DNA of 64,000 bases, taken from positions 3,906,001 through 3,970,000 of the forward strand of contig NZ_CP162495.1 in the NCBI RefSeq assembly GCF_040939125.1, in the 5' to 3' direction. The stretch's first letter is position 1. Every line of letters begins with the position of its first letter. Below, piece after piece: positions 1 through 64,000 of the stretch. The notes under the pieces were generated by a model. The model was not told the origin of the DNA, did no database searches, and saw nothing but the letters and a program-made list of their open reading frames with translations. The DNA comes from Clostridium sp. BJN0013. GTDB lineage: Bacteria; Bacillota; Clostridia; Clostridiales; Clostridiaceae. Both the position numbers and the translations under genes were made by a program.

Positions 1-212
1 GCTGTAAATATATTTAACTTAATTCTCTTAGCTGCTCTCTCAATTTGAATTTTTGAAATTCCAGCCATGGCACCTTTTTTCTTTACAAACTTTCTAATTT
101 TATTATCTTCAACTAGATTATCTGCGAAACTTTTTTTATCTGCATACCATTTGGCATCCCATTCTTTAATTATGCCAACCCTTAAGCCGTGCGGATGTAC
201 TTTTTGTCCCAT
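1..212 (-). CDS. rpsC: 30S ribosomal protein S3 (5' part only)
   Basis: This is the N-terminal 70 or so residues of S3, a small-subunit protein at the mRNA entry tunnel. The gene runs off the left edge of the window. The protein begins [18 protein letters not shown], the family's hallmark start, and continues into the basic N-terminal region. An AGGGAG-type ribosome site precedes the ATG. It follows rplV by 15 bases, the normal order in the S10 operon (rpsJ-rplC-rplD-rplW-rplB-rpsS-rplV-rpsC). Confidence 0.96.
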
Positions 213-227
213 CTGTTTCCCTCCTTC

Positions 228-563
228 TTACTCTCTTTCCTTAACTACCAAAGTTATATGACTACTTCTTTTATTAATTCTAAAAGCCCTTCCCTGAGCA
301 TGCGGTTGAAATCTCTTTAATGTTGGACCTTCACAAGCATACGCTTCTGAAATATATAAAACATCTCTATTTAAATCTAAATTATTCTCTGCATTAGCAA
401 CTGCTGATTTTAAAAGTTTATTAACTACTACAGCTGCATCTTTTGGAGTATATCTTAATATGGCAAAAGCTTCATTCACATTTTTACCTCTTACCAAATT
501 AAGTACAACTCCTACTTTCATTGAGGACATTCTCACATATTTAGCTATAGCCTTAGCTTCCAT
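228..563 (-). CDS. rplV: 50S ribosomal protein L22
   Basis: L22 binds 23S rRNA and lines the peptide exit tunnel. The 111 residues match the usual family length. The beta-hairpin loop that reaches the tunnel is visible in the C-terminal half, around the segment [20 protein letters not shown], with the wild-type basic tip. It lies between rpsS (23-base gap) and rpsC in the S10 operon and should be cotranscribed with them. No macrolide-type insertion or deletion in the loop is evident by eye. Confidence 0.97.
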
Positions 564-586
564 CTTACCTAATCCCTCCTTTCCAA

Positions 587-874
587 TTACCTAGAAACAC
601 GAGTTGTTTTTTCAGTTCTATCAACGTGTCCCCTGTATGTTCTGGTTAACGCAAACTCTCCCAATTTATGCCCTACCATATCTTCTGATATATATACAGG
701 AACATGTTTTCTCCCATCATGTACTGCTATAGTATGACCTATCATCTGAGGAAATATAGTTGAACTTCGTGACCAAGTTTTTATAACTTTTTTCTCGCCT
801 TTTTTATTTAATTCATTTATTTTTTTTAAAAGTGATTCCTGGACATAGGGTCCTTTTTTTATTGATCTGCTCAC
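587..874 (-). CDS. rpsS: 30S ribosomal protein S19
   Basis: S19 sits in the head of the small subunit, next to S13. The 95-residue protein begins [19 protein letters not shown] and contains the conserved block [30 protein letters not shown]. The start codon is GTG (872-874), preceded by a GGGAGG ribosome site. It follows rplB after a 132-base gap that holds a perfect palindrome at 982-1003, so expression relative to rplB may be adjusted at the RNA level. Confidence 0.97.
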
Positions 875-981
875 TTTTTAGCCTCCCTTCATACAATTTA
901 TCTAAATAAAAAACTTTTTTTAAATCCATATAATAAAAATTTATCATATCCTACAAATTCAACCTTTTTATTTAAATCAAC

Positions 982-1003
982 GAAGAGAATATATATTCTC
1001 TTC
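982..1003. repeat. 22-bp palindrome between rplB and rpsS
   Basis: A perfect palindrome (GAAGAGAATAT and its complement) lies 3 bases after the rplB stop. In the transcript it would form an 11-bp stem with almost no loop. No U tract follows, so it is unlikely to be a complete terminator. An RNA processing or stabilising role in the S10 operon is an inference. Confidence 0.55.
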
Positions 1004-1006
1004 AAA

Positions 1007-1840
1007 TTATTTTCTATTTCTTCTTTTAATTATAAATTTATCTGAATATTTCTTATTTTTTCTAGTCTTCAATCCTAATGCCGGTTTGCCCCATGGAGTA
1101 AGAGGTCCTGGGTGTCCTACCGGTGACTTTCCTTCTCCACCACCGTGCGGATGATCATTAGGGTTCATTACAGAACCTCTAACTGTAGGCCTTATTCCCA
1201 TATGTCTCTTTCTACCTGCTTTACCTATGTTAATTATTTCATGTGTTAAATTTGAAACTGTACCTATTGTTGCCCTACATTCTATTCTTACATACCTTAC
1301 CTCACCACTTGGAAGCCTTAAAGTAGCATACTTTCCCTCTTTAGCCATAAGCTGTGCTGAAGTACCTGCTGATCTTACAAGCTGTGCTCCTTTCCCTGCC
1401 TGCAATTCTATGTTGTGAATTGTTGTACCTACAGGTATGTTAACAATTGGAAGACAATTTCCTACCTTTATATCTGAATCTGCACCTGATACTATTACAT
1501 CTCCAACTTTTAATCCAACTGGAGCTATTATATATCTTTTTTCACCATCTGCATAAGTCACAAGAGCTATGAATGCCGACCTATTAGGATCATATTCTAT
1601 AGTTGATACCTTAGCTGGTATTCCATCTTTATTTCTTTTGAAATCTATTAATCTATATTTCCGTTTTGCCCCGCCACCTATATGACGAACTGTTATTTTA
1701 CCGTGAGCATTTCTACCACCACTTCTTTTTAATGCCACAAGAAGCGATTTTTCTGGAACATCTGTAGTTATTTCCTCAAATGTATTTACAGTCATATGTC
1801 TTCTTGAAGGTGTGGTAGGTTTAAATCCCTTAACTGCCAT
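1007..1840 (-). CDS. rplB: 50S ribosomal protein L2
   Basis: L2 is needed for subunit association and supports the peptidyl-transferase centre. The 277-residue protein has the N-terminal OB-like region, the SH3-like core and the conserved C-terminal segment (GVVMNP-type motif, here [18 protein letters not shown]) carrying the histidine important for activity, close to residue 230. It ends with the usual basic tail. The ATG follows a GGAGGG ribosome site. It lies between rplW (62-base gap) and rpsS in the S10 operon. Confidence 0.98.
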
Positions 1841-1902
1841 AACCGGTATTCCCTCCTTTTTTCGCTTATCTGGATTTCTCCAATAACTGCTTTATCTATT
1901 AC

Positions 1903-2199
1903 TTATTGTATTCCTTCAAAAAATTCTATTGTTTTACTTTCTTCTGTAAGTTTAACAACAGCTTTTTTATAATCTGGTCTTTTTCCTATATGGACACCTA
2001 CTCTTTTTTTCTTTCCCTTATATCTTGATGTATTTACAGTTTCAACAGTTACTCCGAAAACATCTTCAACAGCTCTCTTTATCATCGATTTATTAGCACG
2101 TATATCAACTATAAAGGTGTATTTTTTTTCATTCATAGCGCCCATGCTTTTTTCCGTTATAACAGGCCTTCTTATGATATCATAATTAGTATATTTCAT
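1903..2199 (-). CDS. rplW: 50S ribosomal protein L23
   Basis: L23 is at the exit of the peptide tunnel and is the docking site for trigger factor and SRP. The 98 residues begin [18 protein letters not shown], with the family's VITEKS motif, and include the exposed loop [14 protein letters not shown]. Its ATG overlaps the stop codon of rplD by one base (TAATG), which implies translational coupling within the S10 operon. Confidence 0.97.
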
Positions 2200-2819
2200 T
2201 ATGCATACACCTCCTCAATTTTTGATACAGCATCCTTAGTTATTATAAGCTTTTCAAATTTTAATAAGTCATATACATTTAAGTTATTAACCGGAATTAC
2301 CGATACTCCCTGTATATTTCTTGCTGACTTATATACATTTTGATTTGATTCTGCTGTAACAATTAATGCTTTTTTAGTTTCAAAAGCATTTAATATTTCT
2401 ATTATGTCTTTTGTTTTTGGAGCATCCATTTCTAAATTTTCCAACACTATTATCTGATTTTCTTCAACTTTACTTGACAGAGCAGATTTCATAGCTAATC
2501 TTCTTGCCGACTTTGGAACTGAAATTCTATAACTTCTAGGCTTTACTGCAAAAACCATACCACCGTGAATCCATTGTGGTGCTCTTATAGAACCCTGTCT
2601 TGCTCTACCAGTTCCTTTTTGTCTCCAAGGCTTAATTCCACCTCCGGAAACTTCAGCTCTCGTCTTTGCTGACTGTGTTCCCTGTCTTCTATTGGCAAGT
2701 AGCGCCACAACTACTTGATGCATAACATATTGATTTACTTCAACTCCAAATACTTTATCTGACAACTCAAAATCTGTAATTTTTTGACCTTCTTTGTTAA
2801 ATAATCCTACTATAGGCAT
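2199..2819 (-). CDS. rplD: 50S ribosomal protein L4
   Basis: L4 contacts 23S rRNA and extends a loop into the exit tunnel. The 206-residue protein shows the tunnel loop, rich in Gly and Arg, about residues 45-95 (motifs [26 protein letters not shown]). In E. coli L4 also represses its own operon by binding the S10 leader. A folded leader exists here upstream of rpsJ, but whether L4 binds it cannot be told from sequence. It overlaps rplW by one base. Confidence 0.97.
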
Positions 2820-2843
2820 TTTGTATCCTCCTTTCTAATGAAA

Positions 2844-3473
2844 TTAAGCTTTAACCGTATCTCTTATTGATACAAAACTTTTGTTAGGGCCTGGTACTCC
2901 ACCTTTTATCAAAATAATATTTTTTTCAGGAATAACCTTTGCAATCTGTAGATTTAATACAGTAGTATTTTTATTTCCCATATGTCCTGGCATTTTTTTG
3001 TTCCTAAAAGTCCTGGATGGATCAGAAGATGCTCCCATTGAACCAACAGCTCTATGAAATTTCGAACCGTGAGACATAGGACCTCTTTGAGCATTCCATC
3101 TTCTTATTACCCCCTGAAATCCCTTACCTTTTGAGATTCCAGATACATCGATTCTATCTCCTTCTGAAAAAACATCTGCCTTTATTTCTTGCCCTATTTC
3201 ATATTCACCTATATTATCAACTTTAAATTCCTTCAAGAATCTTTTTAATGAAACTTCTGACTTTGCAAAATGACCTTTTAATGGTTTGTTAACAAGTTTC
3301 TCTCTTATATCACCAAAACCAATTTGTATAGATTTATAACCGTCCTTTTCTTCAGTCTTCTTTTGTACAACTACACAAGGTCCTGCTTCAATTACTGTAA
3401 CAGGAACTACTCTACCATTTTCATTAAATATCTGGGTCATACCTAATTTTTTACCCAATATGGCTTTTTTCAT
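2844..3473 (-). CDS. rplC: 50S ribosomal protein L3
   Basis: L3 is one of the first proteins in large-subunit assembly and sends a loop toward the peptidyl-transferase centre. The 209-residue protein begins [16 protein letters not shown] and has the central loop [39 protein letters not shown], about residues 115-155, in standard form. It lies 24 bases before rplD and 87 bases after rpsJ. That upstream gap has a small hairpin near 3502-3522. Confidence 0.97.
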
Positions 3474-3560
3474 TTACATACACCTCCTAAACATATTAGC
3501 GGATCGTTTAAAATAAACGGTCATAATAGTTAACAATAACAATTTATTATAATTACACTT

Positions 3561-3869
3561 TTATAATTTTATCTCAATATCAACACCCGCCGGCAAATCA
3601 AGTCTCATTAAAGCATCAACAGTTTTTGGGGATGGACTTATTATATCTATAAGTCTTTTATGAGTTCTTATCTCAAATTGTTCTCTTGAATCTTTGTATT
3701 TATGTGGAGCTCTTAGAATTGTAACTACATCTTTTTCTGTAGGTAACGGTACAGGTCCTGCTACCTTTGCTCCTGTAGACTTGGCAGTTTCTACTATCTT
3801 TTCAGATGATTGATCAAGTATGGTATGATCAAAAGCTTTCAACCTTATTCTTATTTTTTGTTTTGCCAT
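3561..3869 (-). CDS. rpsJ: 30S ribosomal protein S10 / NusE
   Basis: S10 is a head protein of the small subunit and, as NusE, joins NusB in transcription antitermination. The 102-residue protein begins [20 protein letters not shown]. The frame stays open 29 codons further upstream, but the true start is the ATG at 3869. It has a perfect AAGGAGGG ribosome site and gives the family's standard N-terminus and length. It is the first gene of the S10 operon, behind a strong promoter and a structured leader of about 200 nt. Confidence 0.97.
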
Positions 3870-4077
3870 TATTATTTCCCTCCTTTTCATGCACGCTATA
3901 CTTCTTACGTACAACAGCGGATACATTCTATAAACTGTTCCAGGCGTTTCATACATTTTGATACAAAGAACACCCTATAAAATAACTGTCGCCTGGTTCA
4001 AGACCCTGGCATACTCAGTCAAGAATTACCCGGAAGCCCGGCAACCTCTTGCCTCATCGCTGTTATAACCTCACAAC
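3870..4077 (-). ncRNA. Structured 5' leader of the S10 operon
   Basis: About 205 nt separate the predicted transcription start from the rpsJ ATG. The leader is richer in G and C than its surroundings. It contains a CCGG-GCTT-CCGG hairpin (about 4029-4042 on the plus strand) and an exact 7-bp complementary pair, CCAGGCG at 3990-3996 with CGCCTGG at 3940-3946. A competing near-match, GCCAGG, lies just upstream of the first arm, so alternative folds are possible. Autogenous control by a ribosomal protein is the natural inference. I cannot assign it to a known leader class. Confidence 0.55.
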
Positions 4078-4083
4078 TTCTTA

Positions 4084-4112
4084 AGTATACACTAAATTCT
4101 TATTTCTGACAA
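4084..4112 (-). promoter_or_regulatory. SigA promoter of the S10 operon
   Basis: On the minus strand TTGTCA (4107-4112) is followed after 17 bases by TATACT (4084-4089), close to the housekeeping consensus. The predicted start is near 4077. It separates the S10 operon from tuf transcription, which ends at the hairpin 4171-4194. Confidence 0.8.
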
Positions 4113-4170
4113 GTAAAAATTTATACTTTTAAAATAAGCAACATTAGACCACTCAATAATTGGTTAAATT

Positions 4171-4194
4171 AAGGAAAGAGAAGCCTCTTTCCTT
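4171..4194 (-). terminator. Hairpin after the downstream tuf copy
   Basis: A perfect 10-bp stem (AAGGAAAGAG with its complement) around a GCTT tetraloop lies 40 bases after the tuf stop. It is followed on the minus strand by only a weak U-rich stretch. It probably ends most fusA-tuf transcripts before the S10 promoter. Confidence 0.65.
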
Positions 4195-4233
4195 TTCACT
4201 AAAATACTACTATCTTAAATTGTCTTAACACAC

Positions 4234-5427
4234 TTATTCAGATACTGTAGTAACAACACCCGAACCAACTGTTCTACCACCTTCTCTTATTGCAAATCTC
4301 AATCCTTCATGCATCGCAACAGGTGTTATAAGTTCTACATTCATATCTATATGATCCCCTGGCATTACCATTTCTACTCCCTCTGGTAATGATATTGACC
4401 CTGTTACATCTGTTGTTCTAAAATAAAACTGTGGTCTGTATCCATTGAAAAATGGTGTGTGTCTTCCACCTTCTTCTTTCTTCAATACATACACCTGCCC
4501 TACAAATTTCTTATGTGGCTTTACTGATCCCGGTTTTGATAATACCTGCCCTCTCTCTATTTCTTCTCTCTGTATCCCTCTTAATAATGCTCCTATGTTG
4601 TCTCCTGCCATAGCTTGATCCAGAAGCTTTCTAAACATTTCTACTCCTGTACATACTGTCTTTTTCTTCTCTTCTTTTAATCCTACTATCTCTACTTCGT
4701 CCCCTATCTTAAGCACTCCACTCTCTACTCTTCCTGTAGCTACTGTTCCTCTTCCTGTAATTGTGAATACATCTTCTATAGGCATTAAGAATGGCTTATC
4801 TATAGGTCTTTCTGGTGTTGGTATATAAGTATCTACTGCTTCCATTAATTCATATATACATTTAGTCGCTTCTGCATCATCTGGATTTTCAATTACCTTT
4901 AATGCACTTCCTACTATTATTGGAACATCATCTCCCGGGAATCCATATTCATTTAATAATTCCCTTACTTCCATTTCTACCAACTCTATTAATTCAGGGT
5001 CATCTACCTGATCTGATTTATTTAAAAATACTACTATATACTGTACTCCTACCCTGCTTGCCAGTAGTATATGTTCTCTTGTCTGTGGCATTGGACCATC
5101 TGCTGCACTTACTACAAGTATTGCTCCGTCCATCTGTGCTGCTCCTGTTATCATGTTCTTTACATAATCTGCATGTCCTGGACAGTCCACATGTGCATAA
5201 TGTCTATTTTCTGTCTCATATTCTACATGTGCTGTATTTATTGTTATTCCCCTTTCTTTTTCTTCCGGTGCCTTATCTATTTCATCATACTTTGTAGCAG
5301 ATGCTTTCCCTTCTTTTGCTAATACCATTGTTATTGCTGCTGTCAATGTAGTTTTACCATGGTCTACGTGTCCTATTGTTCCTATGTTTACATGTGGTTT
5401 TGTTCTCTCAAACTTTTCTTTTGACAT
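4234..5427 (-). CDS. tuf: Elongation factor Tu (second copy in transcription order)
   Basis: EF-Tu is the GTPase that delivers aminoacyl-tRNA to the ribosome. The 397-residue protein has G1 GHVDHGKT at about residues 19-26, the G3 motif DCPGH, and G4 as NKSD (commonly NKCD). Two beta-barrel domains follow and the protein ends VVTTVSE. It follows fusA in the classical rpsL-rpsG-fusA-tuf order. It is identical in protein and, as far as I can compare, in DNA to the copy at 20315-21508. The identical block (4224-5441) slightly exceeds the gene and includes the ribosome site, which points to gene conversion. Confidence 0.98.
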
Positions 5428-5471
5428 TACTTCTTCCTCCTCAAATAAATCAGTATATTATTTAAAATTAA

Positions 5472-7538
5472 TTATTTCTTTTCTCCTGTAATTTTTTCCT
5501 GAATACTCTTTGGGACCTCTTCATAATGATCAAATGTCATAGAATGGACTCCTCTACCTTGTGTTTTTGATCTAAGCACAGTAGCATATCCAAACATTTC
5601 AGAAAGTGGAACGAAGGATCTTATAACTTGTGCTCCTGCTCTTGGATCCATTCCTTCAATTCTTCCTCTTCTTGAATTTATGTCTCCTATTACATCACCC
5701 ATATACTCTTCTGGTACTGTAACTTCAACTCTCATCATTGGTTCAAGCAAAACTGGATCTGCTTTTAACATAGCATTTTTAAATGCCATAGATGCTGCAA
5801 TTTTAAATGCCATTTCTGATGAATCCACATCATGATAAGAACCATCATATAATTTAACCTTAAAGTTTATAGTAGGATATCCTGCTACTATTCCTGTTTC
5901 AGAAGCCTGCCTTATTCCTTCATCTATTGGTGAAATATATTCCTTTGGAATAGTTCCTCCCACAATAGCATTTTCAAATGAATATCCTTCTTCTGAAGGT
6001 GACATTTCTATCCAACAATGACCATATTGACCATGTCCACCAGACTGTCTAACAAATTTACCTTCTGCCTTAACAGTTTTTCTAATAGTTTCCTTATAAG
6101 CAACCTGTGGTTTACCAACATTACACTCCACTTTAAACTCTCTTTGAAGTCTATCTACAATTATCTCTAAATGAAGTTCACCCATTCCAGATATAATTGT
6201 CTGTCCTGTTTCTTGATCTGTATGAGTTTTAAATGTCGGATCTTCTTCTGCAAGCTTTGAAAGTGCAATACCCATTTTCTCTTGGCCAGCTTTTGTCTTA
6301 GGTTCTATTGCAACATGTATAACTGGTTCAGGGAATTCCATACTCTCAAGTACTACAGAATGCTGTTCATCACAAAGTGTATTTCCTGTAGTAGTGTCTT
6401 TTAATCCTACTATAGCTCCTAAATCTCCTGCACGAAGTTCATCAACTTCTTCTCTACGATTTGAGTGCATTTTTACAAGTCTTGCTATTCTTTCTTTCTT
6501 ACCTTTTGTTGAATTATACACATAAGTACCACTCTTCATAACTCCCGAATAAATTCTCGTAAATGCTAACTTACCTACAAATGGATCTGTCGCAATTTTA
6601 AACGCTAATGCTGATAATGGTTGGTCATCATCTGCTGGTCTCTCAGTTTCTTCTCCTGTTTCAGGATCAGTTCCCTTTATAGGAGGTATATCAAGTGGTG
6701 AAGGCATAAAATCAACTACTGCATCTATCATTGGCTGTACACCTTTATTTTTATAAGAAGAGCCACATAAAACTGGTACTATATTATTTGAAATAACACC
6801 TTTTCTAATTGCAGATACTATCTCTTCCTCTGTAAGTTCTTCTCCTTCTAAATATTTCATCATTATATCTTCATCTAATTCAGATATTGCTTCAATCAAT
6901 TCGGTTCTGTACTTTTCAGCTTTATCTTTTAAATTATCTGGTATTTCAACTTCGTCCATAACAGTTCCCAAATCATCTTCATATATTATAGCTTCATTTT
7001 TTATAAGATTAACTATACCTTTAAATTCATTTTCTGAGCCTATTGGAATCTGAATAGGTATGGCATTACAATGAAGCCTATCTCTTAAGGTATTTATACA
7101 CATATAAAAGTCTGCCCCAGTTGAGTCCATTTTATTTACATAAACTAATCTTGGAACTCCATAGTTGTCTGCCTGCCTCCATACAGTTTCCGTTTGCGGC
7201 TCCACTCCACTTTTAGCATCCAGAACAGTAACAGCTCCATCAAGAACTCTTAAAGACCTTTCAACCTCTACAGTAAAATCCACGTGTCCTGGTGTATCTA
7301 TTATATTTATAGCATAACCTTTCCATTTACAAAAAGTGGCAGCGGAAGTTATTGTTATTCCTCTTTCTTGCTCTTGGGCCATCCAGTCCATAGTAGCCTG
7401 CCCCTCATGTACTTCTCCTATTTTATGAGTTCTTCCTGTATAGAAAAGTATACGTTCCGTAGTAGTAGTTTTTCCAGCATCGATATGTGCCATTATTCCT
7501 ATGTTACGAAACTTTTCTAGCGGATATTCTCTTCCCAC
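5472..7538 (-). CDS. fusA: Elongation factor G
   Basis: EF-G is the translocation GTPase and also helps recycle ribosomes. The 688-residue protein has the canonical motifs: G1 [15 protein letters not shown] near residue 17, G3 DTPGHVDF near residue 82 with the catalytic histidine, and G4 NKMD near 136. The beta-barrel domain II and the C-terminal domains IV-V follow, including [16 protein letters not shown]. It sits between rpsG and tuf in the str operon. A second, divergent EF-G-like protein is encoded at 37133-39223. This copy is clearly the housekeeping one. Confidence 0.98.
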
Positions 7539-7616
7539 TTAATTTTCCTCCTCGCAAGTGTAAATTTAAAATTTGATAAAACTGCTTCAGTAAAATTACC
7601 AAAACAGTTTTGAATA

Positions 7617-8114
<498 letters not shown>

Positions 8115-8140
8115 TTAAGTTCATCGGTACTCGACTTTTA

Positions 8141-8167
8141 AGAAGCCGCAAAGTGCTTTGTGCTTCT
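8141..8167 (-). other. Intercistronic hairpin between rpsL and rpsG
   Basis: Two arms (AGAAGC plus CAAAG and their complement, with a small internal bulge) form an 11-12 bp stem with a very short loop. No U tract follows, so readthrough is expected. It may affect processing or autogenous control by S7, which in E. coli binds the rpsL-rpsG spacer. That role here is inferred. Confidence 0.45.
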
Positions 8168-8231
8168 GCAAAATAAATATATATATGAACGCTGAAGACA
8201 TAGCACCTTTATCAACTTGCCTTAAGCTAAA

Positions 8232-8609
8232 TTATTTCTGCTTAGGCCTTTTAGCACCGTATTTTGATCTTCCCTGTAGCCTGTCAGCAACTCCTGCTGA
8301 ATCCAATGCTCCTCTTACTATATGGTACCTAACGCCTGGAAGATCTTTAACTCTTCCTCCTCTTATTAGAACAACGCTATGTTCCTGTAAGTTATGTCCT
8401 ATACCTGGAATATATGCACTAACTTCATATCCATTTGTTAACCTAACTCTGGCAATTTTTCTCAAAGCTGAATTTGGTTTTTTAGGTGTAGTAGTTTTTA
8501 CCACTGTACAAACACCTCTTTTTTGAGGACACTCTTTTAGTGCTGGTGCTGTTGATTTTGAAGCCACTGTCTTCCTGCCTTTTCTTATTAATTGACTTAT
8601 CGTTGGCAT
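8232..8609 (-). CDS. rpsL: 30S ribosomal protein S12
   Basis: S12 is at the decoding centre and controls accuracy. The 125-residue protein begins [14 protein letters not shown]. The ATG at 8609 has GGAGGTG 7-8 bases upstream and is preferred over the in-frame GTG two codons earlier. The streptomycin-relevant segments [12 protein letters not shown] (near residues 40-50) and [12 protein letters not shown] (near 85-97) have wild-type residues, so no resistance substitution is visible. It is followed by rpsG and preceded by an interspersed repeat at 8678-8827. Confidence 0.96.
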
Positions 8610-8677
8610 ATTCACACCTCCTTTAAAATAGATTTATAGTATAAAATTTATAATAATTTATTGTTAAACGCTATTTG

Positions 8678-8827
8678 ATTTATCCAAAGGTTGGAATTAG
8701 CTAACACCCTCAGTTTCTTCAAAGAGAAGATGAGCAGTGTTACACATCCCTGAATAAGTTTTTCTAAAGTTCAAATAGAAAAGCATTCCTTGCGACAAAC
8801 TCCACCTGAATCTAAGAATCACTTGAT
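8678..8827 (+). repeat. Interspersed structured element, copy A
   Basis: This 150-bp element begins ATTTATCC and ends ATCACTTGAT, like the other copies at 46896, 48101 and 56149. It shares AATTAGCTAACACCC with copy D and CTCCACCTGAA near its 3' end with copy B. It lies between the L7Ae-like gene and rpsL, in the orientation opposite to the operon, so the ribosomal transcript carries its complement. It has no coding capacity. Confidence 0.75.
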
Positions 8828-8835
8828 AAAAATTA

Positions 8836-9075
8836 TTATTTTAATATAGCAGCTGTAGCAGCTCCCACATCTATACCACATAACTTGCCTAATTCTTTCA
8901 TAGTATCTACATAAACTAATGCCGGGGAATCCTGAGTAATTAATGCTTTTACGGACTGTATTATTTTATCATCAGCATCCTTAGCTATATAAACAGTTTT
9001 CACATTATTATTTTTTATAGCTTTAACTGTCTGCTTCAAGCCAACAACTTTATTTCCTGTAAGTCTATAAATCAT
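8836..9075 (-). CDS. rplGB: L7Ae-family kink-turn RNA-binding protein (YbxF type)
   Basis: This is a 79-residue L7Ae/L30e-like protein that binds kink-turn RNA and in Bacillus associates with the ribosome. It shows the family pattern: VVGLKQTVKAIKNNNVKTVYIAKDADDKI, followed by a hydrophobic strand and a C-terminal LGKLCGIDVGAATAAIL helix. It is the first gene after rpoC and has its own promoter at 9150-9178. It probably starts the transcript that continues through rpsL, rpsG, fusA and tuf. Confidence 0.9.
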   Translation of the reverse strand: MIYRLTGNKVVGLKQTVKAIKNNNVKTVYIAKDADDKIIQSVKALITQDSPALVYVDTMKELGKLCGIDVGAATAAILK

Positions 9076-9098
9076 TATTTTTATTCCCTCCTACAATA

Positions 9099-9132
9099 CT
9101 ATAGAGACAAAGTATGTATTGCTTTGTCTCTT
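9099..9132 (-). other. 5'-end hairpin upstream of the L7Ae-like gene
   Basis: A perfect 10-bp stem (AGAGACAAAG with its complement) around a 9-nt loop lies about 10 nt after the predicted transcription start and just before the ribosome site. It has no trailing U tract. It could protect the 5' end of the long transcript or act in control of the L7Ae-like gene. Both roles are inferences. No kink-turn motif is obvious in it. Confidence 0.5.
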
Positions 9133-9149
9133 TAAAAACATACAGATGT

Positions 9150-9178
9150 ATTTTATCATTTTAGTATTACTATGTCAA
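9150..9178 (-). promoter_or_regulatory. SigA promoter of the L7Ae-rpsL-rpsG-fusA-tuf unit
   Basis: TTGACA (9173-9178) is followed after 17 bases by TAAAAT (9150-9155), with TGA before the -10. It lies in the first 30 bases after the rpoC stop, so the str genes can be expressed independently of rpoBC. Confidence 0.8.
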
Positions 9179-9189
9179 TAAATTATACA

Positions 9190-12100
9190 TTAAGCTTCTA
9201 ATTGATTTTTAGATTGATTCTCCAATACTTCACCTTCCGTGTTAATCTTTATTGATCTATATCTAGTCATACCTGTTCCTGCAGGTATGAGTTTACCAAT
9301 AATTACATTTTCCTTTAAGCCTAAAAGTGGATCTACTTTTCCTTTTATAGCTGCATCTGTAAGAACTCTTGTAGTTTCCTGGAAAGATGCCGCAGAAAGG
9401 AAAGATTCAGTGGCAAGTGCTGCTTTAGTTATTCCTAGCAAAGCTACTCTGCCTTGAGCTGTATTACCCCCACTAGCTTCTACCCTCGCATTTTCTTCTT
9501 CAAAATCAAATATATCAATCATAGTTCCCGGCAATAATTCTGTATCTCCCGATTCTTCTATTTTAATTTTTCTTGTCATTTGCCTTATTACTACTTCTAG
9601 ATGTTTATCATTTATATCAACACCCTGAAGTCTATAAACTTTCTGGACTTCAGATAGAAGATAATTTTTAACTCCCTGAACACCTTTTATTCTTAAGATA
9701 TCATGTGGATTTACAGACCCTTCTGTTACTTCATCACCGGCACTTATTACATCCCCATTTGACACTTTGATTCTTGACCCAAACGGTATATCATAAGTTA
9801 CTTCTTCTCCACTATCTGTAATTACAGAAACACTTCTTTTTTTCTTAGTCTCTTCCATTTTTACAGTACCTGAAACTTCACTTACTATAGCAAGACCTTT
9901 AGGCTTCCTAGCTTCAAATAATTCTTCGACTCTTGGAAGACCTTGAGTTATATCTGACCCTGCAACTCCACCGGTATGGAAAGTTCTCATGGTAAGCTGC
10001 GTACCAGGCTCTCCTATACTTTGAGCTGCTATTATGCCTACTGATTCACCTATATCAATTTTCTGGGCAGTAGCCATATTCATTCCATAGCATTTTGAGC
10101 ATACTCCGTGTCTTGATTTACAGGTAAAGACAGATCTTATCTTTACCTTTTTAATTCCTGAAGCTTCTATCCTATCTGCTAATTTTGAATCCATATAAGT
10201 ATCTTTTTCTACTATTATTTCGTGAGTATTAGGATTTATAATATCTTCTGCCGAATACCTTCCCGTAAGCCTTTCTGACAAACTCTCTATTACTTCATTA
10301 CCTTCTTTTATTTCTGAAACATCATATCCTTCATAGGTGCCACAATCCTCTTCCCTAACTATAACATCCTGACTTACATCAACAAGTCTTCTTGTAAGAT
10401 ATCCTGAATCTGCAGTTTTTAAGGCAGTATCTGCATTTCCTTTTCTTGCTCCATGAGTTGATATAAAATATTCTAGTACATCTAATCCTTCCCTAAAAGA
10501 TGCCCTTATAGGAAGTTCTATTATTTTTCCTGACGGATTAGCCATAAGCCCTCTCATACCTGCAAGCTGCTTAATTTGACTTTTAGAGCCTCTGGCTCCT
10601 GAATCTGCCATCATAAATATAGGATTAAATTTATCCAGGTTATTCATAAGCTCATCTGCCACATCTTCTGTAGTTTTAGTCCATCTTTCTATAACCCTTT
10701 GATATCTTTCATCTTCCGATATAAATCCTCTTCTATACATCTTTTCTATTTTATCAACTGCTGCATCTGATTCACTTAAAAGTCTTTTCTTGGCTTCAGG
10801 TACTACCATATCCGAAGTAGAAACTGTTATTCCACTTATAGTGGAATAATGGTATCCTCTTTCTTTTATTTTATCCAACATTATAGACGTTTTTGTAGCT
10901 CCATGTTTCATATAACATTTATTTATTATTTTACCTAAGTTTTTCTTAGCTACAAGAAAGTCAATCTCCAGCTTAAATTCATTTTCAGGCTTACTCCTAT
11001 CTATAAAACCCAAATCTTGTGGTACACATTCATTAAATATTATTTTTCCTGCTGTAGCATCAATTATACCACTTATATATTTTCCTTCTATATTTTTCGT
11101 TATTTTTACTTTTATTTTAGCATTTATATCAATTTGTTTTAATTGATATGCCATTATTACTTCATCCGGTGAAGAAAAGTATCTTCCTTCTCCCTTGGCC
11201 CCTTCTCTCTCTACAGTCAGATAGTATGAGCCCAATACCATATCCTGGGTTGGTACAACCACTGGCTTACCATCTGAAGGTTTCAATATATTATGGGCAG
11301 CAAGCATTAAAAATCTAGCTTCCGATTGAGCTTCCACAGACAACGGAACATGAACTGCCATCTGGTCTCCATCAAAATCAGCATTATATGCTGTACAGGA
11401 TAATGGATGAAGTTTTATAGCTCTACCCTCTACAAGTACAGGTTGAAATGCCTGTATCCCTAATCTATGAAGTGTAGGAGCACGATTTAAAAGTACCGGA
11501 TGATCGGATATTACTTCTTCTAATACATCCCAAACTTGAGCTTGAACCCGTTCTACCATTCTTTTTGCACTTTTAATATTATGCGCTAATCCTCTTTCAA
11601 CTAACTTCTTCATCACAAAAGGTTTAAAAAGCTCAAGTGCCATTTCTTTAGGCAGTCCACATTGATACATCTTAAGTTCTGGACCAACTACTATAACAGA
11701 ACGCCCTGAATAGTCAACACGTTTCCCAAGTAGATTTTGTCTAAACCTTCCTTGCTTACCTTTCAACATATCTGACAAAGATTTTAATGGCCTATTTCCA
11801 GGTCCAGTTACTGGTCTTCCCCTTCTTCCGTTATCTATAAGAGCATCTACTGCCTCTTGAAGCATCCTTTTTTCATTTCTTACTATTATATCTGGCGCCC
11901 CTAAATCCAATAATTTTTTAAGTCTATTATTTCTATTTATAACTCTCCTGTAAAGATCATTTAAATCCGAAGTTGCAAATCTTCCTCCATCTAATTGAAC
12001 CATAGGTCTTAAATCAGGTGGTATAACAGGAATTACATCTATAACCATCCATTCAGGTCTATTTCCTGATTTTCTAAAAGATTCAACAACTTCTAATCTT

Positions 12101-12726
12101 CTTATTATTCTTACTTTCTTTTGTCCTGTACTATTCTTTAAATCCTCTTTTAATACTAAAGATAACTGTTCAAGATCTATTTCCTCTAAAAGTTTTTTAA
12201 CAGACTCTGCCCCCATACTAGCTACAAAATTTTGTTCCCCATATTTATCTACAGCTTCCCTATACTCTTTTTCAGTTAACAATTGTTTTTTTAATAATTG
12301 AGTTTCTTTTGGATCTAAAACAACATAAGATGCAAAATACAACACCTTTTCTAAGGCCCTCGGAGACATATCAAGAATAAGTCCCATACGAGATGGTATT
12401 CCCTTAAAATACCATATATGAGATACTGGAGCCGCCAGTTCAATATGCCCCATTCTCTCACGTCTTACTTTTGCCTTAGTTACTTCTACACCACACCTAT
12501 CGCAAACTATACCTTTATATCTAATTCTTTTATACTTACCACAGTGACATTCCCAATCCTTTTGAGGTCCAAAAATTCTCTCACAGAACAGTCCATCTCT
12601 CTCAGGTTTTAGTGTCCTGTAATTTATTGTTTCAGGTTTTTTCACCTCACCTCTCGACCATTCTCTTATTTTTTCTGGTGAAGCTAAGCCTATTTGAAGT
12701 GCATCAAAGTTATTTAATTCAAACAA
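9190..12726 (-). CDS. rpoC: RNA polymerase beta' subunit
   Basis: This is the large catalytic subunit of RNA polymerase, 1178 residues. The N-terminal zinc site is formed by Cys60, Cys62, Cys75 and Cys78 ([19 protein letters not shown]). The metal-binding catalytic loop [12 protein letters not shown] lies near residue 450. A second cysteine cluster, [15 protein letters not shown], precedes the trigger-loop region [16 protein letters not shown]. The start is TTG (12724-12726) with a GGGAGGATG ribosome site. It follows rpoB by 17 bases. Confidence 0.98.
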
Positions 12727-12743
12727 GGGTACATCCTCCCTTC

Positions 12744-15700
12744 CTAATGTTCATCATTAAAATCTTCTATTTTTAGATCATCTTTCAAATCATCCAAAGT
12801 CAAATCGTCATAATCCAGATTTAATTCATCATCCTCATCATTTTCTTCTGTTTCTTCATAATCATTATCTTGAGATGATAAAACAAAGTCTTCATTTCCT
12901 TCTATATTCACATCTAAATTTTCTATTTCTTCATCTACAGACTCTTTTAATTTAATTTCCTGGTTATCATCATTTAATACCTTCACATCCAGACATAAGG
13001 CTTGAAGTTCTTTTATAAGTACTTTAAACGATTCTGGAACACCTGGTTCAGGTATATTTTCACCCTTAACAATTGCTTCATAAGTTTTAACTCTTCCAAC
13101 TACATCATCCGATTTAACAGTTAGTATTTCTTGAAGGGTATGAGCAGCCCCATAGGCTTCTAATGCCCAAACTTCCATTTCGCCAAATCTTTGCCCTCCA
13201 AACTGAGCTTTACCACCTAGTGGTTGTTGGGTTACTAGTGAGTATGGTCCTGTAGATCGTGCATGAATTTTATCATCAACTAAATGAGCCAGCTTTAAAA
13301 TATACATATATCCTACCGTTACAGGTCTATTAAAAGGCTCTCCTGTTCTTCCATCGTATAGGATAGTCTTACCATCGTCCCTATATCCTGCCTTTTTTAA
13401 ACATTCTATAATATCTTCTTCTGTAGCCCCATCAAATACAGGAGTTGCTATATGCCACCCTAACTCACTAGCAGCCCATCCCAAATGAACCTCAAGCACT
13501 TGACCTATATTCATACGTGAAGGTACCCCAAGTGGATTAAGACATATTTCAAGAGGTCTACCATCTGGCAAAAAAGGCATATCTTCTTCCGGTAATACTC
13601 TTGATATAACACCCTTATTACCGTGCCTTCCTGCCATCTTATCTCCTACAGATATTTTTCTTTTTTGAGCTATATAACATCTAACAAGCTTGTTAACTCC
13701 TGGTGAAAGTTCATCTCCATTTTTTCTTGTAAATACTTTTACATCTACAATTATACCTGCTTCTCCATGAGGTACCCTAAGTGAAGTATCTCTAACTTCT
13801 CTAGCTTTTTCTCCAAATATAGCTCTTAACAGTCTCTCTTCTGCTGTAAGTTCGGTTTCTCCTTTAGGTGTTACCTTACCTACCAATATATCTCCTGCTC
13901 TAACTTCAGCTCCTATTTTTATAATTCCTCTCTCATCTATATCTTTTAACGCATCTTCTCCTACATTAGGTATATCTCTCGTAATTTCCTCTGGACCTAG
14001 TTTTGTATCTCTAGCTTCTGATTCATACTCTTCTATATGAATCGATGTAAATATATCTTTCTTGACAAGTTCTTCTGATATAAGCATAGCATCTTCATAA
14101 TTATACCCTTCCCAGGTTGTAAAGCCCATTCTGATATTTTTTCCAAGTGCTATTTCCCCTAGATCAGTAGAAGGTCCATCAGCAAGAACTGTTCCCTTTT
14201 CAACTACTTCTCCTTTTTTAACTATAGGTCTTTGATTTATACACGTACCTTGGTTAGATCTTTGAAATTTAAGAAGTCTATAGATATCAGTTTCTCCATC
14301 CGAATTCCTCTTAACTCTTACTTCATTGGCACATACATAAGATACTACTCCTGCATTTCTAGCTTTAGGAAGCACACCCGAATCTACCGCTGCTTTATAT
14401 TCAATACCCGTTCCTACAATAGGAGCTTGAGGTTTTAAGAGTGGAACTGCTTGCCTTTGCATATTTGATCCCATAAGAGCACGGCTAGCATCATCATTTT
14501 CAAGAAATGGTATCATAGCAGTAGCAACGGAAACCAATTGCCTTGGAGATAAGTCCATATAATCAACATCTTCAGCAGGTACTACAATAACATCTTCTTT
14601 ATCCCTAACTGTAATTTTACTATCTATAAATCTGCCATTTTCGTCAATAGGTTCGTTTGCTCTTCCTATTAAATATTCATCTTCTTCATCTGCAGTCATA
14701 TATACAATTTCATTTGTAACTATTTTTTCTTTTTTATTTACTTTTCTATATGGTGTTTCTATAAAACCATATTCGTTAACTTTAGCATAAGTCGCCAAAG
14801 AATTAATAAGCCCTATATTAGGCCCTTCTGGTGTTTCTATAGGACACATTCTTCCATAATGTGAATGGTGAACGTCTCTAACTTCAAAGCCAGCCCTTTC
14901 CCTAGAGAGTCCCCCCGGTCCCAGGGCAGATAATCTCCTCTTATGCGTAAGTTCTGATAAAGGATTAGTTTGATCCATAAATTGAGAAAGTTGAGAACTT
15001 CCAAAAAATTCTTTTATAGATGCAGCTACCGGTCTTATATTTATTAAAGCTTGAGGTGTTATTACCTCTTGATCTTGTATAGTCATCCTCTCTTTGACTA
15101 CTCTTTCCATTCTAGAAAGGCCTATTCTAAATTGATTTTGTAATAGCTCTCCTACTGATCTGAGCCTTCTATTTCCAAGATGGTCTATATCATCAGTATG
15201 CCCTACCCCATAAGCTAATCCTAATTCATAACTAACAGTGGCATATATATCGTCTCTAATTATATGTTTTGGAATTAAATTATGAATATTCTTCTTTATC
15301 TGCTCTTTAATACTTTCCTCACTGCTGTAATTATCTAAAATTTGTTTTAGAGCAGGATAATATACACTCTCCTTTATATTTAAATCATCTATATTAAAAT
15401 CAATAAAATTATTTATATTTACAAAATTATTACCTATAACCCTCAACGTGGTATCTTCAATTTCAATGTCCACCGAATTTACTCCACACTGTTGAATCTG
15501 CACTGCCTTCTCTCTGTCTATCCTCTCACCCTTTTGAACAAGTATTTCCCCGGTTTCTGGATTTACTATATCTCCAGCAGTTATTTGATTTACAATCCTA
15601 AGATGCAAAGATAGTTTCTTATTGAATTTATATCTTCCTACCCTTGAAAGATCATATCTTTTCGGATCAAAAAATAAAGATTCAATAAGCGAACGTGCAC

Positions 15701-16448
15701 TATCTACTGTAGGCGGTTCCCCAGGTCTTAATCTTTTATATATCTCAAGTAAGGCTTCTTCATGAGTCTTAGTATTGTCCTTTTCAATTGTAGCCTTTAA
15801 CCTTTCATCCTCTCCAAAAAAATTAGTAATTTCTGTATCTGTTCCATAGCCCATGGCTCTAACAAGAATAGTTATAGGTAATTTTCTCGTTTTGTCTATT
15901 CTCACATATATTATATTATTAGAGTCAGTTTCATATTCTAACCAAGCTCCCCTATTAGGTATTACAGTTGAAGAAAAAAGATTTTTACCAGTTTTATCAA
16001 CTGACACATCATAATATACACCTGGTGATCTAACAAGCTGGCTGACTATAACCCTTTCAGCTCCATTGATTATAAAAGTCCCTTGCTCTGTCATAAGAGG
16101 AAAATCCCCCATAAAAACCTCTTGTTCTTTAACTTCACCAGTTTCCTTATTAAGTAATCTCACCTTTACCTTTAAAGGTGCTGCATAAGTAGAATCTCTT
16201 TCTTTACATTCTTCCACAGAATACTTAATATTATCCATATCCAATTTATACCCTACAAACTCTAAATTAAGATTTGCCGTATAGTCTTGAATAGGATTAA
16301 TGTCCTCAAATACTTCTTGAAGTCCCTCTTTTAAAAACCAGTTATAGGAATCTAATTGAACTTCAATCAAATTAGGCATATGGCCTATTTCCTTAAGCCT
16401 AGAAAAACTCATTCGCGTTCTTTTACCAACTCGGACAGGATGTACCAT
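12744..16448 (-). CDS. rpoB: RNA polymerase beta subunit
   Basis: This is the 1234-residue catalytic beta subunit. The rifampicin-binding region reads [26 protein letters not shown]. The Asp, His and Ser positions are all wild type, which predicts sensitivity. The conserved downstream block [15 protein letters not shown] follows, then the C-terminal [22 protein letters not shown]. After the normal C-terminus there is an extra tail of about 80 residues, very rich in Asp and Glu. It is cotranscribed with rpoC from a promoter about 180 bases upstream. Confidence 0.98.
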
Positions 16449-16699
16449 TGATTTTTCACCCCTTGCATAAACTAAAAATAACCAAAAACACTAACATTTC
16501 TTATATATGTATGTTTATGGATTTATTCACTGCCATCAGAATATTATAACCTATTTATTATAATTAATTCAAATTATGTTAAATTTTAAAGCATTGGAAA
16601 TTAAATTTACAACTAATCAATGCGATTTATTATTTTATCATAGTATAAAAATATTGTCAATGATAAAATTCCAAAATTTATTAAAACTATAATTAAAAC
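16449..16699 (-). other. Long AT-rich leader of rpoBC
   Basis: This gene-free stretch holds the rpoBC promoter (16632-16660) and an untranslated leader of about 175 nt. Apart from the promoter and the ribosome site GGGGTGA just before rpoB, I see no strong hairpin or recognisable regulatory RNA in it. Confidence 0.6.
16632..16660 (-). promoter_or_regulatory. SigA promoter of rpoBC
   Basis: TTGACA (16655-16660), 17-base spacer, then TAAAAT (16632-16637), preceded by TGA. It is of the same design as the promoters at 9150 and 20211. It lies between the rplJL terminator and rpoB, giving RNA polymerase its own transcript. Confidence 0.8.
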
Positions 16700-16740
16700 T
16701 ATAAAAGAGGTACTTTTTTGACTAAAGCACCTCTTTTATA
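16700..16740 (-). terminator. Terminator after rplL
   Basis: A long stem (TATAAAAGAGGT-CTT pairing across a short loop, with one mismatch) lies 16 bases after the rplL stop. It is followed on the minus strand by an AGTTTTAATTT U-rich tail. It separates rplJL from rpoBC, although partial readthrough is common at this site in other bacteria. Confidence 0.8.
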
Positions 16741-16755
16741 ATATTTTATTAATTT

Positions 16756-17127
16756 TTACTTTAATTCTATCTCAGCACCAATTTCTTCAAATTTAGCTTT
16801 TACAGCTTCAGCATCTTCTTTACTTACAGCTTCTTTTAATGGTTTAGGTGCGCCATCAACTAGAGCCTTAGCTTCTTTCAATCCTAATCCTGTTACTTCT
16901 CTAACTGCTTTTATAACTTTTATTTTTTCTGAACCTGAAGCCTTAAGAACTACATCAAATTCTGTCTTTTCTTCCACTGTATCTCCACCACCAGCTACTG
17001 CACCGCCAGCTACTGCTACCGGAGCAGCAGCACTTACACCAAACTCTTCTTCACATGCTTTTACCAATTCATTTAACTCTAAAACACTCATTCCTTTTAT
17101 GGCTTGAATAATTTCTTCTTTACTCAT
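16756..17127 (-). CDS. rplL: 50S ribosomal protein L7/L12
   Basis: L7/L12 forms the flexible stalk that recruits translational GTPases. The 123-residue protein has the N-terminal dimerisation helices, an Ala/Gly/Val-rich hinge at about residues 34-50 ([16 protein letters not shown]), and the C-terminal factor-binding domain with [30 protein letters not shown]. It lies 30 bases after rplJ and shares its promoter and L10 leader. Confidence 0.98.
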
Positions 17128-17157
17128 ATTATAGACACCTCCAAAATTTTTCTAAAA

Positions 17158-17658
17158 TTAAGCTTCCTCTGATTTTTGTTTTTCTTCAATTGCATTCAAT
17201 AAGTATACGAAGTTTGACAATGGAGCTTTGAAACTTCCAAGCAATTTTCCAATAAGAACCTCTTTTGATGGTATAGTAGCAAGTTGCTTAACTTTATCTA
17301 CATCAAATATTTCTCCCTGTACAACTCCACCTTTTAATTCCAATGCTTTATATTTTTTTGAGAAATCATTAAGAATTCTTGCTGGAGCAGTAGGTTCATC
17401 ATATCCAAAAGCTATAGATACCGGCCCTACAAAAATATCCTCTAATTTATCAAAGCCTAATTCTTTTGCAGCTCTTATAGATAATGTATTTTTATAAACT
17501 TTATATTCTACACCTGATTCTCTTAACTCTTTCCTAAGACTAGTGTCTTCTTCTACAGTCAATCCTTGATACTTAGCAAATATTATACTCTCAGCTTTTT
17601 CCATCTTATCTTTAATCTCTTTAACTTTAGCTTCCTTTAACTCCCTATTTTTGCTCAC
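17158..17658 (-). CDS. rplJ: 50S ribosomal protein L10
   Basis: L10 anchors L7/L12 dimers to 23S rRNA and forms the base of the stalk. The 166-residue protein has the N-terminal rRNA-binding domain (motif [39 protein letters not shown]) and a C-terminal helix that carries L7/L12 dimers. In the known mechanism the L10-L12 complex represses its own synthesis by binding the leader. A matching leader lies directly upstream at 17716-17821. Confidence 0.97.
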
Positions 17659-17715
17659 TTTATATCCACCTCCTAACAGTATAAACTAAAATAAACTCCA
17701 AAAATGCATATAAAA

Positions 17716-17821
17716 ATTAAAAGCCTCCCTATAGACACAGAGAGACCACCTTTACTTTATATTGGAATCCTGGATAGGTTGGTTTTACCGTTACGCATTT
17801 TGCACCTATTGTCTAAGGAAA
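17716..17821 (-). ncRNA. L10 leader (autoregulatory r-protein leader)
   Basis: Upstream of rplJ the transcript contains the blocks CTTAGACAATAGGTGC, a GGTAAAACCAACCTATCC region and a final hairpin around CTCTGTGTCTATAGGGAGGC followed by TTTTAATTTTT. This order matches the Firmicutes L10 leader, where the last hairpin can act as a terminator and the upstream part binds L10-L12. The leader starts about 20 nt after a consensus promoter. Confidence 0.85.
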
Positions 17822-17843
17822 ATATACTTATTCAATTTTTAAT

Positions 17844-17872
17844 ATTATATATAAAATAACTATTTATGTCAA
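17844..17872 (-). promoter_or_regulatory. Consensus SigA promoter of rplJL
   Basis: TTGACA (17867-17872), exactly 17 bases, then TATAAT (17844-17849). This is a perfect housekeeping promoter. It begins 2 bases after the rplA stop codon and drives the L10 leader, rplJ and rplL. Confidence 0.88.
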
Positions 17873-17874
17873 TA

Positions 17875-18564
17875 TTATTCCAAAACCTTAACTGAATTTA
17901 TCTTTATACCAGGTCCCATAGTACTGGAAACTGCCACAGATTTCAAATATTGTCCTTTAGCAGCTGATGGTTTAGCTTTTATTATAGCTTCCATTAATAC
18001 ACGAAAATTATCTAAAAGTTTTTGTACTTCAAAGGATTTTTTTCCTATTGGTACATGAACTATAGATGTTTTGTCAACTCTGTACTCAACTTTACCAGCT
18101 TTAATTTCTTGAATTGCATTTGCAACATCAAAAGTAACTGTACCTGACTTTGGATTTGGCATTAATCCTTTAGGTCCCAATATTCTACCTAGTCTTCCTA
18201 CAACTCCCATCATATCTGGAGTCGCTACTACTACATCAAAATCAAACCAGTTTTCCTTTTGAATCTTTTCAACATATTCTTCTGCTCCTACATAATCAGC
18301 TCCAGCATCCTCTGCCTCTTTAAGTTTATCCCCTTTAGCTAATACTAAAACTCTAACTTTTTTACCAGTCCCGTGAGGAAGAACTACGGCTCCTCTAACC
18401 TGTTGATCTGCATGCCTTGGATCTACTCCAAGTTTTATTGATAATTCTATAGTTTCATCAAAATTAGCTTTTGCTGTTTTTAATGCAAGTTCTATTGCTT
18501 CCAATGGTGTGTAAAGCGTTTTTCTATCAATAAGCTTAACACTTTCTTTATATTTTTTTCCCAA
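17875..18564 (-). CDS. rplA: 50S ribosomal protein L1
   Basis: L1 forms the mobile L1 stalk near the E site and can repress its own mRNA in other bacteria. The 229-residue protein shows the two-domain fold. The segment [24 protein letters not shown] and the motif [28 protein letters not shown] are standard, and it ends with the conserved [14 protein letters not shown] type. It follows rplK by 58 bases in the usual rplK-rplA pair. Confidence 0.98.
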
Positions 18565-18622
18565 TTTTAATTCCTCCCTTGTGGTAATAACGGCATTTCA
18601 CCTTCCACTACACTTCAATTAA

Positions 18623-19048
18623 TTATCCTTCTATAGTTATTCCCATACTTCTTGCAGTTCCTGCTATCATTTTCATAGCAGTTTCAATAGATGAAGCATT
18701 TAAATCTGCCATTTTAGTTTCAGCAATTTGTTTAACTTGTTCTTCAGTAACTTTAGCAACCTTAGTTTTATTTGGTACACCAGAACCACTTTCTATTCCT
18801 GCTGCCTTTTTAAGTAATACCGCTGCAGGTGGAGTTTTTAATACAAAACTAAATGATCTATCCTGATATACAGTAATTACTACTGGAATTATCAATCCCT
18901 CTTGTTTAACAGTTTTAGCATTAAATTCCTTACAAAAGCCCATAATATTTACTCCATGTTGCCCAAGGGCAGGACCTACTGGTGGAGCTGGAGTTGCCTT
19001 TCCTGCTGGAAGCTGAAGTTTTATCATTCCCACTACTTTTTTAGCCAT
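18623..19048 (-). CDS. rplK: 50S ribosomal protein L11
   Basis: L11 forms the GTPase-associated centre with L10 and 23S rRNA and is needed for RelA-type sensing. The 141 residues have the N-terminal [31 protein letters not shown] block, which contains the proline-rich region affected in thiopeptide resistance and is wild type here. The C-terminal RNA-binding domain follows. It lies in the nusG-rplK-rplA order. Confidence 0.98.
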
Positions 19049-19126
19049 AAATATACACCTCCTATAATGTGGTTACATAAAAACTCTATTTTCCGCCACT
19101 CATTTTTAAAATTTTAACTTTATAAA

Positions 19127-19648
19127 TTATTCTATCTTTTCTATTTGATTAAAATCAAGCTCAACAGGAGTTTCCCTACCAAACATATTGACCAAAGCTT
19201 TAACTTTTCTTTTTTCAGTATTTATCTCTTGAATAACAGCTAAGAAGTTCTCTAGTGGTCCAGACCTTACCTTTACATTTTCTCCTACCAATATATCTAC
19301 ATTCACAAGTTTTTCATTAATACCCATATCTTTTACTTCTTCATCAGTAAGAGGCACAGGCTTAGATCCAGGCCCAACAAACCCTGTAACTCCCCTAGTA
19401 TTTCTAACTACATACCAAGAATCATCAGTCATTATCATGTGCACTAAAACATATCCTGGAAATATTTTTTTTAATGTTATTTTCTTTTTTCCATCTTTAA
19501 TTTCCACTTGTTCTTCCATAGGAACTTGAACATCATCTATACAATCATATAGTTCTCTGTTTTCTATAGTCTTTTCAAGATTCATCTTAACTTTATTTTC
19601 ATAACCAGAATATGTATGAACTACGTACCACTTAGCTTTATCTGCCAT
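19127..19648 (-). CDS. nusG: Transcription elongation/termination factor NusG
   Basis: NusG binds RNA polymerase and affects pausing and coupling to translation. The 173-residue protein has the N-terminal NGN domain starting KWYVVHTYSGYENKVK and the motif FPGYVLVHMIMTDDSWYVVRNTRGVTGFVG. It has a C-terminal KOW domain beginning near LVGENVKVRSGPLENF. It follows secE after 48 bases and probably shares the promoter at 20211-20239 with rpmG and secE. Confidence 0.97.
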   Translation of the reverse strand: MADKAKWYVVHTYSGYENKVKMNLEKTIENRELYDCIDDVQVPMEEQVEIKDGKKKITLKKIFPGYVLVHMIMTDDSWYVVRNTRGVTGFVGPGSKPVPLTDEEVKDMGINEKLVNVDILVGENVKVRSGPLENFLAVIQEINTEKRKVKALVNMFGRETPVELDFNQIEKIE

Positions 19649-19696
19649 AACTTTAGGGACAAAATCTTATCTTATCCCTTACCTCCTTATTCTTTC

Positions 19697-19927
19697 TTAT
19701 TTTAAAATAGTCTTAACTAAAGAGTTCAATCCAAAGTCTATTATTGCAACAATGACCACATAAATAGCACAAAATGCAATAACCGCTATTGTTGCTTTCT
19801 TTACATCTTCTTTAGAGGCCCAAGTTATCCTTTTAAATTCCACTACTAATCCTTTAAAGAAATTAAAGAATCCCCCTTCAGGCGTAACTTGCCTATCAAC
19901 TTTTTTGGCATTATCACGTGCAGACAT
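19697..19927 (-). CDS. secE: Preprotein translocase subunit SecE
   Basis: SecE clamps the SecY channel in the cytoplasmic membrane. The protein is 76 residues from the ATG at 19927, which has GAGG about 11 bases upstream. An in-frame GTG nine codons earlier has a poorer ribosome site. The conserved FKRITWASKEDVKKATIAV amphipathic helix is followed by a single C-terminal membrane segment. It lies between rpmG and nusG, as in most Firmicutes. Confidence 0.95.
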   Translation of the reverse strand: MSARDNAKKVDRQVTPEGGFFNFFKGLVVEFKRITWASKEDVKKATIAVIAFCAIYVVIVAIIDFGLNSLVKTILK

Positions 19928-19969
19928 TTCGTTCACATCCTCAAAATTTTTCACCTGTGCATCTTAATA

Positions 19970-20119
19970 TTATTTAGTTTGTTTATGGACTGTATGTTTA
20001 TTACAAAACGGACAATATTTTCTTATTTCTAATCTGTTAGGATTATTCTTTTTATTTTTTGTTGTATTATAGTTTCTCTGTTTACATTCTGTACATGCTA
20101 ATATCACTTTTACTCTCAT
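19970..20119 (-). CDS. rpmG: 50S ribosomal protein L33 (zinc-binding type)
   Basis: This short gene encodes 49 residues: [17 protein letters not shown] at the start and [16 protein letters not shown] at the end. The two CxxC pairs (ACTEC and CPFC) mark the zinc-containing L33 form. An upstream GGGAGGTG ribosome site fixes the ATG at 20119. It starts the rpmG-secE-nusG unit, with a leader of about 85 nt from its promoter. Confidence 0.95.
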
Positions 20120-20210
20120 TAATTTCAACACCTCCCAAGTATATGTATAAGTTCATATATACTCTATGTTCAATTAAAAATCCACCTTTAAATTAATACA
20201 TTACCTAAAC

Positions 20211-20239
20211 AATTTATCACAACTTAGTTTTTATGTCAA
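20211..20239 (-). promoter_or_regulatory. SigA promoter of rpmG-secE-nusG
   Basis: TTGACA (20234-20239), 17-base spacer, TAAATT (20211-20216), preceded by TGA. It lies between the tuf terminator and rpmG. Confidence 0.8.
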
Positions 20240-20278
20240 TGCTATTGAAATTATAAAAAATACCATTCTACACTTTCA

Positions 20279-20307
20279 AAAGGACTAGGTCTAGAAACCC
20301 AGTCCTT
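20279..20307 (-). terminator. Terminator after the upstream tuf copy
   Basis: An 11-bp stem with one mismatch (AAGGACTGGG against CC-AGTCCTT) lies 7 bases after the tuf stop and is followed by a short U run (TTTTGAAAG). It separates tuf from the rpmG promoter. Confidence 0.75.
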
Positions 20308-20314
20308 AACACAC

Positions 20315-21508
20315 TTATTCAGATACTGTAGTAACAACACCCGAACCAACTGTTCTACCACCTTCTCTTATTGCAAATCTCAATCCTTCATGCATCGCAA
20401 CAGGTGTTATAAGTTCTACATTCATATCTATATGATCCCCTGGCATTACCATTTCTACTCCCTCTGGTAATGATATTGACCCTGTTACATCTGTTGTTCT
20501 AAAATAAAACTGTGGTCTGTATCCATTGAAAAATGGTGTGTGTCTTCCACCTTCTTCTTTCTTCAATACATACACCTGCCCTACAAATTTCTTATGTGGC
20601 TTTACTGATCCCGGTTTTGATAATACCTGCCCTCTCTCTATTTCTTCTCTCTGTATCCCTCTTAATAATGCTCCTATGTTGTCTCCTGCCATAGCTTGAT
20701 CCAGAAGCTTTCTAAACATTTCTACTCCTGTACATACTGTCTTTTTCTTCTCTTCTTTTAATCCTACTATCTCTACTTCGTCCCCTATCTTAAGCACTCC
20801 ACTCTCTACTCTTCCTGTAGCTACTGTTCCTCTTCCTGTAATTGTGAATACATCTTCTATAGGCATTAAGAATGGCTTATCTATAGGTCTTTCTGGTGTT
20901 GGTATATAAGTATCTACTGCTTCCATTAATTCATATATACATTTAGTCGCTTCTGCATCATCTGGATTTTCAATTACCTTTAATGCACTTCCTACTATTA
21001 TTGGAACATCATCTCCCGGGAATCCATATTCATTTAATAATTCCCTTACTTCCATTTCTACCAACTCTATTAATTCAGGGTCATCTACCTGATCTGATTT
21101 ATTTAAAAATACTACTATATACTGTACTCCTACCCTGCTTGCCAGTAGTATATGTTCTCTTGTCTGTGGCATTGGACCATCTGCTGCACTTACTACAAGT
21201 ATTGCTCCGTCCATCTGTGCTGCTCCTGTTATCATGTTCTTTACATAATCTGCATGTCCTGGACAGTCCACATGTGCATAATGTCTATTTTCTGTCTCAT
21301 ATTCTACATGTGCTGTATTTATTGTTATTCCCCTTTCTTTTTCTTCCGGTGCCTTATCTATTTCATCATACTTTGTAGCAGATGCTTTCCCTTCTTTTGC
21401 TAATACCATTGTTATTGCTGCTGTCAATGTAGTTTTACCATGGTCTACGTGTCCTATTGTTCCTATGTTTACATGTGGTTTTGTTCTCTCAAACTTTTCT
21501 TTTGACAT
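20315..21508 (-). CDS. tuf: Elongation factor Tu (first copy in transcription order)
   Basis: This 397-residue EF-Tu is identical to the one encoded at 4234-5427. It follows tRNA-Gly and tRNA-Thr and is transcribed with them from the promoter at 21803-21831, a tRNA-tuf arrangement known from other bacteria. The flanking DNA differs completely from that of the other copy outside 20305-21522. The identity is therefore restricted to the gene, its ribosome site and a few bases after the stop. This pattern suggests ongoing gene conversion between the two loci. Confidence 0.98.
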
Positions 21509-21596
21509 TACTTCTTCCTCCTTGTTTGTTACACATTTTATTTAAGTAAACTCATCCTGGTGTGTTGTAAGAACTTCATAAAATTACTACCTAAAT

Positions 21597-21672
21597 TGGA
21601 GCCCATGACCAGGATTGAACTGGTGACCTCCACCTTACCAAGGTGACGCTCTGCCTACTGAGCTACATGGGC
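21597..21672 (-). tRNA. tRNA-Thr (GGT)
   Basis: A full cloverleaf of 76 bases with encoded CCA. The anticodon loop TTGGTAA between the TCACC and GGTGG arms gives anticodon GGT (threonine). It is preceded by tRNA-Gly after 7 bases and followed by tuf. Confidence 0.95.
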
Positions 21673-21679
21673 AATTAAT

Positions 21680-21754
21680 TGGAGCGGAAGACGGGACTTG
21701 AACCCGCGACAGCCAGCTTGGGAAGCTGGTGTTCTACCACTGAACTACTCCCGC
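21680..21754 (-). tRNA. tRNA-Gly (CCC)
   Basis: A 75-base cloverleaf with encoded CCA. The stem CCAGC/GCTGG encloses TTCCCAA, so the anticodon is CCC (glycine). It is the first RNA of the tRNA-Gly, tRNA-Thr, tuf transcript. Confidence 0.94.
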
Positions 21755-21802
21755 CTGAAACCTTTGCTTTTAATACTAATAAATGCTACATACCGATTAT
21801 CA

Positions 21803-21831
21803 ATTTTAATACAAGTACATTTTTTTGTCAA
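21803..21831 (-). promoter_or_regulatory. SigA promoter of the tRNA-Gly/tRNA-Thr/tuf unit
   Basis: TTGACA (21826-21831), 17 bases, TAAAAT (21803-21808). It begins 10 bases after the sigH stop and gives a short leader of about 40 nt before tRNA-Gly. Confidence 0.8.
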
Positions 21832-21841
21832 TATGTATTTT

Positions 21842-22483
21842 CTATTTATTAATTAAGCATTTTTCTAACTTCCTTTTAACCCTTTGCAAAGCGTTATCTA
21901 TGGATTTGGCATGTCTATCCAAATCACAAGCAATTTCTTGATAAGATTTACCATCTAAATAAGACATAAGAACTTCCATTTCCAAACTGGACAGTACTTC
22001 ACCTATTTCACTATGTATATGCTTTAATTCTTCTCTACTAATTATTAATTCTTCTGGATCGGCAACTTTAGCTTCTGATAAAACATCCAATAAGGTTCTG
22101 TCAGATTCTTCATCGTATATAGGTTTATTTAAAGAAACATACGTATTTAATGGAATATGCTTTTGTCTGGTAGCAGTTTTTATGGCTGTTATTATTTGAC
22201 GTGTCACACAAAGTTCAGCAAAAGCTTTAAAGGATGATAATTTATCTGTTTTAAAATCCCTTATTGCTTTATAAAGCCCTATCATACCTTCTTGATAAAT
22301 ATCTTCCTTATCTGCTCCAATTAGGAAATACGATTTTGCTTTAGATTTAACAAAATTTTCATATTTATTTATCATGTATTCTTGAGCTCTTACATCTCCT
22401 TTTTTTGCTTGAATAACTACTTCCTCATCCAATTTTTCTTCAAAGGAGGAAATTTTCTTACCATTATAACTCATATCCACCAA
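21842..22483 (-). CDS. sigH: RNA polymerase sporulation sigma factor SigH
   Basis: SigH (Spo0H) is a sigma-70-family factor that switches on early sporulation genes. The 213-residue protein has region 2 with DKEDIYQEGMIGLYKAIRDFK (core binding and -10 recognition) and region 4 with EVLMSYLDGKSYQEIACDLDRHAKSIDNALQRVKRKLEK. The start is taken as TTG at 22483 behind GGAGGGG. A GTG one codon later and an ATG three codons later are alternatives. It follows yacP, the normal Firmicutes order rlmB-yacP-sigH. Confidence 0.95.
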   Translation of the reverse strand: MVDMSYNGKKISSFEEKLDEEVVIQAKKGDVRAQEYMINKYENFVKSKAKSYFLIGADKEDIYQEGMIGLYKAIRDFKTDKLSSFKAFAELCVTRQIITAIKTATRQKHIPLNTYVSLNKPIYDEESDRTLLDVLSEAKVADPEELIISREELKHIHSEIGEVLSSLEMEVLMSYLDGKSYQEIACDLDRHAKSIDNALQRVKRKLEKCLINK

Positions 22484-22557
22484 GATATCCCCTCCAAAAC
22501 AAATATAAAGAACATGATTTAATTATACATTAAAATTAAATTTACAGTCAATAGATT

Positions 22558-23070
22558 TTAACGACTTTTGCGAATTTTTTCAAGTTTTTCCAGCATATCC
22601 TTTGCTATTCTATCCTCTAAAGTATGTTTTTGTTTAGAGTATTTATTCTCAATTTTACTTTTTATTTTTGATTCTATTTGTTTAACTTCATGATAAAATT
22701 CAATAGAAGACATTCTTACAGCTCCTCTTTGAAATGTTATCTGTTGTTCTAAAGAATCAGAAGTTACCACAAATACTTCACTTCTACGTCCTATTCTATT
22801 AACCGTTTTCTCTATAAAAGAGTCTGCTGTTTCATTCTCCTTAGTAAATACTACTATAACATTTTCACTTATTTTTTTCTTCTTTTCTAAACTTCCTGCC
22901 ACCTTATGAGCATCAAATACTATAAAAATACTATAACCTTTATAGGCCGCATAATTACTTAAAGTTTCTATAAGTTGTTGTCTTGCAGCTTCAAAACTAT
23001 AATCTTTTATATCATTTAATTCAGGCCAACTATTTATTACATTATATCCATCTACAAAAATAATTCTCAA
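22558..23070 (-). CDS. yacP: NYN-domain ribonuclease-like protein (YacP/Rae1 family)
   Basis: This 170-residue protein has a PIN-like NYN nuclease fold. Acidic residues sit in the strands IIFVDGYNVINSWPEL (start), IFIVFDAHKVAGSLE (middle) and VFVVTSDSLEQQITFQRGA. The Bacillus homologue Rae1/YacP enters the ribosomal A site and cleaves mRNA. The same role here is inferred from family and position. Its ATG overlaps the rlmB stop by 4 bases (ATGA), showing translational coupling. The C-terminal third is a charged helix. Confidence 0.88.
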   Translation of the reverse strand: MRIIFVDGYNVINSWPELNDIKDYSFEAARQQLIETLSNYAAYKGYSIFIVFDAHKVAGSLEKKKKISENVIVVFTKENETADSFIEKTVNRIGRRSEVFVVTSDSLEQQITFQRGAVRMSSIEFYHEVKQIESKIKSKIENKYSKQKHTLEDRIAKDMLEKLEKIRKSR

Positions 23071-23885
23071 TTTTTATCACTTTTTATTTTTTGCTTTAGT
23101 ATTTCATACATTAATATGCCTGATGCCACAGAAACATTTAAAGAGGATATATTCCCTATCATGGGTATCTTTACTAATTTGTCACACTTTTGCTTAGTTA
23201 GCTTTGATATCCCTCTTCCTTCACTTCCTATAATTAAAGCTATAGAACTGTTAAAATCAACATCAAAACAATAGCTTTCTCCAGTCATGTCGGCCCCATA
23301 TACCCATATATTCTGTTTTTTTAGTTTTTCTATTACGGTATTTAAATTTGTAACTTTGCATATTCTCATATAGTCTACTGCTCCAGCGGAGGATTTATAC
23401 ACTGTAGGAGTTATACCAACATTTTTCCTTTTAGGTATTATAATTCCATGAGCTCCACATACTTCAGCGGTTCTTATTATAGCTCCAAAATTATGAGGAT
23501 CTTCTATTTCATCTAATATAATTATAAAAGGAGCTTCCCTTCTTTTTAAAGCATAATCCAATATATCTTCCAATTCACAATATTTATAAGGGGTTACATG
23601 TGCAATTATCCCCTGATGCACTCCTGTTTGAGAAATTTTATCTAATTTTCTTTTATCCACTTTTTTCACAACTACATGTTTTTCCTTAGCAATTGCAAAT
23701 ATTGTATTTATAGAACCCGACATATTTCCATCTGATATGAGAATCTGTTCTATAGTTACATTATTGGATTTTAAAGCTTCAATAACTGCATTTCTTCCTT
23801 CAATTAAATCTTCCCTAAATTTAGGTTTATTTTTTAAATTTTCTATTTTATTTTCGCACTCTACGATATTATGCTTATTTTTCAT
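23067..23885 (-). CDS. rlmB: 23S rRNA 2'-O-methyltransferase, RlmB type
   Basis: This is a SPOUT-family (TrmH/RlmB) RNA ribose methyltransferase of 272 residues. An N-terminal substrate-binding domain (residues about 25-100, RNAVIEALKSNNVTIEQI) precedes the knotted catalytic domain. The latter has the three motifs NFGAIIRTAEVCGAHGIIIP, IALIIGSEGRGIS and SLNVSVASGILMYE. The family methylates G2251 of 23S rRNA or a neighbouring site. The exact target is not decided by sequence. It overlaps yacP by 4 bases. Confidence 0.9.
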   Translation of the reverse strand: MKNKHNIVECENKIENLKNKPKFREDLIEGRNAVIEALKSNNVTIEQILISDGNMSGSINTIFAIAKEKHVVVKKVDKRKLDKISQTGVHQGIIAHVTPYKYCELEDILDYALKRREAPFIIILDEIEDPHNFGAIIRTAEVCGAHGIIIPKRKNVGITPTVYKSSAGAVDYMRICKVTNLNTVIEKLKKQNIWVYGADMTGESYCFDVDFNSSIALIIGSEGRGISKLTKQKCDKLVKIPMIGNISSLNVSVASGILMYEILKQKIKSDKN

Positions 23886-23925
23886 ATCTATACCCTTTAT
23901 ACTTTAAATTTAATTATTTTTTATT

Positions 23926-24351
23926 TTAAAATTCACCCTTATTATTCAAAGTTATTATAAATTCAAATAAGTAATTTAATCTATCAAATTCACCAGTTAA
24001 ATATAAAAATCCCACTAAAGTTTCAAATCCCGTTGCAAATCTATATTCCTGTATATCTGCATTTTTAGGAACTGTTCCAGATTTAGCATTTCTTCCTCTT
24101 TTAAAAAAATAAAGCTCCTCCTCAGATAATTGTTTTTCTAATCTCTTTATAATTTCACTTTGAGAATGAGCTTTTACAAACTTTATAGCTCTAACATGAA
24201 GATTATGCACAGACATATTTTGAAACTTATTTACTAAATAAGTTCTTACAAGTACATCATATACAGCATCTCCCACAAATGCAAGTGTAAGGGGATTTAA
24301 TTGTCTAATATCTATTTTATCAAATTTTATTTTCAGCAAATTACTTTCCAT
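23926..24351 (-). CDS. mrnC: Mini-ribonuclease III
   Basis: A 141-residue stand-alone RNase III catalytic domain without a double-stranded-RNA-binding domain. In Bacillus it matures the ends of 23S rRNA. The signature LAFVGDAVYDVLVRTYLV is near residues 23-40, and the second catalytic region is KNADIQEYRFATGFETLVGFLYL. A double-stranded 23S processing stem is present in this window (39871-39889 with 43006-43024) and is the kind of substrate this enzyme uses. It lies directly after cysS. Confidence 0.93.
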   Translation of the reverse strand: MESNLLKIKFDKIDIRQLNPLTLAFVGDAVYDVLVRTYLVNKFQNMSVHNLHVRAIKFVKAHSQSEIIKRLEKQLSEEELYFFKRGRNAKSGTVPKNADIQEYRFATGFETLVGFLYLTGEFDRLNYLFEFIITLNNKGEF

Positions 24352-24385
24352 TTAATTTCTCCTGATTCAAAAAATACAACTATCC

Positions 24386-25783
24386 TTATATCCTTTTCCA
24401 TCTTACTCCACCTGAAGTATCTTCTAAAATTATTCCTTTATCTTTTAAGTCATCCCTTATTTTATCTGCCAATGCCCAATTTTTATTCTGTCTAGCTTTT
24501 TGTCTTTTTTCTATCAAAAGCTCAATTTCTGTCTCTATATTTCCCCTTTTGGATCTTTGAAGTATTCCAAGAGGAAATCCTAATTCTCTTATTAAATCAA
24601 GTGAATATTTAATCATATCCATAGATGAGTTTTCATCTATATTGGTGTTTACATCTCTTATTAAATCAAAAATTACCGATATGGCATCTGCAGTATTAAA
24701 ATCATCATCCATCTTCTCTATATATCGTTGTTTGTACTTATTTAGATGTTCTTTATATTTTACTTCACTTTCCAATATTCCATTATCCTTAGCTTTACTT
24801 AAAAGCTCTTCTAAATTTGTAATTGAATTATAAATTCTATCTAATGCTGATTTAGTAGAATCTAAAAGTTCAATACTAAAATTTATAGGAGTCCTATAAT
24901 GACCCGACAACATAAATAATCTTACAACATCTGGTTCATATTTATCTAAAATTTCTCTTGTAGTAAAGAAATTATTTAAAGACTTAGACATTTTTTGATT
25001 ATTTACATTTACAAATGCAGAATGCATCCAATATCTAGCAAAAACCTTTCCAGTTCTGCCCTCACTTTGAGCTATTTCATTTTCATGATGAGGAAATTTC
25101 AAATCGGAGCCACCTGCATGTATGTCTATAGTTTCGCCTAATATGTTATAAGCCATGCAAGAACATTCTATATGCCATCCAGGCCTTCCCATTCCCCAGG
25201 GACTTTTCCATGAAGGTTCCCCTGCTTTTTTACTCTTCCAAACTGCAAAATCCATAGGATTTTTTTTTCTTTCATCTACATCTATTCTAACTCCTGACTG
25301 AAGCTGTTCAATATTTTGTCCTGAAAGCTTACCATAATTATTAAACTTCTTTGCATTAAAATATACATCTCCATCTACTTCATAGGCATAGCCTTTGTTT
25401 ATTAAATCCTGTATAAATTCAATTATCTTTGATATATAAAGTGTAGCTCTAGGATTTACTGTAGCTCTCTTTATATTTAAAGCATCTGCATCTTTGTAGT
25501 ATTCATTTATGAACCTATCTCCAAGCTGCTGTACAGTTATGTTTTCGTCATTTGCCTTCTTTATCATTTTATCATCTATATCCGTAAAATTTTGAACAAA
25601 ATTCACCTTATAACCTTTATATTCAAAATATCGTCTTACAGTATCAAATACAACAAAAGTTCTGGCATTACCTATATGAAAAAAATTATACACTGTAGGA
25701 CCACATACGTACATTTTTACTTCTCCTGAAGTCAACGGAATAAATTCTTCTTTTTCTCTAGTCATTGTATTAAAGATTCTCAC
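24386..25783 (-). CDS. cysS: Cysteinyl-tRNA synthetase
   Basis: This class I aminoacyl-tRNA synthetase charges tRNA-Cys. The 465-residue protein has [16 protein letters not shown] (zinc-ligand Cys28 and the HIGH motif) near residues 28-43. The zinc-site cysteine and histidines are in WHIECSCM and HHENE, and [10 protein letters not shown] (KMSKS) is near residue 265. An anticodon-binding C-terminus follows. The upstream region (25784-25945) holds two inverted repeats that may be operators. No T-box motif is present there. Confidence 0.97.
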
Positions 25784-25839
25784 TAAACTTTATACCTCCC
25801 TTAATCTTATCCTTATGCCATCTACTAATATCATATAAT

Positions 25840-25909
25840 TAATGTGATAAAATGTTTAATTTTAATTCCTTAAATATTTTATCACATTATTGGAACTTAT
25901 TTAAGTCCC
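25840..25909. promoter_or_regulatory. Two inverted repeats in the cysS upstream region
   Basis: A perfect 14-bp inverted repeat (25840-25853 with 25876-25889, arm TAATGTGATAAAAT) surrounds a 22-bp spacer. Next to it is an 18-bp near-palindrome at 25892-25909 (GGAACTTATTTAAGTCCC). On the minus strand the first arm contains TGTGATAAAAT, an extended -10 form. The arrangement looks like promoter plus operator for cysS. The regulator is unknown. Confidence 0.45.
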
Positions 25910-25945
25910 ATTCATATGCTACCCATTATTCTTTAATATAAACAA

Positions 25946-25984
25946 AACCTGCAGCTTATATTAAGTACATAAAACTGCAAGGTT
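25946..25984 (-). terminator. Terminator after ispD
   Basis: A 9-bp stem with one bulge (AACC-TGCAG against CTGCAGGTT) begins 10 bases after the ispD stop and is followed by TTGTTTATATT. It separates the yacL-ispD transcript from cysS. Confidence 0.65.
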
Positions 25985-25993
25985 CCATCTCAA

Positions 25994-26683
25994 TTACTTA
26001 TGCATTTTTAATATATTTTCTGCTATAAATAAATCTTCAGGTGTAGTTATTTTTATGTTATCGTAACTTCCTTCATATAGATAAACTTTATTCCCAAAAT
26101 ATTCTACCGCTGTAGTATCATCAGTAACTTGAATTCTATTGTTTATGAGTTTTTTATGACAATCATAAATCAAATCATACTTAAAACATTGGGGAGTTTG
26201 AGCCATAAATAATTCCTTCCTTTTCAATGTCTTATAAGTAAAACCTTCTTTGTTTTTAATCTTTATGGTATCTTTAGGCATAATTCCACAGGCACAGGCT
26301 CCATACATATTAGAATATTTTATCCCATCCTCAATTATCCTATCTGTAACAAAAGGTCTTACCCCATCATGAATTAAAACTACATCACAGTTCTCTAATA
26401 CCTTTAATCCATTAAATACTGAATCTTGCCGTTCCTTTCCCCCGATAACTATTTTAATCACTTTATCTAAATTATACTTTTTAACTATCTCTTGTTTACA
26501 ATATTCAATTTCATCTTCAGCACATACCAATACGATTCCATCTATTAGTGGATTTTTCGAAAATACACTAATAGAATAATACAGGATTGGCCTACCTTGA
26601 ATATAAATAAATTGTTTATTTATTGGCATTTTCATTCTTTTTCCTTTACCTGCAGCTACAATTATAGCATAGTTACTTTTCAT
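25994..26683 (-). CDS. ispD: 2-C-methyl-D-erythritol 4-phosphate cytidylyltransferase
   Basis: IspD forms CDP-methylerythritol in the MEP route to isoprenoids. The 229-residue protein begins with the nucleotide-binding loop [30 protein letters not shown]. It also has [11 protein letters not shown] near residue 105 and [13 protein letters not shown] near 180. In many Firmicutes ispF follows ispD. Here a terminator and cysS follow instead, so ispF must lie elsewhere. It starts 4 bases after yacL ends, in an operon with it. Confidence 0.95.
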
Positions 26684-26687
26684 AAGA

Positions 26688-27800
26688 TTATAACTCCTCT
26701 TTTTGTTTTGCGAATATCATTCTTCCCGCTGCAGTTTGTAGTACAGAAGTTACTACTACATCTTTTGTTTCTCCAATAGACCTCTTTCCTCCCTCTATAA
26801 CTATCATGGTACCATCATCTAAATAAGCTATACCCTGTCCTGATTCTTTTCCATCTTTAATTATCTGAACATTCATTTCCTCTCCAGGAAGTACCACAGG
26901 CTTTACTGCATTAGCAAGTTCATTTATATTAAGTACTGGTACTCCTTGAAATTCTGCAACTTTATTTAAATTATAATCATTTGTTACTACCTTACCATTT
27001 AACACTTGAGAAAGTTTTAAAAGCTTGCTATCCACTTCAGCTATGTTAGGAAAATCTTTCTCATATATTTGTACATCAATATTCAATTCTTTCTGTATTT
27101 TATTTAATACATCTAATCCTCTTCTTCCTCTAGTCCTCTTTAATCCATCTGAAGAATCTGCTATATGTCTCAATTCTGCCAGTACAAAATCTGGAATTAT
27201 TAATGGTCCTTCAACAAATCCAGTTTGACATATATCGAATATTCTACCATCTATTATCACAGAAGTATCCAGAACCTTAGGATATACCTTTTGTTTACAC
27301 TCATCTTTAATCTTCTTATCTTTACTGCTTCCTTGAAATCTCCTATATCCAACATTAGATAGCAAGGACATAAGTTCTTCTCTCTTCCTTATGGCTATAT
27401 TAGCACCTAAAGCAGCCATAAGTACAGCTACTACTACCGCCAACATAGCCCCTACAATGGGCACCTTTGCCAATAAATTGAGAAATACTACAGATATAAG
27501 AAGTCCTGTTAATGCCCCTACAACTCCTAATAATATTTCTGTTGCAGGAAGCTTTTGAATTCTTTTTTCAATATAATCCATAATTTTCATAATAATTGAA
27601 TTAATCCAAGGTGATATTAAAAATAGTATAATTCCAAAAAATAAAGTTAATAAAATTAAAAATAAAATCTTTTTTACAGGATTATCACTCACATAAAATA
27701 TTTGTGTAAAGTACTCAGAATTTATGACAATATCTCCTACCAAATATCCTAGTATTAAGCCTATTATTGTAAAAAGCCCCCTAAGTGTCTTTTTTAACAA
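26688..27800 (-). CDS. yacL: Membrane-anchored PIN/TRAM domain protein (YacL type)
   Basis: This is a conserved Firmicutes protein of about 370 residues. Four hydrophobic segments lie in the first 140 residues. A PIN nuclease-like domain starts at [17 protein letters not shown] with further acidic residues in [18 protein letters not shown]-terminal TRAM domain ([37 protein letters not shown]) would bind RNA. An RNase function is inferred from the domains. The start is most likely TTG at 27800, with GGAGG about 8 bases upstream. It is cotranscribed with ispD. Confidence 0.9.
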
Positions 27801-27853
27801 TAAATACACCTCCTTATATGTTAATTACATTTTTTTCATTTTATTTACTTAAT

Positions 27854-27882
27854 ATAATATATTAAGTAGATATTTTTTTCAA
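27854..27882 (-). promoter_or_regulatory. Probable SigA promoter of yacL-ispD
   Basis: TTGAAA (27877-27882), 17 bases, TATTAT (27854-27859), about 55 bases before the yacL start. Confidence 0.6.
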
Positions 27883-28080
27883 TAAAACTGGTTTTATTTA
27901 ATAAATTATTTACTTAAATACTTTATTTAATCAATACATCTGTATAAAAATACTAAAAATACAAACTAAAGGCAAATCTTAACTATTATATTTTATATAC
28001 AATTCCCCCTATTAATAATAGCACTATTAGTTTATTATATATATAAAGTAAATTTTATAGATTTATAAATACATATCTAT

Positions 28081-28133
28081 TGTTAGTAAAATATGGTATC
28101 ATAGAACTTAGAAATAAGTTTATTTTACTAACA
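28081..28133 (+). promoter_or_regulatory. Extended -10 promoter inside a 13-bp inverted repeat
   Basis: TGTTAGTAAAATA (28081-28093) and its exact complement (28121-28133) flank TGGTATCAT (28094-28102), a good extended -10 motif on the plus strand. The repeat could be an operator that a dimeric repressor uses to block this promoter. The regulated gene would be the one at 28202-28603. Confidence 0.5.
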
Positions 28134-28201
28134 AACGCCTCTGACACTACAATTTAAATATTGTAGTTAATATGCTAAATCTATATAAGGAGTTGAACTG
28201 G

Positions 28202-28603
28202 ATGAAAGATATAATATTTGATGACTTTCAAAATGCTGTAAATGAATCATTATTAAGACATAAGAGTATTTTAGATATAATTACTAAACTTCAAGAATCA
28301 AATGCTCGAATAAATAGGGCTATTGCAAAGTCTATTACTAATTGTGGATGCATAGAAGTTTGCGCTAAAAAACAACACATATCTGAAGATAACACTTTAA
28401 ATATTGAATTTTTAAAAAATTGTTTAAATACACACATAAAAGGATCTCTGTGTGATAATTGTAGAGATGTGATACAAAATGAAATAGGAAATAATTTATT
28501 TTATCTTACTTCCTTATGTAATATACTTGACTTAAATCTATACGATATACTTTTAAAAGAATATGATAAAATAAATACTTTAGGAAAGTATTCCTTTAGA
28601 TAA
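28202..28603 (+). CDS. Conserved clostridial protein of unknown function with MazG-like C-terminal helix
   Basis: This is the only intact protein gene on the plus strand. The ATG at 28202 has AAGGAG 9 bases upstream. An upstream in-frame ATG lacks a ribosome site. The 133-residue product is largely helical. It has cysteines as NCGC (near residue 48) and CDNC (near 89) that could bind metal. Its C-terminus, EIGNNLFYLTSLCNILDLNLYDILLKE, resembles the last helices of MazG-type NTP pyrophosphohydrolases. The function is not known. It is convergent with disA and shares a bidirectional terminator with it. Confidence 0.75.
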   Translation: MKDIIFDDFQNAVNESLLRHKSILDIITKLQESNARINRAIAKSITNCGCIEVCAKKQHISEDNTLNIEFLKNCLNTHIKGSLCDNCRDVIQNEIGNNLFYLTSLCNILDLNLYDILLKEYDKINTLGKYSFR

Positions 28604-28604
28604 T

Positions 28605-28645
28605 TTTTAGCACAAAATAATATTAAATATTATTTTGTGCTAAAA
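28605..28645. terminator. Bidirectional terminator between disA and the plus-strand gene
   Basis: A near-perfect 17-bp stem (TTTTAGCACAAAATAAT and complement) with a 7-nt loop has A/T tracts on both sides. It overlaps the disA stop codon (28640-28642) and begins 2 bases after the plus-strand gene, so it can end transcription in both directions. Confidence 0.85.
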
Positions 28646-29704
28646 TTTATTATCTATCATAATCTGTTCTCTAAGTCTTCTCAATCCATTTTTTATAGCT
28701 CTAGCTCTAGCTTCACCTATTCCTTCAACTCTATCAAGCTCTTCATAGGAAGCTTCCATAATGCCTTTCAATTCCTTAAAGTTTTTAACTAGATTATCTA
28801 TTACAGCCGCTGGTATTCTAGGAATTTTACTTAACATTCGATATCCCCTTGGTGATATAAGTGTATCAACTAATGGTACTCCCAAATATCCCATAGCTCT
28901 GGAGATAAAATCAAGATTTAAAATATCATCAGAGCTTATTTCTTGAATTTGTTTATATATCTCGTCATAATCCATATCAGCTTGACAATAATCCCTTATC
29001 ATCAATATCCCATCCCGCTCAACACTTTTAATAAGTTCATTTAATTGCATGGAAATTAGTCTTCCTTCATTCCCTAGTTCACATATGTATATTTCAATTT
29101 CAGCTACTATTTTCATTACCATTTCAGTCCTTTGAATAGCTGTCATTACATCAAATAATGTAACTATGTCTTGAAATTCAAGAATATTAAGATTATTGAC
29201 AACTCTATCTAACACAGCTACATATTTTTCTAAGGTCTGAAGTGCTTGATTAGCTCTTCCTAACATAACACTGCTATCCCTTAAAACATATTTAATATGT
29301 CCCTTATATACCGTTATAACATTCCTCCTCTGAGAAATTGCAATAACTATAACTCCTGTTTGTTTGGCGACTCTATCTGCTGTCCTATGCCTTGTTCCAG
29401 TCTCAAAGGTTGGAATAGTTGGATCTGGAATAAGCTGGGTATTGGCATATAGTATTTTTTTTAAGTCACTGCTAAGTATTATAGCACCATCCATCTTTGC
29501 AAGCTCATATATGTAAGAGGGACTATACTCTGAGTTAATGGTAAATCCACCATCTACCACTTTTAGTATCTGTTCACTATCCCCAAGTACTATAAGTCCG
29601 CCAGTTTTAGCTCTTAATATATTTCTAAGCCCTTCTCTAAGTTGAGTTCCCGGTGCTAAAAGTTTTAATATACTTTTAAGTTCTTTTTCTTTTTCCAATC
29701 TCAA
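28640..29704 (-). CDS. disA: DNA integrity scanning protein DisA, diadenylate cyclase
   Basis: DisA makes c-di-AMP from ATP and scans DNA for damage before sporulation. The protein has 354 residues from a TTG at 29704 ([24 protein letters not shown]), with AGGGTG six bases upstream. GTG at 29713 or TTG at 29722 would give slightly longer forms. The DAC domain is at residues about 10-145, with KMDGAIILS (DGA motif) and [15 protein letters not shown] (RHR motif). A helical spine and a C-terminal helix-hairpin-helix DNA-binding segment ([22 protein letters not shown]) follow. It lies directly after radA. Confidence 0.96.
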
Positions 29705-29718
29705 AATTATCACCCTAA

Positions 29719-31074
29719 TCAAAAAACTTTATTTAAGGATTCCTGTAAAGAAGATACCCCTATAATATTTATTTTCCCATTGTTTATTTTTTCCTTGTTT
29801 CTACTAGGTATTAATATATTTTTAAATCCCATTTTTTCTGCTTCATTTACAATTCTATCACAAAAAGATACTGATCTAATTTCACCTGTAAGACCAATTT
29901 CTCCTACTGCCAAAAGATTATCCAATACTATTTCTTTAGATCTAGAACTGGATATGAGAGCTAGTGCTAATCCTAAATCCCCAAATGTACCTTCTAGTTT
30001 AAGTCCTCCTACTACATTAGCATAAACATCACAATTATAAAATGGAATTTTAATTTTTTTTTCCAATACTGCTAAAATTAAATTTAACCTAGATATATCC
30101 ACTCCTACCGCTGTTCTTCTTGGAATAACTGCTCTAGTTTCACTAACTAAAGCCTGTATCTCAACCAATATAGGTCTTCTTCCTTCCATTATTCCAATAA
30201 CTACAGAACCTTCTTTTTGAAAGTCTCTATCTCCTAAAAATGCTGTAGAAGGATTGGGTATTTCTCTAAGTCCATTTTCTATCATCTCAAATACACCAAT
30301 TTCACTGGTAGTACCAAATCGGTTTTTTACAGTTCTAAGTATTCTAAATTCCTCCGTTCTCTCTCCTTCAAAAGACAATACTGTATCAACTATATGTTCC
30401 AGCACCCTAGGTCCTGCAAGTTCCCCCTGTTTTGTAATATGTGCCACTATAAAAAAAGATATATTGTTTGATTTTCCTATGCGCATAATACGATTAGAAG
30501 TTTCTCTGACTTGGGATACACTGCCTGGAGCAGAACTTATACACTCTTTAAACAAGGTTTGTATAGAGTCTATAACTACAAACGTAGGTTTGTTTTTTTC
30601 TATATAACCTTCTATTTTATCTAAATTAGTTTCAGAAACTACATAGAGATTATCTGATAAAGAATTAAGCCTATCACCTCTCATTTTTATCTGCTCTTCC
30701 GATTCTTCTCCAGAAACATATAATACCTTTTCATATTTATCTGCAATATTACTAGCTGCTTGTAGAAGCAATGTTGATTTACCAATACCAGGAGCCCCTG
30801 ATATAAGTGTAATAGATCCTCTAACAATACCTCCCCCAAGAACTCTATTTAATTCCATTATACCAGTGTCCAGTCTTTCATACTCACTAGATTTTATACT
30901 ATTAATACTTTTAGGCATACTTTCAAACCCCAAATTTGAAAAGCATGTTCCTTTAGTTGGTTTAATTTCTTCTATCATACTATTCCAGTTATTACAACTA
31001 GGACATTTTCCTAACCATTTTGGAGATTGATATCCACATTGTTGACATATAAAAATAGTTTTTTTCTTTACCAT
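29719..31074 (-). CDS. radA: DNA repair protein RadA (Sms)
   Basis: RadA is a RecA-like ATPase that drives branch migration in recombination. The 451-residue protein starts with a zinc finger ([21 protein letters not shown], residues 10-30). The Walker [12 protein letters not shown] is near 93, the RadA-specific [15 protein letters not shown] near 255, and a C-terminal Lon-protease-like domain ([27 protein letters not shown]) lacks a catalytic serine-lysine pair. It is followed by disA, a pairing conserved in Firmicutes; RadA is known to inhibit DisA activity in Bacillus. Confidence 0.96.
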
Positions 31075-31174
31075 GTAATCATCCCCTCCTGTATAAGATA
31101 TTATTATACAATATAATTATATAATTTTGTGAAGAATTATATAAATTTTTTAAAACTATTTAACTCTTCATAAA

Positions 31175-31216
31175 AATAAGCCTTATACTCTACATATTAT
31201 AAAGTATAAAGCTTAT
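31175..31216 (-). terminator. Terminator after clpC
   Basis: A 14-bp stem with one mismatch (ATAAGC-TTATACT and complement) lies about 40 bases after the clpC stop and is followed by TTTTTATG on the minus strand. It closes the ctsR operon before radA. Confidence 0.8.
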
Positions 31217-31252
31217 CTATATTCAAAAAATTTTTTATCATTGAATCAGCTT

Positions 31253-33691
31253 TCAATTCACCTTATTAAAAGCTAATTCTTTTCCTTGAACAATTACTTC
31301 GACTTTATCACCTTTTTTAACATTACCCTTTAACATTTCTTCTGAAAGTCTGTCTTCTACGGTCTTAGTTATAGCTCTTCTAAGTGGTCTTGCTCCATAA
31401 GTTACATCAAATCCCTCTTTTGCTAATAATTCTTGTGCCTTCTCATTGAAATTAATATCTATTTCCTGCTCTTTAAGTCTCATAGAAACATCATTTAGCA
31501 TGAGTTTCACTATTTGTTTCAAATCATCTTCTTGTAATTGGTGGAATACTATAATATCGTCAATTCTATTTAAAAATTCAGGTCTAAAAGAAGTTTTCAA
31601 CTCTTCCATTATATTGTCTTTCATTTTATCATATTCATCTTGTTTTTCATTATCGCCTATAAATGTGAATCCCATAGATTTTTGCTTCCTAATAGTAGCT
31701 GCTCCTACATTAGATGTCATTATAATTATAGTATTTTTGAAATTTACAGTTTTTCCTTTTCCATCTGTTAATCTTCCATCCTCAAGTATTTGCAGCAGTA
31801 TATTAAATACCTCAGGATGTGCTTTTTCTATTTCATCAAATAATACTACTGAATAAGGATTTCTTCTTACCTTTTCTGTGAGCTGTCCTCCCTCATCATA
31901 TCCTACATATCCCGGTGGAGATCCTATAAGTTTAGATACGGTGTGTTTTTCCATATATTCAGACATGTCAATTCTTATAAGATTATTTTCATCACCAAAC
32001 ATAGCCTCTGCCAAAGCTTTAGATAATTCAGTTTTTCCAACTCCAGTAGGTCCTAAGAATATAAAGGATCCTATAGGTCTCTTAGGATCCTTTAGTCCAA
32101 CCCTAGCTCTTCTTACTGCCCTTGCTATGGATTTAACCGCTTCATCCTGTCCTATTACTCTTTTATGAAGAATATCTTCTAATTTCAACAATCTCTGTAG
32201 TTCTTTTTCAGTTAATTTTTCTACAGGTATATTAGTCCACTGTGACACTACAGAAGCAATTTTTTCTTCTCCTACTAATAATGTAGATACTTCTTTTTTA
32301 GTCTTCCAGTTAGTTTTTAAACCTTCTAACTTATCTTTCAATTCTTTTTCTATATCTCTTAACTTAGCAGCCTTTTCAAAATCTTGTAATCTAATGGAAT
32401 CTTCTTTTTCTTTGGTTGCTTTTTCCAATTCAACTTCTAAATTCTTCAAATCCGGTGGAGCAATTAAATTTTGTATTCTTACTTTAGCAGCTGCTTCATC
32501 AATAAGGTCAATAGCCTTATCCGGCAAATATCTATCTGTAATATATCTATCAGATAAATTTACTGCAGCCTCAATAGCTTCGTCCGTTATTTTCACCCTG
32601 TGATGGGCTTCATATTTATCTCTTAAACCTTTTAGTATCAAGACTGCTTCTTCTTTAGTGGGTTCTCCTACTAATATAGGTTGAAATCTTCTCTCAAGCG
32701 CAGCATCTTTTTCTATATATTTCCTATACTCATCTATAGTAGTTGCTCCTATACATTGTATTTCTCCTCTGGCTAAAGCTGGCTTCAATATATTAGAAGC
32801 ATCTATAGCTCCTTCTGCAGCCCCAGCTCCTATTATGGTATGAATTTCATCTATAAATAATATTACATTTCCTGATTTTCTTATTTCTTCCATAACTTTT
32901 TTAAGTCTTTCTTCAAACTCTCCTCTGTATTTGGAACCTGCTATCATTGAAGAAAGATCCAGAGTAACTACTCTTTTTCCTTTTAAAAGTTCAGGTATAT
33001 TGGCTGCCACTATTTTTTCCGCTAATCCTTCTGCTATAGCAGTCTTACCTACTCCTGGATCTCCTATAAGACAAGGATTGTTTTTAGTTCTTCTACTTAA
33101 TATTTCTAAAACTCTTTGAGTTTCTTTTTCTCTGCCTATAACAGGATCCAATTTTCCTTCCCTGGCCATATCAGTTAAGTCTCTGCCAAATTGATCTAAG
33201 GTTGGGGTAGGCTCTCCATTTTCTTTTTTAGAATTATTTGAACCAACAGATTGTTCTCCTGAAAGAGAATCTATAAGCTGTTTTCTTAATTTATTAAAAT
33301 CAGCACCTAGATTATTTAAAATGGTAAAGGCTACTCCTTCTGCTTCTCTAATCAACGCAAGCAGAATATGCTCTGGACTAATATAGTTGTGATTTAAATT
33401 TCTAGCTTCAAATAAGCTCAATTCCAAAAGTCTTTTTGTTCTTGGAGTAAGAGGTATTTCTTTATTGTATAAATCAATCTCTCCTCTGCCTTCATACTCT
33501 TCTATAAAGCTTCTTACTGTTTCTATAGTAATATTCATATTATTTAAAAAGTTCTTAGCCATTCCATCCTCTTTTAATACTCCTAAAAGTATATGCTCTG
33601 TCCCCACATAGCCATGTTGAAGTGCTTGTGCCTCTTCTTGAGCATAAATTAATACTTTTTGTGCTCTTTCCGTAAATCTTCCAAACATCAT
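31253..33691 (-). CDS. clpC: ATP-dependent Clp protease ATP-binding subunit ClpC
   Basis: ClpC is the AAA+ unfoldase that feeds ClpP and works with the adaptor/kinase McsB. The 812-residue protein begins [21 protein letters not shown]. It has the double Clp-N repeat (residues about 1-145), the first AAA module with [15 protein letters not shown], a middle domain with a UVR-like coiled segment ([22 protein letters not shown]), and the second AAA module with [16 protein letters not shown]. The ATG at 33691 is used because a more upstream GTG is too close to the ribosome site. It is last in ctsR-mcsA-mcsB-clpC. Confidence 0.96.
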
Positions 33692-33711
33692 AATGTATTT
33701 CACTCTCCTTT

Positions 33712-34749
33712 TTAAGCTGTATTTACAGCTAATTTTTCTCTAACAAATTTAGCTCTATTAAAATCTCTATCTTTATTTGATAAGCTCTCTCCGTATATTT
33801 TCTGTATTGTAGCTGGCTGGGTTTCCACCAAGAGTTTATTTAAAGTCATACCATTTACATCTTTAATTATCCCCATCTCTACTCCCAATCTTACATCTGA
33901 TAAAAGTTTTAAACATTCACTTGAGTTTAGAAGTACTGCAGACTTCAATATTCCAAATGCTCTATAAATTTTATCTTCTAACTCATATTTATATTTCTTC
34001 ATAAGATTTTCCCTAGAAATTATTTCTTGATTTATTATTTGAAGAACTAAAGCTTTTAAATTACTTAATATCTCTTCTTCACTACGTCCTAAAGTTACCT
34101 GATTGGAAATCTGATATATATTCCCTATAGCTTTTGAACCTTCACCATATAATCCTCTAATGGTCATACCAACTTGAGCTAATGCATTTAACAATCCATT
34201 TATTTGATTATTTAAAGAAAGTGAAGGTAAATGAAGCATAACAGAAGCCCTAAGTCCTGTTCCTACATTAGTAGGACATGCTGTTAAATATCCTAGTTTT
34301 TCATCAAAAGCATATTCCAAATTTTCTTCTAACAGATCATCTATTTTTTCACTTACATCATATAATTCCTCTAAATTTAGGCCTCCTGTTATACATTGAA
34401 TTCTGACATGATCTTCTTCATTTATCATAATACTTATGGTTTCTTTATCATCTAATATAAAAGCTGCTTTAGATGAATTATCTATCAAAGCTTTACTTAT
34501 AAGATGTTTTTCTAAGTAAATATTTTTATCATTGTCATTTCTATCCCATAAATAATTACTTCTAAACTTTTCTTTGGTATTTGAAGATGTATAAAAAGCA
34601 TTTTCTACATCTTTAATTATCTTTTTACTTTCTTCTATATTTAATTTATGTGAAAAAGGAATTTTAGCTAAATTTCTGGCTAATCTTATCCTACTACTTA
34701 TTACCAAGCCATAATTATCACTTTCATAAGTAGTCATCCAATTATTCAT
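33712..34749 (-). CDS. mcsB: Protein arginine kinase McsB
   Basis: McsB phosphorylates arginines and so marks proteins for ClpCP. The 345-residue protein has the phosphagen-kinase fold: [17 protein letters not shown] near residue 17, the guanidino-kinase loop [20 protein letters not shown] with the conserved cysteine near 167, and [24 protein letters not shown] with the nucleotide-binding arginine region. Its activator McsA is encoded just upstream with a 2-base gap, so both are probably translated together. Confidence 0.96.
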
Positions 34750-34751
34750 AA

Positions 34752-35300
34752 CTACTCCTCCTTCTTGCTGTCTTCATCTAAATAAATTTCTTTTTCAATC
34801 TCTTTTATTCTATCTCTTATAGTGGCAGCTTTTTCATATTCCTCTAAAGATACTGCTTTTTGAAGGTCTTCTTTTAATTTTAGAAGATTTTTTTTCTCTA
34901 TAATATTTCTTCCCGTTTTTTTAGGAACTTTACCTGTATGATCTAAATTTGCCTGTACTCTTTTAATTATCGGTTCTAAAATATTACTAAAATTTTTATA
35001 ACATTCACTACATCCTACAAGCCCTGTCTTTTTAAATTCACTATAGGATGTATTGCAATTCTTACAACGTATATCAAAAGTTTTGTACTGCTCATTATTT
35101 CCACTACTCATATAATCCATAATTCCACTTAAAATATTCTGAAATCCAAATGAAGAAACAAAGTCTATTGGGGGTACAAAACTTAATTCTCCCTTCTCCT
35201 TTGCACATTTTTCACACAGATTGATCTCTTGTTTATGTCCATTTATTATTTTTGTTACATGAACTGTAGCATCATTTTTTTTACATATATCACAAAGCAT
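34752..35300 (-). CDS. mcsA: McsA, activator of the arginine kinase McsB
   Basis: This 182-residue zinc-binding protein has two pairs of CxxC in its N-terminal half: CDICKKN, CEKCAKEKG, CKNCNTS and CSECYKN. A C-terminal UVR domain (LKEDLQKAVSLEEYEKAATIRDRIKEIEKE) follows. The ATG at 35300 has AGGAG 7 bases upstream. An earlier in-frame ATG lies in front of that ribosome site. McsA is known to activate McsB and influence CtsR in Bacillus. The gene sits between ctsR and mcsB. Confidence 0.93.
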   Translation of the reverse strand: MLCDICKKNDATVHVTKIINGHKQEINLCEKCAKEKGELSFVPPIDFVSSFGFQNILSGIMDYMSSGNNEQYKTFDIRCKNCNTSYSEFKKTGLVGCSECYKNFSNILEPIIKRVQANLDHTGKVPKKTGRNIIEKKNLLKLKEDLQKAVSLEEYEKAATIRDRIKEIEKEIYLDEDSKKEE

Positions 35301-35355
35301 ATCATCACTCCTATACATGCAAATATAATATTATACTAATTATTATATCACATAT

Positions 35356-35841
35356 TTATCTATTAATAACAAATTTAGGGGTATTAAATATAACAAGCAT
35401 CAAAGCTTTCAATATATCTGCCCTTAATTTATTCTTATTTTCCATTACAGTATTTAATGTTCTATCATTTATAACTGCCTTTAATATTATAGCTTCTCTT
35501 TCTGTTATGATTTCTTCCTCAAATAATCCTTCTATAATTTGTACTCCAGCATTATAAGTTATACCATCTCCTATCTTTTCCATTATAATATCAAGTAAAT
35601 TCTTATTACAGTTAAGTTCTACTTTTTTTATAATTATATATCCTCCCCCTCCTCGTTTACTCTCTATATAATATCCTTTATCTGTAGTAAATCTAGTAGT
35701 TAATACATAGTTTATCTGTGAAGGAGCACAGCTAAAATAATTTGCCAATTCATTTCTTCCAATCTGCAGTTGATCATTATTATTACTGTTATTAAACATA
35801 TCTTTTATAAACTCTTCTATTATATCTGATAATCTTGCCAA
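35356..35841 (-). CDS. ctsR: Transcriptional repressor CtsR
   Basis: CtsR is the class III heat-shock repressor controlling clp genes. The 161-residue protein has an N-terminal winged helix-turn-helix (IGRNELANYFSCAPSQINYVLTTRFT) and the characteristic glycine-rich wing RGGGGYIIIKKV, near residues 63-74, which senses heat. The start is TTG (35839-35841), with AAGGTG 5 bases upstream. The overlapping ATG is in another frame and stops quickly. A tandem CtsR operator lies immediately upstream, so the operon is autoregulated. Confidence 0.96.
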   Translation of the reverse strand: MARLSDIIEEFIKDMFNNSNNNDQLQIGRNELANYFSCAPSQINYVLTTRFTTDKGYYIESKRGGGGYIIIKKVELNCNKNLLDIIMEKIGDGITYNAGVQIIEGLFEEEIITEREAIILKAVINDRTLNTVMENKNKLRADILKALMLVIFNTPKFVINR

Positions 35842-35858
35842 CCCATCACCTTCTTGAC

Positions 35859-35875
35859 TTTGACTTTCTTTGACT
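35859..35875 (-). promoter_or_regulatory. CtsR operator (tandem heptad)
   Basis: On the minus strand AGTCAAA-GAA-AGTCAAA reproduces the CtsR consensus (direct repeat of RGTCAAA with a 3-bp spacer). A further partial GTCAAG follows. It lies a few bases downstream of the predicted -10, so bound CtsR would block transcription start. Confidence 0.9.
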
Positions 35876-35882
35876 TTCTTTA

Positions 35883-35911
35883 ATAATATTATTAATTGAA
35901 TCTTAAATCAA
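35883..35911 (-). promoter_or_regulatory. SigA promoter of the ctsR operon
   Basis: TTGATT (35906-35911), 17 bases, TATTAT (35883-35888). The predicted start coincides with the CtsR operator, which supports the assignment. Confidence 0.7.
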
Positions 35912-35919
35912 TATTCATA

Positions 35920-35966
35920 TATATTTAAATTTAGTATTTTTTAGTCAAATACTAAATTTAAATATA
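35920..35966. terminator. AT-only 20-bp inverted repeat upstream of ctsR
   Basis: Two perfect 20-bp arms (35920-35939 and 35947-35966) enclose the 7-nt loop TTTAGTC. The stem contains almost no G or C. It lies about 45 bases after the histidine phosphatase stop and is best explained as its terminator, possibly bidirectional. Confidence 0.55.
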
Positions 35967-36009
35967 CTTTTCTCCATATTTCTAAGATATACTATAAATT
36001 TTATATTAT

Positions 36010-36645
36010 TTATATTGTATTTATACTTTTTATCTCCCCTAAATGTGATGTATCTCCATATAACAAAATATTATAGTGTCCATTCTCTATTTCAACTTCA
36101 CTTAAACTTGCCTGATGAATGTAAGAACCTTCCCATAATTTATCTAAAGGTCTATTTTCAAAATACGCCATCATAATTCTTAATACTACAGTATGAGTAA
36201 CGATTAAGACATTTTTACCTTCATGCTTATTAATAATTTCTTTAATTAAAGATACTACTCTAATTTTTACCTGTATAAAACTTTCTCCCGTATCGGGAAC
36301 ATACATTTTAGGGTTTGTCCAGAAATTATTAAGTTGTTCTGGATTTTTTTCTCGAGCTTGTTCTTTGGTTAATCCTCCCCATTCTCCTATGTCTATTTCC
36401 ATAAGCCTATCATCTTTTATTATAGGTACATTTCTCTGTGCCGCTACTATTCTAGAAGTTTTTACTGCCCTTTCTAATGGACTTGAATATATTATATCAA
36501 AATTTATATTCTCCATTCTATTTTTTAATAAATTAGCTTGTTCAATACCCTTTTTAGTTAGAGGTGAATCTTTTGTACCACCCTGCATTTTTCTTTCTAT
36601 ATTCCATATAGTTTCTCCATGTCTTACCATATATAATTTAATCAT
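36010..36645 (-). CDS. Histidine phosphatase family protein (PhoE/GpmB-like)
   Basis: A 211-residue branch-1 histidine phosphatase. The phosphorylated histidine is in LYMVRHGETIWN near residue 9, the second arginine in SSPLERAVKTS, the acid residue in LMEIDIGEWGG, and the second catalytic histidine in VLIVTHTVVLRIMM near residue 152. The family includes cofactor-dependent phosphoglycerate mutases, RNase-like adenosylcobalamin phosphatases (CobC) and broad phosphatases. The length and motifs fit the PhoE/GpmB group, but the substrate cannot be fixed. It appears to be a single-gene unit. Confidence 0.85.
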   Translation of the reverse strand: MIKLYMVRHGETIWNIERKMQGGTKDSPLTKKGIEQANLLKNRMENINFDIIYSSPLERAVKTSRIVAAQRNVPIIKDDRLMEIDIGEWGGLTKEQAREKNPEQLNNFWTNPKMYVPDTGESFIQVKIRVVSLIKEIINKHEGKNVLIVTHTVVLRIMMAYFENRPLDKLWEGSYIHQASLSEVEIENGHYNILLYGDTSHLGEIKSINTI

Positions 36646-36748
36646 AGTATTTATCTCCTTTTAATTTAACAAATATTATATATTAAAATTTTTATATAAG
36701 CTCTTATAATTTTTTATTATATCACATAATAAACTGAAAAATTATACT

Positions 36749-36988
36749 TTAATCTATATTTTTAAATGCTTTTATATAATATTTATCTTTGCTACGAACT
36801 TTACTTGAATTAATTATAAAATTTTTATTTTCTAACATATTACATATAATTTTTATATTTTCATCATCATTTTTATCTATAACTATGGTTAAATCATCAT
36901 CTCTATTTACTATTGATATATAGTCTTGTATGCTGCTATAATCCTCTAAACTAATTTTTCCTATTATATTCATCTTGTATTTGGACAT
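36749..36988 (-). CDS. Small protein of unknown function (79 residues)
   Basis: The ATG at 36988 has a good AAGGAG site 7 bases upstream. The protein is charged and rich in Lys, Asp, Asn and Ile, without membrane segment, signal or cysteine motif. Predicted strands and helices (MNIIGKISLEDYSSIQDYISIV, DLTIVIDKNDDENIKIICNML) suggest a small alpha/beta fold. I do not recognise it. It lies between the EF-G-like gene and the histidine phosphatase, in the same direction, after a terminator. Confidence 0.6.
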   Translation of the reverse strand: MSKYKMNIIGKISLEDYSSIQDYISIVNRDDDLTIVIDKNDDENIKIICNMLENKNFIINSSKVRSKDKYYIKAFKNID

Positions 36989-37076
36989 ACAATCTCTCCT
37001 TAACTAAATACATTAGACTAACTGATAAAATTATTATTTAGTTTAGTGAATCAAAATATTCATATTATTTTAATTT

Positions 37077-37130
37077 AAAAAGGGACTGTTACACAGCCAA
37101 CTATTCGGTTAGCTACGTAAAGCCCCTTTG
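37077..37130 (-). terminator. Terminator after the EF-G-like gene
   Basis: A long imperfect hairpin closes with AAAGGG and CCCTTT, contains TAC/GTA, AGC/GCT and AAC/GTT helices, and is followed by TTTTTAAATT on the minus strand. It starts just after the stop of the EF-G-like gene. Confidence 0.8.
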
Positions 37131-37132
37131 AA

Positions 37133-39223
37133 CTATTCATCCTTAACTTTTTCATTTTTCCTGGATTCTATTATTTTATTAGCTTGAAGAGGTGGAACCT
37201 CCTCATATCTTTCAAATCTCATAGTAAAATCTCCTCTAGCTTGAGTCATAGATCTCAAATCCGTAGCATACCTAAACATTTCTGATTGAGGCACTTCTGC
37301 TATTATTACTTGATTCTCTCCAGAAGAATTCATCCCAAGAACCCTTCCTCTTTTTTTGTTTATATCTCCTATTATATCCCCCATGTAATATTCAGGAACA
37401 GATACTTCTAAGTGTACAATTGGCTCTAACAGTACAGGTTCAGCTTCTAATAATCCTTTCTTATATGCAATAGAAGCAGCTGTCTTAAACGCCATTTCTG
37501 AAGAATCTACAGGATGGAAAGATCCATCATGAAGAATAGCTTTTAATCTTATTACAGGATATCCAGCTAAAACTCCCTGATTTATGCATTCCCTAAGTCC
37601 TTTTTCAACAGCTGGTATATACTGCCTTGGTACTACTCCTCCCACTATTTTATCCACAAACTCTAAATCATCTTTTCCATCTACCCTAGGTTCAAATCTA
37701 ATCTTTACATCTCCATATTGTCCATGTCCCCCAGACTGTTTTTTATGTTTACCCTGCACATCAGAAGCTTTTTTTATAGTTTCCCTATAAGGTATCTTGG
37801 GATCTTGCAAAATAACATCTACACCAAATTTAGATTTCAATTTACAAGATATTATATCCGTATGTGTTTCTCCCATTCCAAAAACTATTACTTCTGCATT
37901 CTCCATATCTCTAGTTACTTTAAAAGTAGGATCTTCTTCCAACAATTTATTTAATCCACTTAATATCTTATCTTCATCATTTTTTGATTTAGGTAAAACT
38001 GCTTTTGCTATTACCTCTGGTGGAAATTTGATATCTTCAAAAATAATAGGAAATGAAGTTTCACATAAAGTATCTCCCGTACTTGTAAATTGTAATTTAG
38101 CTACAGCACCCAAATCACCTGCTATTATTTCAGATGTAGATGTTTGTTGCTTACCCTTTAAAAAATACATAGATCCTATCTTTTCACTTTTATCTTTTTT
38201 AGCATTATACACTGTCATATCGGATTTCAATTTTCCTGTCATAACCCTAAACAAAGATAATTTTCCTACAAAAGGATCAGCTATAGTCTTAAAAACAAAT
38301 GCTGAAAAAGGTTCTTTTTCATCTATGTTAATTGTAATTTCAGAATTATCTTTTAAATTTTTAGCAGTAATAGATTCCACATCTGCTGGAGATGGAAAGC
38401 ACTGAACTATATTCTCAAGCAGAGTTTCAACTCCTATTACATTAGCGGCAGAACCACACATTACAGGAACTACTTCTCCTTTAGTACAACCATTTATCAG
38501 TCCCGTATAGATATCTTCATCACTTAAAGTACCTTCATTAAAATATTTATCTAGAAGCTCTTCATCTGTTTCTGCCACAGCCTCCATAATCATATTTTTA
38601 CAATCATTAACTTTTTCTAGAATATCTTCTGGAATATCCACATCCTTCATTGTTTTACTTTTTTCATCAAATATTTTGGCCCTTCGTGAAATAACGTTTA
38701 CAATACCTTTAAAATTATTTTCTTTACCTACAGGATATTGAATAGGCACTACGGATAAGCCAAACTTTTCTTTTAGATCAGTCAATACTTTATCAAAATC
38801 TGAATTTTCTCTATCTAATTTATTTATATAAAATGCCCTTGGAAGCTCTTCCTTGTTTACATAATCCCAAGACTTTTCAGTTCCTACTTGGATTCCTGAC
38901 ACACCTGATACAACAATTATAGCTAAATCAACTGCTCTTAATCCTTGAAAAGTTTCTCCTATAAAATCAAAATATCCTGGCATGTCAACTAAATTTATTT
39001 TTACATCTTTCCATTTACATGAAGCTATTGAGGTTGATACAGATATTTGTCTCTTCTTTTCTTCTGGCTCATAATCACTAGTTGTATTTCCATCCTCAAT
39101 TTTTCCTAATCTGTCTATAGTTTTTGTATGGTAAAGTATCGCTTCTGTCAATGTGGTCTTTCCAGAACCACTATGTCCAATAATTCCTATGTTTCTTAAA
39201 TTTTTTGTTAAATATGTTTTCAT
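37133..39223 (-). CDS. EF-G-like GTPase (divergent EF-G paralogue)
   Basis: This 696-residue protein is a full-length translational GTPase with all EF-G domains, but clearly divergent from FusA at 5472. G1 is GHSGSGKTTLTEAIL. G3 reads DMPGYFDF, so the catalytic histidine of the usual DTPGH motif is replaced by tyrosine. G4 is NKLD. The domain IV motif [18 protein letters not shown] and the C-terminal domain V are present. Similar EF-G2-type proteins exist in other bacteria, with ribosome-linked but unclear roles. The ATG at 39223 has AAGGAGG 8 bases upstream. Confidence 0.9.
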   Translation of the reverse strand: MKTYLTKNLRNIGIIGHSGSGKTTLTEAILYHTKTIDRLGKIEDGNTTSDYEPEEKKRQISVSTSIASCKWKDVKINLVDMPGYFDFIGETFQGLRAVDLAIIVVSGVSGIQVGTEKSWDYVNKEELPRAFYINKLDRENSDFDKVLTDLKEKFGLSVVPIQYPVGKENNFKGIVNVISRRAKIFDEKSKTMKDVDIPEDILEKVNDCKNMIMEAVAETDEELLDKYFNEGTLSDEDIYTGLINGCTKGEVVPVMCGSAANVIGVETLLENIVQCFPSPADVESITAKNLKDNSEITINIDEKEPFSAFVFKTIADPFVGKLSLFRVMTGKLKSDMTVYNAKKDKSEKIGSMYFLKGKQQTSTSEIIAGDLGAVAKLQFTSTGDTLCETSFPIIFEDIKFPPEVIAKAVLPKSKNDEDKILSGLNKLLEEDPTFKVTRDMENAEVIVFGMGETHTDIISCKLKSKFGVDVILQDPKIPYRETIKKASDVQGKHKKQSGGHGQYGDVKIRFEPRVDGKDDLEFVDKIVGGVVPRQYIPAVEKGLRECINQGVLAGYPVIRLKAILHDGSFHPVDSSEMAFKTAASIAYKKGLLEAEPVLLEPIVHLEVSVPEYYMGDIIGDINKKRGRVLGMNSSGENQVIIAEVPQSEMFRYATDLRSMTQARGDFTMRFERYEEVPPLQANKIIESRKNEKVKDE

Positions 39224-39468
39224 AGGCAATTCCTCCTTGTACTTTACATTTAATTTATATATTTTACTTCATTAATTATATTCTATTTATATCATATTCT
39301 ACTTAATAATTAAAAATTCCTTTTAAAAATCAAATAATTTTCATAATAATTTTCATAATAATATTATGCTTCTATTTTAAACATATATTACATTTTATTC
39401 AATGATAAAATGTATTCAAAATTTCCATATCATATCTCTAAATACACAAATTTGATAAATTTAAACAT

Positions 39469-39499
39469 AAAAAAACGAGCAACAAAATTGTTACTCGTT
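39469..39499 (-). terminator. Terminator of the rRNA operon
   Basis: An 11-bp stem (AACGAGTAACA against TGTTGCTCGTT, one G-U pair) with a 4-nt loop and a run of T residues on the minus strand lies directly after the last tRNA-Ala. Confidence 0.92.
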
Positions 39500-39500
39500 A

Positions 39501-39576
39501 TGGTGGAGATAAAGAGATTCGAACTCTTGACCCTCTGCGTGCAAGGCAGATGCTCTCCCAGCTGAGCTATACCCCC
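39501..39576 (-). tRNA. tRNA-Ala (TGC), distal copy
   Basis: A 76-base cloverleaf with encoded CCA. The TTGCACG loop gives anticodon TGC. It is the last gene of the rRNA operon. It differs from the spacer tRNA-Ala at 43179 by a compensated base pair at the outer end of the anticodon stem (T-A instead of C-G), so both fold equally well. Confidence 0.96.
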
Positions 39577-39579
39577 ATA

Positions 39580-39656
39580 TGGTGGACCTTCAGGGACTCG
39601 AACCCCGGACCAACCGGTTATGAGCCGGTTGCTCTAACCAACTGAGCTAAAGATCC
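39580..39656 (-). tRNA. tRNA-Ile2 (CAT anticodon, lysidine-modified)
   Basis: A 77-base tRNA with CTCATAA as anticodon loop. The body (GGATCTTTAGCTCAGTTGG at the start, AAGGTCC acceptor arm) matches Firmicutes tRNA-Ile2 rather than elongator tRNA-Met. TilS, encoded at 58736-60127, would convert the wobble C to lysidine so that it reads ATA. An automated call may label it tRNA-Met. Confidence 0.85.
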
Positions 39657-39666
39657 TTATTTTTTA

Positions 39667-39782
39667 CCCGGCAGCGACCTGCTCTCCCACAGGGCCTCCC
39701 CTGCAGTACCATGGGCACTGTGGAACTTAACCTTCCTGTTCGAAATGGTAAGGGGTGTTGCCTCCACGTTATTGCCACCAGA
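39667..39782 (-). rRNA. rrf: 5S ribosomal RNA
   Basis: About 116 bases starting TCTGGTGGCAATAACG and ending GCTGCCGGG on the minus strand, with the characteristic CCATTTCGAACAGG loop and the GGTACTGCAGGGGAGGCCCTG region. It follows 23S rRNA by about 110 bases and precedes tRNA-Ile2. Confidence 0.95.
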
Positions 39783-39870
39783 TTTTTATCATTTTTCTCA
39801 CTACAGTTTTATATTATACTGTCATAACTGCTACCTGTCAATACTTTTCTTCAGAAAACTTATATCCTCT

Positions 39871-39889
39871 GAAAATTGCACAGTAAATA
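39871..39889. repeat. 3' arm of the 23S rRNA processing stem
   Basis: GAAAATTGCACAGTAAATA is exactly complementary to 43006-43024, on the other side of the 23S gene. Together they would close a long stem that brings both ends of the 23S precursor together, a substrate for RNase III or Mini-RNase III. Confidence 0.8.
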
Positions 39890-39894
39890 TATTT

Positions 39895-42793
<2,899 letters not shown>

Positions 42794-42800
42794 GGTTTAA

Positions 42801-42919
42801 AAATTGCTACTAACTTCGCACAGCTGCGTCAAATGCCTCACTGTGGTGCTCATTTACATAAGTAAATTCCGCTCCTCCTTCGGCCTTTTCCTTGCCGTAC
42901 TCGTTATTACCAATTTTTA
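42801..42919 (-). repeat. Structured leader element in front of 23S rRNA
   Basis: A 119-base element directly upstream of mature 23S. It is clearly homologous to 44898-45016 in front of 16S: both contain the blocks GAGGCATTTGACG and GAGCGGAA, and both end with complementary AATTT/AAATT arms. The duplication and the conserved internal hairpins suggest a role in rRNA transcription or processing. Confidence 0.75.
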
Positions 42920-43005
42920 TCCTTAGTTATTTATTACAATGTAAACATAACTTTAATTATACTTACTACTACAAAGGTTATTTCTAACCTTAGCTTTACT
43001 TCTTT

Positions 43006-43024
43006 TATTTACTGTGCAATTTTC
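43006..43024. repeat. 5' arm of the 23S rRNA processing stem
   Basis: TATTTACTGTGCAATTTTC is the exact complement of 39871-39889. With one mismatch the pairing extends to about 25 bp. Confidence 0.8.
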
Positions 43025-43095
43025 AAAGGACAAAATTCTTTCAATTCACAGTGCACAATTTACAATGTGAATTATAAATATTTTTTTCTTGTACT

Positions 43096-43172
<77 letters not shown>

Positions 43173-43178
43173 ATAACA

Positions 43179-43254
43179 TGGTGGAGATAAAGAGATTCGA
43201 ACTCTTGACCCCCTGCGTGCAAGGCAGGTGCTCTCCCAGCTGAGCTATACCCCC
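43179..43254 (-). tRNA. tRNA-Ala (TGC), spacer copy
   Basis: A 76-base cloverleaf with CCA, anticodon TGC, directly after 16S. With tRNA-Ile it forms the common Ala-Ile spacer pair. Compare the distal copy at 39501. Confidence 0.97.
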
Positions 43255-43272
43255 AAATTAACTAGAAGGATA

Positions 43273-43299
43273 TGATCCCTCAAAATTAAACAGAATAAA
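43273..43299. repeat. 3' arm of the 16S rRNA processing stem
   Basis: This 27-base segment is complementary to 45138-45164 apart from two or three central mismatches. The two flank 16S and would form the precursor stem cut by RNase III. Confidence 0.8.
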
Positions 43300-43356
43300 T
43301 GGTAACTTACTTATCTATATTCCCCAGCTTTTAAGGCAAGCCTTCCTGCCTTTCGA

Positions 43357-44875
<1,519 letters not shown>

Positions 44876-44897
44876 AAAGTTTTATTTGACTCTGTTG

Positions 44898-45016
44898 AAA
44901 ATTACTATTAGCTTCGCCCAGCTTCGTCAAATGCCTCATTCCGGTGCTCAATTACACAAGTAAGTTCCGCTCCTCATTCAGCCTTTTCCTCGCTGTACTC
45001 GCTACTAGTAATTTTA
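44898..45016 (-). repeat. Structured leader element in front of 16S rRNA
   Basis: Homologue of the element at 42801-42919, located about 23 bases upstream of mature 16S. Its ends are complementary over 10 bases (AAAATTACTA with TAGTAATTTT), so it would fold into one closed domain. It lies inside the 16S processing stem. Confidence 0.75.
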
Positions 45017-45137
45017 GTATATCTCTTTCAGCAAAATACTGCTTAAATATACTACACTACGAAATTACTTCCTCTACTGCTCTCGCAGCTCAAAAGAATT
45101 GCTGGTTTATTCTTAATAAATAAGTTTACCTATCTTC

Positions 45138-45164
45138 TTTATTCTGTTTAATTTTCAAGGATCA
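45138..45164. repeat. 5' arm of the 16S rRNA processing stem
   Basis: Complement of 43273-43299. It lies about 30 bases downstream of the rRNA promoter. Confidence 0.8.
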
Positions 45165-45192
45165 CATGCCATTTTTATTCAACAGCTTTTGT

Positions 45193-45221
45193 AGTTTATC
45201 ATATACTCTTAACTTTGTCAA
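45193..45221 (-). promoter_or_regulatory. SigA promoter of the rRNA operon
   Basis: TTGACA (45216-45221), 17 bases, TAAACT (45193-45198). Immediately upstream is an A/T tract resembling an UP element. The region from 45222 to 45430 shows no second strong promoter that I can defend. Confidence 0.85.
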
Positions 45222-45430
45222 TAAATTTAAAAAAAATTTTTATAGACAAAGTCATTTATCAACTTAATGACATTTGATATAATACCACAACTTAATTTAT
45301 ATGCTATACACATAACCATCATACATCCTATTTATCTAATCAATTCTATTAATTCCTACGAAAAACTATTATATTCATATAAAGATACACTAGGAAACGT
45401 TATCGTATATACTTTACACCAGCTCTAAAT

Positions 45431-45470
45431 AAAAAAAGAAAAACTTACTATAAAAGTTAGTTTCTCTTTT
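45431..45470 (-). terminator. Terminator after murD
   Basis: A stem of about 15 bp with one mismatch (AAAAGAGAAACTAAC against GTAAGTTTTTCTTTT) lies 18 bases after the murD stop, with a U-rich continuation. It isolates the rRNA operon from murD. Confidence 0.8.
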
Positions 45471-45487
45471 AAAATACCCTACACTAA

Positions 45488-46864
45488 TTACATATCATTC
45501 ACTATTTCTTTAAACATATTTCCTCTTATTTCAAAATTAGCAAACATATCAAAACTAGCACAAGCAGGAGATAAAGTAACTACATCACCCTTATGGGATA
45601 CTTTCCTTGCTAAATTTACTGCTTCTACTAGAGAATTTGCCATTATAATGGGTATGTGAATGTCTTTTTTTAATTTAAGGTTTTCAAAGGCTTCTTTTAT
45701 TTTATATTTTGTAGCTCCCACAAGTATTAAAGTTTTAATTTGTAAATATCCTTCTTCAGCTAAAATATCAAAAGGTATTTTTTTGTCATATCCACCAGCT
45801 ATTAATATTACAGGTTTTTCAAAAGCTTTAAGTCCTGCCAATGTTCTGCTAGGACTTGACGCAATAGAATCATTATAATATTTTACTCCATCTACTTCCC
45901 TTACAAATTCACACCTATGCTCCACTCCCGAAAAAGTAATAGCAACTTCTCTCATACTTTCAATACTTACATCATCTTTTAGGGCACAAAAGGCTGCCAA
46001 AAGATTTTCTACATTGTGCATTCCTTTAAGTTTAATTTCTGATAATTTACATACTTCATCTCTATCTATATACAAACTACCTTCATTTAAATATCCACCT
46101 TTATTTAATTTTTCTTTACTACTAAATTGTCTAATCCTGCCTAAGGTCTCTTTCGCCATAGAGTTTGTTAAGTTATTATCCTTATTTAATACTAATAGAT
46201 CTGAATTACTTTGATATTTAAATATATTCTTTTTAGCCATTATATATTCTTCCATGTCTTTATGAACATCCAGATGATTAGGACTCACGTTAGTTATAAC
46301 TGCTACTTGAGGTGAAATATCCATAGTCATTAACTGAAAACTGGATAATTCAAGTACAACTCTATCATCATTTTCTATTTCTTCTACTTTAGAAAATAAA
46401 GGAGTACCTATATTTCCTCCTATCCAACTTTTATAACCTTGCTTTTTTAAAATATTATACATAAGTGTAGTAGTAGTAGTTTTTCCATCACTTCCAGTTA
46501 TACCATATATTTTAGCAGGACAATATCTTATAAACTCTTCCATTTCAGAGGTTATATATGCTCCCTTTTTCTTAGCTTTTATAAACGCAGGACTATCTAT
46601 TCTCATAGAAGGCGTTTTAAATATTATATCAAAATCACTTAAGCCATTAAGATATTTTTCACCCAACGCCAAACTTACACCTTTTTCTTTCAATTCTTTA
46701 ACTACTTCTCCAATCTCATCTGAATTTTTTTTATCAAAAGCACTTACTTTAGCACCTAATTTTAATAAAAAATCAATCAAAGGTCTATTACTTATTCCTA
46801 TTCCTACTACTCCTATTTTTTTATGTTTTATAAATTGTTTAAAGTCATCAAAATTTCTTTTCAT
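45488..46864 (-). CDS. murD: UDP-N-acetylmuramoylalanine--D-glutamate ligase
   Basis: MurD adds D-glutamate to UDP-MurNAc-L-Ala in peptidoglycan precursor synthesis. The 458-residue Mur ligase has an N-terminal Rossmann domain ([29 protein letters not shown]), the ATP loop [15 protein letters not shown] near residue 115, [11 protein letters not shown] near 190, and the C-terminal domain with [15 protein letters not shown] and [28 protein letters not shown] ribosome site precedes the ATG. It stands alone, between the repeat-rich pocket and the rRNA operon, outside any dcw-like cluster in this window. Confidence 0.96.
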
Positions 46865-46895
46865 TTAAGAAAACCTCCAAAATAAGCCTATTACA

Positions 46896-47046
46896 ATCAA
46901 GTGATTATTAGGTTCAGGTGGAGTTTGCTTATAAGAAATGCTTTTTCCATCTGAACCTTAAAAGAACTTATCCAGGCACATAGCAGTGCTTATATCCCAC
47001 TTTAAAGAATATGGGAACATTAGTTAATTGCCGCGTTCGGATAAAT
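46896..47046 (-). repeat. Interspersed structured element, copy B
   Basis: A 151-bp copy on the minus strand, 31 bases upstream of murD. It begins TTTATCC and its inner arm GGATAAG can close a stem. An internal hairpin GCAC-TGCTAT-GTGC replaces the GAGCA/TGCTC pair of copy D. The 3' hairpin GGTTCAGATGGA pairs with TCCACCTGAACC. If murD is transcribed from further upstream, this element is in its leader. Confidence 0.78.
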
Positions 47047-47228
47047 TTATACTTAATTATATAATAACATAATATTTCATAAAAGCCTATGCTGATAGTG
47101 TAAATATTGGAAATAAAATCGATATGATTTTATGAAAAATATAATATATATTTACTCTTAAAATGAAATTGTCGAATAAAATCAAAATTATATGAAAATA
47201 TTTAATTTACTGATTTTATGTTTCACTA

Positions 47229-47258
47229 TTGAAAAATATCATTCACTTGTGATATACT
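47229..47258 (+). promoter_or_regulatory. Promoter of the candidate small RNA
   Basis: TTGAAA (47229-47234), 18 bases, then TATACT (47253-47258), preceded by TGA (extended -10). It points to the plus strand, toward the terminator at 47342-47371. Confidence 0.6.
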
Positions 47259-47264
47259 TTACTT

Positions 47265-47371
47265 GTGTCGTAAGAAAACATTAATATAATTCCCCAAGTT
47301 TTAATTAAACATATAACATATCCCCATGATTAAACCCTAATTTACCGGACTTTGGTCCGGTAAGTTTTTTG
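47265..47371 (+). ncRNA. Candidate small RNA upstream of the IS200 remnant
   Basis: A promoter with extended -10 and a strong terminator delimit a transcript of about 105 nt with no sizeable reading frame. The body contains two C-rich stretches (TTCCCC and TATCCCC) in an unpaired AT-rich context. Such stretches in Gram-positive small RNAs can pair with Shine-Dalgarno sequences. Alternatively this is the external guard terminator and promoter remnant of the neighbouring element. Confidence 0.45.
47342..47371 (+). terminator. Strong terminator at the left flank of the IS200 remnant
   Basis: A perfect 9-bp stem (TTACCGGAC and complement) with a 4-nt loop is followed by GTTTTTTGT. It would stop transcription entering the transposase gene from the left, a known IS200 feature, and ends the candidate small RNA. 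Confidence 0.85.
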
Positions 47372-48094
47372 TATCTAGAATACCACAGGTTTTACCTGTG
47401 GTTCCGGAAAGCTTATAGCTATGAGTAGGAAAAAGAAAAACTCCAATATAAAATAGAAGTAGGTTTGCCAACCACAACTAAAATATATTGGAGGTGTGTC
47501 CGAAATGGACAATAGTAGTTTAGCACACAGCAAGTGGAATTGTAAATATCATATAGTTTTTGCACCAAAGTATAGGAGACAAATAATATATGGAAAGATA
47601 AAAGCGGATATAGGTGTAATCTTAAGGAAACTATGTGAACAAAAAGGGGTTAAAATTATTGAGGCTAATGCATGTAAAGATCATATACATATGCTTATAA
47701 GTATACCACCTAAATTAAGTGTATCGCAGTTTATGGGATATCTTATATGATTTTTGACAGACATGCAAATTTAAAATATAGATATGGAAATAGACAGTTT
47801 TGGTGTAAAGGGTACTATGTTGATACTGTAGGAAGGAATAAAAAAGTCATAGCAGAGTATATAAAAAATCAGATACAGGAAGATTTAGCATACGAACAAA
47901 TGAGTTTGAAAGAATATATTGACCCGTTTACGGGTGAGACAGTAAAAAAAGGTAAAAAATAAAGCACCTTTTAGGTGCAGCCTGTAAAGGCATATGCGGT
48001 TGGCACACCGTTCAGTGTGCGAGTAGCACAGCCAGTAACATGCCCTTATAGGGCTAGAGCAAACCACCCGTTTTACGGGTGGTGATGATTGTCG
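47360..48094 (+). mobile_element. IS200/IS605-family element, tnpA only, degenerate
   Basis: The element has a left-end hairpin ACCACAGG-TTTT-ACCTGTGGT (47382-47402), a Y1 transposase gene with an internal deletion, and a right-end hairpin ACCACCCG-TTTT-ACGGGTGGT (48063-48083). Paired hairpins with TTTT loops at both ends and no terminal inverted repeats are typical of this family. The exact cleavage sites are estimated. Between tnpA and the right end are about 100 bases with further short hairpins. No tnpB is present. Confidence 0.75.
47505..47962 (+). pseudogene. tnpA: IS200-type Y1 transposase, frame-disrupted
   Basis: The first part (MDNSSLAHSKWNCKYHIVFAPKYRRQ ... KDHIHMLISIPPKLSVSQFMGYL) holds the HUH metal site (HIH). 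The second part (MIFDRHANLKYRYGNRQFWCKGYYVDTV ...) holds the catalytic tyrosine region. Between them the usual KGKSS segment is missing and the frame shifts near 47740-47748, leaving two frames (stop at 47748-47750; the second frame from 47747). All catalytic residues are present but on separate polypeptides. A good GGAGGTG ribosome site precedes the first part. Confidence 0.85.
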
Positions 48095-48100
48095 TAAAAT

Positions 48101-48243
48101 ATTTATTCGAAGGCGACAATCAGCTGACGCCCCCAGCTTCTTTAAAGTGAAGGATGAACACTGCTATGCCCATAGATAAGTTCTTCTAAGGTTCAAGATG
48201 AAGAAAAAAGTATTCCTCATGTTGAACCTTAGAAGAACTTGAT
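48101..48243 (+). repeat. Interspersed structured element, copy C
   Basis: A 143-bp copy on the plus strand that begins 7 bases after the estimated IS200 right end and ends 17 bases from the glyS stop. Its 3' half is the most symmetrical of the four. It is a 24-bp hairpin with a single mismatch, with arms at about 48175-48199 and 48217-48240. It shares TTCTTTAAAGTG and CACTGCTATG with copy B. Confidence 0.78.
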
Positions 48244-48260
48244 CAATATTGATATATTTA

Positions 48261-49652
48261 CTAAAACTGTATCTTTTCTTGTATGAAATCTCTCAATTCA
48301 TTTATTTTTACTCTAAATTGTTTCATGGTATCCCTATCCCTTATAGTAACAGTGTCATTATCCATGGTATCAAAATCTATAGTTATACAATAAGGTGTAC
48401 CAATTTCATCCTCTCTTCTATATCTTTTACCTATGCTTCCTGCATCATCATAATCCACATTAAAATCTTTTTTTAAGATATTATAAACTTTTAAAGCTTT
48501 TTCTGATAACTTTTTACTTAAAGGTAAAATCGCAGCTTTAAATGGAGATATAGCAGGGTGGAAATGTAACACTGTTCTTAAATCTCCTCCCTCTAGTTCT
48601 TCTTCATCATAGGCATCAACTAAAAATGCAAGTACTGCTCTATCAGCTCCCACAGAGGGTTCTATGCAATAAGGTATATATCTTTCATTAGTACTTGGAT
48701 CTAAATAAGTCATATCTTTTCCCGAATGGTTTTGATGTTGAGTTAGATCATAATCAGTTCTATCTGCTATACCCCAAAGTTCTCCCCATCCGAATGGAAA
48801 TAAATATTCAATATCTGAAGTGGCATTACTATAATGGGAAAGCTCTTCTTTTTCATGAACTCTAAATCTTATATTCTCCTCTTTTATACCAAGCTTTAAT
48901 AAAAAGTTCCAACAATACTCTTTCCAGTAATTATGCCATTCCAAATCAGTATCAGGTTTACAGAAAAATTCTAGTTCCATCTGTTCAAATTCTCTAGTTC
49001 TAAAAGTAAAATTTCCTGGAGTTATTTCATTTCTAAAAGCTTTTCCTATCTGAGCTATTCCAAAAGGTATTTTTTTTCTACTTGTTCTCTGAACATTTTT
49101 GAAATTCACAAATATACCCTGAGCTGTCTCTGGCCTTAAATATATTTCTGCTTTTGAATCCTCCGTAACTCCTTGAAAAGTCTTGAACATAAGATTAAAT
49201 TGTCTTATGTCCGTAAAATTTGTTTTTCCACAATCAGGACACACGATATTATTATCATCTATATATTTTTTTAATTTTTCATTGCTCCAGCCATCTGCAC
49301 TAGCTTTTTCTACACCTTTTGAAGTCATATGCTCTTCAACTAATTTGTCAGCTCTAAATCTTGATTTACATTCTTTACAATCCATAAGTGGATCTGAAAA
49401 ATTTCCTACATGACCTGAAGCAACCCAGACCTCATTATTCATAAGTATAGCACAGTCTATACCCACATTATACTGACTTTCATGTACAAATTTTTGCCAC
49501 CATGCTTTTTTTACATTGCTCTTTAATTCTACTCCAATGGGACCATAATCCCACGTATTAGCCAATCCTCCATATATATCCGACCCCGGATATACAAATC
49601 CTCTATTCTTAGCTAAAGCTACTATCTTATCCATAGTTTTCTCAAAAGGCAT
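48261..49652 (-). CDS. glyS: Glycyl-tRNA synthetase, single-chain (alpha2) type
   Basis: A 463-residue class II synthetase that charges tRNA-Gly. Motif 1 lies in the N-terminal region ([29 protein letters not shown]). Motif 2 is [25 protein letters not shown], and motif 3 lies in [18 protein letters not shown] near residue 330. The C-terminal anticodon-binding domain follows. It is the eukaryote/archaeal-like homodimeric type rather than the GlyQ/GlyS two-subunit type. A T-box leader directly upstream controls it. Confidence 0.97.
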
Positions 49653-49705
49653 AAATTATTTCTCCTTCCCATAATCAATTTAAATTATATTTAAATTTTT
49701 AAGTA

Positions 49706-49895
49706 TAAAAAAAGCCCGCCCTCAAGGGACGAATTTTATATCCGCGGTTCCACCCTTTTTAGCACAAGCTCATCTTTTAAATATATAGCTCCAAAGTTCC
49801 TTCACAATAAAACCTCAGTTGTTTACACCATCCACAACTTCTCTTTTTATATAGAGATTTAAATTGCTACTATCCTTTATCAAAGCACTTTATTA
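49706..49895 (-). ncRNA. T-box leader controlling glyS (glycine)
   Basis: The T-box core TGGAACCGCGG (49742-49752) is followed by a terminator stem (CG-CCC-TTGA-GGGCG) and seven T residues (49707-49713). Upstream the stem I distal loop GGATGGTGTAA is present. After it comes GTGAAGGAACTTTGG, in which GGA (a glycine codon) is at the position expected for the specifier. Uncharged tRNA-Gly would therefore favour antitermination and glyS expression. Confidence 0.9.
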
Positions 49896-49972
49896 GATTA
49901 TAATACCTATATTTATTACTTATTATGTGTAAACACAATCAATTACTCTCTCTACCATTACAAAAAATAAAA

Positions 49973-50047
49973 TGGCTCCGTGGAGAGGATTCGAACCTCC
50001 AACCCTTCGGTTAACAGCCGAATGCTCCACCATTGAGCTACCACGGA
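49973..50047 (-). tRNA. tRNA-Asn (GTT)
   Basis: A 75-base cloverleaf with CCA. The stem TTCGG/CCGAA encloses CTGTTAA, giving anticodon GTT. It lies just upstream of the glyS T-box and may be cotranscribed with it. Confidence 0.95.
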
Positions 50048-50063
50048 AGAACTCACATGTATT

Positions 50064-50091
50064 ATTATATCACGCAATTTTAAAAATGCAA
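50064..50091 (-). promoter_or_regulatory. Promoter of tRNA-Asn (and possibly glyS)
   Basis: TTGCAT (50086-50091), 16 bases, TATAAT (50064-50069), preceded by TGA. The extended -10 compensates for the short spacer. Confidence 0.7.
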
Positions 50092-50198
50092 TATTTTTTT
50101 ACTAATAAATCTAAAAATTTATAGATTTTAAATTTTTATACTATAATATTAAGTTATTCTTAGGTTAAGATGAAATTTACTTATTCGAATAAAATAAA

Positions 50199-51707
50199 CT
50201 ACTGTTGGCTTGGTTTCATAGTAGGGAATAATATAACATCTCTTATGGAATAAGAATTTGTAAGGAACATTATAACTCTATCCAGACCTATTCCAAGTCC
50301 TCCTGTAGGAGGCATACCTATTTCTAGTGCATTTATGAAATCTTCATCCATCATATATGCTTCATCATCGCCTAATTCTTTTTCCCTTATTTGCTGCATA
50401 AATCTTTCTCTCTGAACTATAGGATCATTTAACTCAGAATATGCATTACATACTTCTCTACCAAATATAAAACCTTCAAATCTCTCAGTATATTTATCAT
50501 TTCCTCTTTTCTTTTTAGTTAAAGGTGATATTTCAACAGGATAATCCATTACAAAAGTTGGTTGAATAAATTTATGTTCACAAAATTCCTCAAACATACT
50601 TACTAATATATCTCCTTTTGTGCAGTCCTTCAATTCTTTTTTAAGCTCAATACCCTTTTCTACAGCAATTTTTCTAGCTTCATCATCGCTTTCAATCTCA
50701 TTAAAATCTACTTTTGTAAACTCTTTGACTGCATCTACCATAGTGATTCTATTCCAAGGCGGTTTAAAATCTATTTCTGTATCCTGATATATAACTTTTG
50801 TAGTGCCAAGTACCTTTTCACATACATATGCCAGCATATTTTCAGTTAACTCCATCATGTCATTATAATCTGAAAAAGCTTCATATAATTCCATAGCTGT
50901 AAATTCAGGATTATGCCTTACATCTATTCCTTCATTTCTAAAATTTTTACCTATTTCATATACCTTCTCAAATCCTCCTACTATTAACCTTTTTAAATAT
51001 AGCTCAGTTGCTATTCTTAAATACATATCTATATCTAAAGCATTATGATGAGTTATAAATGGTTTCGCAGCTGCTCCCCCAGCTATTGATGAAAGTATAG
51101 GAGTTTCTACCTCTATATAGTCTCTACTATCTAAAAATTCTCTTATAGCTCTTATTACAGCAGTTCTTTTTAAAAAGGTATCCCTAACATCTTGATTTAT
51201 TATTAAATCTACATATCTTTGTCTATACCTTAAATCCGGATCCTTAAGTCCATGCCATTTCTCTGGAAGAGGTTTAAGTGACTTAGCTACAAGTTGAAAG
51301 TCGATAATATGAATTGATACTTCCCCAGTTTTAGTCTTAAAAACTTTACCACTTACAGATAAAATGTCTCCTATGTCATAGGATTTATATTCCCTTAATT
51401 TTTCTTCTCCTACATCATTTATCTTTATATACAATTGAATTTTACCATATCTATCATACAAATCTGAAAACCCAGCTTTTCCATGAACCCTCTTAGACAT
51501 CAGTCTTCCAGCCACAGTAACATCTGTGCCTTCTAAAGTCTTATATCTATCTTTTATTTCTTTGGAAGTATGAGTTCTCTCAACCTTATATACCTCAAAC
51601 GGATCCTTATTTTCCGCTTGTAAATTTTTAAACTTTTGTATCCTCTCCCCTATTAATTGATTGAAATTTTCTTCCAGTACATGTAAATTTTTTTCCTCTT
51701 TTGCCAT
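50199..51707 (-). CDS. lysS: Lysyl-tRNA synthetase (class II)
   Basis: The 502-residue class IIb enzyme starts [18 protein letters not shown]. The ATG at 51707 has GGAGGG 8 bases upstream, better than the ATG two codons earlier. An OB-fold anticodon-binding domain ([31 protein letters not shown]) precedes the catalytic core. The core has motif 2 [23 protein letters not shown] and motif 3 [15 protein letters not shown] near the end. It follows greA by 18 bases, a common Firmicutes pair. Confidence 0.97.
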
Positions 51708-51725
51708 TGACATTACCCTCCAAAA

Positions 51726-52205
51726 TTATCTTCTTATATTAAGTATTTTGTACTTGCTAACTCCATCTGGAACCTGTATCTCAATTACATCACCAGGCTT
51801 TTTCCCTATAAGTCCTTTACCTACAGGGGATTCATTTGATATTTTATTATTAATAGGATCTGCTTCCGCAGACCCTACAATTAAGTATTCTACTTCTTCA
51901 TCTAAATCATAATCCTTAACTTTCACAATTGAACCTATACCTACTATATCTAATGGGACTTCATCTTCATCCACTATACTAGAATTTTTTAGCATAGTTT
52001 CAAGTTGTACTATTCTCCCTTCTACAAACGCTTGTTCGTTTTTAGCACTATCGTATTCTGAATTTTCACTTAAATCTCCAAAGGAAAGAGCCACCTTAAT
52101 TTTTTCAGTAATTTCTTTTCTCTTAACTGTTTTTAAATATTCTAATTCATTCTCCAATTTTTTTATACCTTCATAGGTCATAACATACTTTTTTAATCCG
52201 CTCAT
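51726..52205 (-). CDS. greA: Transcription elongation factor GreA
   Basis: GreA rescues backtracked RNA polymerase by stimulating RNA cleavage. The protein is 159 residues from the ATG at 52205 (GGGGAG 6 bases upstream): [32 protein letters not shown]. The N-terminal antiparallel coiled coil has the acidic tip [15 protein letters not shown] near residues 43-57. The C-terminal FKBP-like domain ends with [19 protein letters not shown] type. A consensus promoter lies about 100 bases upstream. Confidence 0.96.
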
Positions 52206-52311
52206 TTTATTCTCCCCTTTTAATAATTTATATAAAATTCTCCTATACCCCATTAATGTCTTAAAATCTTTAATATATCTTGCCCTATTTACGCCAATTA
52301 TCATTTAAGTA

Positions 52312-52340
52312 ATTATAAAACAGCAATATTACAATGTCAA
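52312..52340 (-). promoter_or_regulatory. Consensus SigA promoter of greA-lysS
   Basis: TTGACA (52335-52340), 17 bases, TATAAT (52312-52317). The predicted start is at 52304-52305. Confidence 0.88.
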
Positions 52341-52360
52341 CTTTTTCAAAATTCAATTAA

Positions 52361-52394
52361 AATATTATAGAAATTTCATTGTTCTATAATATTA
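52361..52394 (-). terminator. Possible terminator after the 254-residue unknown gene
   Basis: An AT-rich 12-bp inverted repeat (AATATTATAGAA and complement) about 50 bases after the stop of the unknown gene is followed by TTTTAATT. It is weak but well placed. Confidence 0.45.
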
Positions 52395-52442
52395 ATACAT
52401 TTTTATTAAATTTTATTTTATCTAAAAATATACCATTATAAC

Positions 52443-53207
52443 TTAAAGATTTTTTACATCCTGCTCATCCATTTGTGAAAGTATAGATCCTAAAAGTTCA
52501 AATGATACTTCATTATACTTAAATTTCCAAGGAATTTTATAGCTAATATCGTTTACTATATTATTATTTATATTATACGGTATGTAGCTATTATCTACAT
52601 ACCATACACATTTATTATTATCTATAGTTATTCCTTTAGATGTTATTATAAAATCCCCATTTTTAAAAGAAAACTCTATATCAGAAGTAATTATAGGTGT
52701 CACTCCATAGTTTGCCATAATATATTTACTGATATTATTTACTTTTGTAATCTCTTCAGAGAGAAGTATTATGTATTTAGCTTCCTTGGCCAAATAACAT
52801 ATAGTATCAAATAAAATAGGGTCTGAGGCATCATAAACCACCATACAACTACGTCTTATACTCTTTTTTTTATTTCTCAGTATAATTTTAGAACTTTCCA
52901 CAATACTAAAAGCCATTAGATTTTTTTGAAATTTACTATATAGAGTATAATCTAAATATCTATATACTTTAGGTGCCAATTCTATGTCTTTGATTTTACA
53001 CATTTTTTTAGCTCTTAAAATATTATTATTATATGAATTTATATTAATATTGGGAGGAAATTTTATATTTTTAATTTTTAATTTCAATTCTTTTATAAAA
53101 AGTTCTTCCTTCATTCTGATTTTAAATCTATCTTTTATACTTCCCCAAAAACTATCATCATCATAAAATTTAGTTATATTGGAGTCAGCATATAGAACTG
53201 ATTTCAC
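52443..53207 (-). CDS. Conserved-looking protein of unknown function with Rossmann-like pattern (254 residues)
   Basis: The start is GTG at 53207, with AAGGAG 10 bases upstream. I do not recognise the family. The N-terminal 110 residues are basic and rich in Lys, Asn and Ile. From about residue 115 there is an alternating strand-helix pattern (RRSCMVVYDASDPILFDTICYLAKEAKYIILLSEE, then NYGVTPIITSDIEFSFKNGDFIITSKG). It recalls a dinucleotide-binding or dehydrogenase-like fold without a clear glycine-rich loop. No signal peptide or membrane segment is seen. It lies between dusB and greA. Confidence 0.65.
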   Translation of the reverse strand: MKSVLYADSNITKFYDDDSFWGSIKDRFKIRMKEELFIKELKLKIKNIKFPPNININSYNNNILRAKKMCKIKDIELAPKVYRYLDYTLYSKFQKNLMAFSIVESSKIILRNKKKSIRRSCMVVYDASDPILFDTICYLAKEAKYIILLSEEITKVNNISKYIMANYGVTPIITSDIEFSFKNGDFIITSKGITIDNNKCVWYVDNSYIPYNINNNIVNDISYKIPWKFKYNEVSFELLGSILSQMDEQDVKNL

Positions 53208-53266
53208 ATTTTATATTCTCCTTAAATTACTTACAATACTATATTATTCTTCTATAAAATTAAAAA

Positions 53267-54229
53267 TTACAATATAAATTTGTATTCATTTAAAATTTCA
53301 AATACAACCTCACTTCGTTCTTCGCGGTTAATTTTTTCTTTTATTTCCTTACTGTTTTTTAGACCCTTTATATACCAGCCTATTTGCTTTCTCATTTCTC
53401 TTACAGCTTTATATTCCCCATTATAATAAATAGCCCTATTATAATGTTCTATGCAAATATCTATTTTTTGCTGAGGAGTAGGATATGTAATAGGCTGGCA
53501 ATTTCTACTCTCATATATTTGGGAAAATATCCATGGATTTCCCAAGCTCCCTCTTCCAATCATTATACCATCACATTTAGTAACCTTAAAAAGTTTATTT
53601 GCATCCTCTACAGTAAATACATCGCCATTACCAATTACCGGAATTTTAATTGATTGTTTTACTTCACTTATTATATTCCAATTTGCTCTATCATTATACA
53701 TCTGGGTACTAGTTCTCCCATGAATAGTTACAGCATCTGCTCCGGATTGCTCCATAATTTTAGCAAAATCTATAGCATTTATATTCTCAAAATCAAAACC
53801 CATTCTCATTTTTACAGTTACTGGCTTTAAAGATACCTTTTTAACTTCTTTCACTATTTCTGATGCAAGCCTGGGATTTTTCATAAGTGCAGAGCCTTCT
53901 CCATTTTTTACTATTTTAGGAGCTGGACAACCCATATTTATATCTATAACACAAATGTCTTTATTTTCATTAAAATAATCACAAGCTTTAGCCATTATAA
54001 CTGGCTCACTTCCAAATATTTGAACACCTATGGGCGCTTCTACTGGAGATATAGCTAACATATCTTTTGTAACCTTGCTGCCATAAAATAAAGCTTTAGC
54101 ACTTATCATTTCAGTATAAACAAGTCCACATTTGAATTCTCTACATAATTCTCTAAATGCTCTATCTGTCATACCTGCCATTGGAGCTAAAAACACGTTA
54201 TTTTGAAATTCCATTTCTCCTATTTTCAT
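53267..54229 (-). CDS. dusB: tRNA-dihydrouridine synthase (DusB type)
   Basis: An FMN-dependent TIM-barrel enzyme that reduces uridines in tRNA. The 320-residue protein begins KIGEMEFQNNVFLAPMAGMTDRAFRELCREF. It has the catalytic cysteine in INMGCPAPKIVKNGEGSALM near residue 100, the HGRTSTQMYNDRANW motif near 172, and the FMN-phosphate site NGDVFTVEDANKL and CDGIMIGRGSLGNPWIF. The C-terminal helical domain would bind tRNA. Its start lies 9 bases after the coaX stop. Confidence 0.94.
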   Translation of the reverse strand: MKIGEMEFQNNVFLAPMAGMTDRAFRELCREFKCGLVYTEMISAKALFYGSKVTKDMLAISPVEAPIGVQIFGSEPVIMAKACDYFNENKDICVIDINMGCPAPKIVKNGEGSALMKNPRLASEIVKEVKKVSLKPVTVKMRMGFDFENINAIDFAKIMEQSGADAVTIHGRTSTQMYNDRANWNIISEVKQSIKIPVIGNGDVFTVEDANKLFKVTKCDGIMIGRGSLGNPWIFSQIYESRNCQPITYPTPQQKIDICIEHYNRAIYYNGEYKAVREMRKQIGWYIKGLKNSKEIKEKINREERSEVVFEILNEYKFIL

Positions 54230-54237
54230 TAATATAC

Positions 54238-55017
54238 CTACTCTTTATTTTTTTCATAGATTAATCTAAGTCCTGTTAAAGTCAATATGGAATCAATTAT
54301 ATCTATGGAATTTGTTCCTTCATTTATAAGTTTGGCAAGTCCTCCTGTAGCTATTACCAAAGGCTCCTCTTCTCCTAAAGCCATCATTTCTATTTTCATC
54401 TTCTTAACTATATAATCCACCTGACCAATATATCCATATATTATGCCAGCTTGCATACTAGAAACCGTATTTTTTCCTATAATATTCTGCGGTCTTATTA
54501 TCTCTACTCTTGGAAGTTTAGCTGCCATTTCAAAAAGAGCAGAAGAAGATATTTTTATACCTGGACATATCGCTCCTCCTAAATAATCCCCCGCAGCTGT
54601 AACTGCACAAAATGTAGTAGCCGTTCCAAAGTCTATAATAATTAGAGATCTACTGTAGATTTCATGAGCGGCTACAGCATTTACTATTCTATCAGCACCT
54701 ACTTCTCTTGGATTATCATATTTTATATTTATCCCCGTTTTTACTCCTGGTCCAACTATAATAGGACTAACTTGAAAATATTTTATTATCATATGTTCTA
54801 ATGAATACATAATAGTAGGAACTACAGATGATATTATAGAGCCAGTTATATCCTCCGGTTCTAGTTTGCTTTTTAAAAATAGATCCATTACCTGGACTCC
54901 ATATTCATCTGCGGTTCTTTTAGAATCTGTAGATAATCTCCAAACTGATATAAGTTCCCTGTCATCATAAACCCCTAAAACAATATTAGTATTTCCAACA
55001 TCTAAGACTAAGATCAT
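54238..55017 (-). CDS. coaX: Type III pantothenate kinase
   Basis: CoaX phosphorylates pantothenate in coenzyme A synthesis. The protein is 259 residues from the ATG at 55017, which has GGCGGTG 9 bases upstream: [19 protein letters not shown]. The ASKHA-fold phosphate motifs are DVGNTN at the start, [20 protein letters not shown] near 100, and [13 protein letters not shown] near 128. The conserved [11 protein letters not shown] loop follows. It is next to dusB in the same direction. Type III enzymes are not feedback-inhibited by CoA. Confidence 0.95.
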
Positions 55018-55173
55018 TAAACAAAACACCGCCTTTCTAAACACTTGCCTATCAATATATACATAATTAAAGAGCAGATTTTCCACTGCCCCAAAACATT
55101 AATTTCTCTTAAAATAACAATTTAATTGTATCAATAAAATTTTATTTGTCAAGGTTAAATAACAATCTATACT

Positions 55174-55557
55174 TTACTGTATTTTTTTCATAAAATCCTC
55201 ACTATTTACTATATATCTAGTATGAGATCCCTCTCCAATTTTTCCATTTTCATCCCAAGCTTCAACTTGAAAAATTAACTTTTTCCCCTGAATTTCTTTT
55301 AGAAAAGCTTCACATCTAATCTTAGCACCAACTAAAGATGCTTTAATATGCTTTACATTTATTTCTATTCCAACAGTAGTATACCCTGTAGGTAAATGAA
55401 GATCTATACTATTTTTAGACGTATTTTCCATAAGAGTTATCATAGCTGGTGTAGCAAATACATTCAAATTACCTGATCCTAATTTTTTCGCTGTATTATT
55501 ATCAGTTACATGCATTTCCATAGTAGAGGTAATTCCTGCTTTTAAATTAAATTCCAT
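55174..55557 (-). CDS. FlK-like hot-dog thioesterase
   Basis: A 127-residue hot-dog-fold protein resembling fluoroacetyl-CoA thioesterase FlK. The residues matching the catalytic Thr, Glu and His are Thr36 (VFATPAMITLMENTS), Glu44 in the same segment, and the His in VKHIKASLVG near residue 70. In non-fluorometabolising bacteria such proteins are generic acyl-CoA thioesterases, so the substrate is unknown. The ATG at 55557 is preferred, with GAGATGA upstream. It is probably a single-gene unit. Confidence 0.8.
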   Translation of the reverse strand: MEFNLKAGITSTMEMHVTDNNTAKKLGSGNLNVFATPAMITLMENTSKNSIDLHLPTGYTTVGIEINVKHIKASLVGAKIRCEAFLKEIQGKKLIFQVEAWDENGKIGEGSHTRYIVNSEDFMKKIQ

Positions 55558-55690
55558 AATAATCATCTCATCTCATTTCATTTAGATTTATCACAAAACA
55601 CATATTTTTATTATATCACTGTTACTTAAATTTTAAAATTGTAAAAAATAAAACGGTCACAGTAAAAATTTATATGGTATAAATTCTTCT

Positions 55691-55984
55691 TTAATATGAA
55701 TATCTTTCCTTTTTCATCTTGGACAGAAATACTCCCCGATTATTGCACTTATCTATATAATATCTTCTACTGAAGGTCAAATCCCCCATCATTGTCTGAA
55801 TAGTTTTTTCTATTTTAAACTTATATCTATATCTTTTAGTATCTCTGCTTTCAAATATTAAATTATCTACATTCTCCAAGATGAGCTTAATCCTTGATAA
55901 ACCTATCTTGCATACAACCTCAAAAATTTCCTTCTCTATACTGTTGAAATTCAATTCCAATTCATCTAAAATTATATTATTCAT
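55691..55984 (-). pseudogene. N-terminal fragment of an ISLre2/UPF0236-type transposase
   Basis: The 97-residue frame (MNNIILDELELNFNSIEKEIFEVVCKIGLSRIKLILENVD ... TKRYRYKFKIEKTIQTMMGDLTFSRRYYIDK) matches the start of ISLre2-family (UPF0236) transposases, which are normally above 400 residues. It stops after KKERYSY with no downstream remainder. This is a truncated remnant, probably not functional. No terminal repeats are visible around it. Confidence 0.65.
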
Positions 55985-56046
55985 ACTAAAGTTTTTTTCT
56001 ATATTCGTTTTCTCAAAATTAATTATAAAAAGTCTTCAGTATAAAT

Positions 56047-56091
56047 AAAAGGCCTATCAGCAAGGTAATTGCTGGTGGCCTTTTCTTTTTT
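56047..56091. terminator. Bidirectional-looking terminator beside the transposase fragment
   Basis: A stem closing with AAAAGGCC/GGCCTTTT and continuing CAGCAA/TTGCTG has a T-rich tail on the plus strand (TTTTCTTTTTTT) and a weaker one on the minus strand. On the minus strand it can end ftsH transcription after the repeat D. Confidence 0.75.
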
Positions 56092-56148
56092 TCTGTCTAA
56101 AAATATTTTATTTACCTTTCAATTTGTCTAAAACTAATATTTTCAATT

Positions 56149-56301
56149 ATTAGGTGATTTTCAGGTTTAGTGGACTTTGCTCATAAGAAATACTTTTCTC
56201 AATCTGAATCTTAGAAAAACTTATAAAAGAGCATAACAGTGCTCATCCTCCCCACTTTGAAAAAGATGGGGGTGTTAGCTAATTGCCACCTTAGGATAAA
56301 T
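56149..56301 (-). repeat. Interspersed structured element, copy D
   Basis: A 153-bp copy on the minus strand that begins exactly at the ftsH stop codon, so it forms the 3' untranslated region of ftsH. It contains CCCC...GGGG and GAGCA...TGCTC hairpins, and AATTAGCTAACACCC as in copy A. The 3' hairpin is more decayed than in B and C. Confidence 0.78.
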
Positions 56302-58103
56302 TAAACTTGAGCAAATATCTCTTCAAATTCACTTGCTTCAAGTTTTTCTTTTTCTAAAAGTTTTTCTGCCACAGCTTTAAGTCTGTTCATATTTTCCGAA
56401 AGAAGCTTTTCAGCTTTATCGTATCCTTCATCTATTAATTTTCTTATCTCTTTATCTATTTCAAAAGCCACTTCTTCACTGAAATTTCTTCCTTTTCCTA
56501 AATCTCTTCCCAAAAATACTTCATCATGACCTGAACCAAATGCAATAGGTCCCAAATCACTCATACCATAATCCATTACCATCTTTTTAGCTATAGTAGT
56601 TGCTCTATCAATATCATTTTTAGCTCCTGTACTTATATCACCTATAACCAATTTTTCTGCTACTCTACCTCCCAAAAGTCCTACAATCTCATCTTTAAGC
56701 TTAGCACTTGATGTATAGACACTATCCTTTTCTGGAAGATGCATTGTATATCCTCCTGCCATTCCTCTTGGTATTATACTTATTTCATGTACAGGGTCAG
56801 AATTAGGTAACAACTTCATTACCACTGCATGACCTGCTTCATGATAAGCTGTAAGCCTTTTATCTTCATCATCGATCACTCTACTTCTTTTTTCAGGACC
56901 TGCTATTACTCTAGTCACTGCTTCCTCCAATTCATTCATACCTATTAGATCTTTATTATTTCTAACTGCCAAAAGTGCAGATTCATTCATAAGATTTTCT
57001 AAATCCGCCCCTGTAAATCCAGGTGTTCTCTTGGCCAGAACATCTAATTTTACTTCATCTGCTAAATGTTTGTTTCTAGAATGCACTTTAAGAATTTCTT
57101 CTCTACCTTTAATATCAGGTGCCCCTACAAGTATTCTTCTATCAAATCTTCCCGGTCTTAAAAGTGCAGGATCTAATATATCAGGTCTATTTGTTGCAGC
57201 TATCATAATTATTCCCTCATTGACTCCAAAGCCATCCATTTCAACTAAAAGTTGATTCAATGTTTGCTCTCTTTCATCATGTCCTCCGCCAAGTCCTGCT
57301 CCTCTTTGCCTTCCAACTGCATCTATTTCATCTATAAATACTATACATGGCGAATTTTTCTTTGCCTGATCAAACAAATCTCTTACCCTTGAAGCTCCCA
57401 CACCAACAAACATTTCAACAAAATCTGAACCTGATATGCTGAAAAATGGCACTCCTGCTTCACCAGATATAGCTTTAGCCAAAAGTGTCTTGCCAGTTCC
57501 TGGAGGACCTACAAGTAAAACCCCCTTAGGAATTCTAGCTCCCATTTCTATATATTTTTTAGGTTGTTTCAAAAAATCCACTATTTCCGCTAATTCTTCT
57601 TTTTCCTCATCTGCTCCAGCTACATCTGCAAAAGTTACTTTTTTCTTATCTGGTGTAGCCATTTTAGCCCTACTCTTACCAAAATTCATAACACTTCGAT
57701 TTCCTCCACCACCTTGAGATTGTTGCATAAACATAAACCAAAATGCTACAAGCATAAGTATTAGAAGAATTGTCGGCAAATATTGTACCCACATAGGTAT
57801 TGTAGCGGGCTTGAGATATATTTCTTGAACTTCTCCCTCTTTAGGATGTTCACCTATAAATTGAAATAATCTTTCAGATGGAACTACTGTTTCATATGCT
57901 GTTCCATTTTTCAAACTACCTTGAACTGTCATTTTATCTTCTCTAAGCTGAAAATTTTTAATATCATTACTTAACCAATATTTCTGAAAATCACTAAAAC
58001 TAATGGCTGTTGAACTTTCATTGGTTCTTACCAACCACAATGCTGAAAGAATCACTAATATAAAAACTATAACCCAGGCCGTTGCACTTGAAAATTTTTT
58101 CAT
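56301..58103 (-). CDS. ftsH: ATP-dependent zinc metalloprotease FtsH
   Basis: A membrane-anchored AAA+ protease of 600 residues. Two transmembrane segments (about residues 7-25 and 108-126) flank an extracytoplasmic domain. The AAA module has Walker [16 protein letters not shown] near 197, Walker [11 protein letters not shown] and the arginine-finger region [20 protein letters not shown]. The zinc site HEAGH is near residue 420. It follows hpt after about 80 bases with its own promoter, in the tilS-hpt-ftsH order of Firmicutes. Confidence 0.98.
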
Positions 58104-58140
58104 TAAAGGCCCCCCTCTCTTTCTAGTTTTATACTGTAAA

Positions 58141-58169
58141 ATTGTATCATAAGTAAAATTCCTTTACAA
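58141..58169 (-). promoter_or_regulatory. Promoter of ftsH
   Basis: TTGTAA (58164-58169), 17 bases, TACAAT (58141-58146) with TGA before the -10, about 40 bases upstream of the ftsH start. Confidence 0.65.
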
Positions 58170-58185
58170 CAAATTTTAATACTAA

Positions 58186-58731
58186 TTATTTATAAATTTC
58201 CTCTTTTAATATACCAATATAGGGAAAATTTCTATACTTTTCTGCATAATCCAATCCATATCCCACCAAAAAATAATCTGGAACTTCAAATCCTATGTAC
58301 TTGGCTTCAATTTTAACCTTTCTTCTTGCAGGTTTATTTAAAAGACAAGCTATTTCTATACTCTTAGCTTTCCTGCCTTTCAAATATTCAATCAGATAAG
58401 ATAAAGTTGTACCTGAATCTATAATATCCTCTACTATCAATATATATTTATTCTCTATTTCAAAATCTAAATCTTTTAATATTCTAACAACTCCTGAACT
58501 CTTTGTAGAACTTCCATAACTCGAAACTGCCATAAAATCCATAATGCATGGAATAGTTATTTCTCTAAGTAAATCTGCCATAAAAGGAACTGAACCTTTT
58601 AAAATGCCTACAAGCATTAACTCCTTTCCTTCATAATCTTTACTTATTTGTTTCCCTATTTGTTTTACCTTTTTCTTAATTGTATTTTTATTAATTAATA
58701 TTTCTTTAATGTCATCACCCATATTACTCAT
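58186..58731 (-). CDS. hpt: Hypoxanthine phosphoribosyltransferase
   Basis: This enzyme salvages hypoxanthine and guanine with PRPP. The protein has 181 residues if the ATG at 58731 is used (MSNMGDDIKEILINKNTIKKKVKQIGKQIS). An in-frame ATG eight codons upstream would overlap tilS. The PRPP loop is ILIVEDIIDSGTTLSYLIEYL near residue 105. The flexible loop MDFMAVSSYGSSTKSSG and the C-terminal purine-stacking region VGYGLDYAEKYRNFPYIG are intact. It starts 4 bases after the tilS stop, as expected for a coupled tilS-hpt pair. Confidence 0.95.
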   Translation of the reverse strand: MSNMGDDIKEILINKNTIKKKVKQIGKQISKDYEGKELMLVGILKGSVPFMADLLREITIPCIMDFMAVSSYGSSTKSSGVVRILKDLDFEIENKYILIVEDIIDSGTTLSYLIEYLKGRKAKSIEIACLLNKPARRKVKIEAKYIGFEVPDYFLVGYGLDYAEKYRNFPYIGILKEEIYK

Positions 58732-58735
58732 AATG

Positions 58736-60127
58736 TTATAGTTCCTCGCTTTCAAACTTTACAGCCAAAATATTTTTAGTATTTTTATCCACCTTAAAAA
58801 GTTCACTTATTCTATACCCAACAATCCATCCAATATCGTCTCCAAAACATATTAATGGAATTTTATTCCTCTTATCTTTAGATATCTTTAGATCTATAAA
58901 TAAACTCTTTAATTTTTTATTTCCAATCATCCCAAGTGGTATAAATTTATCTCCCTTCCTTCTATTCCTTAATATAATACTCCCTTTTATCTTATCATAA
59001 TCAAAATACTGAATAAATCTATCTTTCTTATAATATGCATATTCTTTTAAATCAATTAAGTTTATATAAACTTTAGACCTAATGTCAGTAATATTATTAA
59101 ATCCCATTCGTAAAGTATATTGTATCTCACAATTTTTCATACATTCTTTTATATTTTTTTTTACTATTATATTTCCATAATCATTTGATGCCAACAAATT
59201 ATGGGGTAACATTATCTCTTTACCTGTAGAACATTTTTGAATATCTATTATATTAAAAATATGAATTCTTTCAATATCTTTTAAATCTCCAGCCACAGTT
59301 TCCAGTGACATCCTGATTATTCTAACTAATACAGCTTTATCCTCTAAAAATGCTCCTTTAAATATTATAACCTTTTGTGCTTTTATTTCACAATATTTTT
59401 TGAATTTTTCCTGTGAAATATAATTCAAATAATCATTATCTATTTTTATTATATCAGAAAGCCTATTTAACACCGTAATTATATCTCTATTAAAGTTATT
59501 TTGTATATATGGTATAAGCTCTAACCTTATTTTATTCCTTGAATATATGGTTTCCAAATTAGTTTTATCAATTCTAGGATGAAGATTATTATTATCACAA
59601 TATTTTTCAATTTCATCTCTAGTAGTACGTATTAAGGGCCTTACAAAAATATTATCTCTCACAGGCCTTATGCCAGTTAAACCCTGCATGCCAGCTCCTC
59701 TCATAATTCTCATTAAAACAGTTTCTGCCTGATCATTAGCATTATGAGCTATGGCTATTTTTTCGGCTTTTAATTCCTTTTTTAATTCTTCAAAAAATTT
59801 ATATCTTGCTTCTCTTCCTGCACTTTCACAGGATATTCTTTTTTCTTTGGCAATGTAATTTACATTTATTTTTAAACTTTTAAATTCAACAGATAAACTT
59901 TCACAAAATTTTTTTACATACTCCTCGTCCTTATCCCCTTCTTCTCCTCTTAAACAATGATTTACATGAGCTGCATATAAAGTTATACCTAATCTGTTTT
60001 GCAGAACATATAACATATGTAATAAACATATGGAATCAGGCCCTCCTGACACGGCTACTATTACCTTATCACCCTTATTAAACATTTTATTTTCTTCTAT
60101 AGTCCTAAGTACATTTTTTATCAACAA
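58736..60127 (-). CDS. tilS: tRNA(Ile)-lysidine synthetase
   Basis: TilS attaches lysine to the wobble cytidine of tRNA-Ile2 (CAT), so that it reads ATA instead of ATG. The PP-loop SGGPDSICLLHML lies near residue 28. The conserved EQ-like region IAHNANDQAETVLMRIMRGAGMQGLTGI is near 130, and the C-terminal TilS domain (IILRNRRKGDKFIPLGMIGNKKLKSLFID) is present. The start is uncertain. TTG at 60127 or 60124 fits AGGGAAG best, and the family usually starts about here. Its substrate tRNA is encoded at 39580-39656. Confidence 0.94.
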   Translation of the reverse strand: MLIKNVLRTIEENKMFNKGDKVIVAVSGGPDSICLLHMLYVLQNRLGITLYAAHVNHCLRGEEGDKDEEYVKKFCESLSVEFKSLKINVNYIAKEKRISCESAGREARYKFFEELKKELKAEKIAIAHNANDQAETVLMRIMRGAGMQGLTGIRPVRDNIFVRPLIRTTRDEIEKYCDNNNLHPRIDKTNLETIYSRNKIRLELIPYIQNNFNRDIITVLNRLSDIIKIDNDYLNYISQEKFKKYCEIKAQKVIIFKGAFLEDKAVLVRIIRMSLETVAGDLKDIERIHIFNIIDIQKCSTGKEIMLPHNLLASNDYGNIIVKKNIKECMKNCEIQYTLRMGFNNITDIRSKVYINLIDLKEYAYYKKDRFIQYFDYDKIKGSIILRNRRKGDKFIPLGMIGNKKLKSLFIDLKISKDKRNKIPLICFGDDIGWIVGYRISELFKVDKNTKNILAVKFESEEL

Positions 60128-60302
60128 ACACACTTCCCTAACTCTATTTAATTCTTACAGCATAAGTGTCTCTGATGTATAAATTATCAGTTCATTTATT
60201 ATCATAATTAATATTTATTTAACAACCCAATTATAACATAAACATAGTATTTTTTAACCTGTATTAATGCAAATCTATATTTTGGACTACTTATAAAATG
60301 CT

Positions 60303-62690
60303 TTAATAAAGAGTATAAACTTTTTCTACTATTACTGTCATATCATCTTTTACCTTTCCTCCAGATAATTCTTTGGATTTATCCATGATTTTCTCGCACA
60401 TATCCTTAGGTTCAGTACAATCTAATTCCCTTAAAAATTCTACTATCCATCTAAAATTCCCTGCTGATTCACTATTATAGTCAATTACACCATCACTAAC
60501 CATTATTACAAAATCTCCATTTATTACTGATTTGCTTATTATGTCTATATCAGGTTTATCTAATATGCCTATAGGAAGTGTCTTTGATTTTATTACTAGA
60601 ATATCTTCTCCTCTCTTTATAAAACTAGCTGTAGCTCCAACTTTCATAAAGTCTATTTCTCCCTTATACAAATTTATACTGCTTAAATCTAATGTAGAAA
60701 ATTTTTCATCCTCAGTAAATTTAATGCCCATGATAGAGTTAACTGTATTAATAGCAGTCATCTTATTAAAACCTGCCTTTGCAAATTTTTCTATAAGTTC
60801 AACGGCAGCACTGCTCTCTTCTCCCGCCTGAGGGCCAGATCCCATTCCATCACTTATAATTGTCATATAAGTACCATCTGGTAGTTTACAAAAACTATAG
60901 CTATCTCCATTATACTTTTCTCTATACTTACATTGGCTACTCACATGAGTGACAATATGGTACTTTGGAGTTTCTTCAAAAGTTACACTACAGCTATTAG
61001 CAGAAAAATTTATATCACAGCTATCTTTACTTAACGCCATAAGCTTCCCAGTTACATTATTAATTAAAGGTAATATTTTCTTTATACAATCTTGCTTTCC
61101 TCCGCAGGCCTCCATGGATAAATTTATAACTAGATGTTCATTTTTATCGTTAAAACAAAATACATCCTTGTACCGTATATTATTTTTATTTAAAATCCTC
61201 CGTATATTATTTTCTATTGATGAATTAAACCTTATATCTAAATTTAAATCCTGTACTATCTCACCTACAGTTTTCCCCATATTACCTATCTGATATGCCA
61301 ATAATTCTCTGCATTCACTTAATCTACTCTTCCACATCTCATCTACAATATAATTATTTACAATTTCTTTAGTATTTTTTAAAAGCAAAGTTCTCCTGGT
61401 ACATTTTTTTTGCAGTTCTTCTGGAATAAACTTTTTATTGTCCTGGTAGTTCTGTATTAATTCTAAAAATGCATTATAAGTATAAAAAGTCTCCCTTCTC
61501 CAACACATATTGTTCATATCACAATTTGAACAAACTCTATCTGCTAAATTTTCTATAAGTGCACTACTCTTAGTTTTCATAGTAAGTTTATCATTACTAG
61601 CCAACCTTGAAAGAACAGAAGATATATCATTAAGTACATGAGAAAAACTATCAAGCCTATGCATAAAAATAGATTTAATTTTATCTGCATAATTTTCTTT
61701 TAAATGTTCCTGCTTTTTTTGCCAATCTAATTCTAACTCTATTTTTCTATATATACTTTGCGGTATTGAAAAATATATAATACAGCTTATAAGTACCTCT
61801 ATTATTTTAAACTGGGAACCTATATTAGAATACATCTTTAATACAGCAAATCCTATAATGTAGCCTGTACCACTCATCCATTTACCTGTTTCTCTAAACA
61901 GGCCTGATATAAGTCCACATAATCCATAAACCGAAACATAGGTCATCATATCATTAGATGTCACTCCTATTATTGTACCCATAGCTACACCAGCTGCAGC
62001 ACCCGAAGCACTTCCCTTTACATAACCTAGTATAAGTATAAAAGTCAATGCCACTACATTTCTAATAGATACACCTTGAATAGCCGTTCCCCAAGTACCC
62101 GCTATAATTAATGAAGTAGTTATAGACATGCTAATTATTTCTTCACTACTATAAAGATGTCTAGTCTTTAATTGATTAAAACATATTATAGAATAATTAA
62201 TAATAAAATATAATGGGAATATACACATAATTTCAAACATAGAATTTAAAATAGCCACTCCTGGTGAAATATTGACTACAAAAAATTTATAAGCAAAAAA
62301 CTCTAAAAAAGTAATAGCAAAAAATAAAATTAACTTTTTAACCTTAATACTATTTTTTAATATATAATTTAAAGTTACTAATGTAATAGTTACTATACAA
62401 TAAGAGGGAAGATATTTTATATTTCCATATATTGAAATATATCCGAGTAATGTACCAATTCCTGTTACTAATGCAGGTTTTCTTTTTCCACACAAAGCCA
62501 TAGATATAAAAAAAGCTATTCCAAAAGGAGCCATAAGATTTACCATCATAACTCTTGACACTAAAAATCCACATAAAAAATAAAATATTAATTTTATTAT
62601 ATTCCTCAATTGTTCAAATTTACGGTTTTTTTCTTCACCTTTTAACTTTTCTGTTCTTTGATAAGTAACAACTTCTACTCCACATTGCAT
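60303..62690 (-). CDS. spoIIE: Stage II sporulation protein E, serine phosphatase
   Basis: SpoIIE is recruited to the polar septum and dephosphorylates SpoIIAA to activate sigma F in the forespore. The 795-residue protein has about ten membrane segments in the first 320 residues, a central linker with a CSNCDMNNMCW cysteine cluster, and a C-terminal PP2C domain. The PP2C metal residues are in GDSYSFCKLPDGTYMTIISDGMGSGPQAG and MVSDGVIDYN. The ATG at 62690 has GGTGG 7 bases upstream. Sporulation is therefore expected in this organism. Confidence 0.95.
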   Translation of the reverse strand: MQCGVEVVTYQRTEKLKGEEKNRKFEQLRNIIKLIFYFLCGFLVSRVMMVNLMAPFGIAFFISMALCGKRKPALVTGIGTLLGYISIYGNIKYLPSYCIVTITLVTLNYILKNSIKVKKLILFFAITFLEFFAYKFFVVNISPGVAILNSMFEIMCIFPLYFIINYSIICFNQLKTRHLYSSEEIISMSITTSLIIAGTWGTAIQGVSIRNVVALTFILILGYVKGSASGAAAGVAMGTIIGVTSNDMMTYVSVYGLCGLISGLFRETGKWMSGTGYIIGFAVLKMYSNIGSQFKIIEVLISCIIYFSIPQSIYRKIELELDWQKKQEHLKENYADKIKSIFMHRLDSFSHVLNDISSVLSRLASNDKLTMKTKSSALIENLADRVCSNCDMNNMCWRRETFYTYNAFLELIQNYQDNKKFIPEELQKKCTRRTLLLKNTKEIVNNYIVDEMWKSRLSECRELLAYQIGNMGKTVGEIVQDLNLDIRFNSSIENNIRRILNKNNIRYKDVFCFNDKNEHLVINLSMEACGGKQDCIKKILPLINNVTGKLMALSKDSCDINFSANSCSVTFEETPKYHIVTHVSSQCKYREKYNGDSYSFCKLPDGTYMTIISDGMGSGPQAGEESSAAVELIEKFAKAGFNKMTAINTVNSIMGIKFTEDEKFSTLDLSSINLYKGEIDFMKVGATASFIKRGEDILVIKSKTLPIGILDKPDIDIISKSVINGDFVIMVSDGVIDYNSESAGNFRWIVEFLRELDCTEPKDMCEKIMDKSKELSGGKVKDDMTVIVEKVYTLY

Positions 62691-62936
62691 TATTATACCA
62701 CCCACCTTATAAAATTACTGTTATTAATTATATCAATAACTAATGGAAATAAATGTCATAACATGAAATAATAGTATATTTTTTTTAGGACAATAATATC
62801 CATGTTTTTTATCAATTTTCACTTTAAGGCAGGTATATTAAAAACACTACTTATATTTTCCATACAAATCCTATAAAATTTTGAACATTATAAAATATTT
62901 TAAACATGTAACTCAAATATTATAGAATCGTAAAAA

Positions 62937-62958
62937 AGCTTGCAAAAATTTGCAAGCT
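62937..62958 (-). terminator. Terminator of the tRNA cluster
   Basis: A hairpin of AGCTTGCAAA with its complement is followed by a T tract on the minus strand, 3 bases after the last tRNA gene. Downstream, 62691-62936 up to spoIIE is AT-rich and shows no strong promoter I can defend. Confidence 0.85.
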
Positions 62959-62960
62959 AC

Positions 62961-63037
62961 TGGTAGCGGAAATAGGAATCGAACCTACGACACTTCGGGT
63001 ATGAACCGAATGCTCTAGCCAACTGAGCTATTCCGCC
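62961..63037 (-). tRNA. tRNA-Met (CAT), elongator, copy 2
   Basis: A 77-base cloverleaf with CCA starting GGCGGAATAGCTCAG, TTCATAC anticodon loop. It differs from the copy at 63239 by one base in the T loop (GGTTCGATTCC against GGTTCAATTCC). It belongs to the second unit of a tandem duplication. Confidence 0.94.
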
Positions 63038-63050
63038 TTATATACAATTT

Positions 63051-63126
<76 letters not shown>

Positions 63127-63134
63127 CTATATTT

Positions 63135-63223
63135 TGGTGCTGAAGACCGGAATCGAACCGGTACGGGTTTTAAAGCCCGCAGGATTTTAAGTCCTGTGCG
63201 TCTGCCTGTTCCGCCACTCCAGC
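63135..63223 (-). tRNA. tRNA-Leu (TAA), copy 2
   Basis: An 89-base class II tRNA with long variable arm (GGGCTTTAAAACCC), CTTAAAA anticodon loop, anticodon TAA, CCA encoded. Identical to the copy at 63413. Confidence 0.95.
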
Positions 63224-63238
63224 TAAATTTTTTTTAAA

Positions 63239-63315
63239 TGGTAGCGGAAATAGGAATTGAACCTACGACACTTCGGGTATGAACCGAATGCTCTAGCCAA
63301 CTGAGCTATTCCGCC
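63239..63315 (-). tRNA. tRNA-Met (CAT), elongator, copy 1
   Basis: A 77-base cloverleaf with CCA, TTCATAC anticodon loop. It is the last RNA of the first Leu-fMet-Met unit in transcription order. Confidence 0.94.
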
Positions 63316-63329
63316 TTATTATACAATTT

Positions 63330-63405
<76 letters not shown>

Positions 63406-63412
63406 CTATTTT

Positions 63413-63501
63413 TGGTGCTGAAGACCGGAATCGAACCGGTACGGGTTTTAAAGCCCGCAGGATTTTAAGTCCTGTGCGTCTGCCTGTTCCGCCACTCCAG
63501 C
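63413..63501 (-). tRNA. tRNA-Leu (TAA), copy 1
   Basis: An 89-base class II tRNA, anticodon TAA, CCA encoded. It is the first gene of the tRNA cluster, about 25 bases after the predicted transcription start. Confidence 0.95.
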
Positions 63502-63530
63502 AATAAAGCCTCAATTTGACGACATAAGTT

Positions 63531-63559
63531 ATTATATATGATAACTATTTTATTGTCAA
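63531..63559 (-). promoter_or_regulatory. Consensus SigA promoter of the tRNA cluster
   Basis: TTGACA (63554-63559), 17 bases, TATAAT (63531-63536), a perfect housekeeping promoter for the six-tRNA cluster. Confidence 0.88.
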
Positions 63560-63594
63560 CCATTTTATGAAACTTTTTAATTTTGCAAAATAAT

Positions 63595-63615
63595 AAAGAG
63601 GCACCTAGCCTCTTT
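63595..63615 (-). terminator. Terminator after the S1-domain gene
   Basis: A stem AAAGAGG/CCTCTTT with a 7-nt loop, then ATTATTTT on the minus strand, starts 11 bases after the stop of the S1-domain gene. Confidence 0.8.
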
Positions 63616-63626
63616 AACTCACTTTA

Positions 63627-64000
63627 CTAATAATTAGACGATTTTTTGTACCCTTTGCCTTTTGAATCCTGATGCTTTTTAATATCTTGAAATCTTTCTT
63701 CACTATCTTTCAAGAATTTAGATAACCTATCTTCAAAACTACCTTGATTATTTCTTGCTTTTTCCTTTTGCCAGTCTATTTCCTGAGGTCTCAAGCTTTT
63801 TTTATCTTTTTCCGCTTGTTTCATAGATAAACTTATCTTGCCATTATCATCAATAGAAATTATTTTTACCCTTATCTTATCTTTTTCCTTCAAATAATCT
63901 CTTATATTTTTAACATAGGTATCTGATACTTCAGATATGTGCACTAATCCCGTTTTACCATTAATGTCTACAAATGCTCCAAAACTGGTAATATTAATTA
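63627..64000 (-). CDS. yabR: S1 RNA-binding domain protein (YabR type), 5' end outside the window
   Basis: The frame is open through the right edge, so the N-terminus is missing. The visible 123 residues start INITSFGAFVDINGKTGLVHISEVSDTYVKNI and continue KIRVKIISIDDNGKISLSMKQ, a single S1 domain. A highly charged tail rich in Lys, Asp and Glu follows (EDRLSKFLKDSEERFQDIKKHQDSKGKGYKK). In Firmicutes this gene follows divIC near spoIIE, consistent with the location here. It probably binds RNA or ribosomes. Confidence 0.9.
   Translation of the reverse strand, partial: INITSFGAFVDINGKTGLVHISEVSDTYVKNIRDYLKEKDKIRVKIISIDDNGKISLSMKQAEKDKKSLRPQEIDWQKEKARNNQGSFEDRLSKFLKDSEERFQDIKKHQDSKGKGYKKSSNY

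Follow-up and report, generated by a model that had tools for sequence, protein, structure and literature searches.

Comparative analysis of a 64,000-nucleotide stretch of the Clostridium sp. BJN0013 genome (hereafter the window) and of related genomes uncovered a high-copy family of short interspersed elements that is plainly mobile, inserts at the fixed pentamer TTTAT, ends in a pentamer of its own, and has a covarying fold in which one hairpin (P4) resembles the left-end hairpin of IS605 transposons. In our interpretation the family is probably non-autonomous and PATE-like, with its movement supplied in trans by an IS200/IS605-type transposase. An earlier note on the window, made from its letters, had weighed a structured RNA against a non-autonomous mobile element, an interpretation that is partly supported by the results below.

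Copies in the window and distribution of the family

The four copies described in the earlier note lie at the places and on the strands given there, but their 5′ edge was off by one base. The shared unit begins with TTTAT at 8679 (+), 47045 (-), 48102 (+), and 56300 (-) and ends at 8827, 46896, 48243, and 56149, respectively, with a mean column identity of 81% among copies A to D. Copy B, the element under study (46896..47045, minus strand), scores 164.9 bits with a covariance model (R1) of the family. Its 5′ domain (46968..47045), for which the structure was counted on the alignment described below and the places by hand, runs from TTTATCC through helices P1 to P4 up to GGATAA, and encloses the P4 hairpin (TTCCCAT...GTGGGAT; 46994..47017), whose likeness to the IS605 left-end hairpin is seen at the level of the family. 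It is followed by an imperfect 3′ hairpin, P5 (46901..46967), recognized from fold and covariation, and by a terminal TTGAT (46896..46900), recognized from its letters and from the end counts of the family.

Copy A (8679..8827, plus strand) has TTTAT at its 5′ end and TTGAT at its 3′ end. It lies antisense between genes of what we take, from ORF sizes, to be a ribosomal protein and RNA polymerase cluster. A copy is found at the equivalent place in two relatives (G003 and G004); a third (G006) has none, and the junction there is unclean. Copy C (48102..48243, plus strand) has a near-perfect 3′ hairpin with a shortened loop, and copy D (56149..56300, minus strand) has the 3′ end CTAAT and adjoins the stop codon of the minus-strand ORF at 56301-58103, directly behind it.

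Several other features of the window were recorded. An IS200-like tnpA split into two frames (95 and 82 codons; 47496-47963) lies directly before copy C, and the sequence ...AAAATATTTATT behind it continues into the TTTAT of that copy. The genome's own IS200 (nine near-identical copies, two with a stop) was considered as a mobiliser and rejected, as its ends and hairpins are unlike those of the element. In G005, another family copy, consisting of the 5′ part only (L138:15151-15223), lies beside the counterpart of the gene that adjoins copy C. Two 397-aa ORFs (4234-5427 and 20315-21508), presumably elongation factor Tu genes, have an identical 300-nt stretch, and a tandem-repeated set of three tRNAs (Met-Met-Leu; 62961-63501) is 98-100% alike between repeats.

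That the repeat forms an interspersed family is borne out genome-wide. BLAST searches within the genome, which is a single 4.10-Mb contig, returned at least 40 places, all 40 of those listed having E ≤ 1.1e-31, and covariance model R1, built from 43 copies of this same genome, identified at least 150 copies, with E ≤ 2.1e-11 for all 150 places listed. The copies are nearly all intergenic, as the earlier note had proposed for its four: 28 of 29 tested copies of the genome do not overlap any ORF of at least 100 aa by more than 30 nt. The family extends well beyond this strain. Within the genus, R1 matches 9 of 13 genomes (E ≤ 1e-6) and 81 of 206 Clostridiaceae genomes, representing 23 of 46 genera (E ≤ 1e-4), while a second model built from 40 diverse copies (R2) matches 31 of 391 sampled Clostridia genomes, some weakly, with 17 of the 31 outside Clostridiaceae. 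A pattern of 22 fixed bases, searched in named genomes, returned at least 80 loci; the matches listed include C. ljungdahlii, C. ragsdalei, C. carboxidivorans, C. mobile, C. pascui, C. acidisoli, C. akagii, C. bovifaecis, and C. frigidicarnis, as well as Desulfosporosinus species and one Syntrophomonadaceae MAG outside Clostridium. No match was found in phages with one element query, nor in plasmids with two of three queries; the third gave two short, weak plasmid matches, one over the P4 part in a Clostridiaceae plasmid.

The earlier note could not place the repeat in a named family, and we likewise found no published description, whether in Rfam or among the open-licence papers searched. Every Rfam family stays below its threshold on all four window copies, and a permissive scan extended to ten other loci likewise found no family above threshold over an element; Srn266 came closest (36.3 bits vs. 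63, E=0.002). Two named RNAs were found near copies: a RAGATH-18 RNA (L012:1236-1309, 74.9 bits) about 190 nt from a copy and beside a tnpB gene (L365), and a SAM riboswitch (L031:508-608, 80.3 bits) about 60 nt from a copy.

Fold and covariation

The fold was characterized on an alignment of 40 diverse copies (A6). Helix P1 is formed by TTATC[C/T] pairing with [G/A]GATAA; P2 consists of three pairs and occurs as GAC/GTC, AGC/GCT, GGC/GCC, CGC/GCG, TGC/GCA, GTC/GAC, and GAT/ATC variants; P3 has up to seven pairs; P4 is CTCCCA/TGGGAG; and P5 is the 3′ hairpin. Three structures that the earlier note had read from the window copies are present across the 40 copies: a long hairpin on the 3′ side, an outer pair TTATCC/GGATAA, and a hairpin of CCCC with GGGG. 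The small hairpin proposed there (GCAC/GTGC in copy B) did not hold up as a family trait, as it pairs in 103 of 172 cells over 43 copies, whereas P2 and P3, which draw on those very bases, do so in 228 of 258 cells (43 copies). Pairing is observed in 89.9% of the 1582 cells of A6, a measure favoured by the structure having been set by eye on these same copies. Persistent mismatches occur at pair 19-66, which fails in 23 of 40 rows, and at pair 95-155, which fails in 33 of 40.

Paired changes had been proposed from the window, and covariation across many copies had been set beforehand as a test of the proposal. Both sides change in 24 of the 40 pairs of A6 against a shuffled mean of 14.2, and the covariation score of 0.293 compares with 0.115 (sd 0.006) for shuffled and at most 0.074 for slid alignments. 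RNAalifold run on default alignments found little structure. In every one of the 40 rows, the base that follows ATAA is complementary to the one preceding the 3′ TT (25 G-C, 14 C-G, and 1 A-T), so that GGATAA can pair either with the 5′ TTAT plus CC or, with one bulge, with the 3′ end.

The further proposal that these paired changes reflect selection on a resident RNA was not sustained. For an RNA under selection in place, G·U replacements would be expected to predominate; of those at consensus G-C pairs in 43 copies of this genome, 50 are G·U and 65 are A·C (p=0.19), giving no sign that pairing is maintained copy by copy. The covariation separates lineages of the element, with no sign in this genome of selection on resident RNAs, and the conserved fold can equally be that of single-stranded DNA. 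We caution that covariation alone does not prove a functional RNA, since the fold of a mobile single-stranded DNA could covary too.

Insertion sites, ends, and variant copies

The family is mobile, a possibility that the earlier note had raised. At least 134 matches are found in G173, and median pairwise identity is 0.963 among 20 G173 copies and 0.977 among 12 G179 copies, compared with 0.808 in this genome (120 random pairs of 43 copies), all three sets being top-scoring copies. The family therefore moved recently elsewhere and looks old here, where the copies fetched are old and diverged. The site of copy B is occupied here and in G003 and G004, and empty in G002, G006, and G008. In G002 the flanks ...TATAAATTAT and TGTAATGG adjoin each other, and here ...TATAAATTTAT and TGTAATAGG enclose the element; the target in the empty G002 site reads ATTAT, not TTTAT. 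In G017, two copies lie inside one gene that we take, from its motifs, to be comM-like, and its frame is continuous over both sites once the element body and one of the two TTTAT are omitted. Other empty sites are unclean (G006 at the site of copy A, and this genome at a G004 insertion), and a larger replacement separates the relatives at the site of copy D. At two loci (L121 and L113), from two genera (G173 and G017), a gene for a Y1 transposase of ~200 aa, presumably of RAYT type, adjoins the comM-like gene, and in L113 it runs into that gene's remainder.

Ends were counted in 185 distinct copies selected for reaching both ends of the profile. The 5′ pentamer is TTTAT in 183 of them, while the 3′ pentamer is TTGAT in 110, TTTAT in 72, and TTAAT in three. 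Since the two pentamers are unlike in 114 of the 185 copies, insertion does not produce a simple target duplication. Ordinary duplication is rejected for the TTGAT lineages; where TTTAT stands at both ends, a duplication of 5 bp would look identical. Tandem copies have a single common pentamer (L100 and L104; TTGAT in L165). By-eye comparison of the ends (TTTATCCGA... and ...CACTTGAT or ...CTGTTTAT) found no terminal inverted repeats. IS200/IS605 elements are described as inserting 3′ of a fixed target and carrying their own right cleavage site (PMC8612924, PMC5934647), and the ends of the family follow this pattern, with the 5′ side at a fixed TTTAT and a 3′ terminal pentamer belonging to the element.

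Copies examined range from ~130 to 205 nt, the longer ones carrying nested units. In the ~200-nt copies of this genome (L186-L190), a 53-nt unit (CCCCTAAAGGATAACG-hairpin-CTGTTAAT) sits by the foot of P5 and varies by single letters between these five copies; it is itself a GGATAAC-hairpin-TTAAT mini-element, and a similar unit occurs in C. ljungdahlii (L258). Other nested units occupy the loop of P4 or the stretch separating P4 from P3 (loci with units include L214, L196, L226, and L169), and a Desulfosporosinus copy has a P4-loop insert of ~120 nt. Partial copies also occur. Matches to the 3′ hairpin or part of it were found alone in this genome at L003:1226-1313, L007:2140-2179, L015:266-340, and L033:155-188, the first of these being nearly an inverted repeat (ATCAAGTGATTCTTA...AAGAATCACTTGAT), and the L138 copy keeps the 5′ part alone.

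An autonomous long form, in which a split element would hold a gene between its ends, was sought at 97 loci with separate 5′ and 3′ profiles, and none was found. A 3′ mate accompanies 115 of 129 matches to the 5′ profile, and of the 14 unmated ones the 11 examined are copies with nested units or deletions, or fragments. Among 82 unmated 3′ matches, 79 overlap a 3′ match on the opposite strand, representing a palindrome read twice; once these double readings are removed, four distinct 3′-only units of greater strength (L213, L238, L242, and L257) and three weak matches remain. No tnpA or tnpB was found between element ends, and the copies examined are too short for such a gene.

Candidate transposase and alternative explanations

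A search for Y1 transposases in five genomes found a TnpA of 135-147 aa followed by TnpB in G173, G179, G148, and G017. The IS605 elements of Clostridiaceae (L105-L108 and L322-L359) encode a TnpA of 132-147 aa and TnpB, and their left-end hairpin resembles P4. A regular expression for P4 was applied to both strands of loci that had been picked because they hold elements or transposase genes, some of them overlapping (3.29 Mb of strand sequence in total), and gave 139 matches. Of these, 116 lie behind a TTATCC-like motif and are elements, four are further elements (L219 twice, L183, and L283), and 17 lie at one end or the other, left or right, in a total of 12 distinct IS605 elements. The two others, the sole matches outside elements and IS605 ends, are in L243 (6107-6129, CCCCCACTTGTTAAAAGTGGGGG).

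Local alignment of 40 element 5′ domains with 20 IS605 left ends, some of them duplicated, gave a median score of 20.5 vs. 12.5 for a crude control of 2-base-block shuffles, with overlapping ranges (13.5-27.5 and 10-17). In the best pair shown, element L064 and IS605 L354 have CGTAAT and CTCCYATCTTCTAT..AAGTGGGAGAT in common and agree at 30 of the 32 bases that align outside a single 2-base gap. This likeness takes in the 5′ foot of the hairpin (CGTAAT), which is where the guide of IS608 is described to lie (PMC5934647). Furthermore, a profile of the element's 5′ part found the IS605 left end, on the right strand and at the right place, at 16 of 30 tnpA loci, although each match is weak alone (E 0.0013-0.23); the remaining 14 gave no match. 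The profile also matched six of eight further G002 stretches (the L347 and L329 copies recur as two of the eight), two G148 loci with tnpB (L363 and L367), and the stretch L279 (E=0.08). An element copy lies near 3 of 24 tnpB loci, where the 3′ profile matched nothing else.

Other observations weigh against the link to this IS605. The resembling IS605 follows TTTAAC (once TTTGAC) rather than TTTAT, and its putative right boundary, judged by eye, is ...GTTCAC. Its right-end hairpin (CCCCCACTTCTATAAGTGGGGG) resembles its own left-end hairpin, as in IS608, for which left and right hairpins are described as the same (PMC7290912), and has no counterpart in P5. A matching TnpA (E ≤ 1e-35) was detected in 25 of 206 Clostridiaceae genomes, 14 of them with the element (p=0.08), and at this limit is absent from the present genome and from 67 of the 81 element-bearing ones. 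The scarcity of TnpA and the mismatch of target and right hairpin imply either that a wider set of TnpA enzymes serves the element or that P4 was taken from IS605 and another enzyme acts.

Orientation relative to replication lends weak support to a single-strand route. Copies in the predicted lagging-strand sense outnumber the others 87:63 among the matches listed in this genome (p=0.06, with the origin assumed at base 1 and the terminus at half length; p=0.011-0.06 with other assumed termini) and 74:46 among those listed in seven other genomes (p=0.013; related genomes, not independent), with no bias in G006 (7:8) or G179 (9:9).

Other mobilizing enzymes would explain part of these data. Under site-specific recombination, or with a different DNA transposase that works at TTTAT and has no link to IS605, the P4 likeness would be borrowed or convergent. 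Such action at TTTAT has been proposed in the literature for the Bacillus cereus bcr repeats, and the TTTAT-like pentamers at both ends, the single pentamer shared by tandem copies, and a P4 likeness unaccompanied by likeness at the 3′ end are consistent with it. We nevertheless judge this unlikely, given the lack of terminal inverted repeats, the unlike ends of 114 of 185 copies, and the near confinement of P4-like hairpins to elements and IS605 ends among loci chosen for such elements. Still less likely is a REP/RAYT-like system, in which the presumed RAYT-type enzyme encoded beside the comM-like gene at two loci would move the element. Copies do lie close to this gene in G173, G017, and G005, and the six genus genomes with the gene all match the element (G012 by one match at E=8.4e-5, and none at the stricter limit); co-occurrence counted on strong gene matches (E ≤ 1e-40) gives p=0.053 (28 genomes with both, 53 with the element only, 27 with the gene only, and 98 with neither). 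At E ≤ 1e-20, however, where 97 genomes have the gene, the association with the element over the 206 genomes is not significant (43 both, 38 element only, 54 gene only, and 71 neither; p=0.20), only 3 of 37 RAYT-type loci have a copy within ~1.5 kb, and this genome has no match to the gene.

Explanations centred on RNA fare worse. The view that selection maintains each copy in place as a functional structured RNA or a cis-regulatory RNA element would agree with the strong covariation, with the folding z-scores of copies B (-3.5) and C (-6.0) against shuffles, and with the placement of extra units of the 5′ domain in its loops and junctions, rather than inside helices, in the copies examined. 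Yet copies A (-1.2) and D (-0.7) fold little or no better than shuffles, G·U shows no excess over A·C in this genome, relatives differ in whether a site is occupied, an insertion can fall in a coding gene, as in G017, and the neighbouring genes of 29 copies are found in every orientation class (12, 9, 5, and 3), so we consider a resident RNA highly improbable. An RNA-mediated element moved in trans by a reverse transcriptase, to which the conservation of the fold on one strand and the existence of 3′-only copies (four partial ones here and four stronger units among the 97 loci) might point, is hardly credible, as no 3′ tail is seen, the 5′ end is constant in full copies, the L003 copy forms a palindromic hairpin unit and is not clearly truncated at its 5′ end, and L138 keeps the 5′ part alone.

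Among known systems, PATEs, described in Haloquadratum and others, lack terminal inverted repeats and a transposase gene, and have palindromes near their ends that are like IS605-type ends, along with a conserved terminal oligonucleotide representing the target (PMC3119063, PMC7290912); small repeats nested in the Haloquadratum palindromes have also been described (PMC3119063). The present element is similar in having no terminal inverted repeats, imperfect palindromes near both ends (P1-P4 and P5), a conserved left-flank target with no simple duplication of it, a length too short for a transposase gene, and small nested inserts. Unlike PATEs, only one of its two hairpins (P4, not P5) resembles that of IS605, its 5′ palindrome is a four-helix covarying stem, its target differs from that of the resembling IS605, and the family is common to many genera of a class. 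The nearest repeat by description is bcr1 of the B. cereus group, which is intergenic, 147-167 bp long, present in up to 130 copies, has a predicted structure and a TTTAT motif, and has been called MITE-like (PMC6542083, PMC3446304, PMC2267715). Compared by description alone, the two are alike in size, intergenic location, copy number, structure, and TTTAT, and their hosts belong to different classes; three element copies had no match in Bacillus plasmids (E limits 1e-5, 10, and 1), a collection that may lack bcr1-bearing plasmids. On these comparisons, the family would appear to be a class-wide PATE-like group with an unusually elaborate covarying fold. REP sequences and REPINs are likewise high-copy intergenic imperfect hairpins, and are moved in trans by a Y1 transposase. 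The element resembles them in copy number, location, and hairpins, but is larger and multi-helix and shows no significant association with RAYT-type genes. Finally, IS605 of Clostridiaceae differs in coding for tnpA and tnpB, in its TTTAAC target, and in having a right-end hairpin of the same type as the left.

For the PATE-like element that we favour, two long imperfect hairpins, the P1-P4 domain and P5, flank a central GGATAA, with the element seated directly 3′ of its TTTAT target and ending in its own TTGAT or TTTAT. A putative IS200/IS605-type Y1 (HUH) transposase, supplied in trans, would bind the P4 hairpin, excise the folded strand as a single-stranded circle, and paste it 3′ of a new TTTAT. 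GGATAA, by pairing with the 5′ TTAT plus CC or, bulged, with the 3′ end, could act as a guide. A bolder form of this model, which we regard as speculative and unlikely, is that these are class-wide transposons moving as single strands, in which the entire element serves as a single folded recognition domain. GGATAA would then switch its pairing between the target (5′ TTAT plus CC) and the 3′ end of the element itself, one guide serving both ends, and the protein would read mainly the shape of the P2-P3 stem, leaving its letters free; the family would be a parasite of IS605 TnpA with its target reprogrammed from TTTAAC to TTTAT.

This high-copy repeat family reaches acetogens such as C. ljungdahlii and C. 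carboxidivorans. With its variants of target and guide, it may provide a natural series for testing how HUH enzymes choose their targets by base pairing.
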